This document shows, one piece after another, positions 1 to 52,036 of a stretch of 52,036 nt of DNA. This DNA comes from Desulfovulcanus ferrireducens (GTDB lineage: Bacteria; Desulfobacterota; Desulfovibrionia; Desulfovibrionales; Desulfonatronovibrionaceae): contig NZ_JAGUQP010000021.1 of assembly GCF_018704065.1 (NCBI RefSeq), positions 1 to 52,036 of the forward strand. Reading direction: 5' to 3'. The stretch's first letter is position 1. Each line of letters opens with the position of its first letter. A model generated the notes under the pieces. The model saw only the letters and a list, made by a program, of their open reading frames with translations. It was not told the origin of the DNA and did no database searches. The position numbers were made by a program, and so were the translations under genes.

Positions 1-65
1 AAAATTGTTCTTGAAAACAAAATAAACTAACCAATAAATTTTAACCATTAACTATTGACAAAAAA

Positions 66-360
66 CACAGTTGCTGAGTTAATTTGCGAGCGCATTTTCT
101 TCAATGCTAACAAAAACTTGGACACATCTAAGGCTTGCTTGCGGGCTGTGCATAATGGGGTTAGTCAATAGAATATTACTTAATGCCTTTTCTGTTGTTA
201 TGATGGGTTTCGAAAGTTCGATGGAATAACCTCCCTATGCACAGCACTTCCGCAATCTTCGCCAAGATGTGTTACCCAACCCGTTTGTAATGCATTTCAG
301 AAAATCCACTCTTCAATTGTGTAGTAATTTTAGGGTGTTAATCGTGTCAGAAAGTTGAGT
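66..360 (+). repeat. ~295-bp MITE-like element, copy 1
   Basis: This is a non-coding element, nearly identical over its whole length to 44538-44834, in the same orientation. The right end CAGAAAGTTGAGT (348-360) is the same as in the other copy; the left end is degenerate. Inside are two imperfect inverted arms (about 120-166 and 224-277) sharing ACACATCT, TTGCGG and GCTGTGCATA, so a transcript would fold into a long hairpin. It fills most of the gap before pilC; I see no gene in 1-421. Confidence 0.8.
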
Positions 361-421
361 TAATTTCCATGGTTTATTCTAGTCTTGGTTACGAGCTTAA
401 TTAAGTGAGAGGAATAAGATT

Positions 422-1627
422 ATGCCGATTTTTATTTACAAAGCCAAGAACAGGTCAGGAAGGAGAGTCAAAGGTGACTTGGATGCGCCAAGCTTGGAAA
501 TGGCAGAGATAGCTTTGAAGCGCCGGGGATATACAGATATCAAAGTAAAACCCAAGCCCAAGGATATTCTGGAAGGTACTTTTCTTGAAGGAAAGGTTAC
601 TTCCAGGGATATGGTTGTCTTTAGCCGCCAGTTTGCGACCATGATTGATTCTGGTGTTCCTATTCTCCAGGCCTTGCAGATCATGTGCGAACAGACTGAT
701 AATGATAAGCTCAGACGAAAGCTCTATGAAGTGCGCAATGATATTGAAGCTGGTTCTTCTTTGTATGAAGCCTTGAAAAAACATAGAGATGTTTTTGATG
801 ATTTGTATGTCAATATGGTTAATGCGGGCGAAGCTGGCGGTGTTTTGGATATAGTTCTTTTGCGTCTTGCCGACTATATTGAAAAAGTTGCCAAATTAAA
901 ATCTAAGGTTAAAGGGGCTATGATTTATCCGGCCGTGGTACTGTCTGTGGCTGTGGCCGTTATAGCGGTCATCCTCATTTTTGTTATTCCAACTTTTGAG
1001 AAGATGTTTGCTGACTTTGGCGGTGCCTTGCCCCTTCCGACGCAGATTGTGATAAATATGAGCCGGTTAGTAAAAAGCAACTTTTTTTACCTATTGGGAG
1101 GAATAATTGTTTTAATTGTCGCGTTCAGGTTTTTTTACCGCTGGGAGCGGGGTAGAATTATAGTGGATACCTGGATTTTATTTGTTCCTATTATCGGGCC
1201 ACTTTTACGCAAAGTTGCTGTGGCCAAGTTTAGCCGGACTTTGAGCACCATGGTTTCTAGTGGGGTCCCGATTTTGAATGCCCTGGACATAGTTTCCAAG
1301 ACTTCGGGAAATAAGTGTGTAGAACTGGGAGTTAAGCAGGCCAAAAAAAGCATTGCTGAAGGACAAACCCTGGCTGAACCTCTGGATGAAACAGGAGTTT
1401 TCCCTCCTATGGTTATCCACATGATATCTATTGGAGAATCCACGGGTGCCTTAGATACCATGTTGGAAAAGGTTGCGGATTTTTATGATGACGAGGTAGA
1501 TGTGGCGGTGGAGACTTTGACCTCTTTAATTGAGCCGTTTATGATTGTTTTTCTAGGACTTGTTGTTGGGGGCCTGGTGATCAGTATGTATCTACCGATT
1601 TTCAAAATCGCGGAGACAGTGATGTGA
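422..1627 (+). CDS. pilC: Type IV pilus / type II secretion inner-membrane platform protein (PilC/GspF)
   Basis: This is an inner-membrane platform protein that couples the cytoplasmic assembly ATPase to pilus or pseudopilus assembly. At 401 residues it has the usual length. It has two T2SSF repeats (about residues 70-190 and 270-395). Three hydrophobic segments are visible, near 168-190, 220-238 and 370-392. The opening MPIFIYKAKNRSGRRVKG is typical of PilC. The start ATG follows GAGAGGAATAAG. No ATPase or pilin gene is next to it in the window; upstream is a repeat element. PilC and GspF cannot be told apart firmly without the missing partners. Confidence 0.88.
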   Translation: MPIFIYKAKNRSGRRVKGDLDAPSLEMAEIALKRRGYTDIKVKPKPKDILEGTFLEGKVTSRDMVVFSRQFATMIDSGVPILQALQIMCEQTDNDKLRRKLYEVRNDIEAGSSLYEALKKHRDVFDDLYVNMVNAGEAGGVLDIVLLRLADYIEKVAKLKSKVKGAMIYPAVVLSVAVAVIAVILIFVIPTFEKMFADFGGALPLPTQIVINMSRLVKSNFFYLLGGIIVLIVAFRFFYRWERGRIIVDTWILFVPIIGPLLRKVAVAKFSRTLSTMVSSGVPILNALDIVSKTSGNKCVELGVKQAKKSIAEGQTLAEPLDETGVFPPMVIHMISIGESTGALDTMLEKVADFYDDEVDVAVETLTSLIEPFMIVFLGLVVGGLVISMYLPIFKIAETVM

Positions 1628-1783
1628 CAGGAAGCTGGGAAGTCAGCAAGATGGGAAGAATGTGGGAGTAAATACATGGATTTACCCTGTTATATGGGGA
1701 GAAGAGAACTTGTAATTCATATTAAACTAAATTAAACTGTTATAACCAATTCAACCGGTTAGATATTTTAAGGAGAGGAAACG

Positions 1784-2650
1784 TTGCGTATTAGTGAATT
1801 GATTGCTCAAAACAACCAGTTTTTTTCTCTGGAATTTTTTCCGCCTAAAGACCGGGCTGCCTGGCCCGGTTTTTTTGATCAGGTCAACAAGCTTAAAGTC
1901 TTGAATCCGCTATTTGTCTCGGTTACGTACGGAGCTGGCGGGAGTACACAAGCATATACCTTGGAGATTGTGAGCAGGCTGAAAAGAGACTATGGACTCG
2001 AGCCTATGGCACATTTGACTTGTATTGGCGCATCTGCCCAGTCCATTTCTTCCTTTTTAGACAGTCTAAATAGAGAGGGCATAAACAATGTGCTGGCCTT
2101 GAGGGGTGATCCTCCACAAGGTCAAGAGAAGTTTGTTCCCGACAGTACAGAGTTCAAGTATGCTTCTGATCTGGTTCAGTTTATCAAAAATAAATATCCA
2201 CATTTTTGTTTAGGAGTTGCTGGGTATCCGGAAGGACATATAGAGGCCGGGAGTCCGGAAGAAGATTTACAATTTTTAAAACTTAAACTTGATTTAGGTG
2301 GAGATTTTGTCATAACCCAACTTTTTTTTGATAATGATCTTTATTTTGATTTTGTACGTAGAGTCAATAAGCTAGGTGTTGATAAGCCTATTATCCCGGG
2401 TATCTTACCTATTATGAACTTGAAAGTAATCAAACGTATTGTCTCATTATGTGGAGCAACAATTCCCAAAGATTATCTGCAAGCCTTGGAAGAGGCTCAG
2501 GAAAAGCATGGTGATGCAGGAGTCAAATCTCTTGGTATTGAATATGCGCGTGAACAAGTTAAAGATCTCTTGCAACGTGGTGCACCAGGGGTACACCTGT
2601 ACACCTTGAACAAAGCAGAAGCTTGTTTGCAGATAGTTTCATCGGTCTAA
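1784..2650 (+). CDS. metF: Methylenetetrahydrofolate reductase
   Basis: MetF reduces 5,10-methylene-THF to 5-methyl-THF with an FAD cofactor. This supplies methyl groups for methionine and, in sulfate reducers, links to the Wood-Ljungdahl methyl branch. The 288-residue protein is a single TIM-barrel domain without the eukaryotic regulatory half. Visible family signatures are FSLEFFPPKD near the N-terminus, SVTYGAGGST (about 46-55), LALRGDPP (about 103-110) and ITQLFFDN (about 176-183). The start is TTG, supported by AAGGAGAGG just upstream. It stands alone, with a MITE-like repeat directly after the stop. Confidence 0.93.
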   Translation: MRISELIAQNNQFFSLEFFPPKDRAAWPGFFDQVNKLKVLNPLFVSVTYGAGGSTQAYTLEIVSRLKRDYGLEPMAHLTCIGASAQSISSFLDSLNREGINNVLALRGDPPQGQEKFVPDSTEFKYASDLVQFIKNKYPHFCLGVAGYPEGHIEAGSPEEDLQFLKLKLDLGGDFVITQLFFDNDLYFDFVRRVNKLGVDKPIIPGILPIMNLKVIKRIVSLCGATIPKDYLQALEEAQEKHGDAGVKSLGIEYAREQVKDLLQRGAPGVHLYTLNKAEACLQIVSSV

Positions 2651-2658
2651 TCTTTAAT

Positions 2659-2746
2659 GAGTCTGTGGCCAAACCTTACTTAAGAGGACAATTTTTCATA
2701 ATTTTTTTTCATCCTGGCAGTCAAAATGGGTGTTGGTCACAGACTC
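2659..2746. repeat. GAGTCTGTGGCC family MITE-like element, copy A
   Basis: This 88-bp element has inverted ends GAGTCTGTGGCCAAAC and GTTGGTCACAGACTC. It is flanked on both sides by TAAT (2655-2658 and 2747-2750), as expected for a target duplication. It lies between metF and asd, and the core AGAGGACAATTTTTCATAATT is shared with the other copies. Confidence 0.85.
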
Positions 2747-2851
2747 TAATATGTAGCAGAGCACAGAATTTTGTGCCCTTACTTTGAGTTGTGAGTTGGT
2801 TATATCACTCGAACATTCCCTCAATTAAAATTTTAAATTCGGAGGATAAAG

Positions 2852-3880
2852 ATGGCCAAGAATCCTGTAGTCGCTGTTGTTGGTGCAACTGGTGCAGTGG
2901 GAAGGGAAATGCTCAAAACTTTAGAGCAAAGAGATTTTCCGGCTAGTGAAGTCCGGGCCTTTGCCTCGGCCAGATCAGCAGGAAAAAGAGTGCCTTTTAA
3001 AGGGCAGGACCTGATAGTAGAAGAACTGACGGAGGATTCTTTTAAGGGTATTGATTTGGCCCTTTTTTCAGCAGGAGGAGGAACCTCCAAAAAGTTTGCT
3101 CCTCATGCAGTCAAGGCCGGTTGTGTTGTAGTAGATAATTCTAGTGCTTGGCGCATGGATGATGAAGTTCCCCTTGTGGTTCCGGAGGTTAATCCCGAAG
3201 ATTTAAACTGGCATAAAGGGATTATTGCCAACCCAAATTGTTCGACCATTCAAATGGTTGTGGTTTTAAAGCCTCTCCATGATGTGGGCAAAATTAAAAG
3301 AGTGGTAGTGTCCACATATCAAGCAGTTTCTGGTACCGGCCAAAAAGCCATAGAAGAATTGGAGAAGCAAGTACGCCAGATTTTTAATATGCAGGAAGTG
3401 GAGAAAAAAGTTTATCCTTATCAGATTGCTTTTAATTGTTTGCCTCATATTGATGTGTTTTTAGACAATGACTATACAAAAGAAGAGATGAAGATGGTCA
3501 ATGAGACCCAAAAAATCATGGGCGATCCCAATATTAAAGTGACGGCCACTGCTGTGCGTGTCCCTGTTTTTTATGGACATAGTGAGTCCGTAAATATTGA
3601 AACAGAAAAAAAGATCACAGCCAAAGAGGCACGGGCCATTTTAAGTCAGGCTCCGGGAATCAAAGTTTTAGATAACCCCAAGGAAAATATCTATCCTCTG
3701 GCTATTTTTGCTGCAGGAGAAGATGATACCTTTGTTGGCCGAATCCGCGAGGATGAGACCATTGAATGTGGTTTGAACATGTGGATTGTGGCTGATAATA
3801 TCCGCAAAGGAGCTGCCTTAAATGCAGTTCAGATAGCTGAACTTTTACTGATTAAAGATTTGGTGCGTGTTCAATCGTAA
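2852..3880 (+). CDS. asd: Aspartate-semialdehyde dehydrogenase
   Basis: Asd makes L-aspartate-4-semialdehyde from aspartyl phosphate with NADPH. It is the branch point to lysine (dapB is also in this window), threonine and methionine. The 342-residue protein starts with the nucleotide-binding loop GATGAVG (11-17). The catalytic cysteine C130 lies in NPNCST. The dimerisation domain follows, with SGTGQKA and PVFYGHSESV motifs. GGAGGATAAAG precedes the ATG. A hairpin after the stop (3954-3981) could end the transcript, so the gene is probably monocistronic. Confidence 0.95.
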   Translation: MAKNPVVAVVGATGAVGREMLKTLEQRDFPASEVRAFASARSAGKRVPFKGQDLIVEELTEDSFKGIDLALFSAGGGTSKKFAPHAVKAGCVVVDNSSAWRMDDEVPLVVPEVNPEDLNWHKGIIANPNCSTIQMVVVLKPLHDVGKIKRVVVSTYQAVSGTGQKAIEELEKQVRQIFNMQEVEKKVYPYQIAFNCLPHIDVFLDNDYTKEEMKMVNETQKIMGDPNIKVTATAVRVPVFYGHSESVNIETEKKITAKEARAILSQAPGIKVLDNPKENIYPLAIFAAGEDDTFVGRIREDETIECGLNMWIVADNIRKGAALNAVQIAELLLIKDLVRVQS

Positions 3881-3953
3881 ATTTACTTGCAAAAAATATA
3901 AAAGAGTCACGTGATAAGCACGTTACCCAAAGTGAAGAGATAGAAATCTTACT

Positions 3954-3981
3954 CTTCGCTCCGCCAAAATGCGGGGCGAAG
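3954..3981 (+). terminator. Probable terminator after asd
   Basis: There is an 11-bp stem (CTTCGCTCCGC against GCGGGGCGAAG, one G-T pair) with loop CAAAAT, followed by GGTTTATATAA. The T-run is short. A smaller dyad, ACGTG-N5-CACGT, lies upstream near 3909-3923. Confidence 0.55.
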
Positions 3982-4042
3982 GGTTTATATAATCAACGAC
4001 TAAAACTAGACACTGAAAACTATAATTTTTTTAGAGGTAAAA

Positions 4043-4984
4043 GTGGTTAAGATTGTTGACGCCAAAGAGTATGTGGAGAAAATTTTAAGTCAGCACCGGC
4101 CCGGTGAGGAAAATTACCTGGCTTTTTATGAACATAGATTGGGGGTGATTTGTAAGGAGCCAAAACTGCTTCTGATCCCTTTAGATGATCATCTGGTGCA
4201 TAGAGGGGATGGTGTTTTTGAGACTCTAAAATTTGTGCACCGGAAAATTTATCTTTTAGATGCTCATCTGGAAAGAATGGCCAAGTCATGCAAGGCTATA
4301 TTCATCAATCCCCCTTGTTCTTTTGACCAAATAAAAGATTTGATTATTGAGGTGGCCAGGGCGTCTGGAGTTGATAACGGTATTTTGAGCCTCTTTATTG
4401 GCCGTGGGCCGGGCGGTTTTACTACTGATTTTCGCGAATGTCCTCAGTCCAGTTTATATATTGTAGCTAGAAGGCTTCCGGAAAAACCCGAGTCTTTTTG
4501 GGAGAAGGGAGTGACGGCTTTTAAGTCAAAGACTCCAGCCAAACAATGTTATATGGCCAGGATTAAGACAGTAGATTATCTGCCTAATGTGTTAATGAAA
4601 ATGGAAGCCATCGAAAAAGGGTATGATTTTCCCTTATGTTTTGATGAACAAGGATTTTTGGCTGAAGGGGCTACAGAAAATGTTGTCATTGTGAACGAGA
4701 AAGGGACTCTTGTTATTCCTGAAATGAACAATGCTCTGCCCGGGACAACGTTAATGCGGGCCTTAGATCTGATCAAAAATGAAGTTGATTTTGTGTTCCG
4801 CCCCATTAAAGAGGAGGAAATTTATGAGGCCCGGGAAGTCATCTTGCTTGGGACAACGATCGATGCTTTGAGCATAGTTAGATACAATGACAAACCTATT
4901 CACGATGTAAGGCCTGGTCCGGTAAGTAAAAGACTAAGGGAGTTGTTACAAAAGGATCTTTGGGAAAATGGAGTAGAGTTTTAA
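4043..4984 (+). CDS. Class IV PLP-dependent aminotransferase (BCAT / aminodeoxychorismate lyase family)
   Basis: This is a fold-type IV PLP enzyme of 313 residues. LVHRGDGVFETLK (51-63) is the family's N-terminal signature. K175 in RIKTVDYLPN fits the PLP-binding lysine, and EGATENVVIV (about 212-221) is the cofactor phosphate/ring region. Candidates are branched-chain aminotransferase (IlvE), D-amino-acid aminotransferase and 4-amino-4-deoxychorismate lyase (PabC). The sequence alone does not decide, though the length and absence of the full BCAT signature favour an IlvE-like/PabC-like member. The start is GTG after TTAGAGGTAA. The next gene starts 7 bp after the stop, so they are probably cotranscribed. 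Confidence 0.85.
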   Translation: MVKIVDAKEYVEKILSQHRPGEENYLAFYEHRLGVICKEPKLLLIPLDDHLVHRGDGVFETLKFVHRKIYLLDAHLERMAKSCKAIFINPPCSFDQIKDLIIEVARASGVDNGILSLFIGRGPGGFTTDFRECPQSSLYIVARRLPEKPESFWEKGVTAFKSKTPAKQCYMARIKTVDYLPNVLMKMEAIEKGYDFPLCFDEQGFLAEGATENVVIVNEKGTLVIPEMNNALPGTTLMRALDLIKNEVDFVFRPIKEEEIYEAREVILLGTTIDALSIVRYNDKPIHDVRPGPVSKRLRELLQKDLWENGVEF

Positions 4985-4991
4985 GAAATCG

Positions 4992-6062
4992 ATGAATGTG
5001 TTACATCTGGACCTGGGGCTTGAATTTCGGGGAGGCCAGCGTCAGGTATTATATTTAGCTTGTTTTCAGAAGCAGAGGACGCAGGTTCGTCCTTATCTAG
5101 CCTGTCCGGCAAAATCTCCACTTAAAATCAAAGCTTCAGAGCTAGGAATAGAAATATTACCTCTTCCTTCCAGACAGGAGTTTGATCCACTGAATTGGAT
5201 CAAACTCCTGTCTTTTTTAAAAAGAAAGAATATCAATATAATCCACACTCATGACGCCAGGTCAGCAGGGCTTGGAGCCATTGTGCACCGTTTTTTTGCC
5301 CATCATGTGAATTTGATTCATACTAGACGGGTATCTTATCCTCTGCACAATTTTTGGAGTGTAAAAAAATATGTTTGGGCCGAGATTGTAGTTGGTGTAA
5401 GCAGGGAAATTGCTAACGTTATGGAAGGATATGGTATTTCTCCTGATAAACTGGAAGTCATCCACAGTGCTATTGATACTTCTTTGTATTCGGTCAGAAA
5501 AAATAGGACGAAAGATAAAATTAATATTGGTCTTATTGGCGCTTTAACTGAGCAAAAAGGACATGATGTCTTCTTTCATGCTCTTAAAGAATTGAATTCC
5601 TGGCCTTTCAATTTTGTCGCTCAGATTGCTGGAGTTGGTCCCTTAAAAGATAGGTTAGAATTTATGGTTAAGGAGTTGGATTTAACTGAGAAAGTAAATT
5701 TTCTGGGTTATAAGGAAAGCAGAGAACTACTCCCTGAGCTGGATATACTCGTTGTGCCTTCAATTTCCGGAGAAGGCAGTAGTGCAGTGATTAAAGAAGG
5801 CTGGGCCACACGCGTACCAGTAGTTGTTTCTGATCTTGTTTCCAACCTAGAGCTTGTCAGGGATGGTATTAACGGATTGGTTTTTTCCAGAGATAATCCG
5901 CTAGATCTTGCCTTGTGTATGCAAAAGCTAATCAAAGATGAAGATTTGGTTCAGACTATTACAAAAAATGGTTTTCAAGAAGTAAAAAAATATAGTGTTC
6001 AGGCTATGGGTGAGAAGTATCTGGCATTGTATATGGCACAAGGTGCAGGGGGCAACTCCTAA
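4992..6062 (+). CDS. GT4-family glycosyltransferase
   Basis: This is a retaining GT-B glycosyltransferase of 356 residues. The N-terminal half carries EFRGGQRQVLYLA (a Gly-rich acceptor-side loop) and HTHDARSAGLG. The C-terminal nucleotide-sugar domain has the GT4 EX7E-type region ISGEGSSAVIKEGWA (about 255-269), then PVVVSDL and NGLVF. There is no signal peptide and no membrane segment, so it is cytoplasmic or peripheral. The sugar and acceptor cannot be read from the sequence; lipopolysaccharide or another surface glycan is the usual role. It follows the aminotransferase by 7 bp. It is followed by a degenerate MITE-like copy. Confidence 0.87.
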   Translation: MNVLHLDLGLEFRGGQRQVLYLACFQKQRTQVRPYLACPAKSPLKIKASELGIEILPLPSRQEFDPLNWIKLLSFLKRKNINIIHTHDARSAGLGAIVHRFFAHHVNLIHTRRVSYPLHNFWSVKKYVWAEIVVGVSREIANVMEGYGISPDKLEVIHSAIDTSLYSVRKNRTKDKINIGLIGALTEQKGHDVFFHALKELNSWPFNFVAQIAGVGPLKDRLEFMVKELDLTEKVNFLGYKESRELLPELDILVVPSISGEGSSAVIKEGWATRVPVVVSDLVSNLELVRDGINGLVFSRDNPLDLALCMQKLIKDEDLVQTITKNGFQEVKKYSVQAMGEKYLALYMAQGAGGNS

Positions 6063-6116
6063 GGCATTTGGATACTTGTACCTTGGTGCTCTCGTTCTTA
6101 TGACTTGCGCTCAAAG

Positions 6117-6200
6117 GAGTCTGGGGTCAAACCTTGATTGAAGGGCAACTTTTCATATTTTTTTAAATCTGGTAGTCAAAATGTGGTTTGTCCAAAGATT
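6117..6200. repeat. GAGTCTGTGGCC family element, copy B (degenerate)
   Basis: It starts GAGTCTGGGGTCAAACC and ends GTTTGTCCAAAGATT, with the shared core GGGCAACTTTTCATA and GGTAGTCAAAATGTGG. The ends have drifted and no target duplication is visible. This looks like an old copy. Confidence 0.7.
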
Positions 6201-6216
6201 ATAAATAGGGGAAGAG

Positions 6217-7464
6217 ATGGTTGAGTTTTCTTTTATTCATGCTGCGGATTTGCATTTGGACGCACCGTTTAAGGGAATATACGGTCAAGATGAAAATATA
6301 GCCCAATTGCTTACTCAGGCGACCTTTAAGGCTTATGATGCTTTGATTGATTTGTGTCTTGAGGAAGAAGTTGATTTTCTTTTAATCGCCGGTGACGTGT
6401 ATAATTCACAGGTGCGTAGTCTAAAAGGGCAGTTGAAGTTTCTGGAGGGAGTAAAGAGGTTATCTGAGCAGAATGTACAGGTTTTTGTTGTCCATGGAAA
6501 TCACGATCCGCTAGGAACAAAATCTCTGGCCATTACCTGGCCGGAGAATATTTATTTTTTTCCCGCTGATAGAGTGGTTTGGGAGAAGGCAAGAAATAGG
6601 CAGGGAAGGCCCGTAGCCCTGGTGGGCGGAGTCAGTCATGATTCGCCCAAAGAACAGCGCAACCTGGCCAGGCAATTTGACCCCCCGCGTTCAGACTTTT
6701 TTAAAATAGGGCTGTTACATACTAACGTAGGTGACTTGGCCCCTAAAGCCCCTTATGCCCCCTGTCAATTAAAGGACCTTCTATCTAAAGATGTAGGTTA
6801 TTGGGCCCTGGGTCATATTCACGATCGAAGAATTATGCACCAAGACCCTTATGTAGTGTATTCGGGAAATATTCAGGGACTGCATATCAATGAGTCAGGT
6901 CAACGAGGATGTTACCTGGTTCGGGTTTTTGAAACCGGTGGCCTGGAGCTGGAGTTTAAGTCTTTGGAAAATGTCCTCTGGCAAACTATCGAGGTTGATG
7001 TTCAAGGCGTTTCTTCATTGAGTCATCTTCAAGAGACAATTCTTAACGAATGCTTAAAGCCTGCTGTTAATAAATCTGTTGTTTGCCGGATCAAACTGTC
7101 CGGAAGAACTCCTTTGAGCAAAGAGTTAAACAGAGACGATCTTCTGGAAGATATGTTAAACTTTGTTCGGGAGAATTTAAGTGGAGTAGAACCATTTATC
7201 TGGGTCAAGGATATTTTTGTTGATTGTAGGTTGGACGTTGACTTTAATAGCGTTAAACAGGGTGAAGGGTTACTTGCGGAAATAATTAGAATTAGTGAGG
7301 AATTTAAACAGGAACCAGAGAGAGTGAACTCTGTTTTAAAAGAACTTTTAACTCATCATAAAATTAGAAAAATAGTACCAGAGTTATCTTCTTCAGAAGG
7401 CCAACAGCTGATCCGTCAAGCCAGGCTTCTGTGCTGGGATGGTTTGGAAGATAATAGAAAATAA
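6217..7464 (+). CDS. Mre11/SbcD-like metallophosphoesterase (YhaO-type DNA repair exonuclease)
   Basis: This calcineurin-like metal-dependent nuclease has 415 residues. The metal-site motifs are in order: HAADLHLDAPF (about 8-18), AGDVYNS (about 60-66), HGNHDP (about 94-99), LLHTNVG (about 168-174) and GHIHDR (about 198-203). The C-terminal third resembles the capping region of YhaO-type proteins. Family members nick or resect DNA ends and usually pair with an SMC-like ATPase (SbcC/YhaN). No such partner is adjacent; the next gene is a transporter. The start ATG follows AGGGGAAGAG. Confidence 0.88.
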   Translation: MVEFSFIHAADLHLDAPFKGIYGQDENIAQLLTQATFKAYDALIDLCLEEEVDFLLIAGDVYNSQVRSLKGQLKFLEGVKRLSEQNVQVFVVHGNHDPLGTKSLAITWPENIYFFPADRVVWEKARNRQGRPVALVGGVSHDSPKEQRNLARQFDPPRSDFFKIGLLHTNVGDLAPKAPYAPCQLKDLLSKDVGYWALGHIHDRRIMHQDPYVVYSGNIQGLHINESGQRGCYLVRVFETGGLELEFKSLENVLWQTIEVDVQGVSSLSHLQETILNECLKPAVNKSVVCRIKLSGRTPLSKELNRDDLLEDMLNFVRENLSGVEPFIWVKDIFVDCRLDVDFNSVKQGEGLLAEIIRISEEFKQEPERVNSVLKELLTHHKIRKIVPELSSSEGQQLIRQARLLCWDGLEDNRK

Positions 7465-7650
7465 GCATGACCCCTAATTAAAGATAAAAGCAGGGAAGTA
7501 TTGACCATATTCGTTATTTGTGTCGAACAAATAGAGCCAATAAAAGAGCCTCTTTTTTCAGTATCATTAACCTCTCATCTCTAATACCTTTCATTTTCTA
7601 AACCCTTTAATTTAGCTCTATTCATTTGGAATCTTTAAATATAGTAATTT

Positions 7651-8565
7651 TTGGGAGTAGTTATGCCTGCTCGTACCTCCTCATTGCCTGCTATTATCGG
7701 ACTTCTGGTGGCCATGCTTCTTTGGGGGAGCTCTTTTATTGCTCTTAAGGTCGCCTTTAGTGCCTATACTCCCATGTCTGCCATTTTTGCCCGATTGTTT
7801 GTTGGCAGCCTGTTTTTTTTATCGCTTCTGCCCAAATGGAAAGATGTAAGCTATCAAAAGGGAGACTGGAAGCTCCTTTTGCTTATGGCCTTATTTGAGC
7901 CGTGTTTTTATTTCATCTTTGAAGCTCATGCCCTAAAATGTACTACAGCCTCTCAGGCCGGAATGGTTACTGCTATACTTCCTTTACTGGTCGCTATAAT
8001 TGCCCGAATCGTATTAAAAGAAAAGGTAAGAAAGAAGACTATTGTTGGTTTTAGCCTGGCTATTGCTGGAGTATGTTGGCTTAGTTTGACAAGTGAAATT
8101 TCTGCCTGGGCTCCGTGTCCTATGAGGGGAAACTTTCTGGAGTTTTTGGCTATGGTTTGTGCCGCTGGCTACACTATCTGTGTGAAATATTTATCTAGAA
8201 GATACAACGCCATGTTTTTGGGTGCTATTCAGTCGTTTTTAGGGACAATTTTTTTTGCTCCTTTTTTACTTTTTTCTGCTCAAGGTATCCCAGACCATTT
8301 TCCTTTGTGGCCAACAGTATCCATTATTTATCTTGGTTGTATGGTTACATTTGTGGCTTATACCTTATACAACTACGGTGTCAGTAAAATTCCGGCCAGC
8401 CAGGCCTCAGCTTTTGTCTATTTGATCCCTGTGTTCGCCATTATGTTTGGATGGTTGATTTTGGATGAAAAATTTACCTGGCTACAGAGTCTGGGGGTGG
8501 GCTTCATCTTTTTAGGCGTGTTTTTGAGTCAGGACCGGAGGAAAAATGATGTAATTGTTAGTTAG
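7651..8565 (+). CDS. EamA/DMT-family permease
   Basis: This is a drug/metabolite transporter superfamily member of 304 residues. It has about ten hydrophobic helices arranged as two EamA repeats (about 12-145 and 165-295). Signatures include LLWGSSFIALKVAF near the N-terminus and an E-K motif, LKEKVRKKT, between helices 4 and 5. Such proteins are mostly exporters of small metabolites or amino acids; the substrate is unknown here. The frame begins ATGGGAGTAGTTATGCC; the track-like first codon overlaps a GTTATG that could be the true start (MPARTSSL) at 7663, because GGGAG precedes it. It is the first of three transporter genes in a row. Confidence 0.85.
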   Translation: MGVVMPARTSSLPAIIGLLVAMLLWGSSFIALKVAFSAYTPMSAIFARLFVGSLFFLSLLPKWKDVSYQKGDWKLLLLMALFEPCFYFIFEAHALKCTTASQAGMVTAILPLLVAIIARIVLKEKVRKKTIVGFSLAIAGVCWLSLTSEISAWAPCPMRGNFLEFLAMVCAAGYTICVKYLSRRYNAMFLGAIQSFLGTIFFAPFLLFSAQGIPDHFPLWPTVSIIYLGCMVTFVAYTLYNYGVSKIPASQASAFVYLIPVFAIMFGWLILDEKFTWLQSLGVGFIFLGVFLSQDRRKNDVIVS

Positions 8566-8787
8566 CATAAAATCCTGGTATTCTGGCATTCAAATTTTTT
8601 TCTTTTTATCCTTATAAAAAATCTTGAGAGATAAAATGGTTAAGGTTACTAATAGTTAAGGAAAGCAGCAGAGGATAAATAGCTAATCTCAAGAATTTTT
8701 AAAGTCTAATCTTTTGATAGTTTATGGTTCAGTAATTGTCTTTTAAATTTAACCATCTTTATCTCTAAACTAAAGACAAGGGAATTC

Positions 8788-9231
8788 ATGGATTATTTTT
8801 ATATTCTTTTGGCCTTGATTGCCGGGATATTAATGCCTGTTCAGCCAGGCATCAATGCTCAACTTAGTTCATTGGTCAAAGATCCTTTTTTAGCTTCAAC
8901 CATTTCTTTTGCCTTCGGTACCATTGTCCTTACTCTTTTTTGCCTTTTGGTTCGAGTTCCATGGCCATCCTGGTCAACGATCGCTTCTGCACCTTGGTGG
9001 TTATGGACCGGCGGCGCATTAGGAGCTTTTTTTGTCACTGCTACTATAATATTGGCCCCTAAAATTGGGGCCGTAACCATGTTGGCTTTACTGGTTTTGG
9101 GGCAAATGGTCGCTTCTCTGGTTTTGGACCACTTTGGGTGGTTGGGCTACCCAGTGCATCCCATAAGCTTTTGGCGGTTGGTGGGGGTTATTTTCCTCAT
9201 TGTCGGTGTATTGCTTGTGCAAAAGTTTTAG
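8788..9231 (+). CDS. YdcZ-type small DMT transporter (DUF606)
   Basis: This is a short membrane protein of 147 residues with about five helices. PVQPGINAQLSSLVKDPFLASTISF-type text near the N-terminus is characteristic of the DUF606/YdcZ family, a half-size relative of DMT permeases that probably works as a dimer. AAGGGAATTC precedes the ATG. It ends about 50 bp before the next transporter, so they may be cotranscribed. The substrate is unknown. Confidence 0.82.
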   Translation: MDYFYILLALIAGILMPVQPGINAQLSSLVKDPFLASTISFAFGTIVLTLFCLLVRVPWPSWSTIASAPWWLWTGGALGAFFVTATIILAPKIGAVTMLALLVLGQMVASLVLDHFGWLGYPVHPISFWRLVGVIFLIVGVLLVQKF

Positions 9232-9281
9232 TCCGCTTTTATTAGTTTAATTGGTTGAGCTCGAATTACAAGGAGAGCAAT

Positions 9282-10421
9282 GTGACTGTCAGTCAACGCA
9301 GAATGTACCTGTTTTTACTCGTACTCACAATTACCACTGCTGCTGGATTTCAGGGTTGGAGAACCCTGTTCAATAATTTTAGTGTGGAGGTGGTCGGGAT
9401 AAATGGTCAGCAGATGGGCATTTTACAAAGCATCCGGGAAATTCCAGGCTTTTTGGCTCTCCTGGTCATTTACTTGCTTTTTCTTATTAGTGAGCACAGG
9501 CTTGCTGCCCTTTCTGTCATTTTTTTGGGAGTGGGTGTTGGTTTGACCGGGCTTTTGCCTTCTTTTGCAGGACTTATTTTTACCACTTTGCTTATGTCTT
9601 TTGGGTTCCACTACTATGAAACCTTAAATCAATCCCTGACTCTGCAGTATTTCGACTACTCCACAGCTCCAATCGTATTGGGCAGGTTGCGTGCCGTATA
9701 TTCCGCCACCAATATTGCTATTGGCGTGGTCATTTTTATTTTGGCCAAGTTTTTAAATTATACGCAGATGTTTATCTGTATGGGTGGACTGGTGGTTGTT
9801 GGAGGACTCTGGGCCATAATACAGGATCCGAGTGATAAGAACCTTCCAGTGCAACATAAGAAAATGATTCTCAGGTCCAGGTATTGGCTTTTTTATGCAT
9901 TGACCTTTATGGCCGGTGCAAGAAGACAAATTTTTATGGCTTTTGCCGTATTTTTACTTGTTAAACGCTTTAACTTTACTGTACAGGAAGTTACGGTTTT
10001 GTTTATTATTAACAATGTACTCAATTACTTTGCCAGTCCTTTGATCGGTAAGGCCATCAATCGCTTTGGTGAGCGCAAGGTCCTGTCTCTGGAATACTTG
10101 GCTTTGATTTTTATTTTTTTGACCTACGCCTTTACAGAGAGTAAGTGGGTTGCCGGGATTATGTATATCCTGGATTTCATTTTTTTTAATTTTTCCATAG
10201 CTATTAAATCTTATTTTCAAAAAATTGCCCATCCAAAAGATATTGGCCCAAGCATGGCTGTTGGGTTCACCATTAATCATATTGTTGCGGTTATTGTTCC
10301 GGTAGTGGGTGGAATTTTGTGGATGACTGACTACCGGATTCCTTTTTTTATGGGGGCAGGCATGAGTATAGTTTCTTTGATTCTGGTGCAGTTTATAAAA
10401 AACGGCGCGATGGTTCCTTGA
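9282..10421 (+). CDS. Major facilitator superfamily transporter
   Basis: This is a polytopic permease with about twelve predicted helices (379 residues). Family character rests on the hydrophobic pattern, the cytoplasmic loop between the two halves (about residues 185-205) and the loop NRFGERKVL between helices of the second half. I chose GTG at 9282 (VTVSQRRM) because AAGGAG lies 6 bp upstream; a TTG at 9255 would put nine polar residues in front and has no ribosome site. The substrate cannot be inferred. It follows the YdcZ-type gene closely. Confidence 0.82.
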   Translation: MTVSQRRMYLFLLVLTITTAAGFQGWRTLFNNFSVEVVGINGQQMGILQSIREIPGFLALLVIYLLFLISEHRLAALSVIFLGVGVGLTGLLPSFAGLIFTTLLMSFGFHYYETLNQSLTLQYFDYSTAPIVLGRLRAVYSATNIAIGVVIFILAKFLNYTQMFICMGGLVVVGGLWAIIQDPSDKNLPVQHKKMILRSRYWLFYALTFMAGARRQIFMAFAVFLLVKRFNFTVQEVTVLFIINNVLNYFASPLIGKAINRFGERKVLSLEYLALIFIFLTYAFTESKWVAGIMYILDFIFFNFSIAIKSYFQKIAHPKDIGPSMAVGFTINHIVAVIVPVVGGILWMTDYRIPFFMGAGMSIVSLILVQFIKNGAMVP

Positions 10422-10575
10422 TGAGCTTGTTTGGTTGCGTAATTGAGCGTTAGAGTAGGTAAACTAACTGAGTTCAGTAAAGTTTATTATGTTTTTTTAT
10501 GTTTGAAAGATTGAACTGGTTCTTGGAGGGATACAAGATTTTGTCTCTCTATGAAAGAATAAGGGGAGGGTTGAA

Positions 10576-11835
10576 ATGAGTTTAAAAGAGAAGATCCTTG
10601 AATTGGCAAAACAGGCAAAACAGGCCAGCAGAAAACTGGCCACTGCTTCAGGCGCGCATAAAAATGCAGCTTTGTACGCATTGTCTGAATTATTAAAGGA
10701 GAAAGAACAGGAAATTATCCAGGCCAATGAATTAGATTTGTCCGCAGCTAAAGAAAGGGGCTTGGATCAGGCCCGGATAGATAGGTTGAAGCTTACTCCC
10801 AAGATTATTGCCGGCATGGCGCAAGCCTGTGTTGAGGTGGCTGCCATGTCTGATCCCGTAGGTGAGATTGAGGAAATGAAAAAAAGACCCAATGGCTTAA
10901 TGGTCGGACGGATGCGTATTCCGCTGGGAGTGGTGGCTATTATCTATGAATCCAGGCCTAATGTGACCATTGATGCTGCTATCTTATGTCTTAAAGCTGG
11001 TAATGCAGTGATTTTAAGGGGTGGTTCCGAGGCCTTTCATTCTAATCAGGTCCTTTCCCGCCTAATATCCCAGGCTTTAAAGCAGGCAGGACTGCCCGAA
11101 GAAGGTGTGGTTTTATTGCCCACGACAGATCGGGAAGCAGTTAAAATCATGCTCAAACTGGATGAGTTTATAGATGTGGTTATTCCGCGTGGAGGAGAAG
11201 GGCTTATCCGGGCGGTTGTCGAGCAGGCGACCATGCCTGTGCTCAAGCATTACAAAGGTGTTTGTCATATCTATGTGCACAAAGATGCAGATGTAAACGC
11301 TGCTCTGGATATTGTCTTTAATGCCAAGGTGCAGCGGCCGGGAGTGTGTAACGCCCTGGAATGTTTGCTGGTACATAAAGAAATCGCGGAAGAGTTTTTG
11401 CCTTTGGTTGCTCAGAAACTAGGTTCGGCAGGCGTCAAATTTCATGCTTGTCCGGTAGCCATGAGTCATTTTTCAGAAAATGTAGTCCCGGCTACGGAAG
11501 ATGATTGGGGCCAGGAGTACTTGTCTCTGGATCTGGCAGTGAAAGTGGTTAACTCGCAGGATGAAGCCCAGGAACATATTGCTCGCTATGGCTCAAATCA
11601 TTCTGAAGCCATTTTGACCAGAGATTATCAGCGGGCCTTGAAATTTATCCAGGAAGTGGATGCGTCTGCGGTTTTGGTTAATGCATCTACCAGGTTTAAT
11701 GATGGAGGACAGTTCGGCCTGGGAGCTGAAATTGGCATCTCCACGTCCAAGCTACATGCTTATGGTCCTATGGGCATTAAAGAATTAACCAGCACTAAAT
11801 TTGTGGTTTTTGGACAGGGACAAGTGCGAGAATAA
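10576..11835 (+). CDS. proA: Glutamate-5-semialdehyde dehydrogenase (gamma-glutamyl phosphate reductase)
   Basis: ProA reduces gamma-glutamyl phosphate to glutamate-5-semialdehyde with NADPH in proline synthesis. The 419-residue length is normal. The fold is aldehyde-dehydrogenase-like: IYESRPNVTIDAA (about 116-128), the LRGGSEAFHSN nucleotide-binding region (about 142-152), and the catalytic cysteine in RPGVCNALE (about 254-262). TRFNDGGQFGLGAEIGIS near the C-terminus is diagnostic. GGGGAGGG lies upstream of the ATG. proB is not adjacent. The potassium-channel gene begins 20 bp after the stop. Confidence 0.96.
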   Translation: MSLKEKILELAKQAKQASRKLATASGAHKNAALYALSELLKEKEQEIIQANELDLSAAKERGLDQARIDRLKLTPKIIAGMAQACVEVAAMSDPVGEIEEMKKRPNGLMVGRMRIPLGVVAIIYESRPNVTIDAAILCLKAGNAVILRGGSEAFHSNQVLSRLISQALKQAGLPEEGVVLLPTTDREAVKIMLKLDEFIDVVIPRGGEGLIRAVVEQATMPVLKHYKGVCHIYVHKDADVNAALDIVFNAKVQRPGVCNALECLLVHKEIAEEFLPLVAQKLGSAGVKFHACPVAMSHFSENVVPATEDDWGQEYLSLDLAVKVVNSQDEAQEHIARYGSNHSEAILTRDYQRALKFIQEVDASAVLVNASTRFNDGGQFGLGAEIGISTSKLHAYGPMGIKELTSTKFVVFGQGQVRE

Positions 11836-11855
11836 TGACAAGGTCCTAGTTTATT

Positions 11856-14917
<3,062 letters not shown>

Positions 14918-14995
14918 TTAGCTTCTAGTACTTGTGCTACAGCTCGATTAGATCGAGTATTAATAAACCGATAAAATTATAAAGGGGTAATGAAT

Positions 14996-15778
14996 ATGGG
15001 TACTCAAGTAATTGTTATGGGTGCAAAAGGGAGGATGGGAGCAACTATTGCTTCTCTGGCCCAAGAAGATAACGATTTTTGTTTAATGGGGGTTGTAGAA
15101 AAATCCGGGTATGAGGATGAACTGGAATATCTGGATTGTCCGGTGGTCACCGATCTTGGGGAACTTTTACCCAAATTTCCCCAGGCTGTAGTTATTGATT
15201 TTACCATACCGGAAGTAAGTCTGAATACAGCCAAGAAATGTCGAGAATTTAATACGGCTGCGGTTATTGGAACTACCGGTTTCACTCCTCAACAACTACG
15301 AGAGTTACACAGAATTGCCCAGAGCACTAGATTGCTCTGGGCCCCGAATATGAGCGTGGGAATAAATGTCTTACTTAAAATTTTGCCAGAGCTTGTGCGT
15401 CTATTAGGTGAAAAATATGATTTAGAGATCTCTGAAATTCATCACAAGTATAAAAAGGACGCTCCTTCTGGAACGGCATTGAAATTAGCTCAGGTTTTAG
15501 CTCAGGCCAGAGATTTGAAATTAGATGATGTGGGCAAGTTTTGCCGAGAAGGTATTATTGGAGAGCGGACTAAAGATGAGATAGGAGTGCAAACTTTGCG
15601 TGGGGGCGATGTCGTTGGTGATCATACGGTTTACTTTTTAGGCCCTGGCGAGCGGATTGAAGTTACCCATCGGGCTCATTCCAGAGAAACTTTTGCTCAG
15701 GGAGCACTGCGCGCCGCAGAGTGGCTTGCCAAACAGAGTTCCGGAAAGCTTTATTCTATGGCCGATGTGCTAATTTAA
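14996..15778 (+). CDS. dapB: 4-hydroxy-tetrahydrodipicolinate reductase
   Basis: DapB reduces hydroxy-tetrahydrodipicolinate with NAD(P)H in lysine and diaminopimelate synthesis. The protein is about 260 residues. It has the Rossmann loop GAKGRMG at the N-terminus, GTTGF, the catalytic EIHHKYKKDAPSGTAL (about 146-161), and the C-terminal DHTVYFLGPGERIEVTHRAHSRETFA signature split over two segments. Two starts are possible. ATG at 14990 lies only 2 bp after AAAGGGG, while ATG at 14996 has 8-bp spacing, so I prefer 14996. asd in this window feeds the same pathway but is not in the same operon. Confidence 0.94.
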   Translation: MGTQVIVMGAKGRMGATIASLAQEDNDFCLMGVVEKSGYEDELEYLDCPVVTDLGELLPKFPQAVVIDFTIPEVSLNTAKKCREFNTAAVIGTTGFTPQQLRELHRIAQSTRLLWAPNMSVGINVLLKILPELVRLLGEKYDLEISEIHHKYKKDAPSGTALKLAQVLAQARDLKLDDVGKFCREGIIGERTKDEIGVQTLRGGDVVGDHTVYFLGPGERIEVTHRAHSRETFAQGALRAAEWLAKQSSGKLYSMADVLI

Positions 15779-15910
15779 GTTTGTTGAGATGCGCATGAAA
15801 AAGTCACTTAACCCAATTTTTGAGATACAGGACATATGTGGTATTTAATTTTTTTTTCATGCGCATCATTTGGATTTTTTTGCTCTACACCCAATACCTT
15901 GAATTTTTTA

Positions 15911-16474
15911 ATGCACCACAAGGCTAAAAAACTTTTTTATTTTTTATTTTTTATTTGTTTCTTAGGCTTTGCTCCATTTGTAATGGCACAGAGTCTGGAA
16001 GTTTATAATTTGGTTTTAGATAACTCCAATGCAACTCTAAAAGTTAAATTTGACTTAAAAATTGAAGGCTTTGGGGCTATAAAAAGAGCCTTGGATGAAG
16101 GAGAAAGGTTGGGCCTTGTTTATACTGCTTCTGTTCATAAGCAAAGGAATTTTATTTGGGATAAATCATTGGTACACAGAAGTTTTTTAATTATCATGCA
16201 TAAAGATATGCTTAAGGGAGAGTATATAATCAATATTTCTGGACAAGATTTTAAATTTCCTAAATTTTCTCCTCAAAAGATAAACAATTTATTTCAGGAT
16301 ATAGAAATATCTCTCAGCCCCTGGTCTATAATTAAAAAAGGGCAGAATTATTCGTTGAAGGTAGAAGTAGCACTCAAAACTCTGGGAATTCCAGAGTGGA
16401 TAAAAAAGACGTTGTTTTTTTGGTCATGGGACTTGGTAGAACCGGAATATTTTGAAATGGAGTTCAGTTATTAA
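15911..16474 (+). CDS. DUF4390 exported protein, ntrYX-associated
   Basis: This protein belongs to the DUF4390 group that precedes NtrY-type kinases in many delta-proteobacteria; its function is not known. From the ATG at 15911 it has 187 residues with a clear signal peptide (basic MHHKAKK, hydrophobic core, then VMAQSL). The mature part is beta-rich, with ALDEGERLGLVYTASV and a C-terminal LFFWSWDLVEPEYFEMEF. The open frame begins at an ATG at 15836 (AGGA upstream), which would add 25 hydrophobic residues ahead of the signal peptide. I prefer 15911 because the signal peptide is then complete. ntrY follows 32 bp later. Confidence 0.75.
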   Translation: MHHKAKKLFYFLFFICFLGFAPFVMAQSLEVYNLVLDNSNATLKVKFDLKIEGFGAIKRALDEGERLGLVYTASVHKQRNFIWDKSLVHRSFLIIMHKDMLKGEYIINISGQDFKFPKFSPQKINNLFQDIEISLSPWSIIKKGQNYSLKVEVALKTLGIPEWIKKTLFFWSWDLVEPEYFEMEFSY

Positions 16475-16506
16475 GAATATCCAGCTATTTTTTTGTCTGG
16501 TTATCT

Positions 16507-18717
16507 TTGAAGGCAACAAAGGTCATGCCTTATAATTCTTCCATAAGCATCAATCCAAGTAGCGGTAGAGAGAAAAAAAGGCGACAGAGAGAAATCATTC
16601 TGGCGCTTCTTGGGATTGGCTTAATTGTCCTTTTAAGCTGGGTTGAACTCAAATTTTTTGGGGTCAACTCATATCTATTCCTGGCCTTCTTCAATCTCAA
16701 TCTTATCCTTCTACTACTAGTTCTTTTTCTGGTTGTACGAAATGTATTTAAGCTACTCATTGAGCGCAGGCGTAAAGTTTTAGGGGCCAAACTTCGGACC
16801 AGGCTGGTTCTGGTTTTTATCTCTCTCTCCATCATTCCTACCTTACTAATGTTTTTCATTGCGGTCAGGTTTGTCCAGACGTCAGTTGATTATTGGTTTA
16901 AGTCTCAGGTGGAAAATTCCATGCAACAGGCATTGGAAGTGGGGCAGGCCTTTTATAACTCAGCGAAAAAGAGGTTGGAAAAGACTACCCTGACAATGCT
17001 CACTGAGATCCGTAAGCGGGAGTTTTTGTGGGGTGGGAAGGGAATGGATAAATTTATACGGCAAAAAAGAGATGAGTATGGTCTAAGTTTAACCGGTGTC
17101 ATTAACAGTAAGCTGGATGAACAAAACTGGCATGCTCAGCCAGAATGGGTTAAAAATTGGAGTGAGATAAAAAAGAAAATTCCCTTTAAGGAACTTATGG
17201 ACAAGCCCAGGTATTGGACAGCTATTTGGCCTGGCACTCAAGGTGATCTGATTGTAGGCATTTTGCCTGTGGACAACGCCAAAACCGGTTTTCTGGTAGT
17301 AGGTGAAACACTAGATCAAGGATTACTTTTAAAACTTGATGGTATAGTTCGGGGAATTGAGGAGTATAAGCATTTAAAATCATTGAAGTATCCGCTTAAA
17401 GCTGCCTTGTATACCATCTTGGGGATCATGACCCTGCTCATCATTCTGGGGTCTATCTGGTTTGGCTTTAAGCTGGCTAGGGAAATTTCAGCCCCTGTTC
17501 AGGCCTTGGCAGCCGGGACCCAGCGTATAGCCAGGGGAGATCTCAGTGTTCGTCTGGAAGACCACTCTGATGATGAGCTTGGACTATTGGTTCGCTCATT
17601 TAATAATATGGCCAGAGACCTGGAGAAAAGCCAGGAAAGTTTGACCAGGGCCAATCTTCGTCTGGCTCAGCAAAATATAGAGTTAGAGGCCCGAGGTCGG
17701 TATATGCAGGCAGTATTAGATAATATTACAGCTGGGGTGATTTCTCTGGACAGGCAGGGGCGGGTTAGTACGATTAACAAGGCGGCAGAATTTATCTTAG
17801 GCATCGATAGTAAAAAAATTATTGGACGGTCTCCTTTGGAGTTAGTCCGGGGAGAATATGGCCAGATGATCCGCGATGTTTTTGAGCAGTTGTCTAATCT
17901 TCCTGGCTCGCAGTGGCAAAGACAGGTAGATGTAGAGATTGGAGGAAGAGTGGTTAAATTGCTGGTCAATGCCGTTCTATTGCGTACTGAAGGTAAGAAG
18001 TCAGGGATTGTGGCGGTTTTTGAAGATATTACAGAACTGGAAAAGATGCAGAGGTTAGCCGCCTGGAAGGAGGTAGCGCGCAGAATTGCCCATGAAATAA
18101 AAAATCCTTTAACCCCGATAAAATTATCTGCCCAGAGACTGGAGAAAAGATTTTCTTCTCAGATCGAGGACCAGGTTTTTACCCAATGCACCAGGCTTAT
18201 TATTAGGCAAGTAGAGCATTTGCAGGCCTTGGTTCAGGAATTTTCTGGCTTTGCCAAATTACCTGAAATTCATCCAAGACTGGATTATCTGGCTCCATTA
18301 CTAGAAGAGTTGATCAAAGATTTTGAGCACAGCTACCGCCATATCAAGTGGGAACTTACGTTTTTATCTGAGATCCCAAAATTTAAGTTTGATCGCGAGG
18401 CCATAAAAAGAGTGTTTATGAACTTGTTGCTCAATGCCGCCGAAGTGCTAGTCAATGAAGAAGCCCCCCACATCCAGGTTCGAGCCATTTATGATAAACC
18501 TTTACAACGAGTGAATATCGAGGTTGCTGACAATGGACCCGGGTTTACTCCTGAAGAGAGGAGCAGAATGTTTGAACCCTATTATTCGCGCAAAAAAGGG
18601 GGAACTGGATTGGGTCTGACCATAGTCAAGTCTATTGTCACTGACCACCATGGTTATGTACGGGTTAAACCCAATAAGCCCAAAGGCAGTGTTTTTGTGG
18701 TGGAGTTGCCCGTGTGA
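16507..18717 (+). CDS. ntrY: NtrY-type sensor histidine kinase
   Basis: This is a membrane sensor kinase of 736 residues that would phosphorylate the NtrX regulator encoded next. Order: hydrophobic segments near 28-75 and 98-122, a periplasmic region to about 298, a helix near 300-322, HAMP (about 323-378), PAS (about 395-505), HisKA with the phospho-accepting histidine in RRIAHEIKNPLTP, and HATPase with DNGPGFT and GGTGLGL boxes. This is the NtrY layout, with several N-terminal helices. The family responds to nitrogen or redox state. The start is TTG at 16507; an ATG at 16525 is an alternative, and neither has a strong ribosome site. ntrX begins 26 bp after the stop. Confidence 0.9.
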   Translation: MKATKVMPYNSSISINPSSGREKKRRQREIILALLGIGLIVLLSWVELKFFGVNSYLFLAFFNLNLILLLLVLFLVVRNVFKLLIERRRKVLGAKLRTRLVLVFISLSIIPTLLMFFIAVRFVQTSVDYWFKSQVENSMQQALEVGQAFYNSAKKRLEKTTLTMLTEIRKREFLWGGKGMDKFIRQKRDEYGLSLTGVINSKLDEQNWHAQPEWVKNWSEIKKKIPFKELMDKPRYWTAIWPGTQGDLIVGILPVDNAKTGFLVVGETLDQGLLLKLDGIVRGIEEYKHLKSLKYPLKAALYTILGIMTLLIILGSIWFGFKLAREISAPVQALAAGTQRIARGDLSVRLEDHSDDELGLLVRSFNNMARDLEKSQESLTRANLRLAQQNIELEARGRYMQAVLDNITAGVISLDRQGRVSTINKAAEFILGIDSKKIIGRSPLELVRGEYGQMIRDVFEQLSNLPGSQWQRQVDVEIGGRVVKLLVNAVLLRTEGKKSGIVAVFEDITELEKMQRLAAWKEVARRIAHEIKNPLTPIKLSAQRLEKRFSSQIEDQVFTQCTRLIIRQVEHLQALVQEFSGFAKLPEIHPRLDYLAPLLEELIKDFEHSYRHIKWELTFLSEIPKFKFDREAIKRVFMNLLLNAAEVLVNEEAPHIQVRAIYDKPLQRVNIEVADNGPGFTPEERSRMFEPYYSRKKGGTGLGLTIVKSIVTDHHGYVRVKPNKPKGSVFVVELPV

Positions 18718-18743
18718 GGTGAGTTAGTGGGAGAGCGAGGCTT

Positions 18744-20120
18744 ATGAGTGAAAAAATTTTTATTATAGACGACGAGCAAGGTATCCGCGTATCAATGCGT
18801 GGGATTCTAGAGGACGAAGGATATGAAGTCCTGGAGGCAGAAAGTGGTGAGCAAGGGCTAGAACAGATTAATGAAGAAACTGATCTTGTTTTTTTGGATA
18901 TCTGGCTGCCAGGAATTGATGGCATTGAGGTTCTGGAAAAGTTAAACCAGTTGTATCCTGATCTACCTGTTGTTATGATTTCCGGCCATGGTAATATAGA
19001 GACGGCTGTTAAAGCCATCAAAAAAGGAGCTTTTGATTTTATAGAAAAGCCCTTGTCTCTGGAAAAGGTACTCATTACTGCGCAAAAGGCCTTACAGTTT
19101 GCCAGGCTGCGACAGGAAAACAGAGAGCTTAAACTGCGGGTTAGAAACCATAGAGTACATGAAATTTCAGGCAGGTCCAGGGTTATTCAAGAGCTTCGTC
19201 AGGTAATCAAGCAGGTGGCTCCGACTGATGCCTGGGTTTTAATTACCGGAGAAAACGGAACCGGAAAGGAAATAGTAGCCAGGTCTATTCATCGTCAGAG
19301 TAAAAGAGCTAGCCAGCCTTTAATTGCTGTCAATTGTGCGGCTATTCCTGAAGAACTTATAGAATCTGAACTTTTTGGACATGAAAAAGGGGCTTTTACC
19401 GGGGCACAAAGCGCAAAAAAAGGAAAATTTGAGCTGGCTCATAAAGGGACATTGTTCCTGGATGAAATAGGCGACATGAGCTTAAAGACTCAGGCCAAGA
19501 TTTTGCGTATCTTGCAGGAACAGTGCTTTGAACGTATCGGTGGAAGTAAAACCATTCAAGTGGATGTGCGGGTCATTGCGGCCACTAATAAAGATTTGCT
19601 TAAAGAAATAGAAGAAGGGAATTTTCGCGAAGACCTGTATTATCGCCTGAAAGTGTTTCCTCTGGAGGTGCCTCCCTTAAGAGAGCGGCAGGAAGATATA
19701 CCTGTTTTGCTGGAAGAATTTATTGCCCAGTTAAGTCAGGAGCATAATTTCAAGTCTCTCAAATTTACCGAAGAGGCCATTGAAGTTTTAAAAAGTTATC
19801 CCTGGCCGGGAAATGTGCGCGAGCTGAAGAACTTTGTTGAGCGGTTGTTTATCCTCTATCCGGGGCAGGAAGTAGATGTGGGCAAGCTACCTTCAGAAAT
19901 AAAAAATAAACCCGCATCAAGGAGTAAGATGGATCTATTTCCTGAGCTAAGTCACATACCAAATAATTTTAAGCAGGCCAGGTCTTGTTTTGAAGCCTGG
20001 TTTTTGGAAAACAAATTAAAAGAATACGGCGGTAATGTGAGTAAACTGGCTCAGGCTATTGGCCTGGAAAGGAGTTATTTATACCGGAAGCTTAAGGCAT
20101 ATAATCTGGGAGAGATGTAG
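18744..20120 (+). CDS. ntrX: NtrX-type sigma-54-dependent response regulator
   Basis: This NtrC-family activator has 458 residues. The receiver domain (about 4-115) carries the phospho-acceptor D52 in FLDIWLPG. The AAA+ domain (about 145-375) has Walker A GENGTGKE, the sigma-54-contacting loop GAFTGA intact, Walker B GTLFLDEIGDM, and the GNVRELKN sensor. A Fis-type helix-turn-helix closes the protein (about 415-455, YGGNVSKLAQAIGLERSYLYRKLK). It is paired with ntrY and is a candidate activator of the consensus sigma-54 promoter ahead of amtB at 46350. Confidence 0.93.
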   Translation: MSEKIFIIDDEQGIRVSMRGILEDEGYEVLEAESGEQGLEQINEETDLVFLDIWLPGIDGIEVLEKLNQLYPDLPVVMISGHGNIETAVKAIKKGAFDFIEKPLSLEKVLITAQKALQFARLRQENRELKLRVRNHRVHEISGRSRVIQELRQVIKQVAPTDAWVLITGENGTGKEIVARSIHRQSKRASQPLIAVNCAAIPEELIESELFGHEKGAFTGAQSAKKGKFELAHKGTLFLDEIGDMSLKTQAKILRILQEQCFERIGGSKTIQVDVRVIAATNKDLLKEIEEGNFREDLYYRLKVFPLEVPPLRERQEDIPVLLEEFIAQLSQEHNFKSLKFTEEAIEVLKSYPWPGNVRELKNFVERLFILYPGQEVDVGKLPSEIKNKPASRSKMDLFPELSHIPNNFKQARSCFEAWFLENKLKEYGGNVSKLAQAIGLERSYLYRKLKAYNLGEM

Positions 20121-20222
20121 GGTTTATTGAGTTTGACAAGTACGTTGAAAACTTTAGCGGTCGTCAAAAAAAAAAAATGGTGTTTGTATCAGTGCTCTTC
20201 TGCATGCGATGAGAGGTTCAAA

Positions 20223-21812
20223 TTGAGTTTTAAATTAGAGCTAATTTTTAGGGATCGTGTTGGAATTGTAGCCGATATTTCCTCCTTGATCGCAGAGCAC
20301 GAGTTTAACATCGTCTCCATGGAAGTTCAGAGAAAAGACGACAAGGCCTATGTATATGTCAAAACTGAAAACGGTACTCATGCATCCAGAAAAGAAGAAA
20401 TTTTCGAAATACTCGGAAGAATATCAGATCTTATTGAAATCAGATTTATCGAAACTCTCCCTCAGGAAGACAGAGAAAACAGGTTTCGCGTTGTTCTGGA
20501 TAACATCAGCGACGGGGTGATCTCCATTGGAAGAGATGGGAAAATTACCACCATTAACAAAGTGGCCAAGGATGTCTTGAACTGCCAAGGCAATCAGTTG
20601 GTTGGCCGAAGTATAGAAACCTTGAACCTGCCGGATTATAGTATCCTGAGATGCCTGGAGGGGAAGACATATACCAATGTCAAAAAGAACCTAATCACCA
20701 AGACGGGAAGGTATCAATATTTTGCTACGGGTCGACCTATCTGGGATTCATCCGGTCGCATTATTGGAGCCGTTGAAATTGCAAAGGATATGCAGGAAAT
20801 AAAATCTTTGGCAAAATCTATTTCCGAGCCGACCCGGATTAGCTTCAGCGATATTATCGGGCAGCATCCTACAATTACCGCAGCCATTTCCTTTGCCCAA
20901 AAGATCGCCAGTACGGATTCGATCGTTTTGATCCGGGGAGCCAGCGGCACAGGTAAAGAGTTGTTTGCCCGTGCAATTCATACCGAAAGTGGCAGGAAAG
21001 GTCCGTTTGTTCCCATCAACTGTGCGGCTTTTCCAGAGCAGCTTCTGGAAAGTGAATTGTTCGGGTATGTCGGGGGAGCATTTACCGGAGGTAGAAAGGA
21101 AGGCAAACCAGGTCTTTTTGAAATTGCAAAGGACGGCACCGTTTTTCTCGATGAGATCGCAGAGATGCCGCTTAGTGCTCAGGCAAAGATTTTAAGACTT
21201 ATACACGATAAGCGTGTCCGAAGAATCGGCGGTATCGAGGAAGTACCCGTTAACACTCGTATTATCACAGCCACCAATCGAAATTTAGAACAGTTGGTGG
21301 AGGCAAAATTGTTTCGGCAAGATCTGTATTACAGAATTAATGTGCTGCCGATCCATATCCCGCCTTTGGCAGAAAGAATTGAAGATATTCCAATCCTGGT
21401 TGAACACTTTCTTTTTCAGCTCGCTTCCAAACTCGGTAAAAAGGTTCAATCCATAACTAAAGAAGCCCTGAATAAATTATGCCTCCACAGCTGGCCAGGC
21501 AATGTAAGGGAACTGAAAAATGTCGTTGAGAGGGCGGCAATCCTGAGTGATGGAGACAAGATCGACGTCGATTGTATTTTATTCAGTTACGAAATCGGCA
21601 AAAACATGAAAGGAGGGCTGAATCAGGCCCACCATAAAGGGACAAGGAGCCGGTCGTTAAAAACCGCGCTCGCTGAATACGAGAAAACTATTATCCTCGA
21701 AACACTTGAAAAATCCAGCAGCATACGTAAAGCAGCTCAGGCCCTCGGGATATCACACACCGCTTTGCTGAATAAAATAAAAAAATACCAAATCGAAATG
21801 GCAACAAAATGA
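20223..21812 (+). CDS. TyrR-like regulator: ACT-PAS-AAA+(sigma-54)-Fis
   Basis: This is a transcription regulator of about 529 residues with an amino-acid-sensing ACT domain (LELIFRDRVGIVADISS), a PAS domain (about 95-195), an AAA+ domain (Walker A GASGTGKE, Walker B GTVFLDEIAEM) and a Fis-type C-terminus (IRKAAQALGISHTALLNKIKK). The layout matches TyrR. The loop that touches sigma-54 reads GAFTGG, not GAFTGA. The open frame begins at TTG 20127, but the first 32 codons are low-complexity. I prefer TTG at 20223, 6 bp after GAGAGG and just before the ACT domain. It precedes ald and probably controls it in response to alanine or a related amino acid. Base usage looks more GC-rich than in ntrYX. 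Confidence 0.85.
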   Translation: MSFKLELIFRDRVGIVADISSLIAEHEFNIVSMEVQRKDDKAYVYVKTENGTHASRKEEIFEILGRISDLIEIRFIETLPQEDRENRFRVVLDNISDGVISIGRDGKITTINKVAKDVLNCQGNQLVGRSIETLNLPDYSILRCLEGKTYTNVKKNLITKTGRYQYFATGRPIWDSSGRIIGAVEIAKDMQEIKSLAKSISEPTRISFSDIIGQHPTITAAISFAQKIASTDSIVLIRGASGTGKELFARAIHTESGRKGPFVPINCAAFPEQLLESELFGYVGGAFTGGRKEGKPGLFEIAKDGTVFLDEIAEMPLSAQAKILRLIHDKRVRRIGGIEEVPVNTRIITATNRNLEQLVEAKLFRQDLYYRINVLPIHIPPLAERIEDIPILVEHFLFQLASKLGKKVQSITKEALNKLCLHSWPGNVRELKNVVERAAILSDGDKIDVDCILFSYEIGKNMKGGLNQAHHKGTRSRSLKTALAEYEKTIILETLEKSSSIRKAAQALGISHTALLNKIKKYQIEMATK

Positions 21813-22206
21813 ACCACTGGAAACAAATTCAACCAAAGTGGTTAATGTAGTGTTTCAAATAAGATAGAGTCTTAAAGAGTTGTTTTTGGAATAAATTGTT
21901 GCCATCATCGATTATTTTCGCCGGTACCCACCTTTCAATCTAATGGCACAATCGGATTGCATTTTTGATTTTTATACCCAATGTTTTTTTTGTAACTTGT
22001 TGAAATTTATAGACATATTCTTTTTTTTAGAAACTCTCTTTTTCAAGTAAATCCGATTCATAATCTCTCCTGAAACCCAATTTTTCCCTCTTTCAAAGAG
22101 GTGGCAAACATTTTGCTGAAACAATAGATACAGCAGCATTTGAGTTTGTCTGGCCCTGAAAAATTTCAAATCCATCTAATTTCATAACCCAAGGAGAGAG
22201 TAAATA
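21813..22206 (+). other. Intergenic leader before ald
   Basis: This is AT-rich non-coding DNA. A 7-bp dyad, AACCACT / AGTGGTT (21812-21843), overlaps the regulator's stop codon and could be a weak terminator. A TGGCAC...TTGC pair near 21944-21960 resembles a sigma-54 promoter but the spacing is 2 bp too long. No gene is seen. GGAGAGAG lies before the ald ATG. Confidence 0.5.
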
Positions 22207-23319
22207 ATGATCGTAGGAATTTTAAAGGAAATCAAGGAAGAAGAGAATCGCGTGTCCATGACGCCTGCTGGAGTGGAGGTAATGAAACAAAACGGCCATA
22301 CAGTTCTTGTTGAAAAAGCGGCCGGAAGCGGCAGCGGGTTCCAGGACGATGATTATGAAAGAGCCGGGGCTGAGATTGTCGATACACCCGCAGAAATTTT
22401 CGAGCGTGCAGACATGGTAATGCATGTGAAAGAACCGTTGCCATCAGAATATGACTTGATCCGGCAAGATCAGATTGTCTTTACATACCTTCATCTGGCA
22501 GCGGCCGAAGAGCTGACTCACGCTTTGATAAAAAGCGGCTCGATCTGCATCGCTTATGAAACCATTCAAAAAGAGGATGGTTCCCTGCCTTTGCTGACTC
22601 CCATGAGTGAAGTTGCCGGTCGTATGGCGACACAGCAGGCTGCCAAGTACTTGGAAATGTCCCATGGAGGTCATGGCGTTTTGCTGGGCGGTGTGCCCGG
22701 GGTTGAGCCTGCCACCGTGGTCATCATCGGGGGCGGTGTTGTTGGTATTAATGCCGCCAAAATGGCTTGCGGGCTGGGTGCTAGAGTTTACATTCTGGAT
22801 ATGAACCTGGATCGCTTGAGATATTTAAGCGATGTCATGCCGAGTAATTGTATCCCGCTGATGTCAAGCCCGGCGACACTTCGTAAGCTTGTTAAAGAGG
22901 CCGATGTTGTTATCGGGGCAGTGTTGGTTCCAGGCGCAAAGGCACCAAAATTGATTACCTGTGACATGCTCAAAAGCATGAAGAAGGGCGCGGTGTTGGT
23001 TGATGTGGCTATCGATCAGGGGGGCTGTTTTGAGACCTCCAAGCCGACGACCCATTCCGATCCGATTTATACCGTTGATGGTGTTGTACATTACTGCGTG
23101 GCCAATATGCCCGGAGCTGTGGCCAAGACTTCGACATTGGCTCTGACCAACGCGACCCTCCCTTATGCGGTTGAAATCGCCAATAAAGGTTGGAAAAGAG
23201 CTATGGAGGAAAATTCCGAGATTAGACTTGGTGCTAACGTGGTTAAAGGTAAAATAACCTATAAAGCGGTGGCAGAGGCCTTCGGATTGGAATATACGCC
23301 GATCGAGGAACTCCTTTAA
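22207..23319 (+). CDS. ald: Alanine dehydrogenase
   Basis: Ald interconverts L-alanine and pyruvate plus ammonium with NAD+. The 370-residue length is exact for the family. Motifs: MIVGILKEIKEEENRVSMTP at the N-terminus, substrate lysine in HVKEPLPSEY (about 73-82), active-site histidine in FTYLHLAA (about 92-99), and the NAD loop GGGVVGINAAKMA (about 175-187). AAGGAGAGAG lies upstream. It sits behind a TyrR-like regulator in a block whose base usage looks more GC-rich than the neighbours, suggesting joint acquisition. In a sulfate reducer it could feed alanine to pyruvate or assimilate ammonium. Confidence 0.96.
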   Translation: MIVGILKEIKEEENRVSMTPAGVEVMKQNGHTVLVEKAAGSGSGFQDDDYERAGAEIVDTPAEIFERADMVMHVKEPLPSEYDLIRQDQIVFTYLHLAAAEELTHALIKSGSICIAYETIQKEDGSLPLLTPMSEVAGRMATQQAAKYLEMSHGGHGVLLGGVPGVEPATVVIIGGGVVGINAAKMACGLGARVYILDMNLDRLRYLSDVMPSNCIPLMSSPATLRKLVKEADVVIGAVLVPGAKAPKLITCDMLKSMKKGAVLVDVAIDQGGCFETSKPTTHSDPIYTVDGVVHYCVANMPGAVAKTSTLALTNATLPYAVEIANKGWKRAMEENSEIRLGANVVKGKITYKAVAEAFGLEYTPIEELL

Positions 23320-23361
23320 ATATAATCTCTTCGCGAATGACTTATTGACAAATTACGCTGC

Positions 23362-23409
23362 GCCCTTTGGTACGCCTCATGACATACGCGTGACCCGAGC
23401 CCAAAGGGC
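23362..23409. terminator. Inverted repeat between convergent ald and pgeF
   Basis: GCCCTTTGG (23362-23370) pairs with CCAAAGGGC (23401-23409) across a 30-nt loop. It lies between two converging genes, where a bidirectional terminator is expected. There is no T-run, so the role is uncertain. Confidence 0.35.
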
Positions 23410-23430
23410 ACAGCCTTCCTCGATAATTCA

Positions 23431-24174
23431 TTAAACTCTGAAGATAATGTTTGCCTGACGGCCACAAGTCCTTTCCCGCCGGTAGGAAAAGAAGAGTTGT
23501 TCAAGGCACTTGGTGCAGAGGTCAAGGCTGAATATATTTTCAGCCTTGATACCTGCCTTTTGCAATTGATCTCTGGTCAGCGCCCAAAGGTTCATGCACT
23601 GGCTTTCGGAATTAAAATACGGGGCAAATTTTTGCGGCCAGTGTTCATCAAAATTCTGGAACTCTGCACAACATGGGCCAAGGCTTGGCCCGCGTACAGC
23701 TAAAACTTCTGCGGGCTGCAAGTTGTAGCGCGAGCAAAATTTCTGCACTCCAATGATGGGAAAATCGGCCCTGTTTCCTCTCCAGCCACAGTGCAAGGCG
23801 GCAATAAATCGACCTGATTTGTGGGCTAAAAAAATTGGCTGGCAGTCAGCGGTTTTAATGACCAACCCGGTAGACGGCTTTTGTGTCGCAAGTCCATCAC
23901 CTTCTTGCTGGATTTCAAGTAGACTTTCTTCTTCAAGATCAAAATGGATGTCTGTCCCATGCACCTGTTTTAATTCTATCCACTTACTAAACCCAAGGTC
24001 ATGTTTTAATTTTTGTCTGTTGACCAGGACATTTTTTTGTTCATCTCCCACCTCGAGAGAGATATTATTGGCCATATATGGTCCCTGGCTCTGGCCGCCT
24101 AGTCTGGTGCCAAAGACGCAGATTATGTTTTTCAGACCGGGAAAAGAGAATTTTATGTTCATCTTGATCTTCAC
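23431..24174 (-). CDS. pgeF: Laccase-domain multicopper/purine nucleoside phosphorylase family protein (PgeF/YfiH)
   Basis: This is a YfiH/DUF152 protein of 247 residues. The zinc-ligand pattern is visible in KQVHGTDIHF (about 67-76), the core ALHCGWRG (about 127-134) and RGPSLGPCCAEF (about 160-171). Family members act as adenosine deaminases/purine nucleoside phosphorylases; PgeF also clears misplaced serine from peptidoglycan precursors. GWRG is preceded by HC, where many relatives have HA. The first codons (MKIKMNIKF) allow a start at the second Met; neither has a strong ribosome site. The next upstream gene, in the same orientation, is a 5-formyl-THF cyclo-ligase. Confidence 0.88.
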   Translation of the reverse strand: MKIKMNIKFSFPGLKNIICVFGTRLGGQSQGPYMANNISLEVGDEQKNVLVNRQKLKHDLGFSKWIELKQVHGTDIHFDLEEESLLEIQQEGDGLATQKPSTGLVIKTADCQPIFLAHKSGRFIAALHCGWRGNRADFPIIGVQKFCSRYNLQPAEVLAVRGPSLGPCCAEFQNFDEHWPQKFAPYFNSESQCMNLWALTRDQLQKAGIKAENIFSLDLCTKCLEQLFFSYRRERTCGRQANIIFRV

Positions 24175-24272
24175 TCTTGGTTTAGTTGAGCAGTCTGTCT
24201 GTTAGTTGAGTGGGATGACATACATCCTTAATCACTCAAAAAACAGAACTCAATAACTGTAAACTTCAAGTC

Positions 24273-24857
24273 TTATCGCTTCCTGCACTGAATTATCCTT
24301 TTTTCTGTGACAATAGTTTCCACTGGCTTGTCCCAGGGGTCGATGGGTAGGGATGGAAGTACCTGGAAGTCATAGGCAAGAGCTATGGTTCTGGTCTTAG
24401 TTGAATCAAGTTCGGGTAAAAAGCGATCAAAATAACCTTGGCCATAGCCTAATCTATAACCCTTTTGGTCAAAGGCTACTCCTGGCAGGACGATAAGATC
24501 CGGTCCGCCTCCTTTATAGAGGGAGCAGATTTCAGGGATGGGTTCAGGAATATTGAATATACCTTTGCCAAGTTCTTTCGGGTTTGATACTAGATAAAAA
24601 TTCATTTTTCCACACTCGTTTTTATCACAGTGGGGCAAAAAGGTAGAAATTTTTAGGTCCCAGAATTTTTGTAAAAGGGGCCAGGTGTTTACCTCGTTCC
24701 TAATGGGTAGGTATAAAAAGGCTTCTCTGACCCTATCCAGAAGATTCAGACTATAAAAATTTTCTAATATGGTAGAGCTTAATGAATCGACCTGCTCCGG
24801 AGTTAAGTTGTTACGCTTTTTAAGAAGTTTTTGCCGAATTTGGTGTTTGGACGTCAT
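24273..24857 (-). CDS. 5-formyltetrahydrofolate cyclo-ligase
   Basis: This enzyme converts 5-formyl-THF to 5,10-methenyl-THF with ATP, salvaging an inhibitory folate and supplying one-carbon units (metF is also in the window). The 194-residue protein has the N-terminal KQ..R region (KHQIRQKLLKKRNNL), the ribose/phosphate loop LPIRNEVNTW (about 51-60), LPGVAFDQKGYRLGYGQGYFDRFL (about 124-147, split GVAFD and GYGQGYFDR), and a C-terminal ETIVTE. It lies 98 bp upstream of pgeF in the same direction. Confidence 0.93.
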   Translation of the reverse strand: MTSKHQIRQKLLKKRNNLTPEQVDSLSSTILENFYSLNLLDRVREAFLYLPIRNEVNTWPLLQKFWDLKISTFLPHCDKNECGKMNFYLVSNPKELGKGIFNIPEPIPEICSLYKGGGPDLIVLPGVAFDQKGYRLGYGQGYFDRFLPELDSTKTRTIALAYDFQVLPSLPIDPWDKPVETIVTEKRIIQCRKR

Positions 24858-25352
24858 TGACTTGATTAACCTTTCAGGTTGATTTTTTTGCGGTTTAAAG
24901 TTTGAACTTGCGTCAAGGTTAACGCTTCTCGCAAAGACTTAACGCTCATCCTGTCATTGCGAGGGGAGCGAAGCTGCCCGTGGCAATCTCACCCATTAAG
25001 TGAAAATTGCTGGCTCAAAATCTACTTTGATTCCAATATGTTTAATGTAAAACTCAATTAAGAATCGCTTAATTTAGGTCTTAGGTTGATTTTTTGCTGG
25101 ACACGCTGACTGTTTGTCAGTTTAATTAGACAAATTTAAAATTCAAGTCTAAATTTGACCAGAATATTTTCCCTGATGAACTTGAAAAAAGATTTTTTTA
25201 TACATCAATGAACTTGTAGCGTATGTGTTTTCTTATGCAGCCTAGTGGGTTTAGGAGACCGTCGTCGAAAATAATGAGATTTAGAAAAGGTCATATTCAT
25301 TTTAACAAGAAAATACGTTAGTAATTTGTAAACCCAGCTTAAGGAGGTCATC
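24858..25352. other. Intergenic region between cyclo-ligase and copZ
   Basis: This is 495 bp of divergent promoter space. It holds a half-palindrome of the GTCATTGCGAGG type (24953-24990) with the usual GCGAAG and CGTGGCAATCTC parts. I see no open frame of interest. AAGGAGG before the copZ ATG ends it. Confidence 0.5.
24953..24990. repeat. GTCATTGCGAGG-type palindromic repeat, half copy
   Basis: GTCATTGCGAGG, GGAGCGAAGC and CGTGGCAATCTC occur in that order. This is a repeat type widespread in bacterial intergenic DNA; the mirror half is missing. Confidence 0.55.
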
Positions 25353-25553
25353 ATGAAGGTGTTTAATATTGAAGGTATGAGTTGTTCTCATTGTGTACAG
25401 GCAGTAAAGAAGGCTATTTCTTCTGTGCCCGGGGTAAAGAGTGTTGAAGTCAATTTAGAAAAAAAGCAGGTTTATTTAGAGACAGATGGTGAGGTAGATC
25501 TGGATTTGATTAAAAAGGCTGTGGAGGAGGAAGGGTATAAAGTTGTGAGATAA
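25353..25553 (+). CDS. Heavy-metal-associated domain protein, CopZ-like copper chaperone
   Basis: This is a 66-residue single HMA domain. The metal-binding motif GMSCSHC (8-14) is intact, followed by the VKKAISSVPGVKSVEVNLEKKQVY helix and strand pattern. It would bind Cu(I) and pass it to a P-type ATPase; none is nearby. A very good ribosome site, AAGGAGGTC, precedes the ATG. The gene stands alone and is followed by a long-armed hairpin and a MITE-like element. Confidence 0.9.
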   Translation: MKVFNIEGMSCSHCVQAVKKAISSVPGVKSVEVNLEKKQVYLETDGEVDLDLIKKAVEEEGYKVVR

Positions 25554-25563
25554 GGATAAGGGC

Positions 25564-25618
25564 AAGGGATAAGAGAAAGGAGAGGGGGTGAAGGTAAGTT
25601 GTTTATCTCTTATCCCTT
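25564..25618. terminator. Long-armed hairpin after copZ
   Basis: AAGGGATAAGAGA (25564-25576) pairs perfectly with TCTCTTATCCCTT (25606-25618); the purine-rich loop is 29 nt. It lies 10 bp after the copZ stop and 3 bp before repeat copy C. There is no T-run, so termination is only possible. Confidence 0.45.
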
Positions 25619-25621
25619 TAT

Positions 25622-25706
25622 GAGACTGTGGCCAAACTTTGCCCAGAGGGCAACTTTTCATAATTTTTTCAATCCTGGTAGTTAAATGTGGTTTGGCCAC
25701 AGACTC
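25622..25706. repeat. GAGTCTGTGGCC family MITE-like element, copy C
   Basis: This 85-bp copy has ends GAGACTGTGGCCAAAC and GTTTGGCCACAGACTC. It is flanked on both sides by TTAT (25618-25621 and 25707-25710), a candidate 4-bp target duplication. It lies between convergent copZ and uraA. Confidence 0.85.
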
Positions 25707-25720
25707 TTATGATTAGACGT

Positions 25721-26962
25721 TTAACTATCCTTCTTGGGCAGGATTAGGTTTAACAGGACTCCGGTAATGCCGGCCAGCCCAATTCCCTTCAATGTAAATT
25801 CTCCTGCGGAAAAGGTCATTCCGCCAATCCCGAACACAACAATTATGGCCACAATAGCCATGTTTCGAGGCTGCATCAAGTCTACTTGGGCCTTAATAAG
25901 GCTGTTTACGCCTACAACCATGATAGTTCCAAAAAGCAGGACCAGAATTCCGCCCATTACTGGAACCGGGATAGTTTGCAAAAGAGCGCCCACTTTGCCC
26001 ACAAAGGAGAGAATAATGGCAAAGATGGCAGCCCATGTCATGATCCCCGGGTTAAATATCTTGATCAAGGCTACTGCGCCTGTAACCTCCGAGTAAGTAG
26101 TATTTGGTGGACCACCAAGCAAAGAAGCCAATGAAGTGGCCAGACCGTCTCCAAGCAGGGTTTTATTTATTCCCGGATCTTCAAGGTAATTTTTCCCGGT
26201 GACAGAGCCTATGGCCAAGATGTCACCAAAGTGTTCAATGGCAGGAGCAATGGCTACTGGTAGAATGAAAAGTATAGCCTGCAGGTTCCACTCAGGGAAA
26301 GTAAAGTTGGGTACTGCTAGCCAAGGAGCCTGTTTGACTGGAGTAAAATCAACAAGACCAAGGGGAATTGAGATTATGTAACCAACGATAATACCGCAGA
26401 GAATTGGAATCAAACGAAGTATGCCTTTGCCAAAAAGGGAGACAATAATGGTTGTGGCCAGAGAGATCATTGATACAAGCAAAGCTGTCTTTTCTGGCAC
26501 TAAAACTGCGGACCCGTCACCGGTTTTACCCATGGCCATGTGCACGGCTACCGGAGCCAGAATGAGACCAATGACCATAATTACCGGACCTGTGACAATG
26601 GGAGGGAGGATACGTTCTAAAATAGCCGTACCTCTTATGGAAATAAGTATGCTCAATATAACATACAGAACTCCTGCTGCAGCCAGGCCACACAATGTGC
26701 CAGCAATACCCCATGTCTGTACTCCATAAATAATGGGAGCAATAAAGGCAAAAGAAGATGCCAAAAAGACTGGTACCTTGCGTTTAGTAATGAACTGAAA
26801 AAGCAGAGTTCCGGCCCCGGCAGTAAAGAGAGCTACATTAGGATCAAGCCCGGTTAAAAGAGGAACAAGAACCAGGGCTCCAAAGGCTACAAAGAGCATT
26901 TGCGCACCAACGATACTGTCCCTTAGCCGAAATTGGTACTCTGTTGCATTTTCTGTAGTCAT
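25721..26962 (-). CDS. uraA: Uracil permease (NCS2 family)
   Basis: This is a uracil:proton symporter of 413 residues with about 14 hydrophobic segments. Family features are the QHxxAMFG-like opening replaced by AQMLFVAFGALVLVP (about 15-29), EHFGDILAIGSV (about 243-254), and GGPPNTTYSEVTGAVALI (about 285-302), which carries the NCS2 substrate-binding signature. AGGAGGTGT lies just before the ATG. It is downstream of upp in the same direction with a 104-bp gap holding upp's terminator, so uptake and phosphoribosylation of uracil form one salvage unit with separable expression. Confidence 0.93.
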   Translation of the reverse strand: MTTENATEYQFRLRDSIVGAQMLFVAFGALVLVPLLTGLDPNVALFTAGAGTLLFQFITKRKVPVFLASSFAFIAPIIYGVQTWGIAGTLCGLAAAGVLYVILSILISIRGTAILERILPPIVTGPVIMVIGLILAPVAVHMAMGKTGDGSAVLVPEKTALLVSMISLATTIIVSLFGKGILRLIPILCGIIVGYIISIPLGLVDFTPVKQAPWLAVPNFTFPEWNLQAILFILPVAIAPAIEHFGDILAIGSVTGKNYLEDPGINKTLLGDGLATSLASLLGGPPNTTYSEVTGAVALIKIFNPGIMTWAAIFAIILSFVGKVGALLQTIPVPVMGGILVLLFGTIMVVGVNSLIKAQVDLMQPRNMAIVAIIVVFGIGGMTFSAGEFTLKGIGLAGITGVLLNLILPKKDS

Positions 26963-27042
26963 TTACACCTCCTAGCTGTTCTAATTAGCTTGTCTAAAAA
27001 TAAAAAAAGCGCCGTTCATATGGCTTGAGTCTAACTTTTGAC

Positions 27043-27072
27043 AAAAAAATAGGCACCGATTGGTGCCTATTT
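27043..27072 (-). terminator. Rho-independent terminator overlapping the upp stop codon
   Basis: An 11-bp perfect stem, AAATAGGCACC / GGTGCCTATTT, with a 4-nt loop is followed on the minus strand by seven T. The upp stop (27067-27069) is inside the stem. uraA beyond it would need readthrough or its own promoter. Confidence 0.85.
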
Positions 27073-27693
27073 AGTTCCAAAAATTTTATCTCCGGCATCA
27101 CCCAGTCCGGGAAGAATGTAACCTTTGTCATTCAGCTTCTCATCAATGCTGGCCAGATATATGTCCACATCTGGATGAGCTTTGGTTACTCTTTCCAGAC
27201 CTTCAGGGGCGGCTACTAGAGAAAGAGCTTTTATTTTTTTGCACCCAGCTTCCTTTAGCAGATCAATAGTAGCCAGGAGAGTTCCTCCTGTAGCCAGCAT
27301 AGGGTCGATTATCAAGGCGATTCGCTTTTCAATGTTTGAGGCCAGTTTAACATAATACCGCACGGGCTCAAGAGTTTCCTCGTTGCGGTATAGGCCGACT
27401 ACACTAACCTTGGCTCCGGGAATGAGATCAATGACCCCATCCAGCATGCCTAGTCCTGCCCTTAAAATAGGGACTACAGTTATTTTCTTACCTTTAATTG
27501 TCTCTATTTCTACAGGCCCGGCCCAGCCCTGAATGGTTATCTTTTCTGTTTCCAAATCCTTGGTTGCTTCATAAGTGAGCAACCTGGCCAACTCAGAAGC
27601 CAGGGCCCGAAAGTTTTTAGTGCTAAGGTCGTGTTTGCGCATGATCCCCAATTTATGTTTGACTAAAGGATGGTTTACCACATGGACAGCCAT
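27067..27693 (-). CDS. upp: Uracil phosphoribosyltransferase
   Basis: Upp makes UMP from uracil and PRPP. The 208-residue length is typical. It begins [17 protein letters not shown], with a PRPP-loop region [20 protein letters not shown] (about 127-146, DPMLATGG being the 13-residue PRPP motif core). The C-terminal uracil-binding [17 protein letters not shown] is complete. AAAGGAGG precedes the ATG. uraA lies downstream; prs, which makes PRPP, is also in the window. Confidence 0.97.
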
Positions 27694-28469
27694 TATTTCC
27701 TCCTTTATTTTAAGGCGGTTAAAAAGATTTGCTTAAAAAAAATCGCTGTCTTCTAAATCCAAGATTGTTCATTGGTCAAGAATAAAAAAGGTAAATTTTT
27801 AAACTAGGGACACGCACCCTTCATGTCAGGCGACATCTTTCCCGACACAGAGGGGTCCACAAGCCAGCCTGTCAACGACAGAACTGTATGCCCAAAACCT
27901 GTTATTCCTCTTCTAAATGGTGTTTCCGCTAGATGTTCCAATCCAAAAATATTTTCCACTCTTCGTCATTCTGAGGGAGTGAAACGACCGAAGAATCTCT
28001 AACATAGCAAACGAGATTCTTCGCTTCGCTCAGAATGACGTAATCAGGGTAACAAGCGGATACACCCTTTTCTAAAGTCATTTTCGAGGCGTATAGGCAA
28101 GCTGCGCTCAAATTCAGTCCAAAGAGTCAGTTTATTGGCCGCTCGATAATCTATGGCATATTCTTTTAGCGTTAGTAGAATATAGTTGCCACAGAATACC
28201 CAGACAAGACAGTGAAAACCATTAAAAAACTTTAGCCAAATCCAAAGACATAAATATACCTTACACAAATGTATGCAAAAGTACGGAAATAATGAGGTTA
28301 GTCCCACAATAATATAAATATAACTCTTGGCTAATCTAAACCTATAGACACTACAACTGAATACATCATAATACTTTTACTTTGCAACAGAGCTTTTTGC
28401 TACGGATAGTTAAGAGCGGTGGAAAGATTGGGTGAATATGACCTCGAAGGAAAAGGACAGACTTGCTTG
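27694..28469. other. Intergenic region with a palindromic repeat
   Basis: This is 776 bp between upp and the DUF364 gene, both on the minus strand. It holds the GTCATTCTGAG palindrome (27964-28040). A minus-strand frame of 87 codons at 28044-28307 has no ribosome site and no recognisable domain; I do not call it. I see no other gene. Confidence 0.5.
27964..28040. repeat. GTCATTCTGAG palindromic repeat, copy 1
   Basis: CGTCATTCTGAG pairs with CTCAGAATGACG at the outer ends, and GAAGAATCTC pairs with GAGATTCTTC inside. It is about 90 percent identical by eye to 50850-50927, and the similarity runs on past the palindrome (CGGATACACCCTTTTC against CGGACGCACTCTTTTC). Confidence 0.85.
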
Positions 28470-29201
28470 TTATCTTGCCCATACAACACGTTGCACTCCT
28501 TCTACCATTTTAAAAGGAAGACCAGCACTTATACTTTGCTTGACCTTTTCTTTATCCAGAACTGTTATTCCAGCTAAAACATCAATGCCTAACTCAAATA
28601 AAATTGGCGTAAGGGGAGTGCTAGGTCCCAGCATGATTTTTAAGCTATGAGGTGATGTTAGTTGTAAAATGGTTGCCAGAGTATTATTGGCCAGCGTAGT
28701 TGCAGTGATAGCGACAACATCAGCTTTGGGAAGAACAGTTGGAGCTTCATTTTCATAGATATCTCCTGGACAAGGTCTTTTTTCCAATACCCAAAAGTTG
28801 GCAAATTTGTGGCGTATGCGGTTTACAAAAGGAAAGTGACCAATAACAGCCACATTTTTATTCTCACCAAATCTGACTATTAAATCCTGAGCCTTAATGT
28901 TTTTTTGGTGAGGAATATTATCTATCTTCAGCAAACTATTAACACAGGCCAAACCTAAAGATGCTTCAAATGGATTGGAGCTCAACAAGAGTCTGGCAGT
29001 CTCCCGAGCTGATTTATGCAAAGGCATGGGTGGAAATTCTGTATCTGAACTAATTTTTTGATGATAAGCCCAGGAAGCAAGACCAAATTTTTCAGTTCCA
29101 ATGCCAAGCAGGTGAGCTCCGTAAACAACATCATTAATAATTTGGTCATCAACTTGTTCCAGTTCTTTTAATAAAAGTTTTAAAATATATTTTTGTTCCA
29201 T
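28470..29201 (-). CDS. DUF364 / DUF4213 Rossmann-like protein
   Basis: The protein has 243 residues and resembles the DUF4213-DUF364 pair. The first part has GAHLLGIGTEKFGLASW (about 28-44). The second is a Rossmann-like domain starting at VAVIGHFPFV (about 117-126), with DVVAITATTLANNTLATIL (about 160-178) and LGPSTPLTPILFELGIDVLAGI (about 190-211). Family members are suggested to bind or chelate a metal or to be SAM-like-fold proteins; the role is not proven. AAGGGG lies upstream of the ATG. No metal-uptake gene is adjacent, so context gives no further clue. Confidence 0.8.
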   Translation of the reverse strand: MEQKYILKLLLKELEQVDDQIINDVVYGAHLLGIGTEKFGLASWAYHQKISSDTEFPPMPLHKSARETARLLLSSNPFEASLGLACVNSLLKIDNIPHQKNIKAQDLIVRFGENKNVAVIGHFPFVNRIRHKFANFWVLEKRPCPGDIYENEAPTVLPKADVVAITATTLANNTLATILQLTSPHSLKIMLGPSTPLTPILFELGIDVLAGITVLDKEKVKQSISAGLPFKMVEGVQRVVWAR

Positions 29202-29481
29202 TTTTATACCCCTTGATGTTCATATAAGAATGTCTGATAAGAAAAAATAAACGATCTTTGCAAGAATCAAGATAGTTATAATTTTCCAAAGTTTTTGGAT
29301 GCAGCTTAAGTGAAGTAAAATCAAGATAAAATATGTATATTTTATAACAATTTAAAATCGTTCAACTTATCTAGCCAATGACTTTGACTAAATCCTGAAA
29401 ACCACTGTGTTCTCCCAACTTGATTTATATTAATTGATAACTTAAATCTATCCATATAGACATAAAAAAGGAGAGGATAAA

Positions 29482-30915
29482 GTGAGAAAAGTATACCCTT
29501 TAATTTTGGGCAACATGAAAAAAGAGACAAGAGATTATCTAACGGTTAAAGCTCCTTATGACAACCAGGAGGTTGGTCAAGTCAGTTTAGCCGGGGAAGC
29601 AGAAATAGAGCTGGCCATACAGAAGGCTGTAGAGGCTTTTGAGATTTTAAAATTTATGCCAGTCTATCAAAAAGAGGAGATTCTGCACCAGGTATCTCTG
29701 GCAATAAAAGCCAGGGGTGAGGAGCTAGCCCGCATAATTGCTCTGGAAGGTGGAAAGCCCATCACCTTTGCCAAGATTGAAGTAGCCCGCTGCGCAGAAC
29801 TTTTTGCATGGGCAGCAGAGGAAACAAAACGTTTTGGCGGTGAAATCGTGCCTCTGGACTTAGATAGAATAGGCGAAAACCGTATGGGCATTAACAAAAG
29901 ATTTCCCATCGGTCCGGTTTTAGCCATCACTCCTTTTAACTTTCCATTAAATCTGGTAGCACATAAGGTTGCGCCTGCCCTGGCTGTCGGCAATCCAATT
30001 ATTATAAAACCATCTCCTGCCACACCCATTACAGCCATTATTTTAGGCGAAATCATTGCGCAGACTGACCTGCCCGAAGGCAGCATAAGCGTATTGCCCT
30101 GCAAAACAGCTCTGGCTGAGAAAATGGTCAAAGACGAGCGTATAGCCATGTTTACTTTTACAGGCAGCCCCAAAGTGGGATGGTATCTAAAAAAAGAAGC
30201 CGGACGCAAGCGGGTTACTCTCGAACTTGGCGGCAATGCTGCTTTAATTGTAGATTCGTTAAAGTATAAGGATTTTCTGCTTGAACGTGCCATAATCGGA
30301 GGCTATTATCATGCGGGACAGGTCTGTATCTCCATACAGAGAATTTTTATTCAGGAAAGCTTATACGACACATTTTTACAGGAGTTCATAGACAGAGTAA
30401 AAAGAATTCCTGTTGGAGATCCATTAGATGAAAAGACTATAACCGGCCCCCTGATCAACAAATCCTCTGCTGATCAGGTTTATGAGTGGATTCAGGAGGC
30501 TGTTGCAGACGGCGCAAAATTATTGGTTGGCGGTGAGCGTCATAGCCAGAGTCCCTGCGTTATCACGCCTGCTGTGCTAACAAACACTACACCGGATATG
30601 AAAGTTAATAGCCTGGAAGTTTTTGGTCCGGTAGTGACAATTGAGCCTTATGAAAAATTTGAAGACGCCATAGCCATGACCAACAATTCCATCTATGGCT
30701 TACAGGCAGGCGTGTTTACCGATGATTTAAGCCATGCCTTTTATGCCTACAATCATCTGGATGTAGGAGGAGTAATTATCAATGATATTCCTACCTACCG
30801 GAGTGACCCCATGCCTTATGGTGGAGTCAAAATGTCAGGATGTGGACGCGAAGGCATTAAATATGCTATGGAAGAGATGACTGAAGGCAAATTTTTAGCT
30901 CTTAAATATGCTTAA
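29482..30915 (+). CDS. NAD(P)-dependent aldehyde dehydrogenase
   Basis: This aldehyde dehydrogenase has 477 residues. It has the catalytic cysteine in YHAGQVCISIQR (about 276-287), the general-base glutamate in TLELGGNAALIV (about 247-258), FTGSPKVGW as the NAD loop (about 231-239), and NPIIIKPSPATP (about 172-183). The text resembles lactaldehyde or glyceraldehyde-3-phosphate dehydrogenases of archaea and anaerobes more than betaine aldehyde dehydrogenases. The substrate is not certain. The start is GTG, with AAGGAGAGG 6 bp upstream; the ATG at 29515 lacks one. It is a single gene divergent from the DUF364 gene. Confidence 0.9.
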   Translation: MRKVYPLILGNMKKETRDYLTVKAPYDNQEVGQVSLAGEAEIELAIQKAVEAFEILKFMPVYQKEEILHQVSLAIKARGEELARIIALEGGKPITFAKIEVARCAELFAWAAEETKRFGGEIVPLDLDRIGENRMGINKRFPIGPVLAITPFNFPLNLVAHKVAPALAVGNPIIIKPSPATPITAIILGEIIAQTDLPEGSISVLPCKTALAEKMVKDERIAMFTFTGSPKVGWYLKKEAGRKRVTLELGGNAALIVDSLKYKDFLLERAIIGGYYHAGQVCISIQRIFIQESLYDTFLQEFIDRVKRIPVGDPLDEKTITGPLINKSSADQVYEWIQEAVADGAKLLVGGERHSQSPCVITPAVLTNTTPDMKVNSLEVFGPVVTIEPYEKFEDAIAMTNNSIYGLQAGVFTDDLSHAFYAYNHLDVGGVIINDIPTYRSDPMPYGGVKMSGCGREGIKYAMEEMTEGKFLALKYA

Positions 30916-31494
30916 CTAGAATTTTGGAGTCTCTTCTATGTTTACTGTGGAATTTCTGTTTGAAGTAAAGCCTGAATTGGGGCTGCAATGAGATATTCAT
31001 GTGAATGAAACACTCCACATTACAATAGCCCCGGACGTTTGCACGTTCTGGTTGGAACAAGCTGTTTAGACCTTCTGATCGGTCATTGGTATGATGCAAC
31101 TGCAAAAATTAAAAATTTATAGTTTTGGCAAAAAAATATCCTGTAACCATTTTAAATGATTGAACATTCATAATTCAAAATTCAACATTGCCTGCAAAAA
31201 GGGACTTTTTGCAGGCGCATCTGGTATGACCAGATCTCCAGCTCCTTGCTGTTGCCTTAATATGTTTTTTAAAAGTTTTTAATGGGTGCATCCGCTATTT
31301 GCACTGATTTTTGAGAAGCCTTAATTTTGGCATTGCATCTGCTGATTGTTTTTTCTTTGCTTGTTCATACTTAGCAAAATTTCGTCATAATTAAGTAATC
31401 AAACCTTATGATAAGGAAATTGAAATGTACAAAACACCAGAGCAATCTTGGGAAAGCAGAGATCTTCAAGTTGTCTTTAAAAGGAGGTAAAAAT
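30916..31494. other. Intergenic region with one hairpin
   Basis: This is about 580 bp. It holds a perfect hairpin at 31190-31216 (GCCTGCAAAAAG / CTTTTTGCAGGC, 3-nt loop). A weaker GGGGCT/AGCCCC pair lies near 30977-31037. I find no gene in it. Confidence 0.5.
31190..31216. terminator. Perfect 12-bp hairpin, possible terminator
   Basis: GCCTGCAAAAAG and CTTTTTGCAGGC flank only GGA. The T-run of the terminator would be inside the stem, and GCATCTGG follows, so it is not a standard terminator. It lies 275 bp after the aldehyde dehydrogenase. Confidence 0.35.
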
Positions 31495-31812
31495 ATGAGA
31501 AAGTGTAAGGTTACTATTCTTATTTTTTTGTTTTTTATTGCTTCATTTTCTAATATTGTTTTTGCTGGAGATACATGGAAATGTTATTACCCAAAGGGAA
31601 CAACCATTATTTCTTCAGAATTTTCAACGGGAGGGGGGAAGAAGTTAATAATGTACATAGAAGTTGATGTCAGGTATCCCAATGGTCAGGTTGTAAAATA
31701 TTTAGATAGCGTTGTTAAAACGGCAGGCTGGTTTGGATTGGGACGTCTAGCTATCCCTAAAAAGATTATATTTGTTGAATGGGATAAAGATGAAATAAGA
31801 TTAGAAGATTAA
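31495..31812 (+). CDS. Small exported protein of unknown function
   Basis: This is a 105-residue protein I do not recognise. It has a clear signal peptide (MRKCKVTILIFLFFIASFSNIVFAG, cleavage likely after VFA). The mature part is about 80 residues, basic then acidic, ending WDKDEIRLED. I set the start at ATG 31495 because AAAGGAGGT is 7 bp upstream; the frame opens at 31408, but that adds 29 polar residues ahead of the signal peptide. It is flanked by long gaps, so there is no context. Periplasmic or surface location is inferred. Confidence 0.65.
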   Translation: MRKCKVTILIFLFFIASFSNIVFAGDTWKCYYPKGTTIISSEFSTGGGKKLIMYIEVDVRYPNGQVVKYLDSVVKTAGWFGLGRLAIPKKIIFVEWDKDEIRLED

Positions 31813-32196
31813 AAAAATGGTAAAAAAAAGCAGATCAAGCCGAACTGGAACGGGACCTAATCTTGGTGTGCATTAAAATGGACTTTGCCAGGGCCAGGGC
31901 GGAAGGAAAGAAACTATGACGGCCAAAGGGGAGTCTGGGAAAAGGCAAACGGACAGGATGTGAGGTGTGAGGTTTCAAGAACATTCGCTACAATTTTTAG
32001 TTGCTGGTTTTGATTTTTAATTGCCATAGCATTAGGAATTTACCCCACCTCTCGTCCCGCATCAGTCCTATGTTTGTCCCACATTCGACCCACCCAACCT
32101 TCTTTTTGTCTAATTTCTCATTTCATATGACGCCTCACGTTCTTCTGGCTAGGATGTGACCTAAACTTCTATCAAAAGTCCTGTCAGTCATAAAAA
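31813..32196. other. Intergenic, no gene seen
   Basis: This is 384 bp of mixed AT- and purine-rich DNA between the small exported protein gene and the tRNA-Arg terminator. I find no convincing frame, repeat or regulatory site. Confidence 0.4.
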
Positions 32197-32228
32197 AAAG
32201 GGTTTACGGAAATTTACCGTAAACCCTT
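32191..32228 (-). terminator. Terminator of tRNA-Arg
   Basis: A perfect 12-bp inverted repeat, AAGGGTTTACGG / CCGTAAACCCTT, with a 7-nt loop is followed by T8 when read on the minus strand. It lies 12 bp beyond the tRNA 3' end. Confidence 0.88.
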
Positions 32229-32239
32229 GATTTTATTGA

Positions 32240-32316
32240 TGGTGCGCCTGGCAGGATTCGAACCTGCGACCTACGGATTCGTAGTCCGGCACTCTATCCA
32301 GCTGAGCTACAGGCGC
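32240..32316 (-). tRNA. tRNA-Arg (ACG)
   Basis: The cloverleaf reads on the minus strand: acceptor GCGCCTG / CAGGCGC, TAGCTCAGCTGGATAGA D-arm, anticodon loop CTACGAA (ACG) and a GGTTCGAATCC T-arm. CCA is encoded (32240-32242). It reads codon CGU and, with A-to-I editing, CGC and CGA. It stands alone, with a strong terminator after it. Confidence 0.97.
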
Positions 32317-32362
32317 GACAGGAAATCTCTCTTATGGTTTTAGGCTGCATAAGTCAAGTAGT

Positions 32363-33187
32363 TTAGTCCTGTTTTTTGTGTTCTTCCAGATCAAGCAATT
32401 CCAATTCAGGAATAGAGTTATCGTTTTGGTCCGGGCTATCAGGGCCTGGTTCAGCATTGTCAGAAGATGTTTTAATTTCCTCTGCACTCAACTCTTTATC
32501 TTCCTCTTGAAAGAGAAGGGTATCTTCAGAAGGGATTTCAATCACTTCATCCTCGATGAGGGATAGGTCTCTTAGAGATTTTTTTTCTTCCGAACCTGCC
32601 TGGACAAAATCAGTAAAATCAATTTCCAAATCCTCCGGACTGACTTCGGAAGCTTCAAACTCATTTTGTTCAACAGTTTCTTCGATATCCGGGGAGCTTA
32701 ATAATGCTTCGATTTCTTCGGGAGGCTCGATTTCTTCGAGAGGTTCCGGGCTAGAAGTTTGAGTGTGTTCAACTGAAGTAAAGACATTATCTTCATCATC
32801 AAGATCTACAATCTCAAGTTCTTTCTTCTCAAGAGAGGCAGAGTTTGCCTGATCTAAGGAAAAGTCAAAATTGATTCCAGCATCAACTGGCTCTTCTTGG
32901 CTTTCTGTTTCGCTTCCAGCGATCTCAGCAGGTTGCTCCACTTCATCTTTTATTGGCTCCAGGAAGTTGCTTTGTACAGGTAAGTCTGGTTCTGGGACGA
33001 AGGAAAATTCATCATTCTGTCTTTGGTATTCGGCAGAGGATTCCTCCGTCCACGTTATCCATTTTGTTTCGTTATAACCGACCCACTTTAAATTTAATTT
33101 CTCACGATCATCATCCCAGTCATAACCGCATTTGGGACAGGATGAGAGGTGATCAAATGATGTGTAGTCGCACTTATTACAGTACAT
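32363..33187 (-). CDS. Zinc-ribbon protein with long acidic tail
   Basis: This is a 274-residue protein. A zinc ribbon is at the N-terminus: C3-x2-C6 and C17-x2-C20 (MYCNKCDY and SSCPKCGY). The WD-rich linker [22 protein letters not shown] follows. Everything after about residue 60 is very acidic and low in complexity, with repeated [16 protein letters not shown]-like text, and no folded domain is seen. I do not recognise the family. Such a layout would fit a scaffold or nucleic-acid-binding regulator, but this is a guess. AGAGGAAAACC precedes the ATG. It is transcribed towards the tRNA-Arg gene on the same strand. Confidence 0.7.
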
Positions 33188-33292
33188 GGTTTTCCTCTGA
33201 TAAAAGTATTTATTTAATACATAACATCAAGATGGGAACAAGGCAATTGTTTTTTAGTTTTATGTTTCCTCGTAACTGTGTAAATTACTTTT

Positions 33293-33355
33293 GAGTCAGT
33301 GGCCAAACCATACTTAAGAGGACAATTTTTCGTAATTTTTTTCAATCCTGATTTC
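33293..33355. repeat. GAGTCTGTGGCC family element, copy D (truncated)
   Basis: The left end GAGTCAGTGGCCAAACC and the core TTAAGAGGACAATTTTTCGTAATT match the other copies. The right inverted end is absent; sequence after AATCCTGATTTC is unrelated. Confidence 0.75.
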
Positions 33356-33377
33356 TTTTATGCTGGTGCAAATGCCT

Positions 33378-33416
33378 GGACCCATCTATAGCTTGCTTGC
33401 GGGCAGAGCATAATGG
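33378..33416. repeat. Fragment of the ~295-bp element
   Basis: GGACCCATCTATAGCTTGCT and CGGGCAGAGCATAATGG correspond with few changes to about 120-160 of copy 1. The rest of the element is missing. Confidence 0.6.
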
Positions 33417-33550
33417 TATGTTTAAAATAAATGAACATTCTTTTCATTGTCGATAGTTATGGCAAATAATCCAGTAGCATTAATTTGTTTCACTGTGTGT
33501 TCACATAGCCCTGCCAGCTCTTCACTTATAACTGAGCATAAATTTTTGTG

Positions 33551-35254
33551 TTATTTTTGCTTTTTTTCTTTAAGTTTCTTCAACTCTTCTTCGCGTAGTG
33601 CTCTGCGCAAGACCTTACCTACCATGGTTTTGGGGAGTTCATCCCGAAATTCGATTTGTTTGGGAACCTTATAATTTGCCAGTTTTTGGCGACAAAAAGA
33701 GATTACCTCAGCCTTGGTCAGCTTTTCTCCTGGCTGAGGCACTATGAAGGCCTTGACGATTTCTCCACGAGTTGAGCTGGGAATACCCACAGTTACAGCT
33801 TCTTTGATTTTGGGATGTTCGTGCAGGACTTCATCTATTTCTCTGGGGTATATATTGTAGCCGCCTGAAATAATTAGGTCTTTTTTACGGTCAACAATAT
33901 AAAAATATCCTTCTTCATCCATATACCCAATATCCCCGGTATATAACCAATTGTTACGTAGTGCATTAGCGGTTTCATCTGGCCTGTTCCAGTAACCTTT
34001 CATAACCTGAGGACCACGAATGACCAGCTCGCCAAATTTTCCCGGTGGCAAAGTGATGGTGCCCAACTCCATATCCACAATACAGGCATCAGTATCAGGA
34101 AAAGGCAGGCCAATAGAACCATATTTCTTTTTGCCACGAAGGGGATTTAAATGCGTAATGGGTGAAGCCTCGGTCAGACCGTATCCTTCGATAATCTCTG
34201 CCCCGGTCATTTTTTTAAACCGTTCAATAAGTTCCACCGGAATAGGCGCAGAACCAGAGATGCAATATTTGATAGAAGAGAGGTTATATTTATGAATATC
34301 TTTTTGCTGCATTAAGGCCATGAACACAGATGGAGCCGAGGGGAAAATAGTTGGCTTTATTTTGTTAATGGCCTGGAGTAACTCGCGAGGCACAAAGCGT
34401 GGGAATGGTGCCAAGGTGGCTCCAATGGCTGTGGCAAGATTTACACAGACAGTTAATCCATAGATATGGAAATAAGGCAGAACTCCAATGACTGTGTTTT
34501 GGGCATGTTTGATTTCGTGTAAGATAGCCAAGCATTGCTGGATATTGGCAGCTAGATTGAAGTGTGTGAGCATGACTCCTTTTGATATGCCTGTGGTTCC
34601 ACCTGTATATTGCAGTACGGCCAGCTCACGATTCGGATTGGGAATGTATTTGGTAAATATGGTCCCTTTTTGAAAAAGGGTTTTCCATGGCAGAATTCTT
34701 TCTTTGTCATATTGAATCGTTGGGGAACTATTTTCTCTCTTGGCCTTGAAATTGTAAAGGACATTTAGAGGAAAGCGTAAGCAGTCTGAAATACGGGTGA
34801 TAAAGACTTTTTGTAGTTTGAGTTTGGCTGACAGCTTGTTGATTTTGGGCCATAGCAGATCTAGGGTTATTAAAAATTTGGCTTGTGAATCGTTAAAGTG
34901 GTGTAACAATTCTTTTTCCATATATAATGGATTGGTCATGACTACCACTCCACCGGCCTTGAGCACGCCCCAATAAGTAATTATACATTGGGGTGTGTTG
35001 GGTAGCATGATGGCCACCCTGTCTCCCGGATTTAGGCCGTGAGCGCGTAGATTGGCGGCAACTCTTTCAGTTAATTTCTTTAGTTTGGCATAAGTTATTT
35101 TCCAGTTGTTAAAGACAATAGCCGGTCTTTGTGGGTATTTCTGAGCTGAGCGGTCCAAATATTCGTAAATGGGGATTTGTTCGTAATGCAGATTATGACT
35201 TACTTCTTTATCATAGCTTTTAAGCCAGGGTCTTTTGATTTCATTTTCAATCAT
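33551..35254 (-). CDS. Long-chain fatty-acid-CoA ligase (AMP-forming)
   Basis: This is an AMP-binding enzyme of 567 residues that would activate fatty acids to acyl-CoA via an adenylate. The P-loop YTGGTTGISKGVMLTH (about 218-233), EGYGLTEASP (about 338-347), YTGDIGYMDEEGYFYIVDRKKDLIISGG (about 425-452, split TGDIG and DRKKDLI) and the C-terminal lysine region LPKTMVGKVLRR (about 542-553) are all intact. FadD-like function is most likely. AAGGTGGAG lies upstream of the ATG. It stands alone. Confidence 0.92.
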   Translation of the reverse strand: MIENEIKRPWLKSYDKEVSHNLHYEQIPIYEYLDRSAQKYPQRPAIVFNNWKITYAKLKKLTERVAANLRAHGLNPGDRVAIMLPNTPQCIITYWGVLKAGGVVVMTNPLYMEKELLHHFNDSQAKFLITLDLLWPKINKLSAKLKLQKVFITRISDCLRFPLNVLYNFKAKRENSSPTIQYDKERILPWKTLFQKGTIFTKYIPNPNRELAVLQYTGGTTGISKGVMLTHFNLAANIQQCLAILHEIKHAQNTVIGVLPYFHIYGLTVCVNLATAIGATLAPFPRFVPRELLQAINKIKPTIFPSAPSVFMALMQQKDIHKYNLSSIKYCISGSAPIPVELIERFKKMTGAEIIEGYGLTEASPITHLNPLRGKKKYGSIGLPFPDTDACIVDMELGTITLPPGKFGELVIRGPQVMKGYWNRPDETANALRNNWLYTGDIGYMDEEGYFYIVDRKKDLIISGGYNIYPREIDEVLHEHPKIKEAVTVGIPSSTRGEIVKAFIVPQPGEKLTKAEVISFCRQKLANYKVPKQIEFRDELPKTMVGKVLRRALREEELKKLKEKKQK

Positions 35255-35578
35255 ATCTACTCCACCTTTTTACATCCTCGCACCCTTGGGCAACCTTGGA
35301 AGATTTTAAAAAGTTACAAACTCGAAAGGCCTAATTCCTTCGTTGACCAGAGAATGCTTCGGAGTTATAGATATTTTTTTATGTGACCTGGGATGGGATA
35401 AAAAACTATTTAAAGACAACTTTTCTATAGTAATCATCCATAGCTTGGAAGGGACTGCTTTTAGGGAATTAAGAGCTATTAATCAACATGGTTTTTTTGG
35501 TTTTTTAGTCTTGCCAGGTTTACTTTTTGAAAAAAGAATTTATTGTTTTCTGACTGTGGAAAATTGAGGAGGTTTCGA
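35255..35578. other. Intergenic, divergent fadD-like and htrA
   Basis: This is a 324-bp AT-rich gap carrying both promoters. I see no repeat. A TTGCCA...AAGAAT pair at about 35513-35541 could be the htrA promoter but is weak. Confidence 0.4.
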
Positions 35579-36994
35579 ATGAACAAAAAGGTGTTTAAGC
35601 TGGGGATTGTTTTGCTTTCAATATGTTGGTTTACCCTTTCCTGGGCAGCCCTGCCGGACTTTACTGAACTAGCGGCCAAGGCTGGAAAAGCAGTGGTCAA
35701 TATAGGGACAGTCAAAGTTGTCAAAAGGCCGGACGTTAGAGATTTTTTTAAAGGATTGCCCAGACAGGGGCATCCTTTTGAAGAGTTTTTTGACCAGTTT
35801 GAACGGTTTTTTGGCAGACAATTTAAGCGACCCCAAAAACAACGTTCTTTGGGTTCCGGGTTCATCATTTCCAAGGATGGATATATAGTTACTAACAATC
35901 ATGTTATTGATGGGGCGGATGAGATAAAGGTTAAATTTCAGGACGAATATGGCGAGAAGACCTATGATGCTAAGATAATAGGTACGGATCCTGAAACAGA
36001 TCTCGCCTTGTTAAAGATCGAAGCGGATATTGAGTTGCCTACATTAAAATTTGGTGATTCTGATAAAATAAAGGTAGGCCAGTGGGTGGTCGCTATTGGT
36101 AATCCTTTTGGGCTGGACCATACTGTCACAGCAGGAATTGTTAGTGCCAAAGGTAGAATAATCGGGGCTGGGCCGTATGACAATTTTATTCAAACCGATG
36201 CTTCCATTAATCCGGGTAACAGTGGGGGGCCATTGCTGGACCTTAACGGTGAAGTAATTGGTATCAATACTGCCATTATTGCTTCTGGCCAGGGAATAGG
36301 TTTTGCCATCCCGAGCAACCTGGCAAAAAACGTTATTGAACAGTTAAAAAAACATAAGAAAGTTAAAAGAGGATGGCTAGGAGTAAGTATTCAGAACCTG
36401 GATGAAAATACAGCTAAAGCTTTAGGGCTTGAAACTCCCAAAGGAGCTTTAGTCGCATCTGTAACACCGGGTGATCCGGCAGATAAGGCCGGGATTAAAG
36501 CTGGTGATGTAATTATCGCAGTGGAAGGGCAGGTAGTTGAAAATGCTTCTGATTTGACACGAAGAATCGGTGAACTTTTACCTGGGGCTAAAATTAAGAT
36601 AACCATTTGGAGAAAAGGCAAAGTCAAAGATTTATATGTGACTTTGGGAGAAAGAAGTATTCATAAATTGGCTAAAAATGGTTCCCCGGAACCCGAGGTA
36701 GAAGAAAGTGTGCTCGGTTTGAGTCTCCGTTCAGTAAGGCCGGAAGAGGCCAAGGCCCTTGGTTTGGATAAAGTTCAAGGTCTTCTGGTTACAGGAGTGC
36801 AGGATGGCTCCAAGGCTGACTTAAGCGGAGTGCGGGCTGGTGATGTGATTTTGGAGGTCAACGGTCAGGAAGTTCACTCTATACAGGAGTTTAAAAGGAT
36901 ATTTGAAACTGATGCCAAAAAGAAAAAAGTGCTTATGCTCTTGATCAAACGTGATGGGCAGAATTTATTCAGGATTATTTCCCTGGAGGACTAA
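35579..36994 (+). CDS. DegP/HtrA-family periplasmic serine protease
   Basis: This is a periplasmic protease/chaperone of 471 residues. A signal peptide (MNKKVFKLGIVLLSICWFTLSWAA) is followed by a trypsin-like domain with the triad His in TNNHVIDGA, Asp in ETDLALLKI and Ser in NPGNSGGPLLD. Two PDZ domains follow (about 270-365 and 385-470). I set the start at the ATG preceded by GAGGAGG; the frame opens 12 codons earlier but without a ribosome site. A long-armed hairpin follows the stop. The spread of the PDZs is typical of DegP/DegQ; the exact type is not decided. Confidence 0.93.
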   Translation: MNKKVFKLGIVLLSICWFTLSWAALPDFTELAAKAGKAVVNIGTVKVVKRPDVRDFFKGLPRQGHPFEEFFDQFERFFGRQFKRPQKQRSLGSGFIISKDGYIVTNNHVIDGADEIKVKFQDEYGEKTYDAKIIGTDPETDLALLKIEADIELPTLKFGDSDKIKVGQWVVAIGNPFGLDHTVTAGIVSAKGRIIGAGPYDNFIQTDASINPGNSGGPLLDLNGEVIGINTAIIASGQGIGFAIPSNLAKNVIEQLKKHKKVKRGWLGVSIQNLDENTAKALGLETPKGALVASVTPGDPADKAGIKAGDVIIAVEGQVVENASDLTRRIGELLPGAKIKITIWRKGKVKDLYVTLGERSIHKLAKNGSPEPEVEESVLGLSLRSVRPEEAKALGLDKVQGLLVTGVQDGSKADLSGVRAGDVILEVNGQEVHSIQEFKRIFETDAKKKKVLMLLIKRDGQNLFRIISLED

Positions 36995-36998
36995 TATT

Positions 36999-37052
36999 GA
37001 AAGGGTGAAGCGGAGAGAGAATCGGAGAAAAGAATCCCCGTTTCACCCTTTC
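36999..37052. terminator. Long-armed hairpin after htrA
   Basis: GAAAGGGTGAA (36999-37009) pairs perfectly with TTCACCCTTTC (37042-37052). The loop is 32 nt and purine-rich. The next gene, ispE, starts at 37102. There is no T-run after it. Confidence 0.45.
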
Positions 37053-37101
37053 CTCGTTTCCCAATTACTCCGTTTCATAATGGCAAGGGATTTAATTTGA
37101 A

Positions 37102-37950
37102 ATGCAGAAGTATTTGTTCAGGCCGGGGTGTAAAGTTAACCTGTACCTAAATATAGTTTCAAAGCTGGACAATGGTTATCATCAGCTTGAATCTTTGTTC
37201 TATCCTCTTCCAAAACCTTTTGATGAGCTGGTAATCGAGGTTACCACTCGGAAAGAGTTTATACTTAAATGTTCCATACCTGAGCTGGAAAATGAAAATA
37301 TTCTGGAGAAGGCCTATCTTGCATATGGTAAGAAAACCGGCTTCTGGCCGGGTTTAAATATCTATTTACGTAAGAAAATTCCTATAGGTGCGGGATTAGG
37401 GGGAGGAAGTTCGGATGCGGCATGTATGCTGAAGTTCTTAAACTCATTGGCCAAAGATAGGGCTCTTTCTGAAGAGGATTTGCTTGCCCTGGGAAGCGAG
37501 GTGGGGGCTGATGTCCCCTTTTTCATTCTCAATTCACCGGCTTGGGTAACAGGAATCGGGGATAAGATTCGTTTAGAAAATGTCCTCCTGACAGGCTGGC
37601 ATGCTCTTTTAGTCTGTCCCAGAATACATATTTCAACTGCCTGGGCTTATCGCGCCTGGGATGTAAAACAAAAAAAAGATTATCTCTTGACAAGAGAAGG
37701 GGGTAAGGATAAAAAGGCGACCTTCACAAGGACGTTGGTTCTTTACAATAGTTTTGAGCAGGTCGTGCTTCCTGAGTTCAGGCTGTTATATGATTTAAAA
37801 TTGATTATGGTAAGAAGTGGAGCTAGTGCTGTTGTTTTGAGTGGGTCGGGCTCTAGTATGATAGCCTTCTTTAGGAGAGCAGAACTTCAGGAGCAAGCCA
37901 GCCTTATTTTGAGTCAACTTTCCATACCTTTCTATACATATCACTTCTAA
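37102..37950 (+). CDS. ispE: 4-diphosphocytidyl-2-C-methyl-D-erythritol kinase
   Basis: IspE phosphorylates CDP-methylerythritol in the non-mevalonate isoprenoid pathway. The protein has 282 residues, as usual. GHMP-kinase signatures: [11 protein letters not shown] near the N-terminus, the ATP loop [18 protein letters not shown] (about 93-110), GADVPFFI (about 134-141), and [11 protein letters not shown] (about 251-261) near the C-terminus. The ribosome site is weak. A tRNA-Gln starts 3 nt after the stop and prs follows, so they probably share a transcript. Confidence 0.95.
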
Positions 37951-37953
37951 TGC

Positions 37954-38028
37954 TGGGGCGTCGCCAAGTGGTAAGGCAACGGGTTTTGGTCCCGTCATTC
38001 GAGGGTTCGAATCCTTCCGCCCCAGCCA
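37954..38028 (+). tRNA. tRNA-Gln (TTG)
   Basis: The cloverleaf has acceptor TGGGGCG / CGCCCCA, D-arm TCGCCAAGTGGTAAGGCA, anticodon loop TTTTGGT (TTG) and T-arm GAGGGTTCGAATCCTTC, with encoded CCA at 38026-38028. It sits between ispE and prs, 3 nt after one and 20 nt before the next, so it must be cut from a mixed mRNA-tRNA transcript unless it has an internal promoter. Confidence 0.97.
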
Positions 38029-38048
38029 ATTTTTTTTTAGAGGAAAAG

Positions 38049-38996
38049 ATGCCGAGGCATGGAGAATTAAAAATTATCACTGGGACTGCCAATCCTTCGC
38101 TTGCGGAGGGGATTTGTGATCATTTGGGCATGAACTTAAGTCCAACCCTCGTGACTACTTTTAGCGATGGAGAGATACGGGTAGAGATTGGAGATAATGT
38201 ACGCGGTGATGATGTATTTGTAGTTCAATCTACATGTGCCCCTGTAAATCATAACCTTATGGAACTTTGTTTGATGCTTGATGCGCTGAAGCGTGCCAGT
38301 GTGGGGCGGGTGACTGCAGTCGTTCCTTATTATGGTTATGCTCGTCAGGACCGCAAGGTTGTGCCTAGGGTTCCTATTAGCGCAAAGCTGGTGGCAGACT
38401 TTATCACGGTTGCAGGGGTTAATCGTTTGTTGACCGTTGATCTTCATGCCGGACAGATTCAGGGGTTTTTTAATATTCCAGTCGACAATTTGTTTGCAGC
38501 TGAAGTGCTGTTGGATTATATGCGCCAATTTAATGGCGATGTGGTGGTGGTCTCGCCCGATGCAGGGGGGACAGAGCGTGCCAGAGCCTATGCCAAGCGT
38601 TTAGGGGCGGAGCTCGCTATAATAGATAAGCGTCGAGATGCGCCTAATAAGGCTGAGGCGATGCGTATTATCGGGGATGTACGAGATAAGACGGCTATAG
38701 TTCTTGATGACATGATTGACACTGCCGGGACTATGGTTGCGGCGGGCAAGGTTTTGGCTGAGAATGGGGCCAGGGAGGTATATGCTTGTGCCACGCATCC
38801 TGTTTTGTCTGGTCCGGCCGTGACTAGGTTGGAGCAGTCTGTTTTTAAAGAGATTATTGTTACGGATACTATACCTCTTGTTGAAAAGGCCAGGCAGTGT
38901 TCAAAGTTTAAAGTGATTTCTGTAGCCAGTCTGCTGGCTAAGGCCATACATAATATCCATACAGAGTCATCAGTCAGCGTGTTGTTTTCGCACTAA
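38049..38996 (+). CDS. prs: Ribose-phosphate pyrophosphokinase
   Basis: Prs makes PRPP from ribose-5-phosphate and ATP, for nucleotides, histidine and the Upp salvage reaction. The 315 residues fit the class I enzyme. Motifs: [22 protein letters not shown] (about 39-60, split DGEI and NVRG), [10 protein letters not shown] (about 97-106), and the PRPP-loop [14 protein letters not shown] (about 217-230). The ATG at 38049 follows AGAGGAAA and gives the family's usual N-terminus ([16 protein letters not shown]); the frame is open through the tRNA but that part is not protein. It belongs to the ispE-tRNA-prs-rplY-pth run. Confidence 0.96.
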
Positions 38997-39155
38997 TTGG
39001 TTTAAGTCTAGAATTTTCTAGAATTTAATGTATGGAGTTTAGGGTTTAAAGTAATTGTTGTGGAAGTGTGAAATTGACTTTTGTCGTTTAAGTAGTAGGA
39101 TAAAATTTTCAATTAACTTCAAGCTCTAAACTCCAAACTTTAAAGGAGAATAGAA

Positions 39156-39770
39156 ATGTCAGAGATACTTACCCTGCAAGTTGAAACGAGGACAGCAAAG
39201 GGCAAGGGAGCAAGCCGTAAGCTTCGCAAACAGGGTTTCGTTCCGGCGGTGTACTATAATGCCAAAGGTGAAAATATTCCTCTTCAGGTTCGTTCCACTC
39301 CTTTCCGTAAAACATGGGAGCAGGCTGGCTCGACTCACGTGGTTGAGCTTGAAATTGCTGATGGTGACAAAGTTGAAAAGCGTCCGGCCCTTATTTGGGC
39401 AGTGGACAAGCATCCATTCAAGTCTATACTTATTCATGTTGATTTTTATGGTGTTGATTTAGAAAAAGAGGTCACTCTTCAGGTGCCTGTTCAAGTTGTA
39501 GGCAAGGCTAAAGGTGTTGAAGCCGGCGGTATTATTGAGATTTATCGCGATCAACTCGAAGTAACTTGTTTACCTACCCATATACCCGAACATATTGTTA
39601 TTGATGTCACAGACCTGGATATCAATCAAAATCTACTTGTTAGTGATTTAACTCTTCCGGATGGTGTAAAAGCTGTTTTTGAAGAAAATTTTGCTGTAGT
39701 AGGAATTGTTGAGCCAGCTTCTTCCGACACAGGGGGAGAGGAAGGCGAGGAAGAAGAAGTAGAAGAGTAG
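39156..39770 (+). CDS. rplY: 50S ribosomal protein bL25, CTC-type
   Basis: bL25 binds 5S rRNA in the large subunit. This 204-residue form has the L25 domain (about 5-95; GKGASRKLRKQGFVPAVYY is the signature) plus the TL5/CTC beta-domain (about 100-185). It ends in an acidic tail, GGEEGEEEEVEE, common in this long form. AAAGGAG precedes the ATG. A strong terminator lies between it and pth. A 10-bp inverted pair, TGGAGTTTAG / CTAAACTCCA, lies in the 160-bp leader upstream; whether it regulates is unknown. Confidence 0.95.
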   Translation: MSEILTLQVETRTAKGKGASRKLRKQGFVPAVYYNAKGENIPLQVRSTPFRKTWEQAGSTHVVELEIADGDKVEKRPALIWAVDKHPFKSILIHVDFYGVDLEKEVTLQVPVQVVGKAKGVEAGGIIEIYRDQLEVTCLPTHIPEHIVIDVTDLDINQNLLVSDLTLPDGVKAVFEENFAVVGIVEPASSDTGGEEGEEEEVEE

Positions 39771-39814
39771 TAATTAATAAGAGTTTAAGAAATCAATTTT
39801 AATATAAATAACAT

Positions 39815-39840
39815 AAGCCCCTTTATTGGGGCTTTTATTT
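39815..39840 (+). terminator. Terminator after rplY
   Basis: A 7-bp stem AAGCCCC / GGGGCTT with a 6-nt loop is followed by TTATTTT. It ends the rplY transcript 45 bp after the stop; pth starts 28 bp later. Confidence 0.8.
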
Positions 39841-39867
39841 TGGGCTATTTTAGATGGTTTTTGAATC

Positions 39868-40473
39868 ATGCGATTTTCTGGACTAATAGTCGGACTGGGT
39901 AATCCTGGACGGAAGTATGTAAAAACCAGGCATAATTTTGGCTTTCAAGTTGTTGATTTATTTTTAAGCCAAAAAGAACGATATGGTCCGGGGGTAGTGA
40001 AGAAAAAGCTGAAGTCTCTGGACTTGGAGCTTTATGCGTGGGACGACGAAGATAAAAAGCAGTCATGGCTTATTTTAAAGCCTTTGACTTATATGAATAA
40101 CAGTGGGGTGGCTGTTTCCAAAATAATGCGCAAGTTTTTTTTGTCGCCAGATAAGGTTTTGGTTCTTCATGATGAGTTGGATTTGCCACTGGGAAGATTA
40201 AAATTTAAATTCGGTGGAGGTCTGGCCGGTCACAATGGACTTCGTTCTATTGCGAGATATTTGGGCTCCCGGGAATTTGCCCGGTTGAGGCTTGGTATCG
40301 GCAGGCCTGAGCCTGGGGGCGATATAGCCGGTTATGTCTTGTCAGATTTTCATCCTGGTGAGCAAGATGTTTGGCTCAAGGTTGTTGAGAAAGCAGTGTT
40401 AGCCCTGGATATTTATTGTCAACATGGTTTCGAGTATGCCCAACAAATAGTAAATAGTTGGAAAATAAACTAA
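39868..40473 (+). CDS. pth: Peptidyl-tRNA hydrolase
   Basis: Pth recycles peptidyl-tRNAs released early from ribosomes. The 201-residue protein has the opening IVGLGNPGRKYVKTRHN (7-23, catalytic His H22), KPLTYMNNSG (about 71-80), DELDLPLGRLKFKFGGGLAGHNGLRSI (about 103-129, split DELDLP and GGGLAGHNG) and a C-terminal helix region. No good ribosome site precedes the ATG. It follows rplY as in other Desulfovibrionales; carD and rho follow. Confidence 0.96.
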   Translation: MRFSGLIVGLGNPGRKYVKTRHNFGFQVVDLFLSQKERYGPGVVKKKLKSLDLELYAWDDEDKKQSWLILKPLTYMNNSGVAVSKIMRKFFLSPDKVLVLHDELDLPLGRLKFKFGGGLAGHNGLRSIARYLGSREFARLRLGIGRPEPGGDIAGYVLSDFHPGEQDVWLKVVEKAVLALDIYCQHGFEYAQQIVNSWKIN

Positions 40474-40590
40474 TTTTGGCAGAAGTTAAGAAATTTAAAA
40501 GCTGACCATAGACTTATTCTCAGGTTTGAGGTATAACTTGCACGCTGCTTGAAATAAGGCAACATAAATTTGCTTTCCCGGAGGAAGAAA

Positions 40591-41121
40591 GTGTTTTCAG
40601 TTGGTGAATTAGTAGTCTATCCCGCCTAAGGCGTCGGAAAAGTTGAAGCTATAGAAGAGCAGGAGATTGGAGGGGTTAAAACTCAATTATATATTGTGCG
40701 CATTCTAAGTAATAACGTAACATTGATGGTTCCTACCGCCAATGCTGAAAATGTTGGGTTAAGGCCAGTATATAACAAGGAAGAAGGCGAGGCTATATTA
40801 GAGTTTTTAAAGGATCGTTCAGATTTTACAGGCTATTCTGGTCAGAATTGGAACCGCCGCTACCGTGAATATTCTGAGAAATTAAAGAGTAAAGAACTAA
40901 AAGATGTAGCTTATGTCCTTAAAGAGCTTTATCTGATTAGTAAGGATAAAGAGTTATCGTTTGGAGAAAGAAGGCTTTTAGAACAAGCTATGGGACTTAT
41001 ATCCATGGAGCTTTCTTATGCTCTAGGCGTAACTCAAAGTGAGGCAAAAAGAAAAATTGAAGAACTTTTTGCTGATATACTTAAAGCAAATGAAGAGGTA
41101 AACGAGGTTGATGAAGAATAG
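40591..41121 (+). pseudogene. carD: carD with an in-frame TAA at codon 13
   Basis: This is a CarD-family RNA-polymerase-binding regulator. GTG at 40591 follows GGAGGAAG and reads VFSVGELVVYPA, then TAA at 40627-40629, then GVGKVEAIEEQEIGG continuing without other damage to the end (177 codons in total). Relatives usually have a glutamine or histidine in VYPA(Q/H)GVG, so CAA to TAA is a one-base change. The lost part is the polymerase-binding strand of the RNAP-interaction domain. After the stop no good start with a ribosome site is seen (GTG at 40696 only). The C-terminal DNA-binding helices are intact. Gene order pth-carD-rho supports the identity. A sequencing error, recent nonsense mutation or readthrough cannot be told apart here. 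Confidence 0.85.
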
Positions 41122-41130
41122 CTTTTTCAG

Positions 41131-41158
41131 TTGACATAGCTATAAAATAGTATATATT
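41131..41158 (+). promoter_or_regulatory. Probable sigma-70 promoter for rho
   Basis: A perfect -35 TTGACA (41131-41136) and TATATT (41153-41158) are 16 bp apart, right after the carD stop. Transcripts would carry about 515 nt of leader before rho. Confidence 0.6.
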
Positions 41159-41677
41159 TTTATATAACTTTATATTCCGCATTGGGTATCCTATCTATAG
41201 TTGCCAACCAAGAATACAAGAATATAGGCAAACACTTAACTCCCTTCTATAGAGACTAGATCTTTTAAACAAAATTAAAATTAATTTTCAATAGGCTTAT
41301 ATACTTTGATGCTTCTACTATCCTAAGTAGGGTAGGATTAGTACGTCATTTGTTTTGGTTTATTTTAAATTTTATGAATTATGCTGCGTAAATTTTTTTT
41401 AATTTCAAGATTAAACTTTTTGCATATTTTTTTACCCCTAATTTTTTAGTTTCTACAACTAAGTGCATACCACTTTTATACATATCCATTTATTGCTTTC
41501 TTGCATAGAGAATCAATGATTACGCCAAAAACTAAATTTGTATTTTTGTCAAACGGTATCTTGTGTAACGTATTGAAGCAATATACAATTTTAAATGCCA
41601 TGCGTCTTGTTTTGGCTGGATTGCTAGGTGGCTGGTTAGTTAAAATTATATTATAAATATTTAAGGAGAAAATTTTT
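41159..41677 (+). other. Long leader before rho
   Basis: This is about 520 bp of AT-rich DNA. It holds a small dyad, ATCCTA-N7-TAGGAT (near 41320-41340), and a 46-codon frame at 41516-41656 that ends 21 bp before rho without a ribosome site. rho is autoregulated through its leader in other bacteria, so an attenuator here is plausible but I cannot show one. Confidence 0.45.
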
Positions 41678-42925
41678 ATGAATTTGTCTGAATTGAAGAC
41701 TAAATCCATGAATGAGTTGATGGAGTTGGCTAGTCAGTTTAAAATTGAGAATCCGAGTGGGTTGCGTAAACAAGAATTAATATTTTCTATTCTTCAGGCC
41801 TGTGCGTCCCAAAATGGGACTATATATGGAGAAGGTGTTTTGGAGATTTTGCCTGATGGATTTGGTTTTTTACGTTCGCCCATGTATAGTTATATGCCAG
41901 GTCCGGACGATATATATGTTTCACCTTCTCAGATAAGAAGATTTGGTTTGCGTACTGGTGACGTTGTCTCTGGTCAGATCAGGCCGCCCAAGGAGGGAGA
42001 ACGTTATTTTGCTTTGCTAAGAGTCAATAAAATTGGCTATGCTGACCCGGATGAATCCAAGAATTTGGTTTTATTTGATAATTTAACCCCAATTTATCCT
42101 AATGAACGGTACATTATGGAGAATGGCGCTGAAAATTATTCGGCGCGTATAATTGATCTTTTAACTCCTATTGGAAAAGGTCAAAGAGGGTTGATTGTTG
42201 CTCCTCCAAGGACAGGAAAAACCATGCTTCTACAGACCATTGCCAATTCTATAAATGCTAACCATCCCGACGCCTTTCTCATAGTGCTGCTCATAGATGA
42301 GCGTCCAGAAGAAGTCACAGACATGGAGCGTACAGTCAAAGCCGAAGTAATTAGCTCCACTTTTGATGAACCACCCCAAAGGCATGTCCAGGTGGCGGAA
42401 ATGGTTTTGGAAAAAGCCAAGCGCTTGGTTGAGCGGAAGATGGATGTGGTTATTTTACTGGATAGCATCACAAGGTTGGGGCGGGCATATAATGCTATAA
42501 CCCCCTCATCCGGTCGGGTTCTGTCCGGAGGTTTGGACGCCAATGCTCTGCAAAGGCCAAAGAGATTTTTTGGGGCTGCACGAAATATTGAAGAAGGAGG
42601 AAGCCTGACCATTATTGCAACAGCCTTAATCGACACGGGTTCGCGCATGGATGAGGTTATATTTGAAGAGTTTAAAGGTACTGGCAATATGGACCTTTAC
42701 CTGGATCGGCACCTGGCTGATAAGCGGGTTTTTCCTGCAATCGATATAAATCGTTCGGGAACCCGCAAGGAAGACTTGCTCTTACCTAAAGATGTGTTAA
42801 ACCGCGTGTGGATCTTGCGTAAAGTCCTTTCGCCCATGAATCCCATCAATAGTATGGAATTCCTTTTGGATAAAATGCGAGGAACAAAAAATAATAAAGA
42901 ATTTTTGGATATGATGAATAAATAG
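41678..42925 (+). CDS. rho: Transcription termination factor Rho
   Basis: Rho is the hexameric RNA helicase that ends transcription at many operons. The 415-residue length is standard. Order: N-terminal Rho-N domain ([18 protein letters not shown]), the RNA-binding cold-shock fold with [31 protein letters not shown] (about 61-91, split GFGFLR and [13 protein letters not shown]), Walker A APPRTGKT with K181, and the Q-loop/R-loop regions [27 protein letters not shown] (about 287-313). AAGGAGAAAA precedes the ATG. It has its own long leader. Confidence 0.97.
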
Positions 42926-43029
42926 TAATTTTATTGTATTTCGGTAAACTTTTTATTAAACTTGGATAATTATTTAAATATGTTTTACTCGAGTCCAGAA
43001 TATCGGACCCAAAGCTTGGACCTTGGACA

Positions 43030-44433
43030 TTGAATATTAAACATCAAGTCACAAAATACCTGTCTCTTATCCTGATATTTTTCTTTGTTTTTACCCCTTC
43101 TGTTTCAAAAGGATACCTGGGCGAGTTTACCATCAAAGATGAGGCAAAGCTGGGGGAGAAGTTTAAAAAACTGATCCGTACCAGGTTCCCGATTATTGAA
43201 GATCCGGAAGTGAAAAATTATGTGCAGAAGATTGTGCAGCGCTTGGAAAGAAACATGCCGCCGCAGCTTTTTCCCATAACAGTAGATGTGGTTAACAATA
43301 ATAATATGAATGCCTTTGCTACTGTAGCTGGGTATATGGTGATTTTTTCCGGTTTAATTTTAGGTATGGAACATGAATCAGAAGTAGCCGCAGTACTGGC
43401 TCATGAATTGGCCCATATTTCTCAGCGTCATGTGGCCAAAAATATAGAACGCTCTCAGCTAATCGGTTTAGGAACTTTGCTTGGGGTCTTGGCAGGGGTA
43501 TTTATCGGTTCTAAAGCTGGCGGGGATGCTCTGGTAGTAGGTTCACTTGCAGGAGCAAAATCTGCCTTTTTAAAGTATTCTCGTGATGATGAGCGTGAAG
43601 CTGATCAGGTTGGTTTAAATTTTCTCATGGCCGCAGGCTTTAATCCGCAGGGAATGGTATCTGCCTTTGAAAAGATTCGTAAAAAAAAATGGCTTTCGGG
43701 CGGTGGTAATATTCCATCCTATTTAAGTACTCATCCCGGTATAGAGGAAAGAATCGGTTATTTGCAGGAAAGAGTAAACAGACTCAAAAAGAGGGTTGAT
43801 TTACCTGCCTACAGTGACAAAGAGTTTTATCGGGTTCAAACTTTGCTTCGAGCCAGATACACTGACCCTGCATCGGCTCTTAAATTTTTTCAAGAAAAAG
43901 CACTTGATGAGTGTCTACGCGGCCTTGGCAAAGCAATTGCTTTAAGTCGGCTAAACAGAATCAAGGAGGCAGAAGCAGCCTTTATCAAGGTCTTAAAATG
44001 TGGTTCAAAGGATCCTCTTTTTTTAAGGGAAGCGGGAAGGTTTTATTATGCCTACGGACAATTGGAGCAGGCAGCATTATACCTGCAAAAGGCTGTTTTA
44101 TTGAACCCTAAGGATTTAATGGCCCTTTTCTTTTATGCTCGAGTGTTGGCAGAAAAGGGCGATTTTGACACAGCCAGCATCTATTTACGGAAAGTTTTAA
44201 AGTATATCCCGGAAGATGCTGAAGTACACGAACATTTGGCTCGGGTTTTGGGCCAGAAAGGGGATAGGTTTGCTGCCCATTTGCATCTTGCCTACGCCAA
44301 TTTATACAAGAATAATAAAAGACAAACCCGTTTCCATCAAAAAAAGATTAAGTCCCTTGCCAGAACTGACGCTCAGAAGAAAAAGGTGAAAGATTTTGAA
44401 AAGGCCTACAAAGAGCGGGCTGAGTTCTGGTGA
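43030..44433 (+). CDS. Exported M48 metallopeptidase with TPR repeats (BepA-like)
   Basis: This is a zinc protease of 467 residues. An N-terminal hydrophobic signal (YLSLILIFFFVFTPSVSKG) points to export. The M48 catalytic site is HELAH (H125-E126-x2-H129), with the third ligand in DEREADQVG (about 191-199). The C-terminal half (about 290-440) is a run of TPR repeats, as in BepA/YfgC, which guards outer-membrane protein assembly. The start is TTG at 43030. The ribosome site is weak, and the DNA just before it is low-complexity. It has no obvious operon partner. Confidence 0.88.
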   Translation: MNIKHQVTKYLSLILIFFFVFTPSVSKGYLGEFTIKDEAKLGEKFKKLIRTRFPIIEDPEVKNYVQKIVQRLERNMPPQLFPITVDVVNNNNMNAFATVAGYMVIFSGLILGMEHESEVAAVLAHELAHISQRHVAKNIERSQLIGLGTLLGVLAGVFIGSKAGGDALVVGSLAGAKSAFLKYSRDDEREADQVGLNFLMAAGFNPQGMVSAFEKIRKKKWLSGGGNIPSYLSTHPGIEERIGYLQERVNRLKKRVDLPAYSDKEFYRVQTLLRARYTDPASALKFFQEKALDECLRGLGKAIALSRLNRIKEAEAAFIKVLKCGSKDPLFLREAGRFYYAYGQLEQAALYLQKAVLLNPKDLMALFFYARVLAEKGDFDTASIYLRKVLKYIPEDAEVHEHLARVLGQKGDRFAAHLHLAYANLYKNNKRQTRFHQKKIKSLARTDAQKKKVKDFEKAYKERAEFW

Positions 44434-44537
44434 TCATAGAAAATCTGTAAAGATATCTTCTGGCGGATTCGTTGCCTGGCAGGGTTGGGTTTGGGTTTGC
44501 TCTTTCATCTTTGCCTTTAAGCCTTTTCATCTTTTTG

Positions 44538-44834
44538 ACTCAACTTTCTGAGTTAATTTGCGAGCGCATTTTTTTCAATGCTAACAAAGAGTTGGACACA
44601 TCTAAGGCTTGCTTGCGGGCTGTGCATAATGGGGTTAGTCAATAGAATGTTATTTAATACCTTTTCTGTTGTTATGATGGGTTTCGAAAGTTCGATGGAA
44701 TAACCTCCCTATGCACAGCACTCCCGCAATCTTCGCCAAGATGTGTTACCCAACCCGTTTGTAATGCATTTCAGAAAATGCACTCTTCAATTGTGATGTA
44801 ATTTGAGGATGTTAATCATGGCAGAAAGTTGAGT
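44538..44834 (+). repeat. ~295-bp MITE-like element, copy 2
   Basis: This 297-bp copy has perfect 13-bp inverted ends, ACTCAACTTTCTG and CAGAAAGTTGAGT, and the 5-bp flank TTTTG on both sides (44533-44537 and 44835-44839), as expected for a transposed element. It is non-coding. It has the same internal inverted arms as copy 1. Confidence 0.85.
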
Positions 44835-44838
44835 TTTT

Positions 44839-44937
44839 GAGTCTGTGGCCAAACCCTTACTTAAGAGGACATTTTTTATAATTTTTTCAATGCTGATTTC
44901 CAATCTGGTAATCGAAATGAAGTTTGTCCACAGACTC
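44839..44937. repeat. GAGTCTGTGGCC family element, copy E
   Basis: This 99-bp copy has ends GAGTCTGTGGCCAAAC and GTTTGTCCACAGACTC. The flanks are TTTT and TTTA (three of four match). It starts 4 bp after the ~295-bp element, sharing its flank, and lies just past the panB stop. Confidence 0.82.
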
Positions 44938-44947
44938 TTTAATCTGT

Positions 44948-45748
44948 TTAGGAATAACTATGCTCAGTATCCGGGAACTCTCCTTTTTCCACTTCCTCTC
45001 GGAAACGTGTTATAGCCTCACGAATTGTCCCCCCCAGTTGGGCATATTGTTTTACAAATTTAGGCTTGAAGCGATCGTTGAGTCCTAGGAGATCATGAAT
45101 AACCAGGACCTGGCCGTCGCAATGAGGGCCCGCGCCTATGCCTATGGTTGGAATAGATACGCTGGATGTAATTTGAGCAGCCAAGTCTGTTGGGATAGCC
45201 TCCAGAACAATACTAAAGCACCCGGCTTCTTCCAGTGCCTTAGCGTCCTGGATTAGTGCTTTGGCCTGATTTATATCCTTGCCCTGAACCCTAAATCCAC
45301 CTAATTGCCTGATACTTTGAGGTGTTAAGCCAATATGTCCTTGAACTGGTATACCTGCATCGACAATAGACCTGATTTTTGCGACTACTTTGCTTCCTCC
45401 CTCGAGTTTAACCGCGTGGGCTCGACCTTTTTTCAGAAAAAGACCGGCATTACGCACTGCTTCTTCTACGCTGGCCTGATAAGACATAAAAGGCATATCG
45501 GCAATAACCAGAGCTCGTTTAGCTGCCCTGCTTACTGCTCGAGTATGGTGCAACATCTCCTCCATGCCGATGCTTAGGGTATCTTCATGACCTAAAACTA
45601 CCATAGCCAGAGAGTCGCCAACCAGAATCATATCTACACCACTCTGGTCCACATAATACGATGTGTTGAAATCATAAGCTGTGAGCATGGTCAATTTACG
45701 TTGTCCTTTGGCCTTAATGATGTCCAGGATAGTTACCTTATCCTTCAT
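44948..45748 (-). CDS. panB: 3-methyl-2-oxobutanoate hydroxymethyltransferase
   Basis: PanB adds a hydroxymethyl group from methylene-THF to ketoisovalerate, the first step to pantothenate and CoA. The protein is 266 residues from the ATG I choose (MKDKVTILDI), because AAGGAG is 6 bp upstream of it; an ATG five codons earlier overlaps that ribosome site. TAYDF, GDSLAMVVLGHEDTLSI (about 42-58), KLEGG (about 113-117), GHIGLTPQ and EAIP...IGIGAGPHCDGQVLV (about 175-205) are all present. The gene is bracketed by two copies of the short MITE-like repeat. panC and panD are not adjacent. Confidence 0.95.
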   Translation of the reverse strand: MKDKVTILDIIKAKGQRKLTMLTAYDFNTSYYVDQSGVDMILVGDSLAMVVLGHEDTLSIGMEEMLHHTRAVSRAAKRALVIADMPFMSYQASVEEAVRNAGLFLKKGRAHAVKLEGGSKVVAKIRSIVDAGIPVQGHIGLTPQSIRQLGGFRVQGKDINQAKALIQDAKALEEAGCFSIVLEAIPTDLAAQITSSVSIPTIGIGAGPHCDGQVLVIHDLLGLNDRFKPKFVKQYAQLGGTIREAITRFREEVEKGEFPDTEHSYS

Positions 45749-45820
45749 ATTGAACTCCTTCATATTGAGATTCGTTGTTTATTGAGAAATATTTAGTATT
45801 CGAAAATCACTTTCTCTTTT

Positions 45821-45921
45821 GAGTCTGTGGCCAAACCCTACTCAAGAGGACAATTTTTCAAAATTTCTTTTCAATCCTGATTTCTAATCTTGTAGTCAAA
45901 ATGGGGTTTGGCCACAGACTC
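45821..45921. repeat. GAGTCTGTGGCC family MITE-like element, copy F
   Basis: This 101-bp copy has ends GAGTCTGTGGCCAAAC and GTTTGGCCACAGACTC, a perfect 16-bp inverted pair. It is flanked by TTTT on both sides (45817-45820 and 45922-45925). It lies 72 bp upstream of the panB start, in the panB promoter region. Confidence 0.85.
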
Positions 45922-46161
45922 TTTTATTGTCCAGTAGCTTTCGACAATCACAACGAACTCAATACACCTATCACACGGCGGATGAAAATTCAAAGTGGAG
46001 TTTTGTATTCTTTTCTGGTAAATATCATTACAATTTTGTAAAATAACATTTTTTCAATTTTGTAATTTTTTTTAAATTAAAAAATAGTAAAGAAAATAGC
46101 TACATACTAAGAATTTTGTTGTGACTGGCCTGTTGGTTTTAAGTAAACTTCTTTAAATTTC

Positions 46162-46176
46162 ACAATGTTATATTGT
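46162..46176. promoter_or_regulatory. Dyad ACAAT-N5-ATTGT upstream of amtB
   Basis: This is a perfect 5-bp inverted repeat with a 5-bp spacer, about 175 bp before the -24 element. Enhancer sites for sigma-54 activators lie in this range, but the match to any known NtrC or NtrX site is not established. Confidence 0.3.
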
Positions 46177-46348
46177 TGTTTTGTTGGTTGGGCATAGAGG
46201 TCGTCAAGAGTTTAAGCAGAATAAGTGTTTGTGGGTATTGATAACAAAAATGTTAAAATTGCTTTTCTTTTTTTACAATTTCGTTTCTTTGTTCTGTTTA
46301 GAAGGTCTTGTTTTTTGATAACATCTTGATTTTTAAAGTTATTTACAA

Positions 46349-46364
46349 CTGGCACGTCGATTGC
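46349..46364 (+). promoter_or_regulatory. Sigma-54 (-24/-12) promoter of amtB
   Basis: CTGGCACG-N4-TTGCT is a full consensus match, with exactly 10 bp between the invariant GG (46351-46352) and GC (46363-46364). It lies 37 bp before the amtB ATG. It predicts activation by NtrC/NtrX-type regulators under nitrogen limitation. The rest of the 45922-46400 gap is very AT-rich. Confidence 0.93.
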
Positions 46365-46400
46365 TAATTTTGTAAAAATCTTTTTTGTAGGGAGGGTAAA

Positions 46401-47618
46401 ATGAACGGAGCTGATACTGCGTTTATTCTTGTTTCAGCAGCACTTGTTATGTTTATGACCCCTGGTTTGGCTCTTTTTTACGGAGGCATGACCAGATCCA
46501 AGAATGTTCTGGGGACAATCATGCAAAGTTTTATTTGCCTGGGGGTTATCACCATTGTATGGATTTTATGGGGGTATTCTCTATCTTTTGGTAAGGATAT
46601 TGGTGGGCTCATTGGTGGCTTGGATTTTATCGGGTTAAAAAACGTGGGCATGGAACCAAGCCCTGAATATGCCTCAACTATTCCTCACCTGGCCTTTATG
46701 ATTTTTCAGGGCATGTTTGCCATTATTACTCCGGCTTTGATTACTGGTGCTTTTGCCGAGAGAATGAAATTTAGCGCGTTTCTTTTGTTTACAATATTAT
46801 GGTCAACACTTGTCTACAGCCCTTTATGTCACTGGGTTTGGGGCGGAGGCTGGATGGGAGCCATGGGAGCCCTGGACTTTGCCGGTGGCGCAGTCGTACA
46901 CATGAGCTCCGGAAGTGCAGCCCTGGCAGCTGCTTTAATAATCGGACCCAGGCGTGGTTTTGGGAGCAGATCTTTTCTCCCTCATAATCTGCCCATGACG
47001 CTTACTGGTGCGGCTATACTCTGGTTTGGTTGGTTTGGATTTAATGCAGGTAGTGCTTTGGCTATAAATGGGTTAGCTGCCAATGCTTTTGTCACTACTC
47101 ATATTGCTGCGGCCGCCGCTGCGGTTAGCTGGACACTTATTGAGTGGATGCACCATGGCAAACCTACCACACTTGGTCTTGCCAGTGGAGCAGTTGCTGG
47201 CCTCGTCGCAATTACCCCGGCAGCAGGATTTGTAGGCCCTCTTTCAGCTTTGGTTATTGGCTTTGCAGGCGGTATTATCTGTTTTTACGGTGTACTCTTA
47301 AAATCCAAGTTTGGTTATGATGACTCTTTAGACGTGGTTGGCATTCATGGTTTGGGTGGTGTTTGGGGAGCCTTGGCAACAGGCCTCTTTGCCAGCAAGA
47401 TGATTAATCCGGATGGTGCTAATGGACTATTTTTTGGCAATCCATCCCAGCTGTGGATTCAGTTTGTTTCGGTTGTTGCAACCTGTGCCTTTTCATTTAT
47501 CGTTAGTTTTATTCTCCTTAAATTTGTTGACGCAACCGTTGGATTGCGGGTCGATGATGAAAATGAAGAGCGGGGTTTAGATGTCAGTGAACATAGTGAA
47601 AGTGGCTATCAGCTATAA
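46401..47618 (+). CDS. amtB: Ammonium transporter
   Basis: AmtB is the trimeric ammonium channel/transporter of the inner membrane. It has 405 residues and about 11 helices, without a cleaved signal. Signatures: TPGLALFYGGMTRSKNVLG (about 20-38), AFAERMKFSAF (about 117-127), SGSAALAAALIIGPRRGF (about 171-188), GFNAGSALAINGLAANAF (about 212-229) and DVVGIHGLGGVWGALATGLFA (about 314-334, split HGLGG and GALATG). TAGGGAGGG precedes the ATG. glnB follows by 77 bp. Expression is from the sigma-54 promoter just upstream. Confidence 0.96.
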   Translation: MNGADTAFILVSAALVMFMTPGLALFYGGMTRSKNVLGTIMQSFICLGVITIVWILWGYSLSFGKDIGGLIGGLDFIGLKNVGMEPSPEYASTIPHLAFMIFQGMFAIITPALITGAFAERMKFSAFLLFTILWSTLVYSPLCHWVWGGGWMGAMGALDFAGGAVVHMSSGSAALAAALIIGPRRGFGSRSFLPHNLPMTLTGAAILWFGWFGFNAGSALAINGLAANAFVTTHIAAAAAAVSWTLIEWMHHGKPTTLGLASGAVAGLVAITPAAGFVGPLSALVIGFAGGIICFYGVLLKSKFGYDDSLDVVGIHGLGGVWGALATGLFASKMINPDGANGLFFGNPSQLWIQFVSVVATCAFSFIVSFILLKFVDATVGLRVDDENEERGLDVSEHSESGYQL

Positions 47619-47632
47619 GAGAACAATACAGT

Positions 47633-48034
<402 letters not shown>

Positions 48035-48082
48035 GGTAAAAAGAAGGTTGGGAGTTGAGAAGTAAGAAGATGAGAAAAGAAG

Positions 48083-50704
48083 ATGTGTAATGCCATAACA
48101 CGGCTTGTTAGGTTCAGGGATGAAATTGATCATCCTGTGTTGAACAAAATAGGAGGAAAGGGGTTTGTACATAAATATGCACAGGCTGTTGATGACTATT
48201 TCAAGGACAGGCTTGCAGAGATTCATCCCTCAACTTCTCAACTTCCCAACCTTTTAACTTCCTCTTTTGCTCTTGTAGCAGTGGGCGGATATGGACGATC
48301 GGAGCTATGTCCGGGGTCGGATATTGATGTTTTAATTTTGTTTGCGGAAGATATACCGGTTGAGGCCGAAGACCTGGCTCGTGACTTGTTTCATCCTCTC
48401 TGGGATGCAGGTCTTGACCTTGGTCATGGGGTTCGTTCTGTAAAAGAATGCTTGGCCTTGTCCAGGAAAAACCTGGATGTTTTCACCTCGCTTTTGGATA
48501 TGCGTTTTTTAGCAGGGGACAGGGAGATTTTTTCTCAACTTCATACCCTTGTTCAAAACGAACTTGTTCCGGAATTAAAGTCTAGATTTATCGAATGGCT
48601 GAAAGAAAAGTATGAGCAAAGAAGGAAGCAGCTTGGTGATGCCAGTGCCATGATTGAGCCGCATCTTAAGGAAGGCTTGGGCGGGCTGCGAGATTATCAC
48701 TATATACTCTGGCTCGCTCGAGTTCATTTTGCTTTGAGGGAGAACGATGAACTGGTCAAACATGGTCTTTTATCTCATCCTGAATACGAGGCCTTACAGA
48801 CACACCTAGACTTTCTTTTTTTGGTTCGTTCTCACCTGCACCTTTTAACAGGCAGAAGGACTGATCTTCTCCACTTTGAACTTCAGCCAGACCTGGCCCT
48901 TAAACTAGGTTTTAAAGACCAAAGAGGCAAGTTTGGCGTGGAGAGTTTTTTGTCCAGACTGCACCGTGAGATGACTAGCCTCAAGGTGTTGTGCCGTTTG
49001 TTTTTGCATACCTATTTTTCAGCAAAGACAGAGTTATTTTCGTATTCAGACGGGCAACTCGCCTTGCCTCAAGAATTTAAGTTTGATGGTCGGAAACTTT
49101 CCTTTCAGACTCCGGAGGCAATTTTAAGCAATAACTTGCTGATATTGGAAATTTTTAAGCAAAGTGCTTTGCTTGGGGCACCACTCTCCTGGGAAACCAG
49201 ACGACTTATTGGTCAGCTTGTGCCCATGACTATGACCAGCCTTCAGTCCCATGTCCATGCCGGACAAAGATTCCTTGATATCTTATTGTCACAGAAGGCG
49301 GACTTTGCCCTGGAACAGATGCTTGAAACAGGTTTCCTCGGGTCGTTTATTCCCGAGTTTGGTCTGGTCCAGGACCAGGTACAATTCGATGCTTACCATA
49401 CTTATCCTGTTGGCCAACATAGCGTTAAAACTGTTTCTTTTTTGTGTAATTTTGCTCGGGATGATGAAGATTTCTTAAGTGAATATTTAAGCGATTACGT
49501 TGCTGACGCAGCACTTCGTCTGGCAGCTCTTTTACATGATATTGGTAAGGGGCAAAAAGGTCATGCCCGGGTAGGAGCAAAACTTGCCCGCAAAATTTTA
49601 GCCCGCTTGCGTATTGATGAAGCAATTATCGCGCAAACAGCCTTTCTCATTGAACATCATTTGTTGTTAATTAAGACTGCGACTCGACAGGACCTTGAAG
49701 ATGAATCCGTGATTATTAATCTGGCGAGTCAAATTGGTTCGGTTCACAGGCTAGCACTACTCACCTTGCTTTCTTATGCTGATTCAAAGGCCACCGGACC
49801 CAAGGCTTGGAATCCATGGGTCGAAGCCTTGCTTAAAGAGATCTTTTTTAAAGTCAGGAAAATACTTGAGCAGGGTAGTCTGGCCAGTCCACACGCTGCA
49901 CATAAAATGGCCACTACCAGAGACCGTTTGCGTAGCTTGGCAAAAAATGATTTTGATTTTGAACAGTTAGAGGAACTCCTGGATGCTTTACCTTCGCGTT
50001 ACTTACTCCATTTTTCTCCAGAAACAATACATGCTCACCTGTTATTAATTAAAAGGTTATTTCAAGAAGGAAAAGCAAACTCTTTTAAAGGTGGCTGCAA
50101 GGGGTTTATTCTTGACGCTCATGAAAATTCTCAAGCCCGGTGCTGGGAACTGACTGTAGTTAGCTATGATGAGCCAGGCCTTTTTATGAATATAGCCGGA
50201 GTGTTGGCTCTTAATAATATTAATATCTTATCTGCAGACTTGAATGTTTTTAAAAACGATATAGTTGTGAATGTTTTCCGGGTTTCAAACCCTCCTGATC
50301 CTTTATTTGCAGGGGAATTTTGGGACAAAGTGGCCCATGATTTGAAGCGAGTCATGACCGGCAGATTGTCCTTGGATTATCGCCTTTCATTGAAGAAGCA
50401 AAAATCTGATTACTTGCAACGGGTGGAAATTCCGGAATACAAACCCGAGGTAATAATTGATAACAATAGCTCTGATTTCTACACCGTGATCGAAGTCATT
50501 GCCAACGATCGCGTAGGGCTTCTGTACGATATAGGCGCGACCCTTTTAAATCTTCGTCTGGATATTGTTTTTGCCAAGCTTGCCACCCATAAGGACCAGG
50601 TTGCAGATATTTTTTATGTCTTGAATGTTGAGCGGGAGAAGATTTTGGATCCTGAACAGGAACAGGAAATCAGGATGGCCCTGATGCAACGACTGACTAG
50701 TTGA
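48083..50704 (+). CDS. glnD: [Protein-PII] uridylyltransferase / uridylyl-removing enzyme
   Basis: GlnD adds UMP to PII when glutamine is low and removes it when high. The 873-residue length is normal. Order: nucleotidyltransferase domain with VGGYGRSELCPGSDIDVL (about 67-84), a helical linker domain, an HD hydrolase with LLHDIGKG (about 482-489), and two C-terminal ACT domains (about 690-765 and 800-873). The start is weakly supported. A segment at residues 50-60 (STSQLPNLLTS) is encoded by DNA that forms an inverted repeat with the leader (48044-48063). It completes the amtB-glnB-glnD nitrogen cluster. Confidence 0.95.
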   Translation: MCNAITRLVRFRDEIDHPVLNKIGGKGFVHKYAQAVDDYFKDRLAEIHPSTSQLPNLLTSSFALVAVGGYGRSELCPGSDIDVLILFAEDIPVEAEDLARDLFHPLWDAGLDLGHGVRSVKECLALSRKNLDVFTSLLDMRFLAGDREIFSQLHTLVQNELVPELKSRFIEWLKEKYEQRRKQLGDASAMIEPHLKEGLGGLRDYHYILWLARVHFALRENDELVKHGLLSHPEYEALQTHLDFLFLVRSHLHLLTGRRTDLLHFELQPDLALKLGFKDQRGKFGVESFLSRLHREMTSLKVLCRLFLHTYFSAKTELFSYSDGQLALPQEFKFDGRKLSFQTPEAILSNNLLILEIFKQSALLGAPLSWETRRLIGQLVPMTMTSLQSHVHAGQRFLDILLSQKADFALEQMLETGFLGSFIPEFGLVQDQVQFDAYHTYPVGQHSVKTVSFLCNFARDDEDFLSEYLSDYVADAALRLAALLHDIGKGQKGHARVGAKLARKILARLRIDEAIIAQTAFLIEHHLLLIKTATRQDLEDESVIINLASQIGSVHRLALLTLLSYADSKATGPKAWNPWVEALLKEIFFKVRKILEQGSLASPHAAHKMATTRDRLRSLAKNDFDFEQLEELLDALPSRYLLHFSPETIHAHLLLIKRLFQEGKANSFKGGCKGFILDAHENSQARCWELTVVSYDEPGLFMNIAGVLALNNINILSADLNVFKNDIVVNVFRVSNPPDPLFAGEFWDKVAHDLKRVMTGRLSLDYRLSLKKQKSDYLQRVEIPEYKPEVIIDNNSSDFYTVIEVIANDRVGLLYDIGATLLNLRLDIVFAKLATHKDQVADIFYVLNVEREKILDPEQEQEIRMALMQRLTS

Positions 50705-51169
50705 ATTGTAACCGGCTACAAAGCCCACCACTCCTGTCTGCCTGCTTGCTACCCTGTTGATTGGATACGTTGAGTTTACCTTGTAAAGAATCATATATAA
50801 ATTCAAATTTTTTCCCGGTAGCGTGAAGCCGTTAGCTGGGCTCTGAATACGTCATTCTGAGGGAGTATAAGCGACCGAAGAATCTCTAACGTGGTAAACG
50901 GGATTCTTCGCTTCGCTCAGAATGACGTAATCAGAACATATACCGGACGCACTCTTTTCGATGTAGGGTGTAAGCCTTTTATTTCCTCAATTTTCCTCTT
51001 GGCAAAGCTTGCGGATAAGCAGAGCATCGGGGTGACAAAGCTAACCATCTGGTATTATTTACCATAAATGTCGACAGTAAAAAGAATATCCATTTCGCCT
51101 ACTCGCCTACTACAACCACTCACCTACTCAACAAACATGCAGCTATCGGATGCACCCATTCATAATGGG
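50705..51169. other. Intergenic region with a palindromic repeat
   Basis: This is a 465-bp gap between glnD and the convergent TPR gene. It contains the GTCATTCTGAG palindrome, copy 2, and pyrimidine-rich text near 51090-51130. No gene is seen. Confidence 0.5.
50850..50927. repeat. GTCATTCTGAG palindromic repeat, copy 2
   Basis: CGTCATTCTGAG and CTCAGAATGACG are the outer inverted ends, and CGAAGAATC / GATTCTTCG the inner pair. It is the second copy of the element at 27964-28040, in the same orientation. Confidence 0.85.
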
Positions 51170-51961
51170 CTAGCGCTTGGAGATTCTTTGCAACAGCTTT
51201 TTGGCTTCAGTAAAGTTTGGGTCAAGTTCCATGGCCTTGCTTAAAAATTTCTGGGCTTCTTGAAAGTCATTTACCTTAAAATATACCTTGCCGATGTTAA
51301 AGGCGATATTGGGGCTTTCATTTAGAATTTCCGGGGTATTTTCTAAAGCCTTCTTAAAGTATTCCAAAGCCTTATAATATTTTTTACCTTGGGCGTAAGC
51401 CATGCCTATATTATAAAGGAGCCCTCCATCCATAGGGGCTATTTCCAGGCCTTTTTTATAGTACTCAATAGCCTCCTCCCACCTGTTTTGCTGGCGTAAA
51501 GCAACTCCCATTTCATTGAACATCCATAAGTCCTTGCGTGATAAATTATTCCCTTTTGTATTAATCGCCCTGGCAATATACTGACTGCTTAGGTCAGGTC
51601 GCTGGTTTTTGAGTTTTTGAGCTATCTCCATCATGGCAGAACAAAGCATGTTTGTAGCCTGTTTCTGTACCTGTTTTATTGCCTGGTCAAAGTATTTTTT
51701 GCCTTCTTCTTCCTGGTTTAATTGAATATGAGTATGACCTATCTCAATCTTGCGGTGGTGATTCAAGGATGAGAGCCGATCCAATTTTTTTAGAGACTCC
51801 AGTTTCTTCTTAAGTTCATTGGTCTGTTCATATAGTTCCACAAGCTTTTTTAATGGTTCCAGATATAACTTGTTCTTTTTACTTGCCAGGGTGTAATAGT
51901 GTTCGGCCTCGCGGAAATTGTTTTTTGCTCGGCTAATATCGCCTTTTAGGATGAGAGCACA
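51170..51961 (-). CDS. TPR-repeat protein, 5' end missing
   Basis: The coding region reads on the minus strand and has 3-4 tetratricopeptide repeats (about the last 150 residues: ALRQQNRWEEAIEYYKKGLEIAPMDGGLLYNIGMAYAQGKKYYKALEYFKKAL and on, seen as successive W-A-Y-Y-P patterns). The only possible start in the open frame is GTG at 51841. But the same frame stays open and coding-like (SRAKNNFREAEHYYTLASKKNKLYLEPLKKLVE) upstream to a TAG at 51962-51964. So the real start was lost. The break coincides with an apparent insertion-sequence end. The role is unknown; TPRs mediate protein contacts. Confidence 0.7.
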   Translation of the reverse strand, partial: CALILKGDISRAKNNFREAEHYYTLASKKNKLYLEPLKKLVELYEQTNELKKKLESLKKLDRLSSLNHHRKIEIGHTHIQLNQEEEGKKYFDQAIKQVQKQATNMLCSAMMEIAQKLKNQRPDLSSQYIARAINTKGNNLSRKDLWMFNEMGVALRQQNRWEEAIEYYKKGLEIAPMDGGLLYNIGMAYAQGKKYYKALEYFKKALENTPEILNESPNIAFNIGKVYFKVNDFQEAQKFLSKAMELDPNFTEAKKLLQRISKR

Positions 51962-52036
51962 CTAGTGTCCGGTTTAAATTTAACCAAAAGAGCAGATAAG
52001 ATAGAGTTATCAAGCAAATTTAAGTGATCTAGATTG
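51962..52036. mobile_element. Possible insertion-sequence end (partial)
   Basis: From the point where the TPR frame breaks, the sequence changes to CTAGTGTCCGGTTTAAATTT and then AT-rich text without the TPR frame. This looks like a transposon terminus, but the other end and any transposase lie outside the window, so it is an inference only. Confidence 0.4.

Follow-up and report, generated by a model that had tools for sequence, protein, structure and literature searches.

The carD Locus and Its Internal Stop Codon

CarD is an accessory protein that stabilises the open complexes of RNA polymerase. The window, that is, the whole stretch of 52,036 nucleotides of Desulfovulcanus ferrireducens DNA that was analysed, contains a carD frame that is interrupted near its start. 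The features of the locus are as follows.

39868–40473, + strand: pth, peptidyl-tRNA hydrolase, the intact upstream neighbour (PF01195, ORF)
40532–40537, + strand: TATAAC, a possible -10 element of the carD promoter; the upstream sequence around it is conserved in the same-genus relative L033
40580–40590, + strand: ribosome-binding site GGAGGA (40580–40585) and spacer ahead of GTG 40591, kept in L033
40591–41121, + strand: carD/cdnL, interrupted frame of 177 codons, counting the internal TAA and the terminal TAG (translation; Pfam, PDB and orthologs)
40627–40629, + strand: in-frame TAA at codon 13, replacing the Gln (CAA/CAG) of the VYPAQGVG motif (translation; relatives' codons)
40696–41121, + strand: first ORF past the TAA that begins with ATG, GTG or TTG, 141 aa, its GTG corresponding to Val36, with neither RID domain nor ribosome site (ORF, Pfam)
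41678–42925, + strand: rho, the intact downstream neighbour (Pfam Rho_N and Rho_RNA_bind, ORF)

The TATAAC is not among the calls of a consensus promoter scan. Read from GTG 40591 on the + strand, the frame begins GTGTTTTCAGTTGGTGAATTAGTAGTCTATCCCGCCTAAGGCGTC..., and its translation is VFSVGELVVYPA*GVGKVEAIEEQ...NEVDEE*, the asterisks marking stops. In a Pfam search, the part after the TAA matches PF02559 (profile positions 13–56) and PF21095, and the translation of the 12 codons before the TAA supplies the strand missing from the post-TAA RID match. The order of domains, RID and then CarD_C, is that of a CdnL/CarD gene, and the frame has PDB matches to CarD/CdnL. What such a gene should also have, an unbroken frame giving both domains, is interrupted here by the TAA at 40627–40629. 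The site lies mid-contig, at 40.6 kb of 52 kb.

An earlier reading made from the sequence alone had described a lone TAA at codon 13, a GTG start with a good ribosome site, and a stop placed exactly in the VYPA(Q/H)GVG motif. Translation confirms the stop, GGAGGA does precede the GTG, and relatives have Gln at the motif position, with His in one alphaproteobacterium. The same reading counted about 164 undamaged codons after the stop; undamaged they are, but the sense codons number 163, ending at a TAG at 41119–41121.

Codon 13 in Related Genomes

Whole genomes and GTDB contigs supplied the carD genes of relatives. In all Desulfovibrionales relatives read codon by codon, the codon aligned to the TAA is CAA or CAG; one distant alphaproteobacterium has CAC (His). 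The closest available comparison is a metagenome-assembled genome of the same genus (G001, L004/L033), which has CAG at this position and a CarD protein 90% identical. It was also the best match in a scan of genome contigs for a second strain of the species, in which none was found. The claim of the sequence-only reading that one CAA-to-TAA change explains the stop requires CAA in the immediate ancestor: CAA to TAA is a single transition, whereas from CAG, the codon of the same-genus relative, two changes are needed.

A carD match was obtained in 58 of 61 close genomes (57 without the window's own); in all but the window's genome, carD is free of internal stops. In a search across the order, 289 of 348 genomes had a match, and again no internal stop outside the window's genome was seen among the matches listed (about 150). 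Two apparent exceptions were rejected: the TAA in G023 is the normal end of the gene, and the split match in G223 is broken by a run of N. A nonsense pseudogene is recognised by a premature stop that has no counterpart in orthologs and is the only lesion, and this is the situation of carD here. A recoded stop, in contrast, should be shared by related species at the corresponding position; among the matches listed, this one is present in the window's genome only.

Selection on the Interrupted Frame

Codons 14–161 of carD, compared with L033, give dN 0.017 and dS 0.72 by NG86, and dN 0.019 and dS 0.47 by YN00, for a dN/dS of about 0.02–0.04, and there are no indels between the two. These values agree with the earlier statement that the rest of the gene shows no decay, and they indicate strong purifying selection on the remainder of the frame up to very recent times. 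Since 58 of 61 close genomes match carD and the post-TAA dN/dS is so low, this is no spurious frame in which a TAA has turned up by chance.

The same comparison bears on the age of the stop. About 6 amino-acid changes separate the two sequences over codons 14–161, both branches together. By our own estimate, neutral evolution of the frame over a fraction f of the window's branch would have produced about 120f amino-acid changes (half of dS multiplied by about 330 nonsynonymous sites). Therefore, either the TAA arose within roughly the last tenth of the window's branch or the base is wrong.

Assembly Quality and Other Lesions

The main rival explanation is an error of base calling, consensus or assembly, with carD intact in the organism itself. 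The draft assembly has 60 contigs and some N gaps, the gene is intact and constrained on both sides of the TAA, and the internal stop occurs in one genome only, among the matches listed; all of this would fit an error. (Two stretches of the window's genome, L183 and L235, contain runs of N totalling about 96–99, probably scaffold gaps.)

The frequency of similar lesions was estimated in a sample made up of the window and 40 further stretches of 20 kb each, together about 852 kb of the 2.59 Mb genome, compared by tblastn with non-overlapping ORFs from the relatives G004 and G003. About 193 of the relatives' ORFs had an ortholog-like match in the sample, covering 169 kb. Clear lesions were found in two of these conserved genes (about 1%, on small numbers), the carD TAA and the following.

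L172:12464–13364, equal to G000:C1 at about 92.46–93.36 kb: livH-type branched-chain amino acid permease gene (BPD_transp_2) with a single +1 frameshift

The frameshift lies at about 92.71 kb of G000:C1, where this genome has GCTTTATGG and G004 has GCCTATGG, and the permease appears as two pieces in whole-genome family searches. In the reverse direction, about 199 comparisons of the genome's own ORFs with G004 and G003 gave no clear lesion; the stops listed there were rejected, being alignment ends or an effect of a prs ORF that starts within a tRNA-Gln. An apparent control lesion at L167:8875 was also discarded, as it is the antisense of selB. The prs ORF as called (348 aa, window 37950–38996) begins inside a tRNA-Gln gene (UUG, 37954–38028); the real prs start is probably downstream, so that longest-ORF calling would mis-annotate this gene.

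The presence of another isolated single-base lesion in the same assembly adds to the case for an error. On the other hand, the carD site is mid-contig, two lesions in about 193 conserved genes mean that the error rate cannot be high, and a true codon of CAG, like that of the congener, would require two errors within one codon. A rate of lone lesions near 1% is compatible with ordinary recent pseudogenes and also with consensus errors at a low rate. We regard an error in the sequence as a serious possibility, though not the likelier one.

Search for Rescue of the Interrupted Frame

The sequence-only reading had also raised the prospect of a CarD made in two pieces or by readthrough. In the first version, the 12-residue peptide would be accompanied by a product restarted downstream, for instance at GTG 40696. 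The open frame from this GTG exists and the C-terminal domain of its product is intact, but no ribosome site precedes it, the GTG is simply the codon for a Val36 conserved in the congener, and Pfam gives CarD_C only, so the product would not be expected to bind RNA polymerase. This restart was therefore rejected. A working restart with its own ribosome site that regains the N-terminus had been named as a finding that would overturn the reading; no in-frame start restoring the RNA polymerase-binding domain follows the TAA in the carD frame. Synthesis in two pieces is thus highly improbable. Frameshifting was rejected as a means of rescue because both halves of carD share one frame, and a second carD or compensating RID protein was likewise rejected, as the genome's RID domains are one in CarD and one in Mfd.

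In the second version, UAA codon 13 would be read by a suppressor tRNA or through recoding, and full-length CarD would be made. The intact post-TAA frame and its low dN/dS are also predicted by readthrough, and UGA appears to be recoded in this genome. A tRNA-Sec (L113) and a selB-like gene (L242) are present, which makes selenocysteine the probable meaning of an in-frame TGA that occupies a Cys position in an MvhD-like protein (GADGVILMG*HLGECHYLDGN; L228:19542–19544, minus strand, G000:C2 at about 119.5 kb). However, tRNA-Sec (UCA) reads UGA, not UAA. Transfer RNA genes were located genome-wide with Rfam RF00005 and their anticodons typed with ARAGORN. All the anticodons so typed, from about 50 tRNA matches, are standard and include tRNA-Gln UUG, tRNA-Gln CUG and tRNA-Sec UCA; weak, unclassified Rfam matches on C1 correspond to no ARAGORN gene. 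The UUA anticodon that a recoded UAA would call for is not among the places found and typed, and a suppressor tRNA was rejected on this ground. Nor is there a sign of genome-wide reassignment, in which TAA would stand at sense positions in many genes, as carD has the only clear in-frame TAA in the roughly 193 sampled conserved genes. The stop is moreover absent from the same genus and the rest of the order, among the matches listed, and a recent mutation accounts equally well for the low dN/dS. No positive evidence was found for readthrough of the carD UAA, which, though conceivable, we consider extremely improbable. The same must be said of the idea that the ochre codon is tolerated or exploited, with low-level full-length CarD tuning open-complex stability. 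Even taken jointly, readthrough and two-piece synthesis remain very unlikely.

Absence of carD Elsewhere in the Order

Of 246 good genomes in the order, a carD match was obtained in 220, leaving 26 with none. Seven of the latter, 91–100% complete, were checked (G081, G082, G083, G113, G114, G133 and G137), and in each the sole RID match lies in a frame longer than 1150 codons, that of Mfd. These seven genomes represent apparent losses in at least two genera. Judged by gene content, then, loss of carD occurs naturally in the order, and the role of CarD seems dispensable already in several of its lineages.

In Caulobacter, CdnL is non-essential yet required for normal growth, and its loss slows growth; it is reported to be non-essential in Bacillus, and CdnL/CarD is essential in Myxococcus and Mycobacterium (PMC5324124). 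A Tn-seq paper on D. vulgaris (PMC10102598) makes no mention of CarD in its main text. The sequence-only reading had said that loss of CarD's polymerase-binding strand would be notable next to rho, implying the loss of a key polymerase factor. A loss there may be, but the surprise is lessened by the near-complete genomes of the order that have no carD and by the dispensability of CdnL in Caulobacter (PMC5324124). Since about one in ten good genomes has no match and the assembly contains another isolated lesion, the carD stop is unremarkable.

A Probable Recent Nonsense Allele

We propose, as the probable explanation, that the window's carD is a recent, inactivating nonsense allele of a single codon. 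Translation would start at GTG 40591 and end after 12 residues, and, with no other copy in the genome, the strain or population would lack functional CarD (RID plus C-terminal domain), a loss that would be tolerable because of the accessory nature of the protein. In favour of this allele are the in-frame stop, the Gln codon in relatives of the order, the low dN/dS after the TAA, the single carD copy, the failure to find a UUA tRNA, the natural losses of carD and the second lone lesion in the assembly. Against it, a 60-contig draft with N gaps may hold a consensus error; a stable null would be expected to be costly, given the slowed growth of Caulobacter upon CdnL loss (PMC5324124); and the CAG of the same-genus relative means that the TAA may have needed two changes. 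On balance, we infer that the TAA base is real and that the CarD protein is not made. Of the possibilities listed in the sequence-only reading, recent mutation and base error are thus favoured, and the two-piece or readthrough CarD is left unsupported: no suppressor tRNA was found, the stop is not conserved in the genus, and the restart is both unusable and devoid of RID.

If the TAA is real, this is a naturally CarD-null sulfate reducer in which carD was losable without other visible decay, and a natural strain in which to test the role of CarD in Desulfovibrionales. Should it prove an error, the case would amount to no more than a warning about the assembly.

Comparison with Known Systems

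The CdnL/CarD family, with the domains PF02559 (CarD_TRCF_RID) and PF21095 (CarD_C), includes Mycobacterium CarD, Myxococcus CdnL and the CarD-family structure 2LWJ. Read past the TAA, the window's carD encodes both domains at full length, it sits between pth and rho, and its orthologs are intact in most of the order. Unlike the family, its frame is closed at codon 13, and the full protein is not encoded as sequenced.

Stop codons are known to be recoded as selenocysteine (UGA) and pyrrolysine (UAG), and UAA/UAG have been reassigned to Gln. The carD stop resembles these cases in replacing a conserved residue within a constrained frame. It differs from them in that the codon is UAA with no cognate tRNA found, the stop is not conserved in relatives, and no in-frame TAA occurs in the other conserved genes sampled.

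The closest likeness is to an ordinary bacterial nonsense pseudogene: one premature stop, no further decay, a single genome affected, intact relatives, and losses of the family elsewhere in the order. The only difference is that carD is essential in some other bacteria (mycobacteria, myxobacteria). The carD stop therefore looks like an ordinary, already known kind of feature and not a new way of making CarD.
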